From Bacteroidota bacterium (GTDB lineage Bacteria; Bacteroidota; Bacteroidia; Bacteroidales; FEN-979), in NCBI GenBank assembly GCA_026391735.1, contig JAPLDL010000001.1, positions 1-64,000 of the forward strand: a stretch of DNA of 64,000 nucleotides. The letters are read 5' to 3'. The notes beneath the pieces are model-generated. The model saw nothing but the letters and a program-made list of their open reading frames with translations, searched no databases and was not told where the DNA came from. Made by a program: the position numbers and the translations under genes. Below are positions 1-64,000 of this stretch, in pieces. The stretch's first letter is position 1, and each line of letters begins with the position of its first letter.

Positions 1-562
1 CAACAAAAACTGAATATTTATGTTGGTCGTATCCCGCTTCTGCATTATAAGTCACAGTAAACTTGCCGTCTTTAAAATATGTAATATCATTGATGGAGGG
101 AAATTGTTTACGATCAAACAGAATTATAAACTCCTCTTTTGTCAGGGTTTTAATGATCAGATAATATGTTTCATCATCTCCCCGATATTGCCTGTCGAAT
201 ATTTTTAATGTAACTTTTAAATACTTCTTTTTGTCAACAGGGACATTATGTAAAGAGCAGCCGGTGCTATATTCGCTCGCCTTGTCAAGAATAGTACATT
301 CTCTTTCCTGCTCAACTGTATAAGGATGTAAAGTGTCTAACACAGCGCCGCTGGTTGAGGAAATTTCAATAAAGGTCGAATCGTAGTTCCTGCCGAAAAT
401 GAAGCTTGATCCTTTTACATAGATTTCGCCGCAGTTTCCTTTAATATTCGTATTCCAGTCAAAATCCTTTAACTTAATCTTATAGTCTTTATGTTTTAAA
501 TTCATATGGCAACCAGCAAGGAATGCTGAGATTAAGGTCAATATGATCATTATGGCTTTCAT
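1..562 (-). CDS. Putative lipoprotein, partial (runs off window start)
   Basis: Reverse-strand reading from ATG at 562 gives MKAIMIILTLISAFLAGCHMNLKHKDYKIKLKDFDWN... with lipobox LAGC; open to position 1. Not in the ORF track because it is truncated. Confidence 0.75.
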   Translation of the reverse strand, partial: MKAIMIILTLISAFLAGCHMNLKHKDYKIKLKDFDWNTNIKGNCGEIYVKGSSFIFGRNYDSTFIEISSTSGAVLDTLHPYTVEQERECTILDKASEYSTGCSLHNVPVDKKKYLKVTLKIFDRQYRGDDETYYLIIKTLTKEEFIILFDRKQFPSINDITYFKDGKFTVTYNAEAGYDQHKYSVFV

Positions 563-671
563 TTCTTGATTATGCTGGAAATTCAAGCTAAAAATACAAG
601 CAGCATGCTGCCAGCGCAAGACTGGACAAGCCTGTGGTGTGCATTGTTTGTTTAACGGTAGGGAATCCTGA

Positions 672-3600
672 TTAAACGGCAGGGGAGGAAACCGGGCCTG
701 ATCCGGGAATTACAATTTTATAGAGGGGCGGTGGAAGTGAAATAATTACCTCTGTCCCACGGGAGTTGTTATCCTGGCTTCCCAGGTCTTCAAACATAAT
801 GGGTTGGGGAAGGTGCATCCTTGTGCTCAGCAGCCTGAGACGTTCTTCAATGATATGTATGCCTTTCGAAATGTGATCTTCCTTTTTGTTCTTCCTCGCT
901 TCTGTAATGCCGATTCCATTATCGGTGACCTTGATAATAAGCGATCTGCATATGAGAGAATCAATTTCAATGTCCTCAAACGAGAATGAAACAGTAAGAA
1001 GTCCCTTGTTCCCTGAATCAATAATACCATGCCATAAAGAATTTTCCACAAAAGGCTGGATGATCATATTCGGGATCATTACTGAACCGAGGTCAACATC
1101 TTCACTCAAAATTATTTCATAAGAAAAACTCTCCTGAAACCTTAGCTTCTCAAGATCAAGGTAAAGTTTCAGGCGGATAATTTCTTCGGATAAAAGTATA
1201 AAACCGCTACCTGCTGAATCCAGGTTTTTTCTCATCAGCTTGGCCATCATCGCAATGTAATTATTGGCTTCTTCGTACCTCTGGCTGTTAACAAGGTATT
1301 GAACTGAATTTAGGGAATTGGCAATGAAATGAGGGTTCATCATTGCACTCAGCGCCTGATGCTTAAGTTCGTTAATTCTCTCGGTGAGTTCAAGTTCGTT
1401 ACGTACCTTGCTATTATTTACTCTCCAACGCCAGTTTACAACAGAAAATAAGCCGCACATAAAAGTAACTATCATGATCAGGTCAAACCAAATTGTTTCA
1501 ACAAATCGGGGCAGGACGCGGAATGAAATAATACATGGTTCACCCCAATTTGTATTTTGAGCTTTAGCCCTGATCTGCACAGTATAAACTCCATTCTTCA
1601 ACGCAATGAAATTCAGGAAATCATAATCTGTTGGCATCCAATCTTTATTAATTTTATATTCATACTTCACGGAGGCGGGTGAAGAAAAATTCAATGCTTT
1701 CAGCTCAATATAGACATCATGTTGATCGGGTTTAAAAACAAGGTTATCATAACTGTGATAAACTGAATCTCCTGCTTTTATACCGGTCACTTTTACTTTT
1801 GGAGGACTTGGATTATAGCTGTCGAATTTTGATAAATCCAGTAAAGAAATCCCATTGCTTGTCCCAATGTACAGAATATTTATTTTGTTGTCATAATACA
1901 GTGTCAGCACTTCATCGGATGGGAGTCCGGTCAAATTGTTCAGATATTTTACAGAAGTCCCGTCAAACACGAAAAGTCCATTCATACTCCCGATCCACAA
2001 CCTGTTCTTATTATCCGTTACAATAGAATTGACTGATGCCAGATCATACACACCTAAACTTTTATAGGTTTTAACAGCGCCATTAAGAAGGTTATAATTG
2101 CCTATTCCTTTATCACCTGCAAACCAGATCGTGTTTTTATTATCCTGAATAATTGAATTTATTCTTGAGTTCAGAACCGCATCAGAAGGGAAAAATGATT
2201 TCTTCCATTGCTCGAATGAGTTTGAGGTCCCCGTGATTTTACATAAGCCCAGGGTACTTGCAATCCAGATGTTTTTTTCCGAATCTTCAAAAATCTGGTT
2301 AATGCGATTTATAACAGTGCCTTTCCCAAAGATAAATATCTGATGCGTTGCAGCGGGCTTATAAGAAAGTGATTTTGCTATCAGAATATAGTTCCCGGAA
2401 CCTCCAAACAAAAAAAGACCATCAGCTGTTTTACAGAATGACGGCCGGTCAAAAAGATTAAGGACAATGCCTTTATATGAAGTTTTTTTTACCCCGGTTT
2501 CTCCAAACGCACCACTTATATAAAATTCATTACCTGATTTTTTAATATTATAAATATATTCCGTTAATGTTTTTGTCGAATTAGTCTTAAAATGGCTGAA
2601 CCTTCCGTTTTCAAAAATATTCAGGCCGTTAAAAGTCCCTATCAGTAATTTGCCCGATTTGTCTTTCTCAATGGAATAAATACTATTACTACTCAATCCA
2701 TCATTTTCATTATAGTTATTCAGATACAGGTTATTCAAACAAAAGACGCCTTTGCCATAGGTGCTTATCCAAATATTCCCTTCTTTATCTTCCAGGATAG
2801 TGTTTACAAGAGTATTCTCCAGTTCCATTTTAACTCCAATATCAATAATGTTTTTCGAACCGCAAGGAATCAAAAAGAACCCTTTATTCATTACTGAAAA
2901 CCAGATATTTTTATGCCTGTCGATCAAGATTTCGCAAACATCGTTGTTACCGCCTAAGATTACAGGATATTTCTCAGATACGGAATTGTTCTTCACCTTG
3001 TAAATCGTCCCCCTCGTACCGATAAAATAACTTCCTTCGCCAGCATTTGCAAGACAAAAAGCTTCAGTATCAGGGAACCCCTTAATCAGGATTTTTGTCA
3101 GCCTGGTCTTTTTAAAACTATATAGCCCATCAGGAGTTAGAGCCACCATGTCATTATTCGCTAATAACCCTAATCTGTTTACATTTACAGGATAAGTGAT
3201 TATACTATGAGTTTTCAGTTTGGAACCTTTGTTCTCAGTAACTGAAAATATAACCCCATGACTACGATAAGCAAAAATTTTCTGTTCATCTTTTCCTGAA
3301 GGAACAAGTAAAAGATATGAGGTGGCAAAACTTTTGCCATCAATCTGGCTGCAATAATTCTTAATTTTCCCGTTTCTTAAAACATTGATTCCTTTTTCGT
3401 AATTGCCGATATATAATTCACCGTTCGGGCCTTCAACAAGAGAAATTATCGAATTCGAATTAAGACCTTCATTCGTTCTGAATGTTGTGAATCGTTTTCC
3501 GTCGAATCTGCTCATTCCGTTCATCGTGGCGAACCAGATAAAACCATCCCTGTCCTGAATGATCTCATAAATGGTTGAAGAAGCTAATCCGTCTGATGTT

Positions 3601-3689
3601 TTATAATGGTAAAAGGGAGGTGTTTGCGGATGAAGTTCACCAAAAGGGAAAAGCATGATAAATGCAAGGATAACTGACTTTACTGACAT
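672..3689 (-). CDS. Two-component regulator propeller (reg_prop/Y_Y_Y) sensor histidine kinase, LytS-like His_kinase domain
   Basis: N-terminal repeats such as GLASSTIYEIIQDRDGFIWFATMNGMSRFDG, Y_Y_Y region, TM, then MMNPHFIANSLNSVQYLV (His_kinase PF06580-type H-box) and ATPase region. Confidence 0.9.
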   Translation of the reverse strand: MSVKSVILAFIMLFPFGELHPQTPPFYHYKTSDGLASSTIYEIIQDRDGFIWFATMNGMSRFDGKRFTTFRTNEGLNSNSIISLVEGPNGELYIGNYEKGINVLRNGKIKNYCSQIDGKSFATSYLLLVPSGKDEQKIFAYRSHGVIFSVTENKGSKLKTHSIITYPVNVNRLGLLANNDMVALTPDGLYSFKKTRLTKILIKGFPDTEAFCLANAGEGSYFIGTRGTIYKVKNNSVSEKYPVILGGNNDVCEILIDRHKNIWFSVMNKGFFLIPCGSKNIIDIGVKMELENTLVNTILEDKEGNIWISTYGKGVFCLNNLYLNNYNENDGLSSNSIYSIEKDKSGKLLIGTFNGLNIFENGRFSHFKTNSTKTLTEYIYNIKKSGNEFYISGAFGETGVKKTSYKGIVLNLFDRPSFCKTADGLFLFGGSGNYILIAKSLSYKPAATHQIFIFGKGTVINRINQIFEDSEKNIWIASTLGLCKITGTSNSFEQWKKSFFPSDAVLNSRINSIIQDNKNTIWFAGDKGIGNYNLLNGAVKTYKSLGVYDLASVNSIVTDNKNRLWIGSMNGLFVFDGTSVKYLNNLTGLPSDEVLTLYYDNKINILYIGTSNGISLLDLSKFDSYNPSPPKVKVTGIKAGDSVYHSYDNLVFKPDQHDVYIELKALNFSSPASVKYEYKINKDWMPTDYDFLNFIALKNGVYTVQIRAKAQNTNWGEPCIISFRVLPRFVETIWFDLIMIVTFMCGLFSVVNWRWRVNNSKVRNELELTERINELKHQALSAMMNPHFIANSLNSVQYLVNSQRYEEANNYIAMMAKLMRKNLDSAGSGFILLSEEIIRLKLYLDLEKLRFQESFSYEIILSEDVDLGSVMIPNMIIQPFVENSLWHGIIDSGNKGLLTVSFSFEDIEIDSLICRSLIIKVTDNGIGITEARKNKKEDHISKGIHIIEERLRLLSTRMHLPQPIMFEDLGSQDNNSRGTEVIISLPPPLYKIVIPGSGPVSSPAV

Positions 3690-3690
3690 G

Positions 3691-4467
3691 TTATACAGAC
3701 TTCAGCACGGTTTTAATTCTTTGAATAAACTCCGGTGCTTTCCTGCGGGAGATTTCAACCCTGCTCCCATCGTTCATTGTAACAAGATTTCCGCTAAGGC
3801 TGGAATAGTCTTTTATAAACTGAAGGTTGATCAGATGGGATTTATGGATCCTGAAAAATTTTTCCTTAGGCAGTGTATCCTCAAAATCTTTCAGTGTGCG
3901 GGAAACTACTGTGTTTTTCCCTCCTTTCATGATAACTGTTGTATAACACCCGTCTGCTTCAAGCCGTATAATCTCATCAATTATCAGCACATTAAATCCA
4001 TGGGAGGAAGGGATCACCAACTTGTCAATGTCCCGGGGAATTTCAATTTCCTGTACTTTATTGTGGATTGATAAAAGTTTTTTAACAGTTTGTTTCAGCT
4101 CTTTTATATTAATCGGTTTCAGCAGATAGTCTGCAGCCCCAGCTTTAACGGCATTGATCCCGAATTCTTCATGGGCGCTTACAAAAACAACTAAAAACTT
4201 CCGCTCATCATAATCAGCCAGGAAGTCGAATCCATCAAGCACCGGCATATTGATATCCAGAAAAACCACATCAGGATTAGTTGTACTTACAAGATCCTTT
4301 GCCTTGACAACAGATTCGGCCAGGCCAAGAATTTCAATTTCCGGGCAATATATTTCAATTATCTTTTTAAGGTTTTCCCTGCCGTGAAGTTCATCATCAA
4401 CAATGATTGCCCTGAGAATATTTAATTTATTTTGTGAAAACATGATAATCAGATGTAAGGACTGCAA
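3691..4467 (-). CDS. LytTR-family response regulator
   Basis: Receiver domain (IVDDELHGRENL, VVFLDINMPVLDGFDFL, K in LLKPI) plus C-terminal LytTR DNA-binding domain (FFRIHKSHLINLQFIKDY). Starts 1 bp from the kinase gene, same strand. Confidence 0.92.
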   Translation of the reverse strand: MQSLHLIIMFSQNKLNILRAIIVDDELHGRENLKKIIEIYCPEIEILGLAESVVKAKDLVSTTNPDVVFLDINMPVLDGFDFLADYDERKFLVVFVSAHEEFGINAVKAGAADYLLKPINIKELKQTVKKLLSIHNKVQEIEIPRDIDKLVIPSSHGFNVLIIDEIIRLEADGCYTTVIMKGGKNTVVSRTLKDFEDTLPKEKFFRIHKSHLINLQFIKDYSSLSGNLVTMNDGSRVEISRRKAPEFIQRIKTVLKSV

Positions 4468-4749
4468 GGTTATTGTAAAAGGATTAAGAGAGAAATTATA
4501 GCTTGTGAAAGGTCTTCCCGGAATTGTAAGATCAAATCATGCTATGGGTAGTAATAGAAATAATGATAAAAACTTCCAGTATCTTAATACACAAAGATAC
4601 ATCTAATATTGGACATATCATTACTATACGAATGTATAATTTTGCCAGGGATTGGCGCCGTCTCTCACCCATTTATTAAATTCCAGATGATAAGTAGATT
4701 TAATGTAATTCTTCCTTACATTTGCATAGCAGGCAAATCTATTATTGTC

Positions 4750-5075
4750 ATGAAGTATTCCTTTATTGCCATAATGGTTTTGATAATTTTTCAGATTACT
4801 CATGCGCAAAAAGTCGGCATGCCTCTGATCGATTCACTCACTGCTGCATTACCAGGAACTGGAAATCCATTTTTATCAAGGACAATGGGGTCGGTTTCGA
4901 TATGGGACAATTGGGGAAGTTATTCACTCCTTTCCAGAGATTGCATAGTGATGAACATTTCAAGGGTAAGGGCATCGGACTGGCAACCGTTAAACGTATA
5001 ATTGTTAAACATGGCGGCACAATCAACGCCCAAAGCGAGCCAGGGAAGGGAACAACCTTCAGTTTTACTCTTTAG
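4750..5075 (+). pseudogene. Internally deleted, frameshifted histidine kinase remnant
   Basis: Frame 1: signal peptide plus [19 protein letters not shown] (N-terminus typical of TPR kinases). Frame 3: [67 protein letters not shown] (HATPase_c C-terminus). Junction near 4855-4880. Confidence 0.8.
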
Positions 5076-5132
5076 GGTTATCAGCGGTATTGTGCCAGGA
5101 TTATAATCAGGAAGAAGAAAGAGGTCACTTCA

Positions 5133-6617
5133 ATGAAAAAGTCGGGAAAGATCATCCTGTTAATCTTATCAGCCTTGATGCTGGTTTACCTGTTGCTGAT
5201 GATCCCTGATTCCCCTAAAGAAGAACCGAAACTGGAGGGGGGGAAAACACCCTTTGCATGGAATAAAGATGATCTTTGGAAAGGGCTAGAAAAAACTTTC
5301 CTTGAAGAACGAATTGCAGATCCGGTAAATCGTAATGTTCGCCTGACAAAACTTAAAGACACTGCAGAAACACTCTTGAGGGTATCGCAATGCAAACCGC
5401 TGAGCTGCGATGATCCGGTGTTTTTTTCACTAATGTACAATTTTTTCGCCATGGCCCCGGTGATTGCATCAGCGAAGGATCAAACCGACTGGTTCGCCGG
5501 GTATTATAACAAGGTGAGAAACAGCATCAAGCTGCAGTCTCAGCACTGGGACATGAACAAGGCAGATTCCAGAAATACGATTTACCAGGTCCTTTACGGC
5601 ATGCGGGCCGCTTTGGAGGAAGTACTTTTACAGCTGCCGGATATGAGATTCAATCCCGCGATGTTTATTAAGGATGAGCCTAGTGTCACGCCATCGGCGA
5701 AGATCTTCGGCATCACAGTACATAGCGGTGACCTCCTTGTTTCCCGGGGAGGAGCTGTGGTTTCGGCCCTTATATCAAGAGGGAACGATTATCCGGGCAA
5801 TTTTTCCCATGTTGCAATGATCTATGTTGATAAAAAAACAAGTATTCCGTACCTGGTCGAAGCCCATATTGAAAGGGGTGTTGCTATATCTTCGGTAAGA
5901 CAATATATCGCTGATAAAAAACTTAGGTTCATGGTGATGAGACCCCGGGCCGACCTGCCCCTGCTAATAAGTGATCCAATGACACCCCATAAAGCCGCTG
6001 AATACATTTACCATGAAGCCCTGAACAAGCATATTCCTTATAATTTTAAAATGGACCTGTATGATACGTCTGCCATGTTTTGTTCTGAAGTCGGTTATCT
6101 GGCTTATGAGCATTACGGACTTCACCTCTGGCAGGCCATCTCGACCATATCGTCCCCCGGTGTGATCAGGTTGCTTCATGCATTCGGAGTGGAGAATTTT
6201 GTTACCCTGATGCCTTCTGATCTTGAATATGATCCCCAACTCTGCGTGGTGGCTGAATGGAGGGATCCCCAGACCTTGTTCAAAGACCATATTTATAATG
6301 CGGTCATGGATGTCATCCTGGAAAATCAAGATAACTATCAGGATATCCTGATCAACCCCTGGATGTTACCTGTTGCCAGGCTGGCCAAGGGCTATTCTAT
6401 GCTTCTTAACCTGTTCCACAGGGAAGGACCTGTGCCTGAAGGATTATCTGCAACACAGGGCTTGAAAACAGATGCACTTAACAAGATTCATTTAAAAATC
6501 CGTAATTTAACGGAGGGAAAAATTAAACACTTCATTGAAAAAAATGGCTATATCCCGCCATACTGGCAGATTGTCACAATGGCTAAGGAAGCATACAAAC
6601 ATGAAACATTAATGTAA
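5133..6617 (+). CDS. Permuted papain-like (YiiX/YebB-type, NlpC/P60 superfamily) lipid-associated enzyme
   Basis: SGDLLVSRGGAVVSALISRGNDYPGNFSHVAMIYVD (His motif) and later YDTSAMFCSEVGYLAYE (Cys motif): circularly permuted order. Confidence 0.8.
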   Translation: MKKSGKIILLILSALMLVYLLLMIPDSPKEEPKLEGGKTPFAWNKDDLWKGLEKTFLEERIADPVNRNVRLTKLKDTAETLLRVSQCKPLSCDDPVFFSLMYNFFAMAPVIASAKDQTDWFAGYYNKVRNSIKLQSQHWDMNKADSRNTIYQVLYGMRAALEEVLLQLPDMRFNPAMFIKDEPSVTPSAKIFGITVHSGDLLVSRGGAVVSALISRGNDYPGNFSHVAMIYVDKKTSIPYLVEAHIERGVAISSVRQYIADKKLRFMVMRPRADLPLLISDPMTPHKAAEYIYHEALNKHIPYNFKMDLYDTSAMFCSEVGYLAYEHYGLHLWQAISTISSPGVIRLLHAFGVENFVTLMPSDLEYDPQLCVVAEWRDPQTLFKDHIYNAVMDVILENQDNYQDILINPWMLPVARLAKGYSMLLNLFHREGPVPEGLSATQGLKTDALNKIHLKIRNLTEGKIKHFIEKNGYIPPYWQIVTMAKEAYKHETLM

Positions 6618-6622
6618 ATAAA

Positions 6623-7249
6623 ATGGCTATGAAAAAAATCGGACTTTTCTTATTTGCTTTTACTGCAGCGCTTATCTTTGGTCCTGTCTGTTTTTCACAG
6701 GCAGGTAAAGGTTCGGCAGGCGCCGTGGTCACTAAAGGCGATTCAAAAACAGTTTTTGATCAGCTTTCACAGGCTCAGGAAGCAGCTTCCATCCTGCAGG
6801 CGGTTCAAAAGCAATTCCAATCGTTTACCCTCAACATTCCCGAGAACATCCTTGTTAATTACGGGTTTAAAAATCGTGAAGAATTCAAGAATGTCACTTT
6901 TGACACACCTTTTAGAGTATACATTATCAAAGATTCAAACATCGTATTTGGATCATCATGGAGAGTGCCTGTTGTTGTCGATAATGAATACAGGGCTTTG
7001 CTGACAATCATTCTTGTGAACGGAGATTATCAGGTTGCCGATTTCGGAGCAAGGGTACTGGCAGGGGAATTGTTTGCAAAGAAATCAGCTCAGACTTGTG
7101 GTTTACTCAGGGTTTATGAACTAAGATCTGACTATCTTATAGAAACATCTTCCTCCAATCAGGTACAGTTTATACCTGTTCAAGGTCCCGGGGACAAAAG
7201 GCTTGGTTTACACGATATTTTCAATTTGATTAAAAATAAGGAGCTATGA
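6623..7249 (+). CDS. Hypothetical secreted protein
   Basis: Signal peptide MKKIGLFLFAFTAALIFGPVCFSQ; ATGA overlap with the downstream cysteine protease gene. Confidence 0.7.
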   Translation: MAMKKIGLFLFAFTAALIFGPVCFSQAGKGSAGAVVTKGDSKTVFDQLSQAQEAASILQAVQKQFQSFTLNIPENILVNYGFKNREEFKNVTFDTPFRVYIIKDSNIVFGSSWRVPVVVDNEYRALLTIILVNGDYQVADFGARVLAGELFAKKSAQTCGLLRVYELRSDYLIETSSSNQVQFIPVQGPGDKRLGLHDIFNLIKNKEL

Positions 7250-8289
7250 AAAAGTCAGCAATTATTGTCCTGATCCTGTCGTTCATTTTGAGAGCTCATC
7301 TGAACGCACAGGTATTGAATGTGCCTGAAATCACCCAGGAACAAAATCAATGGTGCTGGGCCGGCGTTTCTGCCTGCACATTGGATTACTATTGCACTCC
7401 TACTGCCCAGTGCACTATAGCTGAATACACCCGCAATGTTGCAACCTGGCATAGTTTCGGAAGCACCGATTGTTGTGTAAACCCTAATCTTGGTTGTAAT
7501 TACTGGAACTATAACTGGGGGTATCCCGGCAGCATCCAGGATATTTTGGTCCACTTTGACAATATTACCAATAACGGAGTTGGTTCCTACCTTTCACTTG
7601 CAGAAATAACTTCGAACATCCAATTGAATCGGGTATTCATTATCCGCTGGGGCTGGACTGCCGGCGGGGGGCATTTTGTTGTCGGACACGGGATCTCGGG
7701 GAATAACATTTATTATATGGATCCCTGGTACGGGGAAGGGTATAAGATAGCTACCTATGATTGGGTTAAATACGATGGGAACCATACCTGGACTCATACC
7801 AATGAACTGGCAGTAACACCCGTTTCGAAACCACCAACGCCTTCAATATCACAAACCGGGCATATCTTAAGTTCTGATGCCGCAACAGGCAATCAATGGT
7901 ATGATCAGAACGGACAGATTGCAGGAGCAACACATCAAACTTACAACGTAACCCAGAACGGAGCGTATTATTCAATTGTAACAATTTCGGGTTGCAGCTC
8001 CGATCCCTCAAATACTATTAATGTCGATCTGACAGGGATAGACAGTCAGGCAACCAATAGCTCAATAAAAGTTTACCCGAACCCTGTCGGCGATGAACTC
8101 ACGATTGAACCGGGTAAGAACAAAGAACAAACAAGCTATGAAATCCATAGTTCCATGGGACAGGTTGTGTGTAAGGGGATGTTGTCGGAAAGAACACTGG
8201 TGCAAACAGGGAGTTTTCCGGCCGGGGTTTATGTGATAAAATTCGATAATGGGATTTCGCCCGAGTATTTAAAGATAATTAAGAAGTAG
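7246..8289 (+). CDS. Papain-like cysteine protease (AvrRpt2/C70-like) with T9SS-type C-terminal sorting domain
   Basis: QEQNQWCWAGVSACTLDYYC (catalytic Cys context), GGHFVVGHGISGNNIYYMDPW (His/Asp context), C-term VYPNPVGDELTI...GVYVIKFDNG...KIIKK. Confidence 0.82.
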   Translation: MKKSAIIVLILSFILRAHLNAQVLNVPEITQEQNQWCWAGVSACTLDYYCTPTAQCTIAEYTRNVATWHSFGSTDCCVNPNLGCNYWNYNWGYPGSIQDILVHFDNITNNGVGSYLSLAEITSNIQLNRVFIIRWGWTAGGGHFVVGHGISGNNIYYMDPWYGEGYKIATYDWVKYDGNHTWTHTNELAVTPVSKPPTPSISQTGHILSSDAATGNQWYDQNGQIAGATHQTYNVTQNGAYYSIVTISGCSSDPSNTINVDLTGIDSQATNSSIKVYPNPVGDELTIEPGKNKEQTSYEIHSSMGQVVCKGMLSERTLVQTGSFPAGVYVIKFDNGISPEYLKIIKK

Positions 8290-8358
8290 TAGTCCTTGAT
8301 GATGTTACACATTTAAGTTAACTGCGGTTTGAACATGCCCAGGATGGAGTAATTAAAA

Positions 8359-11300
8359 TTACCCGGGAAATAAAACCGAATTCAGGTGTGAGATCACGAC
8401 ATCGTTCTTGTTCCCGCTGGTTCCATCATAGGTGACCGTAACAACCGGTATTCCGGTAACTCTTTTGATTTCCCGGGCCATTGCTTCCGTTACCAGGGCC
8501 GGACAGCAAAAAGAAGGATTCGTTTGGACGAAGAGCGAGATACCCGGGTAGTTTTCGACGATATAAAATATCTTCAAAATGTTTTCATAGGACTCACCGG
8601 AATGATAGGGTGAGATATTGAATTTTGCAAGATGTCTTTCCAGCCTCAGTGGATTGACCACAGGCTTGACCCCCAAGTATTTGTTAAAGTATTTATAATA
8701 CCTGTCCTCGAAAATCCTTATACTCGAAAGCATCACTCTGTAAAGGCCTGTCTTAAAATATTCCCCTCTTTCCATTGCCCTGCGGATGACATTCTCGATA
8801 GTAATCTTCACCAGGTCGGTATAGGGAGTGGTGAGGACTTCGCCCCCGTTCTCCTCAATATCATGGATGAGGTTCTGGTTCATGATATCGTTATCGCGAA
8901 CATAGAGGTCACCGAATATTGCAACCAGCGGTTTTTTACCCGGTTTCAGGGCAATTTTATCGAAAAGAGCGATCGCATCATTCACGGCATCATCCATTGA
9001 ACGGTTACCCAAAAAAGCAGGCTCAAGGATTCGAATGCTCCTTTCGATCGCGGCATCTGTTTCTCCTTTAATTATCTCGTATGGCCTTATTTTGCATCCC
9101 AGTTTGCGGATAAGCCCGCCCAGCAGGTAGGCAAAGTATGCATAAAAACCGGTGCTCACAGCTATTTCCAGATGCGATAATTCCCCGTAATAAACTGCTG
9201 CGTTTTCAAAACCCTTGCCATACTCCTCAAGAAGATTTTTAATGTAAAAAGGATAAAGCCTTACGTTGCATGTGACATAACATTTGGTCATCCATAGCAT
9301 TGTTTCCCCTGGCGGCAAACCATGATGCTCAACATAGTCAATAAATTCCTGGGCAACGATATTCACGGGAAGGCATTGCCCCGTATTGTATGCCATGCTT
9401 TTTTTAATGATCAGATCGCTGGACTGCAGAAGGCGGGCATCGATGCCGCCACGTTTAAGGTTAGCTACCAGAAGAGGGGCGACCAGGTTGTCCCAGCTGG
9501 GGAAGAGCAGGGTCTTTCCATTGATCCTTGTATCGAGTTGGGGGAAAAGATCCCGTGGTAAAGGTTCAGGGGTCTTCTGCTTCAATGCAGCATGGTTGCG
9601 GAAAGACCTGATTGCCGATTCTATCCTGGTTTCATACCCTAAATTTGAATCATGTTCATCTATTTGCAGGATAAGGTATGGCTTATGAAATCCGTTCAGA
9701 AGTTTCTTGAAATATTCTATCATAAAGGAATCCGGTGCGCATTTAAATGCCGTGATGAGGACGGGATAGAGATTTGTTGTCGTAGCCGTTATTTTTGCCG
9801 TTTCAAGGATCTTCCCTGCATAATACCAGGGGATTTGCCTGAGAATAAACCCATTCTCTGCCGACTGCAGTTCATCAGTTTCGACCATATCCTGGAAAAA
9901 TGTTTTGATCCCCATTTTTGCAAAGATCCCGGGGATGCCTTTATTCATCCATTTTGAAAGGACTACATAAGGCCTTCCCAGCAGCATAACCGAGATATCT
10001 TTCTCGGGCTGAAATTCAGCTTTGAAAAGCGGAAAGAGTTTCTTCTTACGTTCATTTGAAAAGAGCAATGCCTCTTCATAAGCCCTTTTTACATTCCCCC
10101 TGCTTATTTCGGGGCCCAGGCAATTCCTGAGACAGTTCGTAAGCTGGTTGATAACATGCCGGTTCCCTTTCGAAAAATTCATCATAGGCGAGATAATTTT
10201 CGAAGCGATCCCTTTGTCGTTCAGGGTATACACCAGGGAAGCCGAGTACTGGGTGTAATAACAAAAATTCTGCTCGGTATTTCCTGTTTTACTCCTCGTC
10301 TCCAGAGAAACCGGCAGGAAAACAAAATCGGCTTTACCAGCCAGCCAGGCGACATGTCCATAAATGGAATCGACAGGGGCACAAAATTCTGCCCCGGCAA
10401 TCCGTTTGCCTGTTTTCACGGGATCGGGATAATTCTCGCTGGTAATTGTTCGGATAGCTAAGTTCCCGAAAAACCGTTTCCAGAGGTAAAGTTCTTCGAA
10501 CAAATGCAGGGATGCAGGCAATCCTATAACCACGTTGTGGCTGAAAGATCTGGGTTGGCTGATATGAAATATTCCGGCTCTTTCTTCCAAAAGATTGAAA
10601 AAGGCTGAGTCAGGGGGAAGGTGTTTTTTTGTTTCATAATCCCTTCCACAAAGGAACCCGTAAGCTTCCAGCGATCCCTGAACTTTGGCAAGGCTTATTT
10701 CGCAATGATTAGCGCAGATAGTGCACCTCTCGGATCGGATCTCGACGGTTTCCTTATAGATGCCGGTGCCCCTGAAAGCGGTTTCCAGTGGTTTTTCTTC
10801 CCCGAGCAACAGGGCAACGCCCAGGGCACCGGTAAGATGGCAGAAAGGAGATACAAATATTTTTTTACCCAGCCTTTGTTCAAAAGCAGCGACCAGGGCC
10901 TTGTTTTTTGCCGTTGCTCCCTGGAAACATACCTGGTTCCCTATTGTTCCTTCAACGGCCACTTTCTTCAGATAATTTTCCATTACCGAGTGGAGGACAG
11001 CAGCAAGGATCTCGTCCAAGGTGTACCCTTTATTTAAAAGCTGACTGACGTCACGTTCCATAAATACTGTGCATCGGTCACTGGCAAGGGGTGAAGAGAC
11101 ATCTTTGGCGCGAAGTGAATAATCGGAGAGTTTGCAACCCAGCTTGTCTGCCTGTTCTTCCAGGAAGCTTCCGGTTCCGGCCGCGCAAACCGCATTCATC
11201 TGAGAAAAGGTCACGATCCCGTCATGCATGAGTGTGAACTTGGAATCCTGGCCGCCGATCTCAATGATCGTATCGGTGAGCGGATTGAGTTCACAGGCGG

Positions 11301-11748
11301 CCCTCGCATGAGCCGTAATCTCATCCAGAATCAGATCGGCTCCAATGATCTTTCCGATAAAATTCCTTCCTGAACCGGTCGTTCCGGCTGCTTTGAATTG
11401 CAGGCTGATCCCGCATCTCCATGCCAGGTCATCAATCGCTTCAAAGATGGACTGAACTGCTTCCAGCGGTTTACCTGCAGAATAAGTATAAAAACCAGCA
11501 AGCGGGGAATGATCCGTATCTGTTAGAATGGCTTTCGCACTGGTGGAACCAATATCAATACCCAGGAACGTCCAATATTCCCGGCCCCGGGCAACTGGTT
11601 TGTACAGGTCAACCTCCACCAGGACAGGATGGGATATGACACCAGGTCTGAATTTCCATGAACTTTCGCTGCTGAAATCGGGATATCCGGAACCTGCCGG
11701 AATCAAGGGGGGGTGAAAATATGTTTTCCCCGTTTCTTCATGAAGCAA
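8359..11748 (-). CDS. Large acyl-CoA dehydratase activase-like protein (BadF/BcrA ATPase plus DUF2229/HgdB-like region)
   Basis: GIDIGSTSAKAILTD, GGQDSKFT, CAAGTGSFLEEQADKL, then long C-terminal region with cysteines and MLLGRPYVVLSKWMNKGIP. Confidence 0.85.
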   Translation of the reverse strand: MLHEETGKTYFHPPLIPAGSGYPDFSSESSWKFRPGVISHPVLVEVDLYKPVARGREYWTFLGIDIGSTSAKAILTDTDHSPLAGFYTYSAGKPLEAVQSIFEAIDDLAWRCGISLQFKAAGTTGSGRNFIGKIIGADLILDEITAHARAACELNPLTDTIIEIGGQDSKFTLMHDGIVTFSQMNAVCAAGTGSFLEEQADKLGCKLSDYSLRAKDVSSPLASDRCTVFMERDVSQLLNKGYTLDEILAAVLHSVMENYLKKVAVEGTIGNQVCFQGATAKNKALVAAFEQRLGKKIFVSPFCHLTGALGVALLLGEEKPLETAFRGTGIYKETVEIRSERCTICANHCEISLAKVQGSLEAYGFLCGRDYETKKHLPPDSAFFNLLEERAGIFHISQPRSFSHNVVIGLPASLHLFEELYLWKRFFGNLAIRTITSENYPDPVKTGKRIAGAEFCAPVDSIYGHVAWLAGKADFVFLPVSLETRSKTGNTEQNFCYYTQYSASLVYTLNDKGIASKIISPMMNFSKGNRHVINQLTNCLRNCLGPEISRGNVKRAYEEALLFSNERKKKLFPLFKAEFQPEKDISVMLLGRPYVVLSKWMNKGIPGIFAKMGIKTFFQDMVETDELQSAENGFILRQIPWYYAGKILETAKITATTTNLYPVLITAFKCAPDSFMIEYFKKLLNGFHKPYLILQIDEHDSNLGYETRIESAIRSFRNHAALKQKTPEPLPRDLFPQLDTRINGKTLLFPSWDNLVAPLLVANLKRGGIDARLLQSSDLIIKKSMAYNTGQCLPVNIVAQEFIDYVEHHGLPPGETMLWMTKCYVTCNVRLYPFYIKNLLEEYGKGFENAAVYYGELSHLEIAVSTGFYAYFAYLLGGLIRKLGCKIRPYEIIKGETDAAIERSIRILEPAFLGNRSMDDAVNDAIALFDKIALKPGKKPLVAIFGDLYVRDNDIMNQNLIHDIEENGGEVLTTPYTDLVKITIENVIRRAMERGEYFKTGLYRVMLSSIRIFEDRYYKYFNKYLGVKPVVNPLRLERHLAKFNISPYHSGESYENILKIFYIVENYPGISLFVQTNPSFCCPALVTEAMAREIKRVTGIPVVTVTYDGTSGNKNDVVISHLNSVLFPG

Positions 11749-11802
11749 GACTTCATCCAGAGAGCTTACTGGATGGAAGGACGGATGGGATTTTTCATTC
11801 AG

Positions 11803-12600
11803 CTACAGATAACAGGCGCCGGCGGCTCCCATGCAATGTGAATATTTATGAACCAGCAGCCTTGTATTCAGAAGCATTTCCAGATGGCGGACCACCGAAG
11901 GGTTTTTAGCTACTCCACCTGCAAAGAATACAGGAGGCAAGGGGGATTCCTGGTTAAAAAGGGAATCCACGATATTTATTGCCAACCCTCTGCAAAGGCT
12001 GTCACATATAGCTTCAATGGAATATCCCCTTTGCTGGGCATGGATGAGGTCGGTTTTAGCAAATACCGAACATCGGGAAGCGATATCAGGCACAGTCCCC
12101 TTATTGCTCATGGCCAGACCACATAATTCTTCAATGCCTGAAAGGTTGAGCCTGAATGCCTGCTGGTCAAGAAAACTCCCGGTGCCTGCAGCACAGGAAG
12201 AGTTTGACCTGGAAGACTCAAAATTGCCATTTTCATCAAAGCGGATCAGGGTAAATTTCTCGGCACCTACCAATAAAATGGACCTGGAGCTTCTGCAAAT
12301 TACTTTCGTGGCTTTAATAAGAGAAAGCTGCGGATTGCAGACCATGACCTGTTCAGGATTAAAACCAGGATAGGAACAAACGGAAATGCCACGAAGGGCT
12401 GAAAGATCCAGTTGCAGGCCTGCTGTGCGGAGGCATTCGCGGACTTGTCCCTGGTGAAAAACGTAAATGGTTTTCAGGATCTTTCCCGAGAGGTCGGTAA
12501 GGACCAATGAAATGGTAACTGAACCAACATCTATCCCGAGTATGGTCTCATCGCATGATATAGAAATTTTTGCACTCTTTGACATGTTCGACCGAAGCAT
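11803..12600 (-). CDS. BadF/BadG/BcrA/BcrD-type ATPase activase (short form)
   Basis: GIDVGSVTISLVLTD, SSCAAGTGSFLDQQAFRLN, VFFAGGVAKNPSVV; 54 bp upstream of the large activase, same strand. Confidence 0.82.
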   Translation of the reverse strand: MLRSNMSKSAKISISCDETILGIDVGSVTISLVLTDLSGKILKTIYVFHQGQVRECLRTAGLQLDLSALRGISVCSYPGFNPEQVMVCNPQLSLIKATKVICRSSRSILLVGAEKFTLIRFDENGNFESSRSNSSCAAGTGSFLDQQAFRLNLSGIEELCGLAMSNKGTVPDIASRCSVFAKTDLIHAQQRGYSIEAICDSLCRGLAINIVDSLFNQESPLPPVFFAGGVAKNPSVVRHLEMLLNTRLLVHKYSHCMGAAGACYL

Positions 12601-12857
12601 TAGTGGTGCAATTCAAAGGTAACCTAAAGAGAACCTCAGTGCAAATATTTTTGAAGTTGGTCCACAATTACTCCGTCTCGGCATACAGATGCGTATTCAC
12701 TTGTAAGTATTACCAATTCCAGCTTGACTTCACCCGGCGATTAGAATATCTTTGTATATTGCTTCAAACTCAGCTCAGGATCCGACGATAAAAAAATACT
12801 TTTTTTATTTATCATGTCAGTCAAGGGCTAACTAAAATATTTTAAAACCAAGTTAAT

Positions 12858-13292
12858 ATGAAAAGAAGATCAACAGCCATCTGGCAGGGAAATGGGATGG
12901 AAGGCAAAGGTGTACTTAATTCCACCAGCGGAGTGCTTAACAATACTCCCTATTCATTCAACACACGTTTTAAAAATGAGGATGGCATCGCCGGCACCAA
13001 TCCCGAAGAACTCATCGCTGCAGCACATGCAGGATGCTATGCCATGGCCCTGAGCTTTGCACTGACCGCTGCAGGCTATGTTCCAGCTGAACTCAAAGTG
13101 GATGCCGCCGTGAATATTGAATTCATCACAGACCATTTTGAGATCACAAAAATTCAGCTGAACCTGATAGGAGATGTTCCCGGGATCACCGCAGATAAGT
13201 TCCTTGAATTGGCCGGCTCGGCGAAGGTCGGTTGCCCGGTTTCCCAGGCTTTGAAGGCAGTGGAGATCACCCTGGATGCAAAATTGAAATAA
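12858..13292 (+). CDS. OsmC family protein
   Basis: GTNPEELIAAAHAGCYAMALSFAL and GCPVSQAL typical of OsmC peroxidase-like proteins; TAnnTTTG-like motif TATCTTTG at 12747-12754. Confidence 0.88.
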   Translation: MKRRSTAIWQGNGMEGKGVLNSTSGVLNNTPYSFNTRFKNEDGIAGTNPEELIAAAHAGCYAMALSFALTAAGYVPAELKVDAAVNIEFITDHFEITKIQLNLIGDVPGITADKFLELAGSAKVGCPVSQALKAVEITLDAKLK

Positions 13293-13465
13293 ACCGGCAG
13301 ACAGCTCCGACGGAATTTTCATTAAGGAGGAATAGCAGATCAGAGTGATAATAATACCATAAGGGAGAATCTGTTCATCAGGCAAGGATTACCTTGAACT
13401 GCAGTAATCCGAATAATATGTACTTTTGCTTAATTCTTAAACATTTATAAAAATTACGAAAAATT

Positions 13466-13936
13466 ATGAAAAAGTACTTATTTCTTATTGCAGTATTATT
13501 TGCAAGTTCATTTGCATGGGCCCAGTCTAACAAGGAAGAAATTGACCTGATGCAGGCTGCGTTTGGAAAGGATAAAAAAGCTGTCGTTGCCGAATTCGTG
13601 AAGGTATCCCCTGCACAGAAAGATGCTTTCTGGAAGCTTTATGACGAATATGAAACTCAACGCAAGGCCCTTGGCAAGGAACGCATTGATCTTCTCAAAC
13701 AGTACGCCGACCATTATTTTGATTTTACCCCTGTACAGGCCGACGAATGGACAAAAAAAGTGATAGCTCTCGGGAAAAAGACCGATGATCTGATTATCTC
13801 CTATTATGGCAAGGTCAAAGCAGTTTCCGACGGCATCATTGCCACCCAGTTCTACCAGATTGAGAATTATATCCTGGTAAATATCCGTGTTCAGATCTTG
13901 CAGAAAGTACCTTTTATTCAAAAGCCTGCGAAATAA
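13466..13936 (+). CDS. Hypothetical secreted protein
   Basis: Signal peptide MKKYLFLIAVLFASSFAWAQ; alpha-helical body; just upstream of cytochrome b. Confidence 0.7.
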   Translation: MKKYLFLIAVLFASSFAWAQSNKEEIDLMQAAFGKDKKAVVAEFVKVSPAQKDAFWKLYDEYETQRKALGKERIDLLKQYADHYFDFTPVQADEWTKKVIALGKKTDDLIISYYGKVKAVSDGIIATQFYQIENYILVNIRVQILQKVPFIQKPAK

Positions 13937-13979
13937 TTCGGTTTGATAACAGTGTTCCGTTGTCTATATGGACTAATGA

Positions 13980-15242
13980 ATGCGAAACATTCTGTTACAT
14001 CTTCATCCTGCAAAGGTCAGCGAGCACTCGCTGACCTTTCATCGTACTTTCGGGCTCGGTGGGATGGCTGCCTTGCTTATCGTCCTTCAGATTCTCACAG
14101 GAATTCTGCTCAGGTTTTATTACATCCCTTCTCCCGCTGAAGCGTATAATTCAATTATTTTCCTGAAAACCCATGTGGCTTTCGGACAATTTATCAGGAA
14201 CATCCATTACTGGAGCGGGGTGTTCCTTTTGCTGATCGCTTTTTTGCATTTTCTGAGAGTATTCTTCACCGGTGCATACAGGGAAGTACGTAAAGTCAAC
14301 TGGTTGTTCGGATTATTCCTTCTGTTCCTGATCGTACTTTCAAACTTTACAGGTTACCTGTTGCCCTGGGACCAGCTGGCATATTGGGCGATCACTGTAA
14401 GCACCAATATTATCGGGTATTTTCCTTTTTTTGGTAATGGTCTGCGGATGACTATAATCGGCGGCAACGAGCTTGGATCTGATACCCTGCAAACATTTTT
14501 TGCATTTCATTCGGCAATGATACCATTTCTGCTGCTGGCTATTGTGATATACCATTTCTGGAGGGTTCGCAAGGCCGGGGGGATCATGCTTCCTTCAGAC
14601 GAAGAAAAAGGGGAAGCTGTTCCGGTCAATCCGAACCTGGTTTACAGGGAATTCATTGTTGCACTTGTTCTGATCGCTGTATTGTTTTTATTTGCCGCGA
14701 TTTTCAATGCCCCGCTTCTCGAAAAGGCAAATCCGGCTTACAGCATGAACCCCACCAAAGCACCATGGTACTTTGCAGGTGTGCAGGAATTACTGATGCA
14801 TTTCCATCCTTTATTTGCTGCTTTTATCATACCTCTCAGCGTATTGGCTTTCCTGGCATGGATTCCTTTTATAACATATGATGAACCGCCTTCGGGCCAC
14901 TGGTTTATTTCGGAGAAGGGAAAGACATCAGCAAAAGCCACCGGTATTTTTGGGGCTGTTGTAACCATAGCAGGGATCCTGTTCAATGCCTGGGTGCTGA
15001 ATTTCGAGATCATGATGCCCTTATTACCTGCGTTTATCAGCAACGGAATTATCCCACTTTTTATATTATTACTGTTTATGGCGGCTTTTTACCGGTTTTA
15101 TCTTAAAAGGTTAAAGCTGTCTAAAGCTGAACTCGTGCAGGCGGTTTTTGTATTTATCCTTACCGCATTTATTGTTTTAACACTTACAGGCATATTTTTC
15201 AGGGGAAAAGACATGGCCATTTTTTTTCCATGGAATGTCTGA
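13980..15242 (+). CDS. Cytochrome b of a Rieske/cyt b (bc-type) complex
   Basis: RTFGLGGMAALLIVLQILTGILLRFYY, HYWSGVFLLLIAFLHFLRVFFTGAYR, FFAFHSAMIPFLLLAIVIYHFWRVRK, PTKAPWYFAGVQELL (PEWY-type Qo region reads PWYF here). Confidence 0.92.
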   Translation: MRNILLHLHPAKVSEHSLTFHRTFGLGGMAALLIVLQILTGILLRFYYIPSPAEAYNSIIFLKTHVAFGQFIRNIHYWSGVFLLLIAFLHFLRVFFTGAYREVRKVNWLFGLFLLFLIVLSNFTGYLLPWDQLAYWAITVSTNIIGYFPFFGNGLRMTIIGGNELGSDTLQTFFAFHSAMIPFLLLAIVIYHFWRVRKAGGIMLPSDEEKGEAVPVNPNLVYREFIVALVLIAVLFLFAAIFNAPLLEKANPAYSMNPTKAPWYFAGVQELLMHFHPLFAAFIIPLSVLAFLAWIPFITYDEPPSGHWFISEKGKTSAKATGIFGAVVTIAGILFNAWVLNFEIMMPLLPAFISNGIIPLFILLLFMAAFYRFYLKRLKLSKAELVQAVFVFILTAFIVLTLTGIFFRGKDMAIFFPWNV

Positions 15243-15250
15243 AGGGATTT

Positions 15251-15278
15251 ACGAATTACGAATTACGAATTACGAATT
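15251..15278. repeat. Short tandem repeat (ACGAATT)x4 between cyt b and Rieske genes
   Basis: ACGAATT at 15251, 15258, 15265, 15272, followed by ACC. Confidence 0.9.
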
Positions 15279-15290
15279 ACCATTTAAGAA

Positions 15291-15812
15291 ATGACTGATC
15301 AAACTGCAGGTTCAACTTCAAAAGCACTTCCAGGGAAAATGTCCCGCCGCGATTTCTTCGGTATGGCCTGGAAAGGCCTTGGTGTTCTTGCCGCGCTTGA
15401 GGGATTGGGGATGATATCCGCATACATATTCTCAGGTAAGAACAAGCAAGCCCCTTTGGCGAAGCAGATGCTGGATGCAGGATCGGTAGATTCATTCGCA
15501 CGAAACTCAGTCAGTGCTTTCATGGGCGGGAGGTTTTACCTGGCAAGGCTGCAGGACGACGGGTTTATTGCATTATCGATTAGATGCACCCATCTTGGAT
15601 GTTCCATTTCATGGGAAGAAAGCAAAAAGAGATTTATCTGTCCCTGCCATTCTTCGGCTTTTGATATCAGCGGGGAAGTGCTGAACCCCCCTGCTGCAAG
15701 AGCGCTGGATTATTACCCTGTGCTGATCGAGAACGGAATGGTGAAAGTGGATATTGGAACGCTGAAGGAAAGGAATTCATTCAGGAAATACCAGGTGGTA
15801 TACGCAACATGA
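15291..15812 (+). CDS. Rieske [2Fe-2S] protein
   Basis: CTHLGCSISWEESKKRFICPCHSSAFD with N-terminal MSRRDFFGMAWKGLG (TAT-like) TM anchor. Confidence 0.93.
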   Translation: MTDQTAGSTSKALPGKMSRRDFFGMAWKGLGVLAALEGLGMISAYIFSGKNKQAPLAKQMLDAGSVDSFARNSVSAFMGGRFYLARLQDDGFIALSIRCTHLGCSISWEESKKRFICPCHSSAFDISGEVLNPPAARALDYYPVLIENGMVKVDIGTLKERNSFRKYQVVYAT

Positions 15813-18112
15813 GCATGAACAGGACCTGGAAACTCACCGGAATGCTTGCGACTGCTGCGATTGTGCTCAGCTTCCCGCTTTCAATGCTGCTGAACAGGCA
15901 ACCAGGTGAAGTACATCAGGCGGTGGCTGTTTTCACGGGAGGCCATGCCTGCATTGAATGCCACCAGAAGGAATTCAGGCTTTGGAAAGGTTCCGATCAT
16001 GACAAAGCCATGAGTGTTGCAAGCGACAGCAGCATATTGGGGGATTTTAATAACGCTGAATTCACGTTTAACGGAAAGACTTCCAAATTCTATAAAAGGG
16101 ACAAAAAATTTTATGTGTTTACCGAAGGACCCGGCGGACTGATGATGGAGTTTAGGGTGTCGCATACGTTTGGCGTGCATCCTTTGCAGCAGTACCTCAT
16201 TCCATTCGGGAACGGGAAATACCAGTGTTTACCCATTGCATGGAATACGAATGAAAAAATGTGGTTCCAGATGGCAGCCATGGTTTACAAGCCTGAGGAT
16301 ATGAAGCCCGGTAACTGGCTCTATTGGACCAACCAGGCCCAGAACTGGAACAGCATGTGTGCCGAATGCCATTCGACCAACCTGCAGAAAAATTTCGACC
16401 CCGAGTCCAATTCATACAATACCACCTGGAGTGATATCAATGTTAATTGCGAGGCCTGTCACGGTCCGGGTTCAGCGCATATCGAATGGGCCAGGCTGCC
16501 CGGGATGGCGAGGCCTCAGGACAATAATACTGGGCTTGTTGTGAAGACGAGCAAGATCCCATCCCGCCAATACGTGGAATCCTGTGCGCCCTGCCATGCC
16601 CGCAGGAGTTCGATGGGGCCTTATGATTTCGGGCACCCTGACTTCCTGAGCAATGCCATTCCGCAGCTTCCGGTGGCTTCATTTTATTATGTTGACGGGC
16701 AGTTCCTCGATGAGGATTACGAATACGGTTCATTTACCCAGAGCAAAATGTACATGAAGGATGTTCGTTGCGGTGACTGCCACGACCCACACAGCCTGAA
16801 ACGGAAGTTCGAGGGCAATGCGTTGTGTACCCAATGTCACCGGGCTGATGAGTATGACACCTTCAACCATCATTTCCACAAAGCCAGGGGAGAGGCCGGG
16901 ACTTCATTTGTGAATAAAGAAGGCCGGAAACTCGGTCCCGGCGACGGGAATTTATGCCGGGACTGCCATATGCCTGGGAGGTATTATATGGGGATCGACC
17001 GAAGATACGACCATAGTTTGCGCATCCCTCGGCCTGACCTTTCGATACAGCTTGGTACGCCCAATGCCTGCACCCGTTGCCATGATGACAAGACCGATCT
17101 TTGGGCGCTTCAGAATGTGAATAAATGGTACGGGGAAAAACGTAAGCCGCATTATGGCAGCATCCTTGCCGATGCGGTGGCAGGAAAGGCCGGGGCCGAT
17201 TCGGGATTGCTCAGGATCATCAACAGCAACCTCTATCCTGAGATCATCAGGGCAACGGCTATAGGATATTTGTCGTCTTACCCAAGTGCAAGGGCACAGG
17301 CGGCGGTGCGTAAGGCCTGCGGTGATCCGGATCCCTTATTGCGTTATACGGCGGCGGAGAATTTTATGGCAGCCGATTCAGCTGAGTTGTTACGCACACT
17401 TTCACCGCTTCTGAATGATCCCGTAAAGGCAGTCCGCATGCAAGCCGCCAACAGGTTATCCGTCTTCAAAAAAGAAGCGTTTAATGAGATCCAATACAGG
17501 TTTTTCCTGAAAGCACTGGAGGAATACCGCAAGTCCCAGGAATATGTAGCAGATTTTCCTACAGGGAGGTATAATCTTGCCAATTATTTTGCAAAACTGA
17601 AGGACCTGCCAAAAGCGGAAAAGAATTACCGTGAGGCTGTGAGGATCGACGACTTGTTCTATCCCGCCAAGGCAAATTTAGTTTTGATATATTACCAGCA
17701 GGGAAAGACCGACTCGGTGATCAGGCTGTGCAGGAATATGATTGCTTCCAACCCCGATCTGACTGATGGATATTATTATCTTGCTTTGCTTTACGGGGAG
17801 CAGAAGAAATACCCTGATGCCATTGCCTTATTGGAAACCGCATCATTCAAACCTGGCAACAATACCAGGATTTTGTATAATTTAGGGTTGCTTTACCAGA
17901 TGACCGGACAAAATGAGAAGTGCATTATGACTTTTATCAAGGGCCTGCGAATGGAAGCATGCAATTTCGATATCCTCTATGCGCTTTATGCTTTTTATAT
18001 GAACCGGAATGAGAGGGTTCAAGCTTCACCGTATATAGAAAAATTAAAAACCTGCTTTCCAAATGAGAAGCAGGTTCAGGCGATGTATGATGAATTTAAA
18101 CGGAAGAAATGA
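15809..18112 (+). CDS. Octaheme c-type cytochrome with HEAT-like and TPR C-terminal region
   Basis: Eight CXXCH motifs: CIECH, CAECH, CEACH, CAPCH, CGDCH, CTQCH, CRDCH, CTRCH; TPR-like repeats toward the C-terminus; ATGA overlap with the Rieske gene. Confidence 0.9.
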   Translation: MSMNRTWKLTGMLATAAIVLSFPLSMLLNRQPGEVHQAVAVFTGGHACIECHQKEFRLWKGSDHDKAMSVASDSSILGDFNNAEFTFNGKTSKFYKRDKKFYVFTEGPGGLMMEFRVSHTFGVHPLQQYLIPFGNGKYQCLPIAWNTNEKMWFQMAAMVYKPEDMKPGNWLYWTNQAQNWNSMCAECHSTNLQKNFDPESNSYNTTWSDINVNCEACHGPGSAHIEWARLPGMARPQDNNTGLVVKTSKIPSRQYVESCAPCHARRSSMGPYDFGHPDFLSNAIPQLPVASFYYVDGQFLDEDYEYGSFTQSKMYMKDVRCGDCHDPHSLKRKFEGNALCTQCHRADEYDTFNHHFHKARGEAGTSFVNKEGRKLGPGDGNLCRDCHMPGRYYMGIDRRYDHSLRIPRPDLSIQLGTPNACTRCHDDKTDLWALQNVNKWYGEKRKPHYGSILADAVAGKAGADSGLLRIINSNLYPEIIRATAIGYLSSYPSARAQAAVRKACGDPDPLLRYTAAENFMAADSAELLRTLSPLLNDPVKAVRMQAANRLSVFKKEAFNEIQYRFFLKALEEYRKSQEYVADFPTGRYNLANYFAKLKDLPKAEKNYREAVRIDDLFYPAKANLVLIYYQQGKTDSVIRLCRNMIASNPDLTDGYYYLALLYGEQKKYPDAIALLETASFKPGNNTRILYNLGLLYQMTGQNEKCIMTFIKGLRMEACNFDILYALYAFYMNRNERVQASPYIEKLKTCFPNEKQVQAMYDEFKRKK

Positions 18113-18870
18113 AAAAAGCCAATTTGTTTTTCTTTGTAATTATGATCACGATTCCTTCCCTGGTTTCAGCAGGGAAAAGTGACACTTTGAAAGAGAGTAA
18201 AAAGCCCTTTCATAAAAATGTGATCAAATTCAATCCCACTCCAATGCTGTTATGGAGCAGTAAAAATTTAACATTCAGCTATGAGAGGGTTATAAACAAC
18301 AAACAGTCCATCGCACTTACACTTGGGTATCTCGAATTTCCTGCACTTTTCAAAGATACGATCGGAAGACTGGTTGCAATAAACAGTCGTGAAAAGTATG
18401 GAATAAATATAGCTCTGGAATACCGCTTTTACCTTACAACAAGGAATGGAAGGCCAATTCCCGACGGGGTTTACCTGGCGCCATATTGCAGTTATTATGG
18501 ATACCATTTTAAAAATGACATAGATGTTCTTCACGCCAGTATCGACAGCGCAGGACAGGTTAAAGGAAATTTTTACGTATTTAATCTTGGAGTTGAGCTG
18601 GGCTATCAGTTTGTTTTCTGGAAGCGACTGACCCTTGATTTTGTCCTGGTCGGACCCGCCATCAGTTATTATGGGGGCAGGTTGGATATAACCGGGAATA
18701 TTAACGAGACGAAACTAAAAGAGATCAACGAAGAATTATACAATAAGTTACTGGCAAAATACCCGATGATAGGAGATTTCGTTATTAACAAGTCTTTCGA
18801 GCAAAATGGCAAACTGGAATTGTTCAGCATAGGGTTCAGGTACCTTGTACAGATAGGGTTTCATTTTTAA
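18109..18870 (+). CDS. Outer-membrane beta-barrel-like protein (paralog of 23846-24607)
   Basis: Signal peptide, alternating aromatic/hydrophobic strands, C-terminal ...YLVQIGFHF; ATGA overlap with the cytochrome gene. Confidence 0.7.
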   Translation: MKKANLFFFVIMITIPSLVSAGKSDTLKESKKPFHKNVIKFNPTPMLLWSSKNLTFSYERVINNKQSIALTLGYLEFPALFKDTIGRLVAINSREKYGINIALEYRFYLTTRNGRPIPDGVYLAPYCSYYGYHFKNDIDVLHASIDSAGQVKGNFYVFNLGVELGYQFVFWKRLTLDFVLVGPAISYYGGRLDITGNINETKLKEINEELYNKLLAKYPMIGDFVINKSFEQNGKLELFSIGFRYLVQIGFHF

Positions 18871-18904
18871 TTCTGTTCCCTGATCTTATAAAATTCATGA
18901 TTCC

Positions 18905-21172
18905 ATGACAAAAATTTTAAGAAAACATAAACAAATTTTGATCATCCTGATCTGTTTTTTGATCGGGCCATTATCAGGGTTCTCAACGGGTGGAAGTTTC
19001 AGGTCTGTTTTGGATGGACTTTGGTCTGTAACAACTACCTGGCAAGAATTTATAAGTGGTAGTTATACAACAGCGACACGATACCCAGTCTATGGTGACA
19101 GAGTAACGATCAGCAATAATGTCCAGCTTGATGTATCTCTTGGAGATGGAACAGAGACTCATGGTTTCCCATTGCTTAAAATTGCTCCGACTGGCAATCT
19201 CACAGTTATCGATGCAGGATTATCGGTGAGCATAGTTATCGGAGTGAACGTTACAGTGCCAGACACCTTGATCCTAGCAGGGTCCATGACCGTTGGTTGC
19301 TTCCAGGTTAAAACCGGTGCAATAACGCTTATCCGGTCAACAGGTTCCGTAACTGCCAATAATTGTGAAGTTAATATTGCTTCTGTTAGTCCGCGGATGG
19401 TTATAAATGGCAGTCTTACGGTCAGTACTCCGGCAACCCTTGTGAATACCGGGATTATATACGGAACGGGATCTATTGTTGCCGATAATTATTCAGGTTC
19501 AGGTGGTTCTGTTTTTGGTTATACAGGATTGTCCGGATCTGTTGAACTCTATGGTTTTTCCTGGTCGGGAGTAAGCGGTGGAAGCTGGTTTACTATCAGT
19601 AATTGGACAGAAAGCACTCCAATCGGTCGTTCAACAGGATATCTTCCTAATGATACCATCCGTGCAACTATTCCCCCGGATATTGGAAATATTATTCTGG
19701 ATGATACTGGAAAAGAGGCAAAGGTATACTCATTAGTTATACATTCCGGAAGCAGTTTATTGATTAATCCAGCCTGCAAATTGACCATTTCAAACAGCGT
19801 AATAAACCTTAATGGTGTCGGCGGGATTGTTATCAATTCTGAAATCAACCACTCGGGATCCTTACTACTTCCTTTAAATGAGGTGACTCCTTATAAGCCT
19901 GACGGTACCGTCAACATTTTCGTAACGGGAAGCGCTGACCTTAACGCTATGAAGTACCATTTTGTATCGCTTCCGGTTGATGCTGCAACAAACAGTACAA
20001 GTAACATTTTTCTTGGTTCATACCTTTACGATTTCAACGAAGGGACCAATAGCTGGGACAATCTTGGCTCATCTACAACCTTACCGCTTGATGAAAGAAG
20101 GGGGTATATGACTTATTACCCCGGAACGTCTGCTACTTATAGCATTACGGGGAAATTCAATAGCGGAAAATTTACACCTCTCATTACTTATACATCACCA
20201 ACAGGCTATAACCTGGTCCCTAATCCCTTTCCCTCAACAATAGACTGGAATTCTGGTGCTGGCTGGAAAAAGACAGGAATGGGTGGCACAATATACATCT
20301 GGCCGGCAGGAGCGGCTTCTTCCACTGAAAACTATGCTTCTTATAATGGAACCACCGGAACACATGGAGGCACACAGTTTATTGCTCTTGGCCAGTCATT
20401 TATTGTACAAGTTGTTAACTCTTCATATGATTTTTCGATGACCAATGCTGTATGTACGAACCAAAACGCAACGTTTTTAAAAGACGGTGAACTCATACCA
20501 AATCTACTCCGGATTAAATCAGTTGCCCTTAATAATAATGCGTATGATGAAATTGTAGTTCATTTCCGGGAAGGAGCAACCACTGCATTTGACCCTGAAT
20601 TTGATGGCAATAAACTGCAGGGTGGAGCGGAGGCACCCCAGTTCAGTTCTGTGGCTTCCGATAACAGTGAGCTGTGCATTAACAGTCTGCCATTCAGTGC
20701 CGGGGAAATTATTGTACCCCTGCACTTTACTTTTAATGCTACTTCCCAGGTCTCCTTTACTGCCAGTGGCATGGAGTCATTCAATGCTAACGTTCCTGTT
20801 TTGCTCGAAGACCAGTTGCTTGGAAAGATGGTTAACCTGAGACAGGACAGTGTTTACACTTTCAACTATGAACCAGCGAATGCAATTGACCGTTTCAGGC
20901 TTCATTTTGCAGGACTGAACGGCATGGAGGAACATTCAGCAATTTCAGGCAGGGCTTTTGCAGGCAAGGGTAAAATATTCCTTGAGGTACCGTCAATGGA
21001 AGGTCAGGAGGCCGATGTTAGAGTTTATAATACCCTGGGCCAGTTAGTCAGCAATAACAGCATAAATATGAAGGGTTTTGTTAGTGTTGAAGCACCCCGG
21101 GGCACAGGCATTTTTATCGTTCAGGTTGCTTCTGCAGATAAATATTTTGTAACGAAAGTTTTTAATAAGTAA
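18905..21172 (+). CDS. Large secreted protein with T9SS C-terminal sorting domain
   Basis: Signal peptide, repetitive beta-rich sequence, C-term DVRVYNTLGQLVSNNSINMKGFVSVEAPRGTGIFIVQVASADKYFVTKVFNK. Confidence 0.8.
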   Translation: MTKILRKHKQILIILICFLIGPLSGFSTGGSFRSVLDGLWSVTTTWQEFISGSYTTATRYPVYGDRVTISNNVQLDVSLGDGTETHGFPLLKIAPTGNLTVIDAGLSVSIVIGVNVTVPDTLILAGSMTVGCFQVKTGAITLIRSTGSVTANNCEVNIASVSPRMVINGSLTVSTPATLVNTGIIYGTGSIVADNYSGSGGSVFGYTGLSGSVELYGFSWSGVSGGSWFTISNWTESTPIGRSTGYLPNDTIRATIPPDIGNIILDDTGKEAKVYSLVIHSGSSLLINPACKLTISNSVINLNGVGGIVINSEINHSGSLLLPLNEVTPYKPDGTVNIFVTGSADLNAMKYHFVSLPVDAATNSTSNIFLGSYLYDFNEGTNSWDNLGSSTTLPLDERRGYMTYYPGTSATYSITGKFNSGKFTPLITYTSPTGYNLVPNPFPSTIDWNSGAGWKKTGMGGTIYIWPAGAASSTENYASYNGTTGTHGGTQFIALGQSFIVQVVNSSYDFSMTNAVCTNQNATFLKDGELIPNLLRIKSVALNNNAYDEIVVHFREGATTAFDPEFDGNKLQGGAEAPQFSSVASDNSELCINSLPFSAGEIIVPLHFTFNATSQVSFTASGMESFNANVPVLLEDQLLGKMVNLRQDSVYTFNYEPANAIDRFRLHFAGLNGMEEHSAISGRAFAGKGKIFLEVPSMEGQEADVRVYNTLGQLVSNNSINMKGFVSVEAPRGTGIFIVQVASADKYFVTKVFNK

Positions 21173-21278
21173 TAAGCTCGTAGAATAAGAATAGTTCTCA
21201 CAATTTCAATTTATTATTGCATGATTTCTGTTCAGCATAGTCACTTTAACCGATGATCCACTACTAAACCGGTTTTAA

Positions 21279-21314
21279 AAAAAAGCAGTCATCTTTCGGA
21301 TGGCTGCTTTTTTT
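21279..21314. terminator. Intrinsic bidirectional terminator between convergent genes
   Basis: AAAAAAGCAGTCATC TTTC GGATGGCTGCTTTTTT hairpin with A and T tracts. Confidence 0.85.
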
Positions 21315-21355
21315 AAATTGAGAAGGAAATATTATTGGAATTGTTATCCCGGTTT

Positions 21356-23782
21356 TTAATCTCTTGCGAACGCTGCCGCTGCTTCTTTTTCAAGGTCCAG
21401 GTATGCAGCCTTTTCGACAGTAACCCCAACAAATCGGATTGTGCCGCCCTTGAATGTTCCGGGGGACTTGTATTCCTGGCTTACGGCATCACCGCTGTCG
21501 TAGCCAACACAAAGACCGTCGCCTGAAAGTGTGAATTTACCGGCCTGGGTCCTCATAGGGCCCTGGGCTACCACCTTGTCGTTGACATAAAGTTTCATGC
21601 TCCCTATGGATTCGTGGTGATCACCTGCCTTTTCCCTTGTGAATTCCATTCCAAAGGTATACCTGCCGGGTTTCAGCGGACCAGAAACGTATTCCTGTTC
21701 AGGCTTGATTCCAAGGAAATTGTAGACGTAGTGCAATTTATGGTCTTTGATAAATAAGGTATGACCTCCAAAACGTGAGCCATGGGCGAATATCACTCCG
21801 GAACAGTTTGCATCGGTAATCTCAACATCCGCGAGTATCTTGTAAGAACGGTTGCGGACATCCGCCGCAACACCTTCTGGAACCGGAGCGGTATTGGGAT
21901 AATAAACATACCTGTCGCGGGGAGGTTCTCCGGTAGGCCTGTCCACGGTGATCAATTCAAGGGCTGTGCGGTCATCGAGAGGCAATACATTATTTTTCTC
22001 AGCCTCTTCAAACCAGGCTTTTATCATTTCCTTCAGCTTTTCAGGATTTTCCTTTGCCAGGTCCTTAGATTCTGAGCGGTCAACCTCAACATGGTAAAGT
22101 TGCCACACATCTTTATCAAATCCGCCTTTCCCTGTCAAAGGGGAATGAAGGGCTGAAGCCTTCCAGCCATCTTCCCATATCCCTCTTGTGCCAAGCATTT
22201 CAAAGTACTGGCGGTGTTTTTTTGTGGGGTCTTCCATTTTAGCATCGAAGGTATAACGCATGGATATGCCGGATAGCGGGATCTGCTTTACTCCACGATA
22301 AACATCAGGCATTGTCAGGCCGCAAATTTCCAGGATGGTTGGGACAATGTCAACTGAATGATGATATTGGTCACGGACCTCACCTTTGGCCTTGATACCT
22401 TTTGGCCACGAGATGACCAGGGGATCACAGGTACCACCGGAATACTGAGAGTACCGCTTGAACATCCGGAAAGGGGTTGAGAAGGCGGCGGCCCATCCGG
22501 TGGGGAAATGTTCGTAAGTATTGGGGCCTCCGAGTTCATTAATATGCTTCATGTTCTCTTCCAAAGCATCAGGCCAGCCATTGAAAAATTTATTCTCATT
22601 GACCGAGCCGTCAGGTGTACCTTCTCCTGAGGCGCCATTGTCGGCAGCATAGATCACAATCGTATTGTCAAGCTGGCCGGTTCTTTCGAGGTACTCAATG
22701 ATACGTCCCACCTGGGCATCGGTATACTCGGAAAATCCCGCGTATACTTCAGCCAATTTTGAGAAAAGTTTTTTCTCGTCAGGGTTAAGCGTATTCCAGG
22801 GACGCACGAAGTCGGCAGGGTTGGATATCGCTTCAGGCATGGGGTTGAATGCGGTGAGTTCGGTGCCTTTGGGAATAATTCCCTTCGCGATCATCCGGGG
22901 AAGTACCCATTCCCTGTAAGCTTCATACCCGTCGTCGAACTTGCCCTTGTATTTATCGATATAATCCTGCGGGCATTGGTGGGGGGCATGATTGGCTCCG
23001 GGGCAGAACCACATATACCATGGTTTTGACGGGTTGCTTGCTTTTTCATCAGAGATCATGGTAATTGCCTCGTCGGCCAGGTCTTTTGAAAGATGATATC
23101 CCTGTTCAGGCATGTAGGGCTGGTCGATAAAGTGGTTGTCGTTGACCAGATCGGGGTACCATTGATTTGTTTCTCCGCCGATGAAACCATAGTAGCGGTC
23201 AAATCCCTGGTTAAGCGGCCAGTTTTTGCGGCTTCCACCTTCAGCGACATCGGTATAGGGAACATTATGGTTCTTGCCAAGCCAGAAAGTGCTCCAGCCA
23301 TTATCCTGAAGGATCTGTGCCATGGTAGCGCAAGCTTCCGGGATATGGCCGTTTGAACCGGGATACCCGGTGGCTCCTTCCGTTATGGAGGCCATACCGT
23401 TCAGATGATGATTTCTTCCGGTCAGGAGGGTTGAGCGGGTAGGTGAGCAAAGAGCACAGGTATGCCATTGAGAATACATCAGTCCGTTGTCGGCAAGTTT
23501 CTGTAAGGTAGGCATGTTGATCCTTCCGCCGAATGGTGACCATGAAGCAAGGCCTGTGTCATCATACAGGACAAAGAGGATGTTGGGAGCCTCAGCAGGA
23601 GCCTGCTTCGGAATGAACGGCGCCCAGTCGGGAACCGAATTACGGACATCAAGTTCGACTTTCCCCTTAAATTCTTTTGTGTCGGAGGATGCTGCTGCAT
23701 CCTTCTTTAGTCCTTGCTTGCAGCCGAATGCGATAACGATTATAACAAGCATTAAATAATTGATGATTTTTCCTAATCTCAT
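21356..23782 (-). CDS. Sulfatase (arylsulfatase-like, alkaline phosphatase superfamily)
   Basis: APNILFVLYDDTGLASWSPFGG, CALCSPTRSTLLTGRNHH (Cys-type CxPxR formylglycine motif), N-terminal lipoprotein-like AFGC. Confidence 0.92.
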   Translation of the reverse strand: MRLGKIINYLMLVIIVIAFGCKQGLKKDAAASSDTKEFKGKVELDVRNSVPDWAPFIPKQAPAEAPNILFVLYDDTGLASWSPFGGRINMPTLQKLADNGLMYSQWHTCALCSPTRSTLLTGRNHHLNGMASITEGATGYPGSNGHIPEACATMAQILQDNGWSTFWLGKNHNVPYTDVAEGGSRKNWPLNQGFDRYYGFIGGETNQWYPDLVNDNHFIDQPYMPEQGYHLSKDLADEAITMISDEKASNPSKPWYMWFCPGANHAPHQCPQDYIDKYKGKFDDGYEAYREWVLPRMIAKGIIPKGTELTAFNPMPEAISNPADFVRPWNTLNPDEKKLFSKLAEVYAGFSEYTDAQVGRIIEYLERTGQLDNTIVIYAADNGASGEGTPDGSVNENKFFNGWPDALEENMKHINELGGPNTYEHFPTGWAAAFSTPFRMFKRYSQYSGGTCDPLVISWPKGIKAKGEVRDQYHHSVDIVPTILEICGLTMPDVYRGVKQIPLSGISMRYTFDAKMEDPTKKHRQYFEMLGTRGIWEDGWKASALHSPLTGKGGFDKDVWQLYHVEVDRSESKDLAKENPEKLKEMIKAWFEEAEKNNVLPLDDRTALELITVDRPTGEPPRDRYVYYPNTAPVPEGVAADVRNRSYKILADVEITDANCSGVIFAHGSRFGGHTLFIKDHKLHYVYNFLGIKPEQEYVSGPLKPGRYTFGMEFTREKAGDHHESIGSMKLYVNDKVVAQGPMRTQAGKFTLSGDGLCVGYDSGDAVSQEYKSPGTFKGGTIRFVGVTVEKAAYLDLEKEAAAAFARD

Positions 23783-23845
23783 AAATAGTTTTTAATGTAA
23801 AGATAGTGAACGGTAAAGAAGAAGTCAATAAGTTGTTAATTAATC

Positions 23846-24607
23846 TCAGAAATGAAACCCGATCTGCACCAGGTAACGTAAACCCCATCGAATAACATCA
23901 AGCTTTCCTGTTTGCTGAAAAGATTTATCAAGTGAGAGAGTGTGAACCAAAGGGAATCTTTCCTTTAATTTTTCATATATCGCTTCATTCATGTCCTGGA
24001 TCTGAGACCCACTGAGATTTCCAGAAATGTCGGTTTTGCCACCGTAATAAGCTATTGAAGGTCCTAAAAGCACCATATCAAGAGTAAGGCGTTTCCAGAA
24101 AACAAACTGGTAGCCCAGTTCAATGCCCAGGTTGAAGGCCCAATAGTTTCCCTTAATTGTCCCCGTACTATCAATGGAAGTGTGCAGGATATCAAAATCA
24201 TTCTTAAAGCTGTACCCGTAATAAGTAAGGTAGGGGCCGATATATAAACCGGCAGGAATCGGCCTGGTATTCAGCTGTGAAATATAAAAGCGATATTCTA
24301 TAGTAGCATTTATCCCATGTTTGGAATGACTTGTGATCTTTACCAGTCTGGCAATGGTATCTTCATACAGTCGGGGCATTTCCAGGTAACCCAGTTCAAT
24401 TGAGATTGACTGCCGGGGCGAAAGGATTCGCTCATAACTGAAAGTTATATTTTTCCAGCTCCAAAGCAGCATTGGGGTCGGATTGAATTTAATGACATTT
24501 TTATGATATGGCTGTTTCGGAGGTGGTATAGAGTCGTTATTGGCAGCAAGTATGGTAAGTGGTAAAGTTGAAACCAAAAAGATGAAGACCAGGATTGATT
24601 TTTTCAT
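23846..24607 (-). CDS. Outer-membrane beta-barrel-like protein (inverted paralog of 18109-18870)
   Basis: Start taken at MKKSILVFIFLVSTLPLTILAANNDS; KQPYHKNVIKFNPTPMLLWSWKNITFSYERILS... matches KKPFHKNVIKFNPTPMLLWSSKNLTFSYERVIN... Confidence 0.72.
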   Translation of the reverse strand: MKKSILVFIFLVSTLPLTILAANNDSIPPPKQPYHKNVIKFNPTPMLLWSWKNITFSYERILSPRQSISIELGYLEMPRLYEDTIARLVKITSHSKHGINATIEYRFYISQLNTRPIPAGLYIGPYLTYYGYSFKNDFDILHTSIDSTGTIKGNYWAFNLGIELGYQFVFWKRLTLDMVLLGPSIAYYGGKTDISGNLSGSQIQDMNEAIYEKLKERFPLVHTLSLDKSFQQTGKLDVIRWGLRYLVQIGFHF

Positions 24608-24909
24608 AATGAATGCAAGTAGAATACCAAGTTCATTTTGACAAGTCAAAGATAATGAAGATGCACCAGGATTCATCTCCCGGAATGCAATAAAGCAGAC
24701 TATCCAATTTATTTGGGTTCAGATTCATTTATACCCAGGCCAAGTTTATCTCATATGATCGGAATAAAGATAATACAAAGATTTTAAAAATATCATCATG
24801 AATGTTAATTTAGACCAAATCCATATTATATTTGCATGATAATTAATAAATTATTGTTATTAATCATAATTTAGAAGTATTACAAAAAGTTAAGAAAAGG
24901 AGATTCAAC

Positions 24910-25221
24910 ATGAAATATATAATGAAAATCAAGATGTCCCAGGAAAAAGGGGACAAGGCAATAAGCGATCCTCAATTTGGTCACAAGATGCATGAGCTAC
25001 TGGGCGATATCAAAGCGGAAGCTGCATATTTTACAACAATTTGCGGCCACAGGGGAGCATATATCGTTTTAAATGTTAATGATGCATCAGAAATTCCTGC
25101 AATTGCAGAACCTTTCTTTTTATGGTTGGGTGCTGATGTCGATTTCCTTCCGGTCATGACCCCGGAGGATCTTGCAAAAGGCGGTCCGGCTATCGGAGCT
25201 GCAGTTCAGAAATGGGGATAA
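24910..25221 (+). CDS. Small conserved-type hypothetical protein (DUF3303/GYD-like by impression)
   Basis: 103 aa ORF with good start context and TAnnTTTG-like TATATTTG at 24827; family call is impression only. Confidence 0.55.
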   Translation: MKYIMKIKMSQEKGDKAISDPQFGHKMHELLGDIKAEAAYFTTICGHRGAYIVLNVNDASEIPAIAEPFFLWLGADVDFLPVMTPEDLAKGGPAIGAAVQKWG

Positions 25222-25227
25222 GCATAT

Positions 25228-25405
25228 CCTGCTTACCTCCATAACCAATTATAAAGGTGTCCTGGTTTTCCTCGGCACCTTTTTTTATCACCACCACCTT
25301 ATCCCTGCAAGTCTGCATAGTTCCATCCTCGACAACAAGAGATTGTATTCAAACTGCAGGCGGCTGAGCTGGGCATCCTTATAATTGGTTATGGAGGTAA
25401 GCAGG
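25228..25405. repeat. 27-bp perfect inverted repeat straddling the tolC-like 3' end
   Basis: CCTGCTTACCTCCATAACCAATTATAA at 25228-25254; exact reverse complement at 25379-25405 inside the TolC-like gene. Confidence 0.9.
25252..25286 (+). terminator. Probable intrinsic terminator
   Basis: AAAGGTGTC ... GGCACCTTTTTTT stem with T-tract, downstream of the 103-aa gene. Confidence 0.55.
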
Positions 25406-26589
25406 TCAAGGTTGGTTATAACTCCGTATTTGTAGCGGTCGGTTGCGAGGTCCATAGCAAGCTGGGCTGAACTGATCAGGGTGTCGGCGCTTTCAAGTTT
25501 CCTTATATTTTTCTGAATATCCTCGAAAGAGTTGAGAATGTCTTTATTCAGGCTGACTTTCTGAGATTCCAAGGCCAGTTTTGATGCATTGAGATTGATC
25601 GTTGCCATTTTTTTCTGAAGGGCCGGTCGGGCTGCAGAAATGATAGGAACTATCAGGCCTACTCCCACGGCATAGTTGAATACCATGGGCTGTATGTCGG
25701 GCATAAAACCGTTCTTATATCCGAGTCCTGCCTGGAAACTGACCAGGGGCATACGCAGACGGTTGGCAGAAACTATGTCCCAGCCGGCCGATTTGATCTT
25801 ATCGCCCGCTATCCTTATCTCCGGGTTGTTCTGCACTGCAATGGAGAGTATTGAATCGGTTGCAACCCTGAAGGTCGACTGGTTGACGACGGTATCATTG
25901 AGATACCCGTTCCCGCTGTTTCCTGTGAGCATGCCCAGCAAATTGTATTGCTTGCCAAGCTGAGTCTGCAGGTCGGTATAAAAATTCTCGGCATTGGTAT
26001 ATTTTACCTGGGTCGATACCAGGTCGTATTTCAGGGCATCGCCGTAATTCACTTTCACATTTATCTGCTGCAGGGTTGACTGGAGCAGGTTAATCTGTTC
26101 TTTTTGTACAGTGAGACTTTTATTTAGAAATATGATTGAGTAATAGATCTGGGCCACCTGGTATGCCAGCTGGATCTTGAACCCATCGAGATTGTCCTTT
26201 GATGTTTCAAGATCGCTTTTTGCCTTGTTCACTGCCGCCGGGATCCTCAGGTCGAGGATAGGCTGGGCAAGGCTTACCGAGGCGTTGTAATTATCGGCCG
26301 GTGCTACCTGAAAGGACTGGACCGAACCACCCATCGGTATATCTATAGCGGGGGTGGGGTATAGCCGGTTATAGGATAAGTTGACCCCGGCAACCGGCAG
26401 GTATCCGGCTTTTCCCAGGCTCACCCTGACTTCACTCATGCGCACCTGGTCGGTCATCTCGCCCACCTTCGGGTACTTCTGGAACGACTGGTCAACATAG
26501 CGCTTCAATGCAGCCGGTACAGGGATCTCCTGCGCCTGCAAATTACTGATGATAACAGTAGTCAGTATTATCAAAAAAAAGTGTCTCAT
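25288..26589 (-). CDS. TolC-family outer membrane efflux protein
   Basis: Signal peptide, paired repeats, KSDLETSKDNLDGFKIQLAYQVAQIYYSIIFLNKSLTVQKEQINLLQ, DRYKYGVITNLDLLTSITNYKDAQLSRLQFEYNLLLSRMELCRLAG. Confidence 0.92.
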   Translation of the reverse strand: MRHFFLIILTTVIISNLQAQEIPVPAALKRYVDQSFQKYPKVGEMTDQVRMSEVRVSLGKAGYLPVAGVNLSYNRLYPTPAIDIPMGGSVQSFQVAPADNYNASVSLAQPILDLRIPAAVNKAKSDLETSKDNLDGFKIQLAYQVAQIYYSIIFLNKSLTVQKEQINLLQSTLQQINVKVNYGDALKYDLVSTQVKYTNAENFYTDLQTQLGKQYNLLGMLTGNSGNGYLNDTVVNQSTFRVATDSILSIAVQNNPEIRIAGDKIKSAGWDIVSANRLRMPLVSFQAGLGYKNGFMPDIQPMVFNYAVGVGLIVPIISAARPALQKKMATINLNASKLALESQKVSLNKDILNSFEDIQKNIRKLESADTLISSAQLAMDLATDRYKYGVITNLDLLTSITNYKDAQLSRLQFEYNLLLSRMELCRLAGIRWW

Positions 26590-26659
26590 ATATTTATTTA
26601 TCTGTATTCAAAAAGTCAAATTTGTCATTTGTACATTGTCCATGGTACATTGTACATTT

Positions 26660-28222
26660 TTAATGCGCTTCACTCGCCGCTGCAATCTGTCCTCCACCGA
26701 TCTTCCTGTTTTTAGTAATAAAGATCAGCGGGAAGGCAATCAAAATAAACAAGGTTGCATAAAGGAATGCGTCGAGATAGCTCAGCATAAAAGTTTGTTT
26801 CATCACCGAAAGTTCTATCACCTGGTAGGTTTGCTGCTGCAGGTTGGCCGCAAGGGGGAGTTTAGCCTGCAGTCCCTGGTAAACCTGGTTATACCGTTCG
26901 GAGAATTGCTGCCCCCCGCTGTAAATATTGCTGATCAGGTCCATACGATGAACTGCGACACGGTGAGCTACATAATTGTTAATTATTGCAATGCCAAAGG
27001 ACCCACCCATCTGCCGCATCATATTATTCAAAGCGACCCCCTGAGGGATATCCCGGGGCTGCAATCCGGCGACGGCCATAGCATTCAAAGGAACGAAAAG
27101 GCAGGCCAGGCCGGCACCCCTGATCATCAGAGGCAGGGCAAAAAATCCCGAGGAAACATTCATGTCGGCCCTTGACATGAGGATACCGAAGCCCATGAGT
27201 GTAATAAATCCTATGCCGACAAAGAGTTTGGGAGATGTTCCTGCCGAGAGTGCCCTGCCGATGAAGGGCATGAAAAAGAGCGAAAGGATGGATGCGGGAA
27301 GCAGGGTAAGACCGGTTTCATAAGCCGTATATCCTAATACGCGTTGCAGCATGAGGGGGAAGATAAAAACCGAGGTAAACAAAATGAATCCCACGATGAA
27401 TGTGAGAAGAGTTGTAAGTGCAAGGTTCCGGTCCTTTAAAATTCGGAGGTTTACAACAGGTTCTTTCTGCTTAAGTTCCCACCAGATAAACGTAACCAGC
27501 CCGATCACTGCAGTAACGGTGAACCAGATAATCAGTTTTGAGTCGTACCAGTCTTCATGTTCCCCACGTTCAAGAACATACTGAAGTGAGCCTATTCCTA
27601 TGGTCAGAAGGAATATCCCGCTCCAGTCTATTTTTGGTTTTATATGGATATCGAATCCCCTGGGGATAAACCGGTAGGTAAGTATGCTTGCAAGAATTCC
27701 GAAGGGAACGTTGATGTAAAATATCAGGGGCCAGGAGTAGCTGTCTATAATCAGTCCGCCAACCGTGGGGCCCAGTGTGGGACCGAGTACAACACCCATG
27801 CCGAAAAGGGCTGCTGCAAGCCCCCTTTGTTTGCCGGGAAAGGTTTCGAAAAGGATAGACTGTGATGTTGAGAGAAGGCCGCCTCCGCCAAGACCCTGTA
27901 CGAACCTCCATAAAACGATTTGCCACAGGGAGACTGACATTCCGCAGAAAATGGAAGCGATGGTAAAAATGACGATGGAAGCCATGTAATAACGTCTTCT
28001 TCCGAAGAATGCGGCCAAAAAGCCGGTCATAGGGATGATGATCACGTTGGCTATTGCATAGGAAGTGATCACCCAGGCGATATCTTCGATGGAAGCGCCA
28101 AGGTTGCCTGCCATCTGGTTGAGAGCGACATTCACAATGGAAGTGTCGATCAGCTCCATGATGGCTGCCGAAACCGTCGTGAGGGCGATAATGATCTTTG
28201 CTGCTCTGCTAAGGGTTGACAT
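26660..28222 (-). CDS. MFS transporter, DHA2 family (EmrB/QacA-like)
   Basis: 14-TM-like profile, ELIDTSIVNVALNQMAGNLGASIEDIAWVITSYAIANVIIIPMTGFLAAFFGRRRYY. Confidence 0.92.
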   Translation of the reverse strand: MSTLSRAAKIIIALTTVSAAIMELIDTSIVNVALNQMAGNLGASIEDIAWVITSYAIANVIIIPMTGFLAAFFGRRRYYMASIVIFTIASIFCGMSVSLWQIVLWRFVQGLGGGGLLSTSQSILFETFPGKQRGLAAALFGMGVVLGPTLGPTVGGLIIDSYSWPLIFYINVPFGILASILTYRFIPRGFDIHIKPKIDWSGIFLLTIGIGSLQYVLERGEHEDWYDSKLIIWFTVTAVIGLVTFIWWELKQKEPVVNLRILKDRNLALTTLLTFIVGFILFTSVFIFPLMLQRVLGYTAYETGLTLLPASILSLFFMPFIGRALSAGTSPKLFVGIGFITLMGFGILMSRADMNVSSGFFALPLMIRGAGLACLFVPLNAMAVAGLQPRDIPQGVALNNMMRQMGGSFGIAIINNYVAHRVAVHRMDLISNIYSGGQQFSERYNQVYQGLQAKLPLAANLQQQTYQVIELSVMKQTFMLSYLDAFLYATLFILIAFPLIFITKNRKIGGGQIAAASEAH

Positions 28223-28230
28223 AGAAGGGA

Positions 28231-29280
28231 TCAGATGTGGGCTGAAACCACCACGCTCATACCGGCGCGGAGTATATCCTTGTATTTTTCCGCATCAATG
28301 ATCTCAATACGGATCGGGATGCGCTGGGTCACTTTCACAAAATTCCCGGTAGCATTATCGGGAGGAAGGAGGGAAAACCTGGCCCCGGTGGCATCGGAGA
28401 GTGAAACAATCTTTCCCTCGACAACCAGGTTCGGATAGCCGTCAATTTTAATTGAAACTACCTGTTCCCGGTGGAGATTTTTTAACTGGTTCTCCTTGAA
28501 ATTTGCTACCACCCACCGGCTCTCGGTGTTTACTATGGTGAAAAGGGGAGTGCCTGACTGGATGAATTGCCCCTGGTCGACATTTCTCTTTCCCAGTTTG
28601 CCATCTGCTATTGCATAGATACGGCAATAGGAAAGTTTCAACTTCTGCTGGTCGATGCGTGCTTTCTTAATATCGGCCTGTGCCTGTGCCTTGCCTACAA
28701 GCGATCTCAATACTTCAAGCCTTGTTTCAGCCACCCTGACATCCAGCTGGCTGGTTTCAAGCTGCTTGGTGATTACGTCGAAATTTGACTGGCTGTCGTC
28801 GACCTGCCTTTTGGTGATGGCATTGCCTTCAAACAGTTTTTTATCGCGGTCCAGGTCATTGGCTGCTTTTGACAACCTGATCCGGATGACCTCCAGGTTG
28901 GATTTTGCCGATGAAAGGGAAGCCTCGGCATTGGTAAGCGATGCCTTAGCATTTTCAATATCTGATATTGACTGGTTGAAATCAGCTTGCATCTCCTCGA
29001 GCTGCAGCCGAAGTTCGGTGGAGTCAACCACCATCAGCAGCTGCCCTTTGGCCACATTCACGTAATCATCCACATAAATTTTATCCACGTAACCCGTCAC
29101 CCTTGAAAGGATGGGCACCAGCCTCATCTCGACCTGGGCATTGTCGGTTTCTTCATGATGAATGGCGTACCAGACTTCTTTGGCAAGGTATATCAAACCG
29201 ATAATGACTACCGTACTTATAATAATCCGGGGAAATATCTTTTTGCTTCTTTTAGGTTCTTTTACGGATTCTGTATCCAT
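28231..29280 (-). CDS. HlyD/EmrA-family membrane fusion protein
   Basis: Single N-terminal TM, HHEETDNAQVEMRLVPILSRVTGYVDKIYVDDYVNVAKGQLLMVVD, coiled coil, GQFIQSGTPLFTIVNTESRWVVANFKENQL. Confidence 0.92.
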   Translation of the reverse strand: MDTESVKEPKRSKKIFPRIIISTVVIIGLIYLAKEVWYAIHHEETDNAQVEMRLVPILSRVTGYVDKIYVDDYVNVAKGQLLMVVDSTELRLQLEEMQADFNQSISDIENAKASLTNAEASLSSAKSNLEVIRIRLSKAANDLDRDKKLFEGNAITKRQVDDSQSNFDVITKQLETSQLDVRVAETRLEVLRSLVGKAQAQADIKKARIDQQKLKLSYCRIYAIADGKLGKRNVDQGQFIQSGTPLFTIVNTESRWVVANFKENQLKNLHREQVVSIKIDGYPNLVVEGKIVSLSDATGARFSLLPPDNATGNFVKVTQRIPIRIEIIDAEKYKDILRAGMSVVVSAHI

Positions 29281-29318
29281 GTGATAAGTTTTTTATATTT
29301 TTGCAAAAGTAAACTAAG

Positions 29319-29336
29319 TTGACGAAATATCGACAA
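29319..29336. promoter_or_regulatory. Candidate MarR-family operator
   Basis: Near-palindrome TTGACGAAATATCGACAA between divergent emrA-like and marR-like genes; AGTTGAC repeated at 29317 and 29340. Confidence 0.4.
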
Positions 29337-29367
29337 TGTAGTTGACTAATTTTATATAAAATTTACA

Positions 29368-29847
29368 ATGCTTTCAAAATCAGTCAAAAAAAAAATAACC
29401 GACCTGATGCCTGCAAAAAGTGACAGCTTTGGCCGGCAGATCTACCTCTTATATCGTTATCTTGTTAAACTGGACGATGATTTATTACCCAGGATAGGGC
29501 TTCATCAGATGGGTCCGAGCCATATCCACCTGTTGTTCACCATCGGGCTTGACGGGGTCTCAAACAGCGGGATGGCAAGAAGCGCTAAAGTGTCCAAACA
29601 AGCCATGAGTAAGCTAGTACAGGAGATGTTGAAACACGAACTCATCACAATTAAGCATAACATGCAGGATAGCCGCTGCAATATAATTTCTCTTACCGAC
29701 AAAGGTGCTGATACTCTGATGAAGATATGGGAAGTAAATAAACAGCTGACTACCGAATTTGAGAAACATCTGGGCAGGGTAAAATCAAAAAGGCTTCTTA
29801 CCTTAATGGCCGAGCTGGTCGATTCACTCGAATCGGAACAATCTTAA
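29368..29847 (+). CDS. MarR-family transcriptional regulator
   Basis: SNSGMARSAKVSKQAMSKLVQEMLKHELITIKHNMQDSRCNIISLTDKGADTL winged-helix pattern; divergent from efflux genes. Confidence 0.9.
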   Translation: MLSKSVKKKITDLMPAKSDSFGRQIYLLYRYLVKLDDDLLPRIGLHQMGPSHIHLLFTIGLDGVSNSGMARSAKVSKQAMSKLVQEMLKHELITIKHNMQDSRCNIISLTDKGADTLMKIWEVNKQLTTEFEKHLGRVKSKRLLTLMAELVDSLESEQS

Positions 29848-30015
29848 TTATCAAGTTTGAGCACCTTCACCCGGTAGGTTATGCCCCGGTTGTCGGTCAG
29901 AATGATAGCATACTCCACAATCCTGAATAGCGGATATTTTTTAATTACAAGCCTGTTGAATTTTTCAAAAAAGCGTACTTTAGTCAGGACTTTTTACTGT
30001 ATCCATTCGGTCATC

Positions 30016-31596
30016 ATGCGTACATCGTTTATCGTGGCTTTGCTGGTTTTCAGGCTCATGACCTCCGCACAGAATATTAACCTTTCCCAGGGCCTGTATT
30101 TCGACGGGGAGCCATACATGGCTATCGATCCTGCTAATGAAAGGCATATGGTGGTTGCCTGGATGGGGTATATCCCTTATCAGCAAATTGCGATCAAGAC
30201 TTCGGCAACCTTTAACGGGGGCATGAACTGGAGCCAGGTGCAGAGCATTCCCCATGTTTCGCCGGGTTTCACTTCGGCCGATCCTTCCCTGGCTTTCGAC
30301 GGTTCGGGCAATGTGTTTCTTGCTTATATTGATTACAGGAAAAGCCCCGATTCAGGCGCTGTTTATGTTGTGAAGTCGGCGGATGGCGGGCTAAGCTGGA
30401 GCCAGCGAAGTAAGGTAATCGATGCCTGGGACGACGCACTGAAAAGGCCGATCGACAGGCCCTTTCTTACTATAGACCGTTCGGGTGGAACATATAACGG
30501 CAGGATGTATATCACAACCAAGCCTGCTCAATGGATCCCTCCTCCCAACAGGCCATATTTCATTCGTTCGACCGATAACGGCCAAAGCTGGGGAAACTGG
30601 CGATACCTCGATACGCTGAACTGGCTGGCAGGTCCTTATATTGCAGGTCCCATGGCAGCTCCTGAGACCGGTTCAAACGGGATGTTTTATGCCATCTATC
30701 CAAGCTGGGAACTCACCCAGAGCCTGCTTCCGAGGTTCATCATCGCCCGGTCATCCGACGGGGGAGCTTCGTTTAACTATCACTGGGTTATTGCAGGTGC
30801 AGCAGGTGTGAACGACACCCTTTCCAAGAAAGGCTACAGGCTGATTTCCGACCCCACAGATCCTTCCCATCTGGCTTTTTTTCGCATTTCTCCTATGTTT
30901 GGAGATCCTGATGTAGTGATGCTGGAATCTCATAACGGAGGAATAACCTGGGCCGATACCACCCGGGTCAACGATGACCCGGCAGGCAATGGTCGAATGC
31001 AGGAGCTTGCCTGGGCAGGATTCAGTTCGGTGGGTGACATCATTTCGGCCTGGCGCGACCGGAGGCATGCACCGGATACAGGGTATGCAACTTCCTACGA
31101 AATCTACGGTGCGGTACGCTGGCATGATTCAATCAGGTTTTCACCTAATTTCAGGATCTCCGACACCATCATAGGGTATAACCAGGTCCTCGCCGGCAAA
31201 GGCAACGATTTCATGAATGTGGTGATGGCGGATGACACCATGTCGGCTGTCTGGGCTGATACCCGCGACGGCCGGCTGAATATCTGGTTCCAGCATACAG
31301 ACCTTCATCACCCGAATCCCGGAGGGATCCGGCCTGTGGCCTCAGAAATACAACCCTGGCTGAGATACGGACCTAACCCGGTAAAGGAAATATTGTGGGC
31401 CGAAGCACCGGGACTTGCACGTTTAATACTTTACGATTTGAAGGGTAATGCCGTCAGAACCTTATCGATCACTCATCCGGGCCATGATGCAGTCCGCTCG
31501 GCTGCCATGCAACTTTCCGGTCTTCCGCCCGGGGAGTATATGATGGAAGCTTTTACAGACAGGGGAAACCTGGTCCAGAAAATCATTAAAAATTGA
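30016..31596 (+). CDS. Sialidase-like (Asp-box/BNR) secreted protein with T9SS C-terminal sorting domain
   Basis: Asp-box-like SADGGLSWS, STDNGQSWG, SSDGGASFN, SHNGGITWA; C-term RYGPNPVKEILWAEAPGLARLILYDLKGN. Start chosen at MRTSFIVALLVFRLMTSAQ. Confidence 0.8.
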   Translation: MRTSFIVALLVFRLMTSAQNINLSQGLYFDGEPYMAIDPANERHMVVAWMGYIPYQQIAIKTSATFNGGMNWSQVQSIPHVSPGFTSADPSLAFDGSGNVFLAYIDYRKSPDSGAVYVVKSADGGLSWSQRSKVIDAWDDALKRPIDRPFLTIDRSGGTYNGRMYITTKPAQWIPPPNRPYFIRSTDNGQSWGNWRYLDTLNWLAGPYIAGPMAAPETGSNGMFYAIYPSWELTQSLLPRFIIARSSDGGASFNYHWVIAGAAGVNDTLSKKGYRLISDPTDPSHLAFFRISPMFGDPDVVMLESHNGGITWADTTRVNDDPAGNGRMQELAWAGFSSVGDIISAWRDRRHAPDTGYATSYEIYGAVRWHDSIRFSPNFRISDTIIGYNQVLAGKGNDFMNVVMADDTMSAVWADTRDGRLNIWFQHTDLHHPNPGGIRPVASEIQPWLRYGPNPVKEILWAEAPGLARLILYDLKGNAVRTLSITHPGHDAVRSAAMQLSGLPPGEYMMEAFTDRGNLVQKIIKN

Positions 31597-31651
31597 CATT
31601 TTGCTGATTTCTTTTTATCTTTACGATATTAATCATTAAAAACCGAGAACC

Positions 31652-32152
31652 ATGAAAACAACATCACTCTTAATCTGTTTTGTCCTGTTTGCTTTTGGAA
31701 TACAGGCACAGAACATCAAGCTTCCAACAAACACCGATGTCAAGAAAGCAGAACAAAGTGCAACAACTGAAGTTGGTAAAACTACAAGTCAGGCCAATAT
31801 CGGCAACCTCATAGGCCAGCTGACCAACGGAATTTCGGATAATGCATTTACCGATTCATTCAAAAAAAACAAAACAGCTTTTGTAAGCAAAGTGAATAAC
31901 GTAAGCGACGCTGCAGGAGCTTCTTCAGCTTTACAGACTTTGCAGGGCGGTTTGCTTCCCACAGCTATGGACGCTGGATGGGGCAAGGTGAAAGACAAAT
32001 GGGTCAAAGATGCCAAAACAGCCAATACGGTGAAAACTGTAGCCGGTGTAGCAGGGACTCTTGAATCCAATATCAGCGGTAAATACTTCAAAGGCAGCTG
32101 GGCAACAGCCCGCCCTGCATGGGAAGCCGCGTTGAGTGCACTGGCAAAATAA
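31652..32152 (+). CDS. Hypothetical secreted protein
   Basis: Signal peptide MKTTSLLICFVLFAFGIQAQ, Ala/Thr/Lys-rich body. Confidence 0.65.
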   Translation: MKTTSLLICFVLFAFGIQAQNIKLPTNTDVKKAEQSATTEVGKTTSQANIGNLIGQLTNGISDNAFTDSFKKNKTAFVSKVNNVSDAAGASSALQTLQGGLLPTAMDAGWGKVKDKWVKDAKTANTVKTVAGVAGTLESNISGKYFKGSWATARPAWEAALSALAK

Positions 32153-32167
32153 AACCCCAGCTACACG

Positions 32168-33781
32168 ATGAACAACAGATTGACTGAATCAACTGCCTGG
32201 AAGGCATTGGAAATGCACTTCCGGGAACTCAGGGATTTATCACTTCGCACCATGTTCGTCCAGGACCCTGGAAGGTCGGAACGCTTCAGTGTTAAGGATC
32301 AGGGTATTTTATTTGACTATTCAAAACACAGGATCACTGACCAGACTCTCAGCTTGCTTTTTCAGCTGGCAGGGGAAAGGGGGCTTGCCGAGAAGATTGA
32401 AGCGATGTTCTCGGGTGAAAAGATCAATATCACCGAGAACAGGGCGGTGCTGCATACTGCCTTACGGGCGCCAAAGGGTTCCGCGATCATGGTTGATGGC
32501 CATAACGTGGTTCCTGACATACATGAAGTCCTGGAAAAAATGGCCGGCTTTTCAAACCAAATTCGCAGCGGGGCATGGAAAGGCTATACAGGTAAACCGA
32601 TAAGGAATATTGTAAACATCGGTATCGGGGGGTCTGATCTGGGCCCGGTAATGGCATATGAAGCCCTGAAATTTTATACCCAACGGAATCTTACATTCCG
32701 TTTTGTATCCAATATCGACGGAAGTGATTTCACCGAGGCTGTTCATGATCTGCAAGCCGAAGAAACCTTGTTCATCGTGGCCTCCAAGACGTTCACCACC
32801 CTGGAGACTATGACCAATGCACGCACGGCACGATCATGGCTGCTGGAGAAGCTGCAAAACGGGCAAGCCGTGGCCCGTCATTTTGTGGCACTTTCAACGA
32901 ACGAAAAAGAAGTAAGCGAATTCGGGATCGATACGCGAAATATGTTTGGTTTCTGGGACTGGGTGGGAGGAAGGTATTCCATGGATTCAGCTATCGGATT
33001 ATCCACCATGATCGCGATAGGGCCGGATAATTTTTATTCAATGCTGGAGGGCTTTCACCGGATGGATGAACATTTCCGCCATACGCCGTTTGAAAGGAAT
33101 ATCCCGGTAATCATGGGCTTGCTTGGTATCTGGTACATTGATTTCTTCGGGGCTATGACCCAGGCCATACTGCCCTATGACAATTACCTTAAACGTTTCC
33201 CTGCTTACCTTCAGCAACTGACCATGGAAAGCAACGGTAAATATGTCACTCTTGACGGGGAAAGGGCCGATTACAATACCGGGGCGGTATACTGGGGGGA
33301 GCCAGGAACTAACGGACAGCATTCGTTTTACCAGCTGATCCACCAGGGAACATCGCTTATCCCTTGTGATTTTATTGGATTCAGGACTTCGTTGAACCCC
33401 CTTCCGCTTCACCAGGACTATCTCGTGGCCAATATGATCGCACAGGGGGAGGCCCTCGCTTTCGGGAAATCCGCCGACGAAGTAAAAAAGGAGAATGTAC
33501 CTGATAGCCTGGTTCCGCACAAAGTCTTTGAAGGTAACCGGCCTTCTTCAACCTTCTTTATGGAAAAACTTACTCCTGAATACCTTGGCAAGCTTGTAGC
33601 CATGTATGAACATGCAGTGTATACACAGGGAGTGGTGTGGGGTATCAACCCATTTGACCAGATGGGAGTGGAACTGGGCAAAGTTTTGGCGATGAAAATT
33701 ATCCCCGAACTTCAGGATGTCCAAAAAGCCGTAAGCCATGATGGTTCAACCAACAATCTTATAAGGTATTACAGGGGGTAG
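32168..33781 (+). CDS. pgi: Glucose-6-phosphate isomerase
   Basis: [69 protein letters not shown]. Confidence 0.97.
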
Positions 33782-34300
33782 CTTTTCACGGCATAAGTGG
33801 CATATATTCCGGTTCTTCTGATCAATATCTTCAACATAGGTGCTTGACCGCATGACGCAGGTTGGCGTCATACAATGGATCAACCCGAAAGTATGGCCGA
33901 GTTCATGGATCACTTCTTTGGTGAACCTTTCCGGCAGCAGTTTTTCATCCGGCTCGATACCATATCGCTCATTGCTCAGCCGGTATAATGAGGCAATTCC
34001 GGTTTGCCCGTTCAGAACAGCCTGTCCGAAAATATAGGTGAGGATCGGGATAAACAGGTCAACGCTGAACAAGCCAATAGTTTTGAGGCTGTCGGGCATG
34101 GCCAAACTGTCCAGCTTGTGCAAAATCTTATTCCCATTGTACTGTCTTCTCCCGGGGTCGAAAAATTCGCTGAGATCAAGATGGGATTCTTTAAAATTTA
34201 CAGGAAATTTGAATTCCTGCCTGACTGCCTCCGCTATCTGTTCAAGAAGTTGCTTTCCAAAGTACCCATAAGAGATCAGAGTGATATGTTGTTGAGCCAT
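33746..34300 (-). CDS. Archaemetzincin-family zinc metalloprotease
   Basis: [46 protein letters not shown]: HExxHxxxxxH followed by the four-Cys second zinc site. Confidence 0.9.
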
Positions 34301-34365
34301 CAGGGGACCATGAATTAAAACTACTTCAGTTAAGGGGAATCAGCTGTTTCCTTATATTTTCCTTC

Positions 34366-35706
34366 TTATTCTTCGGGTTTAAGATCATATTTCCTGATCT
34401 TGTTGTAAAGCGTTACCCTGTCGACTTTCAATGCTTTGGCAGTTCTTGTGATGTTCCAACTGTATTTATTCAGGATCTGGCGGATGAAGGTTTTTTCGAA
34501 ATCATCCAGGCTTTCTATTGAATTATCTATCATATCCTTTCCGAAGGGAAGATCTTTCAGGGTGATCTTCTTCCCGTTCCCAATCACGATCGCCCGTTCG
34601 ATCAGGTTTTCCAGTTCACGTATATTTCCAGGGAAGGGATATTCCTCCAGCCTCTGCATGGCCGCTTCGTCGATGATGATCAGCGGTTTGTTCATTGCAT
34701 TGCAGTATTTTTTAATAAAGTAATCGACCAGCAGGGGAATATCTTCAAGCCGTTCACGCAGGGGAGGTACGTTAATATTCACGACGTTGAGGCGGTAGTA
34801 AAGATCCTCCCTGAAAGTCCCCTGATCGACCATGCTTTTCAGGTCTCTGTTGGTGGCGCAGATGACCCTGAAATCCGACGATGTTTCTTTGTTACCTCCG
34901 ACCCTGACAAATGTCTTTGTTTCAAGCACCCTCAGCAGTTCAATTTGCATCTTAGGTGAGATAGTTGCTATTTCATCCAGGAAAATAGTACCGCTGTCGG
35001 CCATTTCGAACCTCCCTTTACGGTTATACATAGCCCCGGTAAAAGCTCCTTTCTCATGGCCGAACAATTCGCTTTCAAGCAGGCTTTCGGTGAGGGCGCC
35101 GCAGTGAACGCTTACCAGGGGATAATATTTCCGGGGGGAATTTGCATGAATAGCACGGGCGATAAGCTCTTTCCCGGTCCCGCTTTCGCCGGTGATAATG
35201 ACAGAAGTGTTTGATTGTGCCACGCTTTCGACCTGTTTCAGCACTTTTTTCATGGCCTCACTGTTCCCGATGAGGTCTTCGACGCTGTCAAGGGAAATGA
35301 CTTTGTTTTTCAACGTTTCGTTCTCCTGAGCCAGGAGGATCTGCTTTGAGGCATTACGGATAAGATGGGACAGGTCATCCGGATCAAATGGTTTTGTGAC
35401 ATAATCAAAAGCCCCGTCCTTCAGGGCCATAACTGCCGTATTGACCGATGCGAAAGCGGTCATTACGATCACGATGGCATCGTTCCTGAGGGATTTGATC
35501 CGCCTGAGCATCTCGAGCCCGTCCATGCCGGGCATTTTGATATCGGCAAGGATGATATCAAAATAGGAGGATTCGATAAGCTGTAGCGCTTTCTTGGCAT
35601 TTTCGGCGCATTCCACCTGGTAGCCGTCTTCAACAAACCAGTTGCTTAATGAATCCCTGACCGATTCTTCATCGTCAACGACCAGGATTGAAATCTTTTT
35701 AGCCAT
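34366..35706 (-). CDS. Sigma-54-dependent NtrC/AtoC-type response regulator
   Basis: Receiver domain, GESGTGKELIARAIH, ELFGHEKGAFTGAMYNRKGRFE (GAFTGA), C-terminal Fis-like HTH. Confidence 0.95.
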   Translation of the reverse strand: MAKKISILVVDDEESVRDSLSNWFVEDGYQVECAENAKKALQLIESSYFDIILADIKMPGMDGLEMLRRIKSLRNDAIVIVMTAFASVNTAVMALKDGAFDYVTKPFDPDDLSHLIRNASKQILLAQENETLKNKVISLDSVEDLIGNSEAMKKVLKQVESVAQSNTSVIITGESGTGKELIARAIHANSPRKYYPLVSVHCGALTESLLESELFGHEKGAFTGAMYNRKGRFEMADSGTIFLDEIATISPKMQIELLRVLETKTFVRVGGNKETSSDFRVICATNRDLKSMVDQGTFREDLYYRLNVVNINVPPLRERLEDIPLLVDYFIKKYCNAMNKPLIIIDEAAMQRLEEYPFPGNIRELENLIERAIVIGNGKKITLKDLPFGKDMIDNSIESLDDFEKTFIRQILNKYSWNITRTAKALKVDRVTLYNKIRKYDLKPEE

Positions 35707-35718
35707 TATATCTTTATC

Positions 35719-37416
35719 TTAATTTCTGATCAGGGGTAAGGTTATTGAGAAGGTTGTGCCATGACTGGGTTCGGACTTTACCTGGATCTTACCGTTATGG
35801 CTCTGCATGATACCATGAACAATCGCCAGTCCCAGGCCTATCCCGCTGGCGCTTTGCTTGGTCGAGAAGAAAGGTTCGAACACATGGGGGATGTCTTCCG
35901 CAGATATCCCGATACCATTGTCAACAATTTCAAACCTTACCGTTTCCTCGTTTGGATTTAGTGTGCGGATGAGGATCTCCCCGTTCTCATGCAACGCTTC
36001 GGTGGAATTCACGAGCATGGCCACGCAGGCTTGCTTGATCTGGTTCGGGCTGCAGTAGATCAGGTCGGAGGTTGCTGCGAAATCAGTGTAAAAGTGAATA
36101 TTTGCAATTTTTATCGGATGCGTCATCAGCTCATAGGTCTCCTGAAGGACCTCGTGGAGATGCCTGGGTTCAAAGTCTTCCTGGTCTTTCTTCGAAAACT
36201 CAAGCAGCCCTTTGACAATATCTCCGCATCGTTTCGCCTCGTTTTCGATCAGCTTAAGGTGTTTCAGCATGGAATCCCTTTTGCTTGCGTACAGTTCGGG
36301 ATTGCTCAGCTGTTTATAGATAAGTTTTGTGTAAATGAGGATACCCGATAATGGGTTATTGATTTCATGGGCCACCGAGGAAGATAATTTCCCGAGTGAG
36401 GCAAGCCGTTCAATATGGATCATTTCATTCTGGGCGGCGCTTAATTCTTCCGATTTTTTCTGGACTTTATATTCCAGTTGCTGGGACCAGTTTTCCAGTT
36501 CGCTGGTCGCTGCCTGAAGGTTATCAAGCATCTCGTTGAAAGCCTGGGAAACCATTTTCATGTCATCGAGCTGGTTAGGTTTGATTTCCAGGCGGGTGCT
36601 TGTATCGCCGTTTGCAACGGCAATACTTGCTTTAACCAGGGCATTCAGGGGCCTTTTGATCCTTTGGCGTGTAAACATGATAAGAACGCCTAACAGGACA
36701 AGAGTAGTAAGTATAGCCAGGAGGAAAAATTCGGTTGAAGATTTCCTTATGGCTGAATCAAGCTCGGCCAGGGGAATTTTAATGATAAGGGAACCTAAGA
36801 CCTCATCGGTGACAGGATGGGCATGGCATGAACTTTCGTAACAGGATTTCTCATTCAGGATCGGCAGCTTGATCAGCAGATGTCGGCTGTTGTTGTCGTT
36901 ATGGTTCATCCTGCAATAGCTTTCGGCATCGATGATCTTATAATGTTTTCCTTTCCCGGGAAACATTGCTTTCAGGTTATTATGGCAGCTGATGCAGTTT
37001 GGGTTGCTGTGATAATTGTTTGTACTGGATGGAATGGAGGTGTATACCAGGTTGTCCTTGATGTCATACATGTTCACTTCGTCAATCCCCGGCATGGTGT
37101 TGATGATGTCGAGGGTGTTCTGGAGAGTACTTTTGTCATTCTCGAGCATGGAATGATACAGGGAGCCTCCGACGATTGAGCCGATGTTGTTTCCGTTCTG
37201 CCGGATCACGGTATTCAGGTACTGCTCGTTGACTGATCTGAAAATGATGCTGAAGGAAACAAAAAGGAAAACGGAAGATACAAAGATGATAAAAACGACC
37301 CTTGAGTAGATCGAGGATCGGGCCTGAACATATTTTCCGAATAAGGACTTTAGAGTACTGTTCTTTTGCATAGGTTTATTATCACTGCAATATAAAAAAA
37401 ACCGGTGATTTGACAC
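35719..37416 (-). CDS. Sensor histidine kinase with periplasmic c-heme-motif domain, HAMP, HisKA, HATPase
   Basis: NPNCISCHNNLKAMFPG (CXXCH) and KSCYESSCHAHP (CX4CH) between two TMs; SSSVAHEINNPLSGILIY H-box; DNGIGIS, GLGLAIVHG. Alternative start at 37371. Confidence 0.92.
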   Translation of the reverse strand: MSNHRFFLYCSDNKPMQKNSTLKSLFGKYVQARSSIYSRVVFIIFVSSVFLFVSFSIIFRSVNEQYLNTVIRQNGNNIGSIVGGSLYHSMLENDKSTLQNTLDIINTMPGIDEVNMYDIKDNLVYTSIPSSTNNYHSNPNCISCHNNLKAMFPGKGKHYKIIDAESYCRMNHNDNNSRHLLIKLPILNEKSCYESSCHAHPVTDEVLGSLIIKIPLAELDSAIRKSSTEFFLLAILTTLVLLGVLIMFTRQRIKRPLNALVKASIAVANGDTSTRLEIKPNQLDDMKMVSQAFNEMLDNLQAATSELENWSQQLEYKVQKKSEELSAAQNEMIHIERLASLGKLSSSVAHEINNPLSGILIYTKLIYKQLSNPELYASKRDSMLKHLKLIENEAKRCGDIVKGLLEFSKKDQEDFEPRHLHEVLQETYELMTHPIKIANIHFYTDFAATSDLIYCSPNQIKQACVAMLVNSTEALHENGEILIRTLNPNEETVRFEIVDNGIGISAEDIPHVFEPFFSTKQSASGIGLGLAIVHGIMQSHNGKIQVKSEPSHGTTFSITLPLIRN

Positions 37417-37478
37417 CAGTTTATTTTATTGAATTAATGATCCTGCATGCTGGGTCAAATATATGAACCCGATACAGC

Positions 37479-38207
37479 TTATTCAGGAGTTTCCCTCGGC
37501 ATAAGGAACGCCTTCTGGAAATCCTGCCAAATCTCTTCCGGCAGTTCAGGCAGTAAGTGGTCCCTGAGTTCGCCACCGTCCTGGAAAGCCACCCCGGAAT
37601 CTTCAGGAGTGTACCTGGGCACTGACACAGCAAGGAAATCCTTGAACCGGAGCAACTCCATCTGCGACCAATCGACGGCCTCATCGGCCAGGTAATACGA
37701 GCTGGTCTCAGCGTTCCAGCTCACCGGCTTGATCTTATATATCCAGCCTGAGCCATAAGGATCCTCATTCATTATACCGGGCTGGTCTTCCAGGGCTGGA
37801 TTTGCACCTGTGATCATCCCTGAGATGGGTGAATAGATTTCCAGCACCTTCCCGTCATGCTCTATCAGGGACATCAGTTCGCCTTTGGCAATCTTTTCTC
37901 CTTGTTTTTTAAGGAATTTCACACTTACCTCCCCTGTGATATGAAGAAGAAGATCATCAATACCCACATTGGCTATACCTGATTTGGCCAGGTGAACCCA
38001 GGTGTGGTTACTGCTGTGAAAAACCCCCTGGGGGATTTTCAGGATGCTTGTTGTTAGTATACCTATGGCTTTTCTGAACTGCCGTTTAATTTTCACTTTC
38101 CTGTTGAGAAATATCGAGAAAGGAACAAGCAGGGCCAGAAAAGCTATAATAATAAGGTATTCCATCCCTTTCGTCTCAAAAATATTGTAATAACTGAAGC
38201 CGTCCAT
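37479..38207 (-). CDS. Membrane-anchored GcvH-like protein
   Basis: N-terminal TM then SNHTWVHLAKSGIANVGIDDLLLHITGEVS...GELMSLIEHDGKVLEIYSPISGMITGANPAL...MNEDPYGSGWIYKIKP. Confidence 0.85.
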   Translation of the reverse strand: MDGFSYYNIFETKGMEYLIIIAFLALLVPFSIFLNRKVKIKRQFRKAIGILTTSILKIPQGVFHSSNHTWVHLAKSGIANVGIDDLLLHITGEVSVKFLKKQGEKIAKGELMSLIEHDGKVLEIYSPISGMITGANPALEDQPGIMNEDPYGSGWIYKIKPVSWNAETSSYYLADEAVDWSQMELLRFKDFLAVSVPRYTPEDSGVAFQDGGELRDHLLPELPEEIWQDFQKAFLMPRETPE

Positions 38208-38244
38208 ATGATATACGATTTAAGAATTACGATGTATGTTTATT

Positions 38245-39471
38245 TTATTCATGATGTTTTGCCCAGGAGGGAGCATCCCGCAAAACGGGCATGCGATTGA
38301 TTACCCACCTGAAGATCCAGAGTTCTGTGAAAATTACTGTAAGAGTCACAACCACTTCCATCCAGGAAGGAACGTAATGTACAGCCGCATCCCATCTGAA
38401 GCCGATCACTGTGACATTCAGCCTGTTCAGTATGATGCCGAGTATGGTGAGGATAGAGGCAATACGGACTAGTTTTATATTATTTCGCCTGTAGCTGTAG
38501 AAAAATAGCATCATGGGGAGGAATACGAAACCCAGCATCTCAAGAAGGTACCAGTATCCCATCGGGGTGTTGATAAGGTCCCAATGCCTTTCATGAATAA
38601 ACACCAGCACTTGCAGGAAAAAGTAAGCAAACATAGCTCCTGCGCAGATCTTTGATAAGCCTAAAATTATGCCGGTTTGGGCCTGGTGGTCTTTTTCGCT
38701 GATCTGTTTAAAGAAAACCTTGTGGCTGATGGATCCTTCGAAAATAACCATTGAAAGACCGGCGAAAATACTGGAAACAAAGAACATGATAGGGATGAAT
38801 TCGGAGTACCAGAGCGGATGGATCTTTTCTTTGGCCATGAGGTAAAGTGCTCCGAGTCCTGACTGGTGAAGTGTCGACAAGGTGATCCCGAAAATGACGG
38901 CTGCAACGGTCATACTCGAGAGTATCCTGTGGATCCGCCTTGCCCCGAGCCATTCAGCAATCGCAGGTGAGAATTCAATAAGCTGGGCTATCATATACAG
39001 CAGGAAATGCCATGCAACAAGGAAGAGAACAGAGTTCACCCCGAAGTTATTCCCGATGATAGGGTTTATGACATTCCATGGGCGGCCCAGATCGAGCAGT
39101 AGAGCCCCGGCATAAAACACGTAAGCCAGAAACCCATTAAGAACGGTAACCCTCACAATGGAGCGGTACTGCTTCATGTTCAGGATGTATACCATGAAAG
39201 TGAGCACATAAGCACCGCCGGCAAAAGCGACGCCTGTAACTACATCAAAACCGATCCATAAACCCCAGGGGACTTCCTGGGTGAGATTGGTTATAGAGCC
39301 GATACCTTTCCAGAACCGGATCACAATGAGCACAATACCAAGCAAAATAACCGGGACCGAAATAATATTAAAGGGTGTAAGGATTTTACCTTTGGGCTTT
39401 AGTTCGCTCAGCAAGAATTTCCAGATGGGCTTGCCGTCATTGTCTGCCGCTATTGAATAATCTTTGCTCAT
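38245..39471 (-). CDS. HybB/NrfD-like integral membrane quinone-interacting subunit
   Basis: Multi-TM protein with QEVPWGLWIGFDVVTGVAFAGGAYVLTF and LDLGRPWNVINPIIG; overlaps the HybA-like gene by ATGA. Confidence 0.88.
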   Translation of the reverse strand: MSKDYSIAADNDGKPIWKFLLSELKPKGKILTPFNIISVPVILLGIVLIVIRFWKGIGSITNLTQEVPWGLWIGFDVVTGVAFAGGAYVLTFMVYILNMKQYRSIVRVTVLNGFLAYVFYAGALLLDLGRPWNVINPIIGNNFGVNSVLFLVAWHFLLYMIAQLIEFSPAIAEWLGARRIHRILSSMTVAAVIFGITLSTLHQSGLGALYLMAKEKIHPLWYSEFIPIMFFVSSIFAGLSMVIFEGSISHKVFFKQISEKDHQAQTGIILGLSKICAGAMFAYFFLQVLVFIHERHWDLINTPMGYWYLLEMLGFVFLPMMLFFYSYRRNNIKLVRIASILTILGIILNRLNVTVIGFRWDAAVHYVPSWMEVVVTLTVIFTELWIFRWVINRMPVLRDAPSWAKHHE

Positions 39472-40331
39472 ACTTCTTCCTCCCCGCTTTGATTTTCTTT
39501 TTTTGTGGCCTGTTGAATACCGAGTAATAGTGCCGGAAATAGTACGAATATTGAAGGCACACTATAAAGAAATCCCTTGGTTAGCGCAGGATAGGACCCT
39601 TTATGAAGGTTGGTTTTCATGCCAAGTTCTTTAAAAGGAACTGGTGAAAGATACATCCAGCAGGTACCGCCGGCTTCGTGCTCTCCGTAAAGGTAATCGA
39701 CATAAAGTTTTGGATTTTCAACAATCCGTTTTCGGGCCTCGCTCAGCAATTGGCGGCGGGTTCCGTAAAAAAGGGCATCGTTGGGGCAATTTGCCGCGCA
39801 GGCGGGCATTTCTCCTGTTTTCAGCCTGTTAAAGCACATATCGCATTTTTGGATCTTAGGGTTGGCGCTGTGAAATTCGAATTTAGGGATATCGAACGGA
39901 CAGGAGATCATGCAATACCGGCATCCCATGCATTTATCACCCCTCCAGATGACCGGTCCGGCTTTCGTTTTATGCATGGCCTGGGTAAGACAGGCTGCAA
40001 CGCAGGCAGGTTCATTGCAATGCATGCACTGCATCTTTATAAAAACTTTTCCTTTGGAGGTATTGTATTCATTGACAACCGTACGTTTGGTTTCACTCGT
40101 TTTCCTCACCGGAGGAAGGTCCTTCGCGGGATCGGGCGGGGGGAGCCCATTGGCGTCGGCACAGTCATATTCGCAGCCATGGCATCCTTTACAATGTGCC
40201 GAATCATATAGAATTCCACGGAACTCTATATCATTGCTCCCTTTGGGGGCCGCCTGCAGCTCTCTGCCTATGGCCAGAGCCGTCCCGGTTATACCCAAGA
40301 CTTTGAAAAACCCACGTCGGTTAATGCTCAT
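39468..40331 (-). CDS. HybA-like periplasmic 4x[4Fe-4S] ferredoxin-type subunit
   Basis: TAT-like INRRGFFKVLGITGTALAIG; four Cys quartets (CKGCHGCEYDC, CMHCNEPACVAAC, CMGCRYCMISC, CDMC...CAANC); C-terminal TM. Confidence 0.9.
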   Translation of the reverse strand: MSINRRGFFKVLGITGTALAIGRELQAAPKGSNDIEFRGILYDSAHCKGCHGCEYDCADANGLPPPDPAKDLPPVRKTSETKRTVVNEYNTSKGKVFIKMQCMHCNEPACVAACLTQAMHKTKAGPVIWRGDKCMGCRYCMISCPFDIPKFEFHSANPKIQKCDMCFNRLKTGEMPACAANCPNDALFYGTRRQLLSEARKRIVENPKLYVDYLYGEHEAGGTCWMYLSPVPFKELGMKTNLHKGSYPALTKGFLYSVPSIFVLFPALLLGIQQATKKENQSGEEEV

Positions 40332-40371
40332 AAGATTGTTATTATCATGTCTTGTTTACTAAATGCCTGAT

Positions 40372-42066
40372 CTACCGCGAATTATTCATGAACTTTGTTT
40401 GGAAATCTTCCCATACTTCCGGACCAAGGTCGGCCAGTACATGGTCTTTGAGCAGACCCCCGTCCTGGAGGACGATTCCTGCATACCTGGGCGACCCGGG
40501 CTGAGCCGAAAAGGCAAGAAAATCCCTGAGACGGCTGAATTCGCCGCTTAACCAGGTCTTGAATTTGTCGGCCATCGACATGAACTCAATTTCCCTCAGC
40601 CAGTTTTCGGGTTCAATGGTGTATACCCAGCCGCCGGCATAAGGAGACGTATTGATCACCGATGAATTGACCAGCAATTCATGGTTCTGGGTTTTGATAG
40701 TCCCTGATACAGGTGAGTATATTATAAGATGTTTCCCTTTTTGAATCAGAATGCAAAGCTGGTCTCCCTTCTTGATCCTGATGCCCGGGTTCTTCATCCC
40801 GATGCTGGTGATAGGTCCGGTAACATGCTGCAGGAAATCATTGATGCCGATTTTTACTGTCCCGTCCTGCTCCATGAAGGCCCAGGTATGGGTTTTGTCA
40901 AAATACAACCCCTTGGGAAGGATCAGATCTTTCTCGTCAAATGCTGAGGGCTTTATGTAAATGGAATCCATGAGCCTTGTCTTGTTCTTCCGGTATCGGC
41001 GGATGATAAGGTCCAGGAAGAAACTACATGCGACTAAAAGAACGAGGATCAGTAAAACATTCTTTGCGACAGAATTCGTTTCCTTGGGGGTCTCCGTATA
41101 AACCGGGGTGCTGATCAGTTTGTCCATCTGTGATTGCCTCTCGTTGTTAACCAGATCGGAATACCCATTGGCAGGAAGCAGATCCTGCCCTGTAGTAAGA
41201 ACCCAGTTCAGAAAAGCAATCTCCGGCACTCCTGCAGGCCTTGTTTTGGATATGCAATAAATGTTGTTGGTCAATGCTTTCGGGTATTTTCCGATCCATA
41301 CTCCTCTGGTGAAATCCTGGAAATTATCATAGATATTCTCCATATAATCCAGTTTCCTATTACCGTTCTTGTCGATCGGCATTAGCAGGATATTTTCGGA
41401 AAACGTCGAAGAATTCGGGTTGAGGATATCAGTAAGCCTGCAAAATCCTATTGCGTATGGATCCTTCTGAACTACCGAGATCAAAGTTTTAGGATCCTCA
41501 GTTTTCAGTTCCTCAATGAAAGACCGGTCGGCCTGAGTAAAATTGCAAACCCCTGTTTTCGTAAAATCATCATTCAGGATAATATACTTCACCGGGGATG
41601 GCTGTCTGTTATCGAGTAAAGTTCCCCATTCCATTTTACCCGGGACCTTCAGACTTTGGGCTAGAGCGGAGGGGGAAATACCTTTCTCGAAAATTTCTTT
41701 AAGGAAGGGATTTCTTGAGCTGATCACGGGAACTATAATCTCCCTGCCCACTACAATCTGGAACATAGGGCCCTGCTTTTCCGTTGCAGGAAGTTCCCTG
41801 GAAACGAAACAAATATTTCCCCCTGCATTAATAACGGAGCGGATACCAGTCTCTTCAGTTTTAATGACATTAACAATCTGCCCCGGATTTGCAATGGCAT
41901 ATTCTACTGCCCATCGGCTAGCCAGGTCATAAAGTTCTGGACTGCTGTAAACACTGATTGACTGAGGTGCAGGCTGATTGTTTTTTGTATTTGCTCCCTT
42001 ACTATTTAAACTGCTGCAAAAGAAAATTGCAAGCAAGCAAAGAATGGGGATGATTTTTGTTTTCAT
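40372..42066 (-). CDS. Periplasmic PstS-type substrate-binding domain fused via TM to a GcvH-like domain
   Basis: Signal peptide; SISVYSSPELYDLASRWAVEYAIANPGQIVNV...; TM KNVLLILVLLVACSFFLDLIIRRYRKNK; GcvH-like FDKTHTWAFMEQDGTVKIGINDFLQHVTGPITSIG...LIIYSPVSGTIKT...SPYAGGWVYTIEP. Confidence 0.85.
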   Translation of the reverse strand: MKTKIIPILCLLAIFFCSSLNSKGANTKNNQPAPQSISVYSSPELYDLASRWAVEYAIANPGQIVNVIKTEETGIRSVINAGGNICFVSRELPATEKQGPMFQIVVGREIIVPVISSRNPFLKEIFEKGISPSALAQSLKVPGKMEWGTLLDNRQPSPVKYIILNDDFTKTGVCNFTQADRSFIEELKTEDPKTLISVVQKDPYAIGFCRLTDILNPNSSTFSENILLMPIDKNGNRKLDYMENIYDNFQDFTRGVWIGKYPKALTNNIYCISKTRPAGVPEIAFLNWVLTTGQDLLPANGYSDLVNNERQSQMDKLISTPVYTETPKETNSVAKNVLLILVLLVACSFFLDLIIRRYRKNKTRLMDSIYIKPSAFDEKDLILPKGLYFDKTHTWAFMEQDGTVKIGINDFLQHVTGPITSIGMKNPGIRIKKGDQLCILIQKGKHLIIYSPVSGTIKTQNHELLVNSSVINTSPYAGGWVYTIEPENWLREIEFMSMADKFKTWLSGEFSRLRDFLAFSAQPGSPRYAGIVLQDGGLLKDHVLADLGPEVWEDFQTKFMNNSR

Positions 42067-42102
42067 GGCTTTATTATTTCTGATTCATTGTATTATTATC
42101 TA

Positions 42103-42118
42103 TGCAATAATGATGCCA
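42103..42118 (-). promoter_or_regulatory. Sigma-54 (-24/-12) promoter upstream of the PBP-GcvH fusion operon
   Basis: Minus strand TGGCATCATTATTGCA: GG-N10-GC spacing, consensus TGGCAC-N5-TTGCW with one mismatch; predicted start site about 25 nt before the ATG at 42066. Confidence 0.75.
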
Positions 42119-42274
42119 GAGCAAAAAAATGAATGTAAATACAAGAAAACCAGTGAAATACAAATTTAATGTTTAAAAAATAAACAAGACGAAATGTTGA
42201 ATAAATATACAGTTATTTCATTCATCATGTTTAAAAGATTGAATATCAATGATATTAAAGCCACTGTTTAATTA

Positions 42275-42290
42275 TTCAACAGATGTTGAA
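42275..42290. promoter_or_regulatory. Candidate enhancer (UAS) for the NtrC-type regulator
   Basis: Perfect inverted repeat TTCAACA-GA-TGTTGAA about 157 bp upstream of the sigma-54 promoter; half-sites TGTTGAA at 42195 and TCAACA at 42295. Confidence 0.55.
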
Positions 42291-42398
42291 AAAATCAACA
42301 ATGAATAAAATATGAAAAATGTGGATTGAACTTCTTCTATACGGTGAGAGGTCCTGCGAGTGAAGCTGTTTATCGTATTATGGAATAGAGATGTAAGG

Positions 42399-44468
42399 TT
42401 ATAAATAGAATATCAGCCTGATAAACGCTCCAGGGCTATCCGGGTTATTACCCGTGACAATACTGCCTTCATGAGCATCAATGATCAGTTTGACCAGAGC
42501 GAGGTCAAACCCGACAGTACCGGAGTACTGTTTATCCATATAAGTGAGGTACAGGTTGATTTTCTCGGGGATTCCTTCGGGGAATCCAGCGCCCTGATCC
42601 TGCACTGTGCATAACAGAGATTCCTTTTGCAAATTGACCGATATAGCAATAATTCCCTCATAAGGAGAATACCGGATGGCATTCCCGATCAGGCATTTCA
42701 ATGCAATCTTCAAGAGTGCGCAGTCTCCTTGTATCTCGGTTTCAAGTGCATTTCCTTCCTGATGAATAACTAATTTCTTAGGCTGCAATGCATCCTGCAT
42801 TTCGCTGATCGTTTCGCCGACGAGCTGCTTTATCCAAACAGGTTCCTTAACAAAGCCCGACTGTGCCTGCATCTCGGTAAGCAGCAAAGCAGCTTTTGAG
42901 AATGTTTCAAGCCTTGTGGCGGACGTATTCATTTCATCAATTACGTGTGAGAATTCCGATGACTGCAATTCCTCTTTCAGCAGCTGGGTAAATCCCAGGA
43001 TACCGTTAAGAGGGGTCCTTACTTCATGGCTTATAAGATGAAGGAATTCGGTTTTGGACTCGTCGAGGGAGACCAGCGATTTGTTGATCCGTTCGAGATG
43101 GTCATGAGTGGTTTTAAGTTCTGACGACATCTCTTCGATCTGGTTGAACTCTCTGGAGAATTTGCGGGAAAACAATGCAGCCTGGGAGAAAAACAATAAC
43201 AAGAACCCATAAGGAAGGGAATTAAAGGTATTGACGATGTAGTTATCAAAAAGCACCTCATTAATGGCAGCAAGGAACATCAGCGTATATCCGGTGAGAA
43301 TAATTGCAGCACTGTCCTGTCGCTGCACAGTTGCCCTAAGGACTACAACAAAGGTGTATACCAGGAGCCCCAGTGAATACAATTCCATATAAATCACCAG
43401 GGAGGAGGAAAAAGAGACAGGTGTTACACAAGTAAGTAAAGACATTGCAGCGGCGACAAGAGTCGTCAGGAGCAATACCGGTTTTGGAAAAGCCTTCCTG
43501 AAATGGGAGTTTATATAATAGACTGCAAAGGGTAATAGCAGGTAGAAACTTAAGAAGTCAAGCCTTACTATCAGTTCCCAGGGTATCCCAGGAAACAATG
43601 AGACCAGGAACTGTTCGCCAGTCACCAGGCTTCTGATGACCGAAAGCAAAAGGAAGATGCTGAAAAATAAGGCTGGTTTTTCCTGCCTTCTGAAGAGGAA
43701 TAGGGTAAAGAGGTATATCATCATAAAGATAAAAGCGCCGCAAAGAAAGAATTCCAGAACCATAGCCCTTTCTCTTGAGCGCTTTATATCCTTGGCTAAT
43801 CCCAGTCCGATCGAATACCACAATCCTCCTTTCCAGAAATTAAAATTTGATACCCTGACCACGATACTGATCGTGTCGGAGCCGGGGGGCAGCAAGGTGA
43901 CAAGAGGAGCAAATTCAGGCCGCGTTTCGGCTTTTGTTCTGCCCGGGATTCCATTTCGGGCTATCAGGGAGTCGTTCACAAACAAAGTATATGCACAACC
44001 CGCTCCCGGTATTTTCAGAGCCAGTTGTTGTGGGCCCCTGTTCAGCAGGACTTTGAGCCGGTAGCTTGAATACCCTGTTCCAGGTAGTTTTTCCGATCTC
44101 AGGTGATACCCTTTCCATGCCCGGGGAACTTTTATAAAATACCGGTCCCGAACAGAATCAAATCCATGTGAACTAAGAAATTCACCATAGCGGAAGTCCC
44201 AGAGTCCGTCAAGACGGATAATCCCGTTATCCTGAAAGTCCCATTTCCGCAAATCAATCACACCGTTAACGGCTTTCGGTACACGGTTTTGTTGTTCAGC
44301 TGAGCAGGATCCCAAAATGCAAGACAAAGCAAGCAGTAAAATTACGAACGGGGCAAATCCTTGAATTTTGCATATCATTATGGACCAATGCCTTATATTT
44401 TCTCTTTTGCTCTTCACTCGTTCAACTGATTTGGGCCGGCCGGCACTGAAAAAATAAGTTTTATGCAA
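42399..44468 (-). CDS. 7TM (7TMR-DISM-like) sensor histidine kinase
   Basis: N-terminal carbohydrate-binding-like region, seven TM-like segments, TEFLHLISHEVRTPLNGILGFTQLL H-box, DQGAGF G1 box. Confidence 0.88.
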   Translation of the reverse strand: MHKTYFFSAGRPKSVERVKSKRENIRHWSIMICKIQGFAPFVILLLALSCILGSCSAEQQNRVPKAVNGVIDLRKWDFQDNGIIRLDGLWDFRYGEFLSSHGFDSVRDRYFIKVPRAWKGYHLRSEKLPGTGYSSYRLKVLLNRGPQQLALKIPGAGCAYTLFVNDSLIARNGIPGRTKAETRPEFAPLVTLLPPGSDTISIVVRVSNFNFWKGGLWYSIGLGLAKDIKRSRERAMVLEFFLCGAFIFMMIYLFTLFLFRRQEKPALFFSIFLLLSVIRSLVTGEQFLVSLFPGIPWELIVRLDFLSFYLLLPFAVYYINSHFRKAFPKPVLLLTTLVAAAMSLLTCVTPVSFSSSLVIYMELYSLGLLVYTFVVVLRATVQRQDSAAIILTGYTLMFLAAINEVLFDNYIVNTFNSLPYGFLLLFFSQAALFSRKFSREFNQIEEMSSELKTTHDHLERINKSLVSLDESKTEFLHLISHEVRTPLNGILGFTQLLKEELQSSEFSHVIDEMNTSATRLETFSKAALLLTEMQAQSGFVKEPVWIKQLVGETISEMQDALQPKKLVIHQEGNALETEIQGDCALLKIALKCLIGNAIRYSPYEGIIAISVNLQKESLLCTVQDQGAGFPEGIPEKINLYLTYMDKQYSGTVGFDLALVKLIIDAHEGSIVTGNNPDSPGAFIRLIFYL

Positions 44469-46417
44469 GCCCCGGGTTCGTTCCTGTTATTGCCTGCGTC
44501 TATCGCAGCTCCATGTGCATCAATGATCAGCTTCACCAAAGCCAGGTCGAGCCCGACATGACGGTCAATATGTTCTTCACCCAGGCTGAAAAGCTTAAAC
44601 ATGTTTTGCAGTGCTTTATCCGAGAAACCTGATCCTGAGTCAGTAAATAAGAGAGTGACTTTGCCATTGCCAGCCTCGGTGCTCACTGTTACTTCTCCTT
44701 CCGGCTGCGAATACTTTATTGCGTTATCAAGGATACTTTCACAACAGATCAACAGAAGAACAGGATCGCCTGTTACACCAGCCTCTGCCTGATCTATGGA
44801 GAGTCTGACCCTGATATTCTTTTCTTCAATTTTCGGTTTAAGTTTCAACAATGCACTCTCAACCAATTCAGTCAGGATTACCGGATTTTTCTCAAGGGCT
44901 ACCTGCCGGTCCTGAAGCTCAGTGATCATCAACGCAACCTTGGAGAATTTTTCAAGTCGTTTCGCTGAAATATCCAGGTATTCAATGATCCCTGAAAGAT
45001 TAGCCGATTGAAGGCGGGATTTAAGAATACCGGTGTATCCCAGGATACGGTTCAGCGGCTTTCTGATATCGTTGCTGATCATATGCAGGAACTCTCCTTT
45101 AGCCTTATCCAGCTGGCTCAAAGCGCGGTTTGCTTTTTCAATATTGGAGTTAGCCCATTTCAGTTCCCCCGAAAGGGTTTCGATCTGGTGAAATTCCCTG
45201 GAGAATTTGCGTGAAAAGAGGATGGTCTGGGAAACGAACATGCCAAGCACCCCCACCGGCAATGTAAACCAGGCCTGGGTTATATCATTATAAAACAGGA
45301 TCTCATTTACAGTAGCAAGGAGGAGGAATATATAACCACAAAGGAAAACCCATGCATTATCACGTTTGCGGATAATCGAGAGGATAATGATATAGAAAAA
45401 GTAAAAAGCGATCACCAGGCAGTAAAGTTCGGCATAGGGGACAAATAGGGAGTAGAATATTCCGCGTGTGAATAACGTAATAAAACTCAAAAGGCTGATT
45501 ACCGTGAGATTTAAACGGAGCAGTAAACGGGAAACTTCAGCAGGGAATAATGACCGGAAATACATGATAAAGACCGGGATAAGCCAGTAAAAGCTCAGCA
45601 GGTCGATTTTGTTTATCAATTCCCATCCTGAACCAGGAAAGAGGTTGAGCAGCGTGATTTCTCCCGTGACCGTTGTCCGTATGCCGCAGATCAGCAGGAA
45701 AAGGCTGAAATACAAGGCGGCTTTTTCTTTTGGCCGGGAGATAAAAAATGTGACCAGGTAAAGGAAAAGAAAAAGGCATGCACCGGCCAGGATGTATTCT
45801 CCGATCATTTGCTTTTCAAGTTGGCGGATGACCATTTCCCGTGGCCCCATCGTAATAGGGTACCATAGACCGGCTTTTGAGTAATGAAAATTTGAAACAT
45901 GAAAAACCAGGGAGACTGTATCTTGTTGGGGAGTAAATTCAACCAAAGCCACTTTTATTCCCGGGATGGTCGCTTTTTTTGTTGTACCTGCCACACCGCA
46001 TCGGGCAATGACCGTGTCATTAAGCAGCAGGGTGTATGCAGTACCAATAACAGGTATATGTAAAGCCAGGTGATTCAAATGCCGAGGTAACAGGATCTTA
46101 AGCCTGTAGCTCGCATATCCGGTATCGGGCAGGTGCTTGTTTTTTCTCAGATATTTATTCCATTCCCCAGGCACGGTTGCATAAACCGGATGGGCCAATG
46201 AATCGAAATCCCTTGATCCCAGGAATCTGTTAAAACAGAAAGCCCATTGGCCATTTAGCTGCAAAATAGAACCGGCTGATAGGGTATCCCCGCGCAGATC
46301 GAGAAGGCCTGCCGAAACCTGTTTTTCTGACGGATTGTCTTTGCCCCGGGAACAGGAAACCAGGAGCAGGAAACAGCAAAAGATTACTATGTAATGGACA
46401 CGAAGTTTCATTACCAT
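44414..46417 (-). CDS. 7TM (7TMR-DISM-like) histidine kinase paralog lacking the H-box histidine
   Basis: Same architecture; H-box reads GEFLHMISNDIRKPLNRILGYTGIL; ATPase boxes LDNAIKYS and DSGSGF present. Confidence 0.87.
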   Translation of the reverse strand: MVMKLRVHYIVIFCCFLLLVSCSRGKDNPSEKQVSAGLLDLRGDTLSAGSILQLNGQWAFCFNRFLGSRDFDSLAHPVYATVPGEWNKYLRKNKHLPDTGYASYRLKILLPRHLNHLALHIPVIGTAYTLLLNDTVIARCGVAGTTKKATIPGIKVALVEFTPQQDTVSLVFHVSNFHYSKAGLWYPITMGPREMVIRQLEKQMIGEYILAGACLFLFLYLVTFFISRPKEKAALYFSLFLLICGIRTTVTGEITLLNLFPGSGWELINKIDLLSFYWLIPVFIMYFRSLFPAEVSRLLLRLNLTVISLLSFITLFTRGIFYSLFVPYAELYCLVIAFYFFYIIILSIIRKRDNAWVFLCGYIFLLLATVNEILFYNDITQAWFTLPVGVLGMFVSQTILFSRKFSREFHQIETLSGELKWANSNIEKANRALSQLDKAKGEFLHMISNDIRKPLNRILGYTGILKSRLQSANLSGIIEYLDISAKRLEKFSKVALMITELQDRQVALEKNPVILTELVESALLKLKPKIEEKNIRVRLSIDQAEAGVTGDPVLLLICCESILDNAIKYSQPEGEVTVSTEAGNGKVTLLFTDSGSGFSDKALQNMFKLFSLGEEHIDRHVGLDLALVKLIIDAHGAAIDAGNNRNEPGACIKLIFSVPAGPNQLNE

Positions 46418-46476
46418 GCAACCTCAGGTATTCATCATCAGGAAAGCAATACTACCTTCTTGTCAAAGATAATACA

Positions 46477-49400
46477 TTATTTCAATAATTCCTTCACAGC
46501 TGCTTCTATTTGCTGGTCGTGTCCCGAAGAAAGAACGCCGGGGTCATTAGCCACTTTAATATCCGGTTCCAGCTGGTTATTTTCACAGAAGCGTCCGTCA
46601 GGCATCCGCCATCCGCCCATAGGGATACCAAAAACAAGGGTCGGATCGATCTGGCTCTCCCACCACACAAAGGTCCCCGTGCCGGGAACAGGCATGCCGA
46701 CGGTCTTCCCAATATTCTTGAGTTTATAGGCAACCGGGAACAAATGAGCATCGGAATAATTACTTTCGCCTATCAGCACAATGGACGGCTTAACCCATTT
46801 GTCGGTGGGTTCGGAACCTACATACTGTCCGTGTGGAATAATGTCGATATACTTTTTCCCGCTCAGGAAATCGGATAGCTGTTCATGAATGTTCCCTCCA
46901 CCGTTAAAACGGGTATCCACAATAAGGGCTTTCTTTTCAAAATTACGCCCCAGTGCTTCCTCGAACACTACCCTCATGCTGGCGTCATCCATTGAGCGTA
47001 CATGCACGTAGCCAATTTTCCCGCCCGAAAGTTGTTCCACTTCGAGGCGGCGGTTCTTCACCCAGCGTTTGTACAGCAATTCGTTGGCTTCGCCAATGCT
47101 GACAGGCTTTACGCTTTCTTCCCAGCGTTCGCCTGTTGCAGGGTCGAAAACCGAGAGAAGGGTAAGTTTTCCGGTTTTCCGGTTCAGGACAGAGTAAAAA
47201 TCCATGGTATCCTTAATCTCAAGGCCGTCGATCTTTTCAATGATGCATCCCGCCTTCACTTTTGAAACTGCTTTATCCACAGGTCCGCCTTCAATGACCT
47301 CTGATATCTTTAATCCCTGGCCCTTAAATGCGTAGTCAAAGAAAAGTCCGAGGTCGGCAGTCTGGTCTGTATTCGGCTTGCCTGAACGGTAACCGCAACC
47401 GGTATGGGAAGCATTCATCTCGCCCAGCATTTCGCTAAGCATCTCAGCGAAATCATAATTGTTGGCTATATACGGAAGGAACTTCGTATAGACTTTATAG
47501 TAATAATCCCAATCGACACCCTGCATATCCACCACGTAGAACTTTTCCTTGAACTGTCTCCAGGCATGGTTAAAAATATATAAACGCTCATCGGCTGGCT
47601 TGATCAGCATTTCTCCCGAGGTTTTCAGAGGTTCCGCCTTGCCGCTTTCGGCGTCGATCTTCATAGGTTTGCCATCAGCAAGCGTTAAAATAAATTTGCC
47701 GTCCGACGAAAGCTGGATGCTTGCGCTTTTAGCCCCGATCTTGGCAAACAGCTTGGTTTCCTTTGCCCTGAGATCAGTCATCCAGAGGTCGTTGTCCTTT
47801 TCAAAACTAGTCAGGTAATACAGCTTTTCACAGTCTTTTGACAGCAGCCAATCGCTGGCCGGGGAAGTGTGAAGAGTAAGTTTTGCTTTGCGCTCGGTAA
47901 GGTTTTCCCAGTCGATCATCACCTTTACTTTCGAGGAATCCTTTGCAGCAGAATCCGGTTTGGCTTTTTTATCTGTCCCGGCTTTTGACTTTGCATCAGC
48001 TTTGGCTTTGTCTTCGGATTTCTTTTTCTCCTTTTCTGCCTTTTCTTCCTGCTCTTTTACAAGAGCCAGCTCTTCCTTAGAGAGTTTGAATCTGTCGAAG
48101 GCAGCCCTGGTAAGGAACATGGCATAAACATCGTCGCTCGAAAGGTTGCCGCCCTGGTCGCGGGTGCCGTCGCGGTCGCTTCCCCAGATGAACATTTTGC
48201 CGTCGACCGACCATTTTGGAACATAATCATTATAGCCGCTGAGGGTCAGGTTATGGATTTCACCCTTGCCGTCGGCCGAGACAAGTCCGACTTCAGGCGT
48301 GAAGACCCTGTCGGGATATGAAAACTGGACCAGGAACCATTTGCTGTCGGGCGACCATTGATAATACTGGTCCCCGTCGGCATAGGAATAATTCACGTTT
48401 GATGGCATTATCGTCCTCGTCGTTTTACTGGCCAGGTTAATGACTTTGAGCACTACCCTGTTTTCAAGATAAGCTACTTCCTTGCCATCAGGAGAATATT
48501 CGGGCTGAAATTCTTCAGCTTCGGTTGCAATAAGCGGTTCTGCTTTCAAAACAGTTGAAGCATAGAAATACGGTTCCTCTTTTCTGACAATGGAAGTTGT
48601 ATATACATCCCAACTGCCATTAACCTCTGCTGCATAAACCAGTGAACGCCCGTTGGGACTGAAGCTCACGCTGCGTTCCTGGTAAGCCGTATTTGTTATT
48701 CGCTTGGTAATTCCCCCGTCCACACTGGTAACGAAGATCTCGCCCCGGAAAACATAAGCATATTCTTTCCCGTTGGGAGACAGCCTCATTTCGGTGAACC
48801 CGTCATTGACCGGGGTGATGCGTTCCTGAGGAGAGCGGCCGTCGGCACTGATCTTTATAACGACTTTCTTAGGTTCGTTTCCGGCCTGGAGGGTATAAAT
48901 CTCGCCATCATATGTAAAACAAAGGATATTGTTTTTTGACCTTGTAAGAAAACGAACCGGGTTTTTCGAAAAATGGGTGATGGCGCTGGTTTTGGAAGGA
49001 TCCGAAAGCGAGCTTTTGTAAATGTTAAAGGAGCCGCTTTGTTCGCTCAGGTAATAGAAATCATTATCGTTGGAGTCGAACACCGGATTACGGTCCTCCC
49101 CGGCGAAACTTGTAAGTTTTGTATATTTTGCAGTATTGAAATCGTAAACCCAGATGTCACGCGCGATAGCAGAAGTGTGATGCTTACGCCACTCGTTTTC
49201 ATATCCTTTGATGTCTTCAAAAATAATTTTATCGCCTGTGGATGTTGGGGTGGCTTCCAGCGCTGGTGTTGGGAGTAATTGCGAAACCTTCCCCCCGGCA
49301 ACAGGCACAGTGTAAAGCTCACTCATCAGTGAAATGGGGAATTGTGCATTGGTCGCCAGATCCTGACGGTATGCCGAAAAAATGACGTCTTTGTCATTCG

Positions 49401-49749
49401 CGGTAAAGCTGCTGGGAACTTCTTTGTTTGAGATGAAAGTCAACCGCCTGGCTTCGCCCCCCGAAGCGGGCATCACGAAAATATCGAAGTTGCCGTTGCG
49501 GTCTGAGGCAAATGCAATGGTTTTACCGTCATGGCTCCAAACCGGTGAATATTCATATGAATCGGTAAGAGTAAGAGGAGTAGCGTTCCCACCGGAGGAA
49601 GACACCGACCAGATGTCGCCCTTATAACAGAAAAGGATGGTCTGGCCATCAGGAGAAATGGCTGTATACCTCATCCAGAGAGGATTTTCCTGGCCCACAG
49701 CCATTGAGGCAAAGCCGAAAAACATGATAAAACCGAGTAATTTTTTCAT
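46477..49749 (-). CDS. Tricorn-like protease (WD40/PD40 propellers, PDZ, S41 peptidase)
   Basis: PD40 repeats (MRYTAISPDGQTILFCYKGDIWSV...), Lys/Ala-rich linker, PDZ-like segment, GESNYSDAHLFPVAYKLKNIGKTVGMPVPGTGTFV. Confidence 0.9.
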   Translation of the reverse strand: MKKLLGFIMFFGFASMAVGQENPLWMRYTAISPDGQTILFCYKGDIWSVSSSGGNATPLTLTDSYEYSPVWSHDGKTIAFASDRNGNFDIFVMPASGGEARRLTFISNKEVPSSFTANDKDVIFSAYRQDLATNAQFPISLMSELYTVPVAGGKVSQLLPTPALEATPTSTGDKIIFEDIKGYENEWRKHHTSAIARDIWVYDFNTAKYTKLTSFAGEDRNPVFDSNDNDFYYLSEQSGSFNIYKSSLSDPSKTSAITHFSKNPVRFLTRSKNNILCFTYDGEIYTLQAGNEPKKVVIKISADGRSPQERITPVNDGFTEMRLSPNGKEYAYVFRGEIFVTSVDGGITKRITNTAYQERSVSFSPNGRSLVYAAEVNGSWDVYTTSIVRKEEPYFYASTVLKAEPLIATEAEEFQPEYSPDGKEVAYLENRVVLKVINLASKTTRTIMPSNVNYSYADGDQYYQWSPDSKWFLVQFSYPDRVFTPEVGLVSADGKGEIHNLTLSGYNDYVPKWSVDGKMFIWGSDRDGTRDQGGNLSSDDVYAMFLTRAAFDRFKLSKEELALVKEQEEKAEKEKKKSEDKAKADAKSKAGTDKKAKPDSAAKDSSKVKVMIDWENLTERKAKLTLHTSPASDWLLSKDCEKLYYLTSFEKDNDLWMTDLRAKETKLFAKIGAKSASIQLSSDGKFILTLADGKPMKIDAESGKAEPLKTSGEMLIKPADERLYIFNHAWRQFKEKFYVVDMQGVDWDYYYKVYTKFLPYIANNYDFAEMLSEMLGEMNASHTGCGYRSGKPNTDQTADLGLFFDYAFKGQGLKISEVIEGGPVDKAVSKVKAGCIIEKIDGLEIKDTMDFYSVLNRKTGKLTLLSVFDPATGERWEESVKPVSIGEANELLYKRWVKNRRLEVEQLSGGKIGYVHVRSMDDASMRVVFEEALGRNFEKKALIVDTRFNGGGNIHEQLSDFLSGKKYIDIIPHGQYVGSEPTDKWVKPSIVLIGESNYSDAHLFPVAYKLKNIGKTVGMPVPGTGTFVWWESQIDPTLVFGIPMGGWRMPDGRFCENNQLEPDIKVANDPGVLSSGHDQQIEAAVKELLK

Positions 49750-49962
49750 ATCAACAAATTATTATTCAACAATAGACCGGAATTCAACTTGGAAGTTACA
49801 AAGAAATAAATTATTCGGGCAACCTTTTTAATTTTTAGGGTTATTAAAGAGGTTAAACAAAGTTCATGAAGCATCAATACCTCCTGTTATGAATTCAATT
49901 TGAAGAATCGGACGCCATGCCTTGATGCGATAAACGAAGGCCTCATAAAAACTTATATAAAG

Positions 49963-50757
49963 ATGAAAAGAGCAATGTTTCTTATGCTTATCATTGCAGT
50001 GATCGTGATAGGCGCATGCAGCAAGAAAGACCAGACCAGCACAACATCACAAACAACCCAGACGACTTCCCTGCCAACAAAGGCAACTACTTATGTGGAG
50101 ATCAATTATCCTGATGCAACCATCGATTATATTTTAGTTCTTGGGAATTCAAGCGCCAAATATATTGTGGCTTTAAATACCACCGAGGAACTGGCTTTCA
50201 CCGGTAACGGGGATTATCTTGGCGACGGCAGGAATTATCATCAAGGCGATCATCCCGGTGATACAATACACAACGATTCAATCCCAGGCGATACAACAGG
50301 TTGCTGGCATCATCATGGCCATCATGGTCATCATGGTGGACCTCACAGAGGACACGGTATCCCGCTGGATTCATTATCTTCGGTGATCAAAGCGTATATC
50401 ACCACCAATTTTGCCGGGTATATCATTCTGAATGCCGATTACGATTCGATATGCCTTAATGGCCTGGTGAAAGAAGTCATGATCGGTAAGCAAAATGATA
50501 CAGCACCCCCTGTCAAACTTATCTTCAGCGCAACAGATTCCTATCTGTTACAGGCATCCAGGCTCCGGTATTCAGATGTACCGCAGCCTGTGAAGGATTA
50601 TATAACAGCGAATTATTCAACCTATGAGATTTGCAATACGGCAGAGAAGTATATCCTGGCCGACAACAGCCTGCAGTATATGGTGTATATGCGGCTCGAC
50701 AGAAGCCACCTGAGAGTGCGCCTGATGGCCGACGGTACCCTGGTCTGCTACCAGTAA
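49963..50757 (+). CDS. PepSY-like secreted lipoprotein with His-rich insert
   Basis: Lipobox VIGACSKKD; repeated segments VEINYPDATIDYILVL.., IKAYITTNFAGYIILNADYD, VKDYITANYSTYEICNTAEKY; insert WHHHGHHGHHGGPHRGHG. Confidence 0.72.
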   Translation: MKRAMFLMLIIAVIVIGACSKKDQTSTTSQTTQTTSLPTKATTYVEINYPDATIDYILVLGNSSAKYIVALNTTEELAFTGNGDYLGDGRNYHQGDHPGDTIHNDSIPGDTTGCWHHHGHHGHHGGPHRGHGIPLDSLSSVIKAYITTNFAGYIILNADYDSICLNGLVKEVMIGKQNDTAPPVKLIFSATDSYLLQASRLRYSDVPQPVKDYITANYSTYEICNTAEKYILADNSLQYMVYMRLDRSHLRVRLMADGTLVCYQ

Positions 50758-50779
50758 TCCTCAATTTTGATAATCAGAT

Positions 50780-50816
50780 AAACCCTCCGGCAGGTTAAGG
50801 CCGGAGGGTTTTTTTA
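50780..50816 (+). terminator. Intrinsic terminator
   Basis: AACCCTCCGGC AGGTTAAG GCCGGAGGGTT followed by TTTTT. Confidence 0.88.
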
Positions 50817-51096
50817 TCCTTTTCTGCATGCATATGGCTCCATTGTTAAACATATAACAATCAAAAAAACAGAACGTTAGTTGATAATTATCAATGTTAT
50901 CCTTTGAAAATGTCAATACATGGATCGGGTTGTACTTTAAATTCCTTGTTAATTTTGACGCTGGAAATTCCGGGCCGAATTTAATCTCTCCCGGTAAATT
51001 CCATGCTCCTGCGCGGCGGAAGCCGCTTTCAGGGCCCTGCACCGGGTTTAATGCCGGCTTATTTAACAAAATATTTAACTAAACATCAAGAAAATT

Positions 51097-52404
51097 ATGA
51101 AGAGAAATATTTACCCGTTCATATTGTGTTTTCTCATGCTGTTCAGTATTGCAATTACAACTACTGTATATGGTCATTCAAGCGGTTCCCCCTCAGGCAA
51201 AACTGGTTCACCGGGCGACGGTTCTACTTGTACTTCATGTCACGGAGGATCGGCAACAACTGTGACGGGATATATTACCACTAATGTTCCTGCTTCAGGA
51301 TATGTAGGTGGTAGTACGTATTCAATTACTGTGTCATTTACAGGTTCAGGGGGGAAGGGATTTGAGGTTTCTCCGCAGAATATTGCGGGAAATCAGCTTG
51401 GTACCCTTGTTGCGGGTTCCGGTAGCAAACTGGTAGGCGGAACAAAATACTGCACCCAAAGTTCTAAGATAAGCGGAAGTACAGCGACCTGGACCTTTTC
51501 ATGGATAGCCCCGGCTGCCGGGACAGGGAGCGTAAATATTTACGGAGCCTTTGCGATAACAGAAGGCACAACCCATAAAGAGTTCATTACCGTGAATGAG
51601 GATGCAGGGCAGCCTCTCGGAGTGGTTGTTTACGCAATGCCTTCAGCTATATGCAGCGGAAATTCCACCCAGTTGAATGCAACGGCAAATGGGGGCACAG
51701 GAAGTTATACCTATACATGGACCTCGGTCCCGGCGGGATTTAACTCAAGCCAGCAGAACCCAACGGCTACGCCTGTTGTGGATACCAAATATTTCGTCCA
51801 TGTGAGTGACGGGACAAACAGTGTGAACGACTCCGTTCTTGTCACCGTGCAGGCAGCCCCAACAGCTGCTGCCGGAGCGGATACCGTCGTTTGTCTTGAT
51901 GTTACACAGGTTCCCCTGAGCGGTACCGCTTCAAATACCTCAACCGTGCTATGGTCCTCTTCGGGTGACGGAACTTTCAGCAGTACCTCCACGGCACAAT
52001 CGTTGTACTACCCCGGGACTGCCGACAAAGCAGCCATGAGCGTGAATCTTACGTTTAGTGTAACCGGCATCGGTGTATGCAACACTATGGTTAACAGTAT
52101 CAAACACCTCGGTTTCATGGTTTGTGACTGGGTTCCCGATATTAACAGGGATGATTTGTCCTTCTCAGTTTGGCCTAATCCTTCCAGCGGCAGGCTTACA
52201 CTTTCGCTGAAAAGGAATACCTTGTCGCCGGTCAGGATCCAGGTTTCTGATCTTACAGGAGTAATCCGTTATCGGGAGCAACTGGATCAGCAGGACCTTT
52301 CGATAACCCGTTCATTGAACCTTGAAAACCTCCCGTCGGGAGTCTATTTCCTGAAAATCGAATGCGGCAGTTCAGCCAGGGTGCAGAAACTTGTAATTTT
52401 TTAA
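51097..52404 (+). CDS. Choice-of-anchor-V-like protein with T9SS C-terminal sorting domain
   Basis: TGSPGDGSTCTSCHGGSATTVTGYITTNVPASGYVGGSTYSITVSFTGSGGKGFEVSP; Ig/PKD-like region; C-term FSVWPNPSSGRLTLSL...GVYFLKIECGSSARVQKLVIF. Confidence 0.85.
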   Translation: MKRNIYPFILCFLMLFSIAITTTVYGHSSGSPSGKTGSPGDGSTCTSCHGGSATTVTGYITTNVPASGYVGGSTYSITVSFTGSGGKGFEVSPQNIAGNQLGTLVAGSGSKLVGGTKYCTQSSKISGSTATWTFSWIAPAAGTGSVNIYGAFAITEGTTHKEFITVNEDAGQPLGVVVYAMPSAICSGNSTQLNATANGGTGSYTYTWTSVPAGFNSSQQNPTATPVVDTKYFVHVSDGTNSVNDSVLVTVQAAPTAAAGADTVVCLDVTQVPLSGTASNTSTVLWSSSGDGTFSSTSTAQSLYYPGTADKAAMSVNLTFSVTGIGVCNTMVNSIKHLGFMVCDWVPDINRDDLSFSVWPNPSSGRLTLSLKRNTLSPVRIQVSDLTGVIRYREQLDQQDLSITRSLNLENLPSGVYFLKIECGSSARVQKLVIF

Positions 52405-52421
52405 CCAGGAGGTTAATTATC

Positions 52422-52460
52422 AAAAAAGCCGGCCGGGATATATCCCGGCCGGCTTTTTTT
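52422..52460 (+). terminator. Strong intrinsic terminator
   Basis: AAAAAAGCCGGCCGGGATATATCCCGGCCGGCTTTTTTT near-perfect hairpin. Confidence 0.93.
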
Positions 52461-52505
52461 GTATTTTTGAAATGCGGAGGACCCGCATAACCAAAAAAAA
52501 TTCCC

Positions 52506-53483
52506 ATGACCCTGATCCTGAAAAGAAGCGATGTCGAATCAGTACTGACCATGAAAGACTGCATGGCAGCTGTTGAACAGGCTTTCCGCGAACTTTCGGA
52601 AGGAACGGCAATCCTGCCTTTACGCACTGCCATTTCACCGCCCGACGGACTTTCGTTATACATGCCGGCATACCTGAAACAAATGGGTGCCCTGGCCTGT
52701 AAAGTCGTCACTGTTTATAAGAATAACCCTTCGAAATATAACATGCCCACTACGATCGGAAAAGTCTTGTTGCAGGACCCGGCAACGGGTAATGTGATCT
52801 GTATCATGGACGGCGGATATCTCACTGCGGTTCGCACAGGCGCTGCCAGTGGTGTTGCAACCCAATATCTTGCCAGGAGACAGGAAGGACAGGTTGCCGG
52901 CATTTTCGGCGCCGGGGTACAGGCGAAAATGCAGCTCTGGGCCCTGTCAGAAGCCAGGAAGCTATCCAAAGCCCTGGTATATGATGTTTCGGAAGAAGCG
53001 TTGAAAAAATTTATTGCCGAGATGGGGCCCAAACTGAACCTTGATATCATTCCCGCTTCATCTGCTGTAGAACTGATGAAAGCCGACATCCTGGTAACAG
53101 CGACTTCTTCGGCAAATCCTTTATTCGACGGAAATGCAGTCAGGGAAGGAACCCATATTAACGGGATAGGAAGTCATTCCCCGAATGCCAGGGAACTTGA
53201 TACAGCGATTGTCAAACGCTCAAAATTCGTGGGAGATTCTTATGAGGCCTCTTTTAAGGAAGCCGGCGATTTCATGATCCCTCTCACCACGGGTGAAATT
53301 CAGAAAGAACATTTTTATGCAGAATTGGGTGAGCTGATCACAGGGAAAAAAGCAGGCAGAGTCAATGATCGTGAAATTACCTTATTCAAATCAAACGGTT
53401 TGGCAATTCAGGATGCCGCAACCGCTAAACTGGTATATGAGAAGGCTCTTGCTGCCGGGATCGGACAAAACCTGGAGATCTGA
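52506..53483 (+). CDS. Ornithine cyclodeaminase/mu-crystallin family protein
   Basis: MDGGYLTAVRTGAASGVATQYLARR, AGIFGAGVQAKMQLWAL, THINGIGSHSPNARELD. Confidence 0.9.
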   Translation: MTLILKRSDVESVLTMKDCMAAVEQAFRELSEGTAILPLRTAISPPDGLSLYMPAYLKQMGALACKVVTVYKNNPSKYNMPTTIGKVLLQDPATGNVICIMDGGYLTAVRTGAASGVATQYLARRQEGQVAGIFGAGVQAKMQLWALSEARKLSKALVYDVSEEALKKFIAEMGPKLNLDIIPASSAVELMKADILVTATSSANPLFDGNAVREGTHINGIGSHSPNARELDTAIVKRSKFVGDSYEASFKEAGDFMIPLTTGEIQKEHFYAELGELITGKKAGRVNDREITLFKSNGLAIQDAATAKLVYEKALAAGIGQNLEI

Positions 53484-53522
53484 CATCCGCGGTGTATGTT
53501 TAATAAATTTACTTTCTGCAAT

Positions 53523-54254
53523 ATGCGAAAATCCATCTTCTACAGGCTCATTCTGTTTGTGCCCCTGATGATTTCGGCGAATGCAAATGCCCAATCAAAC
53601 ACAAAGCATTTTTCTGCTACCAGGGTCGTGGAAATGAATTACCTTTTGTATTTGCCTCCGGCCTATGCCACTGACACTCATTCCACTTTCCCGCTTATCC
53701 TCTTCCTGCATGGAAGCGGTGAATCGGGCAACGACATCAACCAGGTCAAGGTAAACGGGATACCTAAACTGATTGACGAAGGAAAGGATTTTCCATTTGT
53801 AGTGGTGAGCCCGCAAAACCCGCCTTCCAACAGGTCGTGGGACACGAAAGCATTAAAATCATTGCTTGACGAGGTTATTTCCACGTATCGTATCGATACC
53901 AACAGATTATATCTCACGGGTCTCAGCATGGGGGGCTGGGGCACATGGGATATGGCTTTCAGGTATCCCGGGCTGTTTGCAGCAATAGCCCCTGTATGCG
54001 GGTTTTTTGATTATATCCTGAGTGACGAATTAAAGTCGACCCCGATATGGATATTTCATGGCGCCAAAGATGATGTTGTGCCGGTTGACCGTGCCATCAC
54101 GATGTTTGAAGCAATCCGCAAGCAGGGCGGGAAAGTGAAGATCACCATTTATCCCGAAGCAAATCATAATGCCTGGACCGAAACTTACAATAATCCTGAG
54201 TTGTACACCTGGTTCCTGAGCCATTCGAAGAACAACCCCGGGCTAAAGAAGTAA
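53523..54254 (+). CDS. Secreted alpha/beta hydrolase (esterase/PHB depolymerase-like)
   Basis: PLILFLHGSGESGNDI, LYLTGLSMGGWGTWDMA (GxSxG), WIFHGAKDDVVPV, EANHNAW. Confidence 0.87.
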   Translation: MRKSIFYRLILFVPLMISANANAQSNTKHFSATRVVEMNYLLYLPPAYATDTHSTFPLILFLHGSGESGNDINQVKVNGIPKLIDEGKDFPFVVVSPQNPPSNRSWDTKALKSLLDEVISTYRIDTNRLYLTGLSMGGWGTWDMAFRYPGLFAAIAPVCGFFDYILSDELKSTPIWIFHGAKDDVVPVDRAITMFEAIRKQGGKVKITIYPEANHNAWTETYNNPELYTWFLSHSKNNPGLKK

Positions 54255-54272
54255 ACGATCCAGGGGGTCAAC

Positions 54273-56555
54273 TCATTTACTTTCCTGTGGCTTGCTCCCT
54301 GTGATCTTTTTACTTAGGAAGCCAGCAATCAGTTGTCCGAGACCTCCGTTATCGTCGCCGCTGGTGACCAGGGTATCCGGTACGATTTTCACATTCCCAC
54401 CCGCGATCTTTTCGGCCACCTGCACGGCAATAACACCTTGTTCGCCGATAGCCTGTTTCTGTTTCTCATAAGCTTCGGCAGTGGCAGAACCTTTTGCCTC
54501 GATAGCCACCCCTTCGGCTTTCCCAACGGCTTCGATACCTTTGGCCTCTCCTTCGCGTTTAAGGCGGATGGATTCTCCTTCGCCTTCGGCAAGGAGAATG
54601 GCTTTTTTCTTCAGGTTATCAGCCACTTTCACATCGATCTCCGACGTTACAAGGTCGGGCTGCTTATTGGCTTCGGCTGTGGTCTTTTCCATGGAGATAC
54701 GGCTTTGCTGGGCTTTCTGCTGTTCTGCGTACATGGCCTGTTGCTGCTGGGCGATGATCCTTTCGGTCTGGGTTTTCATCAGGTCTTCGGGAAGCTGGAT
54801 CTGGCAGATAAGCACACTCACCAGTTCCACATGGTATTTCCCCAGTTCAGCCCTGGCACGGTCTTCGGCTTTCTGCTGTTCTTCATGACGGTTTTGCATG
54901 AAGTTCATTGCGGATGTTGCCGAAGCCTGATTACGGAAACTGGAATCTATCATGGGGTGGATCACATGGTCGACGAGGTTCTGGATGGAACCAATCTTTG
55001 CGACCATATACGGGGCCTGGTCGGGGCGTACCCGTATCACCACTTTCACCGAAACATTGATTGAAAAACCATCATGAGAAACCACCCTCAGGGGATCAAA
55101 ACGGGTTTCTTTGGAGTCATCCCAGTCGATAGTGATATTTGTCGTATCAACGATATACACGATATATGCCCTGCGATTCAGGTAATAGATCCCCGGGCCT
55201 GCCACTTCCTGCTGTATCCCGCGAAACCCCTTAGGCACGACATAACGCTCAAGCCCCACATCCACCCTTTTGTCTAAAGGTTTTGTATCTCCTGTGGTGA
55301 TGTCGCTGAGTTCTTTTTCCTCATTTGCAATCTGGTCGGTGATCTGTCTTACCTGAGGAGGTTCAGCCCCGACATTCGATACCACAACGGCAACCTGTCC
55401 GCGCTCTACAACCGCTACATCATCCAGTTCTACACTGAACATGAGAGGATTAATATAATAGGTACCCGGTTTCAGTACGTCAAACTGAGGACCACGTTGT
55501 CCGCCGCTTTCGAGGAACTTGGTCACATCCTGGAAATTGTTATGCCCTGTAACCGGTTTGGCTACATACTCGGTCTCAGGCAGGGGCTGCCCGTCCCTGG
55601 CAACAACAATCCCTATTTTCTTATCTGGGATGACAATAGTATCCTTGATCTCAACTTTGAACAAGGCCGTGTTGATACGGTATTTGCCGGGGAGAAGGAT
55701 GGAAGTCTGGGGGCCTTTCTCACCACCTTTGTTCAGAAATGCTTCACCGTCTTCGAAATTACTATGGTCGATCACCGCTTTGGCCAGGAGCCTTCCGCCG
55801 CTTATCTGTTTCCCGTCCTGCGAGGTCACGACGCCAACCTGTCCTTTCTCTACCGCAGTAATCGGGACAGCAGTTATTTTGAACAAGCGTGTATTGATAC
55901 GGTAGTTTCCCGGAGGCAGGGTTTTTATCTGAGGTCCTTTCTCCCCTCCGTTTTTCAGGAATGCAGCCCCGTCCTGGAAGAGGTCACATTCGACCACTTT
56001 ACCAAATATACGGCCGGCAGGGATTGGAGCTCCATCGATGGATTCAACGATACCTACCTGATTTTCGCCGATGATGGTCACAGGCTCTTTGCTGATATTG
56101 AATAGTATCGTATTGATCCTGTATATACCCGGGGGCAGGATAGGGATCTGGGAACCTTTTTCGCCTCCGTTGGCGAGGAAGGCTTCTCCGTCCTGGAACA
56201 GGTTGCATTCGACGGGTTTTGCAAAGATCTTTCCGGATGGGATAGGGTTTCCATCCATGGAGATCAGCAGGCCTACTTCGTCTTTACCAATGATGGTGAA
56301 GTCGAGATGTTTCCTGCTGTAGATAAAAGGGAATAGAAAATATAAACCTGGTCCTTTCGTCCTGGCTTGTATCCCGATTTCGTTACTCATTGCAAAGACC
56401 CGGTCTTTGGGCATTTGCTTGCCAAACCATCGTCTTTCCAACACTTTGATTTCTCTTCCGCCGACAATCAGAAGCGAGCTGAAAACCAGCGTAAGAAGGA
56501 AAATTACGGCAACCACAACAAGGGTTGCAATCAAAATAAAATAAGGTGTAATCAT
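54273..56555 (-). CDS. SPFH/flotillin-like membrane protein with N-terminal tandem repeats
   Basis: N-terminal TM; four ~73-aa repeats (residues ~90-384); SPFH-like region; C-terminal coiled coil with Glu/Ala/Lys-rich flotillin-like sequence AEGEGESIRLKREGEAKGIEAVGKAEGVAIEAKG. Confidence 0.87.
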   Translation of the reverse strand: MITPYFILIATLVVVAVIFLLTLVFSSLLIVGGREIKVLERRWFGKQMPKDRVFAMSNEIGIQARTKGPGLYFLFPFIYSRKHLDFTIIGKDEVGLLISMDGNPIPSGKIFAKPVECNLFQDGEAFLANGGEKGSQIPILPPGIYRINTILFNISKEPVTIIGENQVGIVESIDGAPIPAGRIFGKVVECDLFQDGAAFLKNGGEKGPQIKTLPPGNYRINTRLFKITAVPITAVEKGQVGVVTSQDGKQISGGRLLAKAVIDHSNFEDGEAFLNKGGEKGPQTSILLPGKYRINTALFKVEIKDTIVIPDKKIGIVVARDGQPLPETEYVAKPVTGHNNFQDVTKFLESGGQRGPQFDVLKPGTYYINPLMFSVELDDVAVVERGQVAVVVSNVGAEPPQVRQITDQIANEEKELSDITTGDTKPLDKRVDVGLERYVVPKGFRGIQQEVAGPGIYYLNRRAYIVYIVDTTNITIDWDDSKETRFDPLRVVSHDGFSINVSVKVVIRVRPDQAPYMVAKIGSIQNLVDHVIHPMIDSSFRNQASATSAMNFMQNRHEEQQKAEDRARAELGKYHVELVSVLICQIQLPEDLMKTQTERIIAQQQQAMYAEQQKAQQSRISMEKTTAEANKQPDLVTSEIDVKVADNLKKKAILLAEGEGESIRLKREGEAKGIEAVGKAEGVAIEAKGSATAEAYEKQKQAIGEQGVIAVQVAEKIAGGNVKIVPDTLVTSGDDNGGLGQLIAGFLSKKITGSKPQESK
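55404..56288 (-). repeat. Four tandem ~73-aa protein-coding repeats inside the SPFH gene
   Basis: Repeated core (V/I)G(I/V)V..DG.PIP.GRIF.K.V.C.LFQDG.AFL.NGGEKGPQ...LPPG.YRINT.LFKI. Confidence 0.85.
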
Positions 56556-56647
56556 AATTGGAATAATTTAAAAATGCCTACTCTTTTTACCATTTTCAGC
56601 AAATTGGTTTTTGTTTTTCAGAAATGCTATGAGAGAATTTCCGGTAT

Positions 56648-57301
56648 TTAATATGTCGATGGGGTTGCAGTGATATAAATCCGCTTCATCACTTTCCCAA
56701 ACAGGAGCGCATCATACCACATATAATAAAAGCGTTGGGCATTAAACCAGTCGATGCCGTCTTTACGATCGTCGTGGCGGTCGTAAGGATCTGCAAAGAT
56801 GATTACATCGTCCATGAGATTTTCGGTATTCCTGGTGTCATAGCCTACAGCAAGCACCCAGTGACCACCCCAGTCGCTCCATTCAATCAGGGTTGGTATT
56901 TTCTTTTCAAGGTTACTCCGGATGAGTTCCAGGCTGCCTCCTTCCCCCGAGCTGACTTTAAATCCGTTGGCCTTGAGCCAGGTAACCATCTGATCGGGAT
57001 TGGTTCCTGTTGTGGTACTTGTCCCCATTTCCCTGGCTATTGTCATTTCATCGCCGCTCATCCCGTAATAGTTTAAAAGTGTAAATACGGCAGCAGGCCC
57101 GCAGGTATATTCTGTGCTTTGCTGGTACCCGGTGATGGGAAGCATTGTAAAACCAGGCCGGGGGATTTTCACACCGATATCCAGAACATAATACTGGCTG
57201 GATGTAGCTTCCGGGGAAGGATTATATGCAGTATCCTTCTTGTTGCAGGCAACAAGGCCCATGAGAAAACATGCCATCAGGATAACATAACGGTTATGCA
57301 T
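56648..57301 (-). CDS. C39-family-like cysteine peptidase lipoprotein
   Basis: Lipobox MGLVACNKKD; QSTEYTCGPAAVFTLLNYYGM (Cys), WGGHWVLAVGYD (His), IIFADPYDR (Asp). Confidence 0.83.
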   Translation of the reverse strand: MHNRYVILMACFLMGLVACNKKDTAYNPSPEATSSQYYVLDIGVKIPRPGFTMLPITGYQQSTEYTCGPAAVFTLLNYYGMSGDEMTIAREMGTSTTTGTNPDQMVTWLKANGFKVSSGEGGSLELIRSNLEKKIPTLIEWSDWGGHWVLAVGYDTRNTENLMDDVIIFADPYDRHDDRKDGIDWFNAQRFYYMWYDALLFGKVMKRIYITATPSTY

Positions 57302-57446
57302 GACCTGGTCAGATTTACTATACCAATGATCCGGTAATATGCATCCAAATTTAATCATAAGATCATTAAGAATTTCAATATAGGAAAGAATTTAATCTGT
57401 CATTAACACCGGTATTGCTAAATTTGCTGAGCAACAGGAGGTTTTC

Positions 57447-58517
57447 ATGCCTGAAAAGGTTGGTCAGCTGATCCTTTATTATTTTTCGGGAACAGGCAAT
57501 GCCCGCAATGTAGCTGCCTGGTTTGCGGAAGAGGCGCAATCACGGCAAATCCCAACAGAGGTCGTCGATATTGCCGGTATAGACCGCAAGCATATAAACC
57601 CCTTCCCCGGGGGTGCCCTGATAGGCTTTGTTTCACCGACACATGGTTTCAATTATCCCCCGGTAAGCATGTATTTTATTTTCAGGTTCCCAAGGTCAAG
57701 GGGCAACCGGGTTTTTCTGATGAATACAAGGGCCGGGTTGAAATTGTCAAAATGGTTTGTGCCCGGTCTGAGCGGACTGGCCCTGTGGCTTTCGGCCATC
57801 GTTCTGCTGCTGAAAGGATATCGTATTTTTGGTCTCAGGTCTATTGACCTCCCGTCAAACTGGATATCATTCCATCCCGGGGTAAAAGAAGCAGTTGTTG
57901 AATCCATTTACGCACACTGCAAGAGAGTTACAAAGGGTTTTGCCTCAAAGATACTTGACGGAAAAAAAGTATATACCGCTTTCCGGGATATAATCCAGGA
58001 TATTCTTGTTAGCCCTATCAGCATAGGGTATTTTTTCATGGGCCGTTTCATGCTGGCAAAAACATTTTACGCCAACGAACTTTGTGACAACTGCGAACTC
58101 TGCAGCAATAACTGCCCGATGCATGCCATCCTCACCGTCGATAAGCGGCCTTTCTGGTCATACCGCTGCGAAAGCTGCATGAGATGCATGAACAACTGCC
58201 CCAAACGGGCAATAGAAACGTCTCATGGATATATCACCGGCATTATGTTCCTGATCAACCTGGTCATCCTGGCCCTGTTCTGGAAATGGGTGGCGACATT
58301 CATCACCATTCCTGAGCACAACGCCTGGATAGAGATTTTACTCACATTTATCCGGTGGGGAATTACATTCCTTTCGTTGGTGGTCTTTTACCGTATTTTT
58401 CATTATTTGCTCAGGATCCCGTTACTCAGGGATTTGTTTTATTATACCTCATTGACCAGATACCGGTTCTGGAGGCGGTATAAACCGTCAAAGAAGATGA
58501 TCTCCCAACTGCCCTGA
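57447..58517 (+). CDS. EFR1-like flavodoxin-ferredoxin fusion protein
   Basis: ILYYFSGTGNARNVAAWFAEEA flavodoxin-like; CDNCELCSNNCPMHAI and CESCMRCMNNCPKRAI 2x[4Fe-4S]; C-terminal TMs. TAAATTTG at 57419. Confidence 0.87.
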   Translation: MPEKVGQLILYYFSGTGNARNVAAWFAEEAQSRQIPTEVVDIAGIDRKHINPFPGGALIGFVSPTHGFNYPPVSMYFIFRFPRSRGNRVFLMNTRAGLKLSKWFVPGLSGLALWLSAIVLLLKGYRIFGLRSIDLPSNWISFHPGVKEAVVESIYAHCKRVTKGFASKILDGKKVYTAFRDIIQDILVSPISIGYFFMGRFMLAKTFYANELCDNCELCSNNCPMHAILTVDKRPFWSYRCESCMRCMNNCPKRAIETSHGYITGIMFLINLVILALFWKWVATFITIPEHNAWIEILLTFIRWGITFLSLVVFYRIFHYLLRIPLLRDLFYYTSLTRYRFWRRYKPSKKMISQLP

Positions 58518-58569
58518 GGTGTTTGGAGATCAGGCCGAAATTTATGCATTGAATTTACCGGCAGATGTA

Positions 58570-59238
58570 TCAGTCCTGGACGCAACGGACCGAGTTGCCG
58601 CATTGTTTAAGGCTGGTATGAAGCCAAAGATCTTCGCTGTTGCATGCAAGGCTTCGTATCCTTGCGAAGTTGACTTCACTTTCGGTGGAACACCACCAAT
58701 GGCCTATCATCCTTATACCTTCAAAGGATCCTACTTCGCGTGAACCTCCGGGAAGACCGCTGAAACCGGTATCGTTATTGCCGTTACATTCATCACTCTC
58801 ATTTCCCCAGCCCTGCCTGCTTTTCATTGCCAGTCCGGGCCTGCCTCCATCTTTAGGAATATTGGTAAATACCAGCCATTCCACATCACTGGGAATATGC
58901 CAGCCCTTTGGCGCCAATCCCCTGGGATCATGCACGGCGTACCAATTATACAATTTGCCGTATTTGTGACCGTTGATTGCACTAAAATCATAATAGCACC
59001 AGCAGCCGGTCCGGTTTTCGTTATACCGGTCCCAATCCGCAGCCGTTTTTGCTTCGGGTATGACATCCCCGTTACGGTAGTGCGCAACATTCAGATTCTC
59101 GGCGGTCCATACCTTGTTTGCGATAACTAAGGTTTTATAGTTATTTCCTTCCCGGTCCCTCATCATTCCCTGGGCTGTGGATGGACCCGGGCTGCTGAGC
59201 AGGCAAAGTACAAAGAGGAAAGCTGAAACATGTTTCAC
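58570..59238 (-). CDS. FISUMP-domain secreted protein
   Basis: YKTLVIANKVWTAENLNVAHYRNGDVIPEA...KYGKLYNWYAVHDPRGLAPKGWHIPSDVEW...NDTGFSGLPGGSR. Confidence 0.88.
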   Translation of the reverse strand: MKHVSAFLFVLCLLSSPGPSTAQGMMRDREGNNYKTLVIANKVWTAENLNVAHYRNGDVIPEAKTAADWDRYNENRTGCWCYYDFSAINGHKYGKLYNWYAVHDPRGLAPKGWHIPSDVEWLVFTNIPKDGGRPGLAMKSRQGWGNESDECNGNNDTGFSGLPGGSREVGSFEGIRMIGHWWCSTESEVNFARIRSLACNSEDLWLHTSLKQCGNSVRCVQD

Positions 59239-59347
59239 TTTTATCAGATTTAAGGCGAAGATACTTATTTTTTCAAAACGTGATGAAGATCGTGATAAAG
59301 GATGTGGTGAAGATCGTCAGTGTCACCTGGGGTTCCTGCCCGGGAAG

Positions 59348-62300
59348 TTAAAAGTCCTTGACACAGCGCACCGGAAGTGCGTTGGAACGTCCGGAATTAT
59401 AAACCGAAATACTTTCGTTATAGCTGTTCATCCCCCTGGCCACAATCCTTGTCCCACTATATGAAGTAGACGTCCAGAAGATACTTGCCTGCAATCCCCC
59501 GCTGGTAAAGGCCCAGAAGCTGTTCTGGTAATAAAGGCCCATCAATATAGCTTTGAATCCCAGCGCCGGATTGGGATCCTTAAGATCTCCTCCGGCTATT
59601 CCATTGCCTCCGTTGGTCTGTCCGTCGATAAGCAATTGCCATTCTGCTGAGGTAGGGACATGCCATTCGGGGGGACAAAGTCCCTGGATGTATTCGCCCG
59701 CTGCAGGGACGCGGTACTGCATCAGCTCATCCCACTGATATAATCCGCCGTAATTGGTACAATTGACATCGGCGGTGCTGCAATATTTTTCAATGATGCA
59801 ATTATCGGTCTGGGGCTGGATATCAGGGTCCAGTTTGGTCCCGTAGTCAAGGTTCTGAAGCATCCAGCAACGCCCTCCCATCATAGAAGCATGGTATATT
59901 TTGGAATTCCGGGCATCAGTGAATGTATAAGGACAAGAGGAAAGGAGGCTGCCTGACAGCACGTTTAAGGTAATGGAAGAGGTAGTGCTGGTACAGGTGT
60001 TCATATCGGTATACTGGTAGGTGATCAGATGATTGCCGGTAGCGAGGGTGGAAGGGGTGATTAGATCCCCGGTCACGAAGTTGCCGTCAATATAATATCG
60101 TCCCGAGGGAGGAACTCCTCCTTTAAGATAAAATGGTCTTGAAGAGGTGGTGGTTTTTGGATCGATGCATGATGAAAGCGAGACATAGGGGAGAGGATTC
60201 ACTGTAACTGAGTATGCCGGTGAAGACGGACCGCTGCCGCAACCGGTTTTATTTCCTTTCACAAACAGGTTCCCGCTGGTGGCTGTGAGGTCGAAGGCAA
60301 GGTTGGCCGATGCCCCGTTATTCGTGATCGTAACCCCAGTTGACGGGAGATACCACCAGGTATAACTGTCAGCATTGGTGATGGTAGGAACCGTATAGGT
60401 TCTTGTCCATGTATTGCATACCGCGCTGGTCCCCGTGATGGGCCCGGCGGGCAAAGGAAATAGAATGAGCGTTAGCGGAAAAGGCGGAGCCTGTGCAGAA
60501 CAGTTCACGCCCCCGGGATAGGAAATGGTTTCTGTTGCATTGATAGTGATGGGGTTGGTATTTCCCCAGGTCACCGAAATATTCGAATTGTTTCCGCTTA
60601 CGGGTGTTCCCCCGCTTACATTCCAATCATACGAATGACCTGAGGCCGGGCTTCCCAGGGTATAGGTTTGCAGGCTCAGTCCACAGGGATTCTGAACCCC
60701 GCTGATGACCGGGGTCGGATTAGCATTCAGAGCCACGGTTGTAACGGGGGTGGTGAAACTGCAGTTGGTAGGCTGGTTCAGATCGATTTCCTGTACCTTG
60801 ACAGTCCCTGTAGGGCCGGCTCCCCAGTTTACGATGATGCTGTTGGTATGATCGCCGGTAAAACCTGTTGCACCCGTGACGGTCCATAAATAATCATGCC
60901 CTGTCACGTTGGGAGTGCTGTATGTCACTCCCGAAGTATTCGCGCAGACCGATGGTAGTCCTGATATGACCGGTGTGGGCAAGGGGTTAATAGTGAACAC
61001 ATATCCTTTTTTATCACCCGGACAAGCTGATACGGCCTGCAGATATGGTGTGATGCTGTCGACGACAACCTGAGGAACACCCGTATTGTTGATAATGGTC
61101 TGGGATGGGATGCTCAGGGAGCCATTTGCGGAGGAGATATACCCGGTCAGCAATGGGCTGGAGGGATAAGCAGTCCAGTTAAAGGTCACTACAGCCGGAG
61201 GAGAGGGATAAGGGACCAGGGTAACTGCAGTGGTTGGAGCGTTGGAGCAGACCGACTGGCTCAGGATTGAATTCGTGAGTCCGGGTTTGGGGAGGACTAC
61301 TACTTTGTACACCGTGTCGGGGCCGACGCAGGTATTGTCATGCGGGCTGATGGAATATCGGATGGTATCAGGAATAAGCCCCACGTTAAAGAGGGTATCA
61401 TTCAGGAATGTTTTGAGCACTGCATTATTATGATAGCCAGAAGTTGTGCCCGGATGCTGGGGCGTGGCAGTCCATAGGAACTGAGCCCCGGTTACATTAG
61501 ATGTTATATTGAGGTTGATATGGTCCCCGCTGCAGATGGTTTTGGTCATAGGGTTATTCGTGACAAGGGCCAGAGTATCGATGGTCACGCTTTTCATGAT
61601 CGAATCCTTGCATCCCTCAGTGGAATGGGCCATCATTTTAACAGAATAGGTCCCCGGGTTAAGATAAACATGCGTTGGATTTGGGTTCGTTGTAGTGGTA
61701 ATCCCGGAAGCATCTCCCCAGTCCCAGTCCCAGCTTACTATCTGGTTCTGGTTAACAGTGGATTTATCAGTAAATTGGGTTGGGTGTGCCGGGCAGGAGG
61801 GAGTGACATTAAAATCTGCCGTGACAATTGTATATGTCAGGGTATTCCAAATGGTATCGGAACAACCGTTATATGCAGTAAGTTTAACCCAATACTGTGA
61901 CCCTGTTGCCGGGTGGGGGACTGTAATCTGGGGCGTAGTCTCTCCTGTATTCCATATGTAAGAACTGAAGCCGGGAGGAGCTGTTAGGGTGGCGGTTGAA
62001 TCCCCTTCACAAAGAGCAGTCTGTATTATCAGTGAACTACAGTATACTGAGATATAAGCATAACCGAAATGGGTATCATAAGAACATCCCCGGGCTTTAA
62101 ATTTCACATAAACAGTCTGGCCAAGGTAAGGGGCAAGATCCATGCCAACTGTAGTCCAGTCTTTCCAGTAAACGTCTCCATTCGAATTATTTCTGCATCG
62201 GTGCCATCCTGCAACCGGAGGACCTGTGACTTGTGCAGTTATATAATAATACCCGCAGGTTGAATCCAGAACAGTTCCTGAAGCATTTGTTATCTGAATT

Positions 62301-62950
62301 CTGAAATCAGGTTGATGTTGGGTACCTGTATGATTTCCGGTTTGTAAAACAACAGCATACCGGTAGATTAAAAGATAAGTACTTGATGTAACATTTATCT
62401 GATATGTTAACTCGGCTTCTTTTTTGGAAGGAATAGGAAATCCGGTTGGAGGACACAGATTGTTAGCCGAACCTGATGAATATGATGTATCTCCTAATCT
62501 TGCCGAATAACTTTCACCCGGGAATAAAGTAAGTAATGTATCGCATGTATTATGGTCATGCCAGCTGCTTCTGATGAGTTTATGCACGTGATGGGATCCT
62601 ACGGTATCAATCCCGGGAGTATTGCAGTTACAGTTTATATTATACCACCCTTTACACCCTGTCCAGTCGTTAAAATTACCCAGTGAAAAATTGGAATTAG
62701 GACATGATGTATTTAGGTTCCCAGTCATCGGATCATACATCGGCATTGTATTTTGACTCTCGCTACTTCTCTGGTTGTTGAGACCAGGCAGCAGCTGCGG
62801 ACCGAGATTATATTTAGCTGGAGTTTGTTGGGGAAAGGCTGCTAGAGGTAGAAAAAAGAAAATAACTCCCATCAGCCGGAGAAAAAGCGCAGATCGGGCA
62901 CTTTGGGTTTTTCTCCCATTTCCAATTCGAAAGCATGCGGGATGTTTCAT
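59348..62950 (-). CDS. Large secreted PKD-domain protein with C-terminal FISUMP domain
   Basis: PKD VSWDWDWGDASGITTTTNPNPTHVYLNPGTYSVKMMAHS; C-term GRCWMLQNLDYGTKL...GLYQWDELMQYRVPAAGEYIQGLCPPEWHVPTSAEW. Confidence 0.88.
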   Translation of the reverse strand: MKHPACFRIGNGRKTQSARSALFLRLMGVIFFFLPLAAFPQQTPAKYNLGPQLLPGLNNQRSSESQNTMPMYDPMTGNLNTSCPNSNFSLGNFNDWTGCKGWYNINCNCNTPGIDTVGSHHVHKLIRSSWHDHNTCDTLLTLFPGESYSARLGDTSYSSGSANNLCPPTGFPIPSKKEAELTYQINVTSSTYLLIYRYAVVLQTGNHTGTQHQPDFRIQITNASGTVLDSTCGYYYITAQVTGPPVAGWHRCRNNSNGDVYWKDWTTVGMDLAPYLGQTVYVKFKARGCSYDTHFGYAYISVYCSSLIIQTALCEGDSTATLTAPPGFSSYIWNTGETTPQITVPHPATGSQYWVKLTAYNGCSDTIWNTLTYTIVTADFNVTPSCPAHPTQFTDKSTVNQNQIVSWDWDWGDASGITTTTNPNPTHVYLNPGTYSVKMMAHSTEGCKDSIMKSVTIDTLALVTNNPMTKTICSGDHINLNITSNVTGAQFLWTATPQHPGTTSGYHNNAVLKTFLNDTLFNVGLIPDTIRYSISPHDNTCVGPDTVYKVVVLPKPGLTNSILSQSVCSNAPTTAVTLVPYPSPPAVVTFNWTAYPSSPLLTGYISSANGSLSIPSQTIINNTGVPQVVVDSITPYLQAVSACPGDKKGYVFTINPLPTPVISGLPSVCANTSGVTYSTPNVTGHDYLWTVTGATGFTGDHTNSIIVNWGAGPTGTVKVQEIDLNQPTNCSFTTPVTTVALNANPTPVISGVQNPCGLSLQTYTLGSPASGHSYDWNVSGGTPVSGNNSNISVTWGNTNPITINATETISYPGGVNCSAQAPPFPLTLILFPLPAGPITGTSAVCNTWTRTYTVPTITNADSYTWWYLPSTGVTITNNGASANLAFDLTATSGNLFVKGNKTGCGSGPSSPAYSVTVNPLPYVSLSSCIDPKTTTSSRPFYLKGGVPPSGRYYIDGNFVTGDLITPSTLATGNHLITYQYTDMNTCTSTTSSITLNVLSGSLLSSCPYTFTDARNSKIYHASMMGGRCWMLQNLDYGTKLDPDIQPQTDNCIIEKYCSTADVNCTNYGGLYQWDELMQYRVPAAGEYIQGLCPPEWHVPTSAEWQLLIDGQTNGGNGIAGGDLKDPNPALGFKAILMGLYYQNSFWAFTSGGLQASIFWTSTSYSGTRIVARGMNSYNESISVYNSGRSNALPVRCVKDF

Positions 62951-63243
62951 AATCCCTTAATTCTTTTTGAGTTCACCGGGTTAATGTCGGGAACCCCGGC
63001 GATACCTGTTTCCCCTCACAGGCATTTTTTATTAAACCTAACAGTAAAAGTAATAAAAAATAAAATATACCTTACTGTCAGCAATATCTTTATAAAGACT
63101 TAAGCAGGGTAAAAAAGGTTGCCTGAAAAATCTTTAATAAAATTTTTTTATTTAAAAATCAAGATTTTGTATCTTAGCGAGTAAGATCTGCTCCTCTTGC
63201 CAGGATATTACGACACATCCTTATCTGCTCTTCGGCTGAAGAA

Positions 63244-63867
63244 ATGTTACGATATTGCCCCGTCACGCATCAGGCAATACCTTCAGATTTTGTGCTTAAA
63301 AAGATCAACCGGAAAGACGTTGTTCTGGATCTCGGTTGCGGCTACGGACGTGTAATCCCTCATCTTGCCAAGAAGGCGAAATACGTTCATGGCATTGATA
63401 CATCCATCCAGAGTTTGCTTCTGGCCAAGGAGCAGCTGAAAAACGTACAGCATCATTTCCTTCAGCATATGAATGCCGTGAAACTGGTCTATAGTGCTAA
63501 CACAATGGACATGGTTCTTTGTCTTCAGAATGGAATTTCTGCCTTTGATGGCGAGAAGCGGACTTTGATCAAAGAAGCGGTGAGGGTTACAAAACCCGGA
63601 GGGACTGCAATTTTCTCAACCTATTCCGAAAAATTCTGGGTGCACAGGCTAAAATGGTTTGCAATCCAATCCAAAGCCGGACTAATTGGCGAGATCGATA
63701 AGGAAAAGACCGTGAATGGCAATATCGTATGCAAGGATGGTTTTTCCGCTTCAACTGTCACCCCCAAAAACTTTCTTGAATTGACACGCTGGATCCGGAA
63801 CATCAAAGTCAGTGTAAAGGAAGTGGATGATTCCTGCCTGTTTTTTGTGATCAAAAAGCTGAAATAA
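63244..63867 (+). CDS. Class I SAM-dependent methyltransferase
   Basis: VVLDLGCGYGRVIPHLAKKAKYVHGIDTS, MDMVLCLQNGISAF, VRVTKPGGTAIFSTYS. Confidence 0.88.
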   Translation: MLRYCPVTHQAIPSDFVLKKINRKDVVLDLGCGYGRVIPHLAKKAKYVHGIDTSIQSLLLAKEQLKNVQHHFLQHMNAVKLVYSANTMDMVLCLQNGISAFDGEKRTLIKEAVRVTKPGGTAIFSTYSEKFWVHRLKWFAIQSKAGLIGEIDKEKTVNGNIVCKDGFSASTVTPKNFLELTRWIRNIKVSVKEVDDSCLFFVIKKLK

Positions 63868-63884
63868 GGGTTTACCGGCGTTCC

Positions 63885-64000
63885 TTATAGGTTTTTTCCT
63901 GATGAGGTTGTGTTTTTTTCTTTAGTCAGGATCTCAAATCCGATGCTGATTGATTCCCCAAACTGGTCGACCAGGGTAAGGCGGTGAAACCCTCTTTCGG
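63885..64000 (-). CDS. C-terminal fragment, possibly penicillin-binding protein 1C (partial, runs off window end)
   Basis: Minus strand reads ERGFHRLTLVDQFGESISIGFEILTKEKNTTSSGKNL*; resembles the C-terminal LTLVDxxG of PBP1C-type proteins by recall. Confidence 0.5.
   Translation of the reverse strand, partial: ERGFHRLTLVDQFGESISIGFEILTKEKNTTSSGKNL

Follow-up and report, generated by a model that had tools for sequence, protein, structure and literature searches.

A predicted sigma-54 promoter and phased palindrome array ahead of a membrane redox gene cluster in Bacteroidales

Introduction

The closest described counterparts of the locus presented here are the sigma-54 promoters of the NtrC, ZraR, and AtoC type. 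The locus shares with them a -24/-12 element, 17-bp palindromic enhancer sites 70-185 bp upstream, and a linked GAFTGA response regulator and kinase. A palindrome layout of 6-5-6 suits Fis-type helix-turn-helix (HTH) activators such as NtrC. Unlike the known promoters, this one has four sites at fixed spacing, and in most orthologs the C at -12 is replaced by A. The target operon also differs from those of AtoC, NtrC, and ZraR.

Within the Bacteroidota, sigma-54 promoters have been reported for the heat-shock genes grpE and groES, with sigma-54 dependence stated for the B. thetaiotaomicron grpE (PMC12316311). The family studied here has a comparable site upstream of grpE-dnaJ, TGGCA-N6-TTG, with the same GG-to-G spacing, but these target genes are unrelated to the operon described below.

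For the encoded proteins, the nearest relatives are the Hmc complex of sulfate reducers and HybA/HybB of hydrogenase 2. The iron-sulfur (FeS) subunit has its best score with HmcB (305 bits, cut-off 420) and the NrfD-like subunit with HmcC (401 bits, cut-off 550), which places both below Hmc membership. Unlike Hmc and HybA/HybB, the cluster includes two GcvH-like membrane proteins alongside these subunits. The cluster showed no gene for a hydrogenase or a multiheme cytochrome, and no description of the operon or its promoter was found in the open-access literature.

The gene cluster

The window is the whole 64,000-nucleotide stretch of DNA that was analyzed. It contains a same-strand cluster made up of the following genes.

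40372-42066, minus strand: g1, a membrane protein and the target gene of the promoter, with a substrate-binding-like N-terminal part (weak PstS-type match) and a C-terminal GcvH-like domain
39468-40331, minus strand: g2, a 4Fe-4S protein of the HmcB/HybA type
38245-39471, minus strand: g3, a NrfD-like membrane subunit (HmcC/HybB-like), best match HmcC
37479-38207, minus strand: g4, a second membrane-anchored GcvH-like protein
35719-37416, minus strand: g5, a histidine kinase whose sensor part carries CxxCH and a second cysteine-histidine motif; its start is probably the ATG at 37371
34366-35706, minus strand: g6, a NtrC-type response regulator with GAFTGA and a Fis-type HTH, the presumed activator
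33746-34300, minus strand: an M54-family peptidase gene, found after the regulator in most orthologous loci

The initial annotation placed a GAFTGA activator at the end of the operon, and the last two genes of the cluster are indeed a histidine kinase and a NtrC-type regulator with this motif. The regulator scores above cut-off for PF00072, PF00158, and PF02954, the domains of a NtrC-family enhancer-binding protein. Its best scores are to the AtoC, NtrC, and ZraR models, all below the curated equivalog cut-offs. GAFTGA is present in 49/49 regulators, and the activator gene is close by wherever the contig extends far enough. In the kinase, CxxCH is invariant (45/45) and the further cysteine-histidine motif, CX4CH in the window, is found in 43/45. 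These motifs suggest that the sensor part is a c-type heme sensor.

Other kinase genes occur nearby. Loci L130 and L134 have the kinase gene in two tandem copies ahead of the regulator. In the window, two adjacent 7TMR-DISM histidine kinase genes (42399-46417) precede the promoter on its own strand.

The promoter core

The core is a 16-nucleotide element.

42103-42118, minus strand: -24/-12 sigma-54 promoter core, TGGCATCATTATTGCA; GG and TTG are kept in orthologs

Read on the minus strand from 42118 to 42103, it is composed of GG, the 10 nt CATCATTATT, and GC, and it has 1 mismatch to TGGCAC-N5-TTGCW. The near-consensus motif with exact GG-N10-GC spacing reported in the initial annotation is therefore read as described. 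Counting 12 nt past the C of the -12 GC, the predicted +1 is at ~42092 and the ATG of g1 (42066-42064) is 26 nt further on, in agreement with the start proposed earlier, about 25 nt before the first ATG.

The motif alone is at chance level. In the 64-kb window, there are 2 sigma-54 sites with one mismatch (shuffle mean 2.1) and 34 with two mismatches (33.3 expected), with no enrichment in either class. The significance of TGGCATCATTATTGCA comes only from its conservation and from the enhancer array.

Conservation of the core is extensive. Full-length g1 orthologs are found in most of 43 family genomes, and 30 upstream regions (L005-L034) were examined. None of the 30 departs from the GG at -24 or from the TTG of the -12 element. 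Mean pairwise identity is 92% in the promoter core and 26%, the level of unrelated DNA, in the flank upstream of the array. A g1 profile search of other families in the order gave 34 loci from 23 families (L130-L163), where the best site was picked by score within about 300 nt. Across the window family and these 23 others, 45/64 upstream regions have a -24/-12 element scoring at least 9/10, compared to ~1.3% of shuffled controls. The marks of a sigma-54 (RpoN) promoter, i.e., a conserved -24 GG and G of -12 at fixed spacing, are seen in 30/30 family regions and in the 23 other families. Nearly all 34 outside-family loci have the same layout of promoter and array.

The layout is also kept, whole or in large part, in seven loci that lack g2-g4 (L035, L036, L038, L143, L146, L150, and L158); in these, the interval from g1 to the kinase gene gave no FeS, NrfD, or g4 match. 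In L157-L163, g1 is the GcvH-like half alone (about 230 aa), with promoter and array still in place.

The enhancer array

A 17-bp palindrome, TGTTKA-N5-TMAACA, occurs up to four times upstream of the -24/-12 element. The four upstream activating sites (UAS) of the window are listed with their matches to the palindrome.

42284-42300, minus strand: UAS1, TGTTGATTTTTTCAACA, 12/12
42265-42281, minus strand: UAS2, TGTTGAATAATTAAACA, 12/12, 19 bp from UAS1
42195-42211, minus strand: UAS3, TGTATATTTATTCAACA, 11/12
42170-42186, minus strand: UAS4, TGTTTATTTTTTAAACA, 12/12

The 30 family upstream regions contain 112 palindromes matching at 10/12 or better, against 6.4 in shuffles (shuffle maximum 14). 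Their positions are nearly fixed. In 30/30 family genomes, UAS1 and UAS2 are exactly 19 bp apart, UAS1 is 181-185 bp from the GG, and UAS3 is 94-96 bp from it. UAS4 lies 69-71 bp from the GG in most family genomes and is absent or weak in several.

Outside the family, the array has moved as a block by ~11 bp in some loci. Within a search range limited to 78-112 bp, the UAS3-GG distance at 57 loci across families is 93-96 bp (48 loci), 83-86 bp (8 loci), or 105 bp (1 locus), classes that differ by about one helical turn. A Rayleigh test of this distance at a 10.5-bp period gives R = 0.88 for the 57 loci and 0.82 outside the family, with p-values that ignore shared ancestry. The upstream enhancer sites of a sigma-54 promoter are represented here by four phased palindromes. 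What is directly observed is the set of elements, how they are conserved, spaced, and phased, and how closely they are tied to the locus of g1, kinase, and regulator.

Between UAS4 and the promoter, the family loci L005-L034 share a conserved TTGATTTTCT...TTA block, ~35-45 bp upstream of the GG. It may be a bend site. It does not match the IHF consensus, and no such consensus was found between the array and the start codon.

The sigma-54 switch at 42103-42118 is almost certainly genuine, as judged by comparative sequence, because the g1 promoter and the phased palindromes recur in about two dozen bacterial families. Ortholog conservation, the phased array, and the nearby activator gene strongly support the proposed sigma-54 promoter.

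Genome-wide scans

A scan of 294 genomes used a composite pattern in which a palindrome is followed, after a gap of 62-90, by a -24/-12 element. It gave 19 matches in 18 genomes. Fifteen of the 19 are at g1 orthologs, 14 by coordinates and one in G171, where a partial g1 comes next. The backward control of the pattern had 0 matches, and a control with a spacer one base longer had 1, away from g1. The window itself has no exact composite match because UAS3 departs from the consensus at one position.

Searching genome-wide for TTGGCA-N6-TTGMW gave 21 matches that are unusable as a regulon list, since 18 of them are within genes. The only other exact pair of UAS and promoter in the window's own genome is in a phage-like region of contig C18 (L085 9425-9537), where a perfect UAS and a perfect TTGGCAC-N5-TTGCA are 96 bp apart. 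The strand has no downstream ORF of 100 aa, and this pair was set aside as a chance occurrence or a small-RNA promoter.

The -12 base and RpoN

The base that follows TTG is A in 49, G in 8, C in 5, and T in 2 of the 64 loci. Within the family, it is A in 28/30, and C is found only in the window and L010. The GG expected to be conserved on ortholog alignment is kept, but the C of GC is not (5/64), a departure from the classical consensus. By this comparison, the exact GC is peculiar to the window genome and a few others.

The grpE-dnaJ upstream site of the same family also mostly lacks the C at -12 and is likely a sigma-54 heat-shock promoter of this form. Taken together, the base counts at the 64 loci, the grpE-dnaJ site, and the report on grpE (PMC12316311) indicate that the lineage appears to tolerate or prefer A at -12; if grpE is a guide, a C there is not strictly needed. 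In the RpoN of G002, the RpoN box (ARRTIAKYR) looks ordinary.

The grpE-dnaJ site is a conserved [CT]TGGCARRTTTTTTGA/T element located, in most family genomes, ~38-40 nt before grpE (L066 / L096-L125; G000 contig C13:41720-41736). Another sequence, TTGGCATAAAAATTGAA, is ~50 nt before an Hsp20-like gene (L059 1501-1517; G000 contig C7:1901-1917).

The initial annotation named a genome without RpoN as evidence against its call. RpoN was not found in the window's own assembly, which is 80% complete, but it is present in 59/60 genomes searched, this assembly being the sole exception, and in 7/7 genomes of the genus. In G002, rpoN is at 5417-6931 of locus L095, and contig C22 of the window's assembly begins at the match to ~8776 of that locus. 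The contig ends ~1.8 kb short of the syntenic place of rpoN. The missing gene, a point against the promoter, fits a contig edge just short of this place and is no sign that the organism lacks RpoN.

Transcription of the kinase and regulator genes

A terminator-like structure is located within the cluster.

37399-37422, minus strand: terminator-like hairpin and T run, between g4 and the kinase gene

The 39-nt stretch around it has a folding energy of -13.9 kcal/mol (z -6.6). Of 18 family loci, 15, the window among them, have such a hairpin before the kinase gene, against 6.8% of shuffles and 0/46 regions upstream of the FeS gene. With this conserved hairpin ahead of the kinase gene, the kinase and regulator genes probably form a transcription unit of their own in the window family, with read-through possible.

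Right after the hairpin and ahead of the kinase gene comes TATATTGCAGTG. A block of hairpin, T run, and TAnnTTGCA recurs before the kinase in many family genomes and may join a terminator with a promoter of the kinase gene.

The initial annotation took the activator, as the last gene of the operon, to be autoregulated. For this, all genes would form one polycistronic operon transcribed from the promoter at 42103-42118, and the activator would increase its own expression. The activator does lie in the same-strand cluster, gene order is conserved, and the gap between g4 and the kinase gene is essentially nil in family loci L037, L039, and L053. Outside the family, hairpins are less common (6/32 loci). 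Against this, the conserved hairpin divides the structural genes from the kinase and regulator genes, and g4-kinase gaps of 100-300 nt are common. A single autoregulated operon is possible but doubtful. In some other families, feedback could come about in another way, through a UAS-like site found before the kinase gene (11/50 loci, compared to 3.0 in shuffles, maximum 8).

The initial annotation was correct in calling the promoter, on better grounds than those it gave. Within its interpretation, the exact GC and the autoregulatory loop are the weak parts.

Proposed mechanism

The reading preferred here is that g1, with the FeS-NrfD-GcvH genes where present, very probably has a sigma-54 promoter driven by the neighboring NtrC-type regulator at the four-palindrome array. 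RpoN holoenzyme would occupy the -24/-12 element. The adjacent kinase with c-type heme motifs would phosphorylate the regulator, presumably on sensing a redox or heme-ligand signal. The phosphorylated regulator is predicted to bind the four 17-bp palindromes, UAS1/UAS2 at ~165-185 bp and UAS3/UAS4 at ~70-95 bp upstream of the GG, and to reach the polymerase through DNA looping on one helix face. This would result in transcription of g1 and, where present, of the FeS-NrfD-GcvH genes behind it. Positive autoregulation would require read-through past the conserved terminator.

The palindromes could instead be bound by another, unlinked regulator, either an activator or a repressor. They are AT-rich and simple, and binding by g6 is a prediction. 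However, palindromes, promoter, and kinase-regulator pair co-occur across 24 families, even where g2-g4 are missing, and exact palindromes are few in the window's own genome, occurring at 9 places, 3 of them at the array. The 6-5-6 layout also fits the Fis-type HTH of the neighboring regulator. An unlinked regulator is improbable. Still less probable is a housekeeping-type promoter of the phylum (TTTG / TAnnTTTG) with an accidental likeness to -24/-12. The AT-rich region does have sigma-70-like matches, but housekeeping-type matches are no better than in shuffles and are scattered in position, whereas the GG and TTG never vary and keep their phase with the palindromes.

Significance

We put at about even the prospect that the locus represents an undescribed order-wide sigma-54 switch. 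In such a switch, an enhancer with four sites at fixed, helically phased positions would be read by a regulator that answers to a kinase bearing c-type heme motifs. It would use a TTGA form of the -12 element particular to the lineage, and it would control an uncharacterized, quinone-linked complex with GcvH-like parts.

Sigma-54 regulation in the Bacteroidota, the group to which gene content points, is thinly studied. Here, a motif call at chance level has become a well-constrained regulatory site for which an activator, its binding sites, and the transcription start are predicted. The array with its shifts of one helical turn and the changed base at -12 lend themselves to simple tests. The locus also associates a kinase bearing c-type heme motifs with an uncharacterized membrane redox complex.
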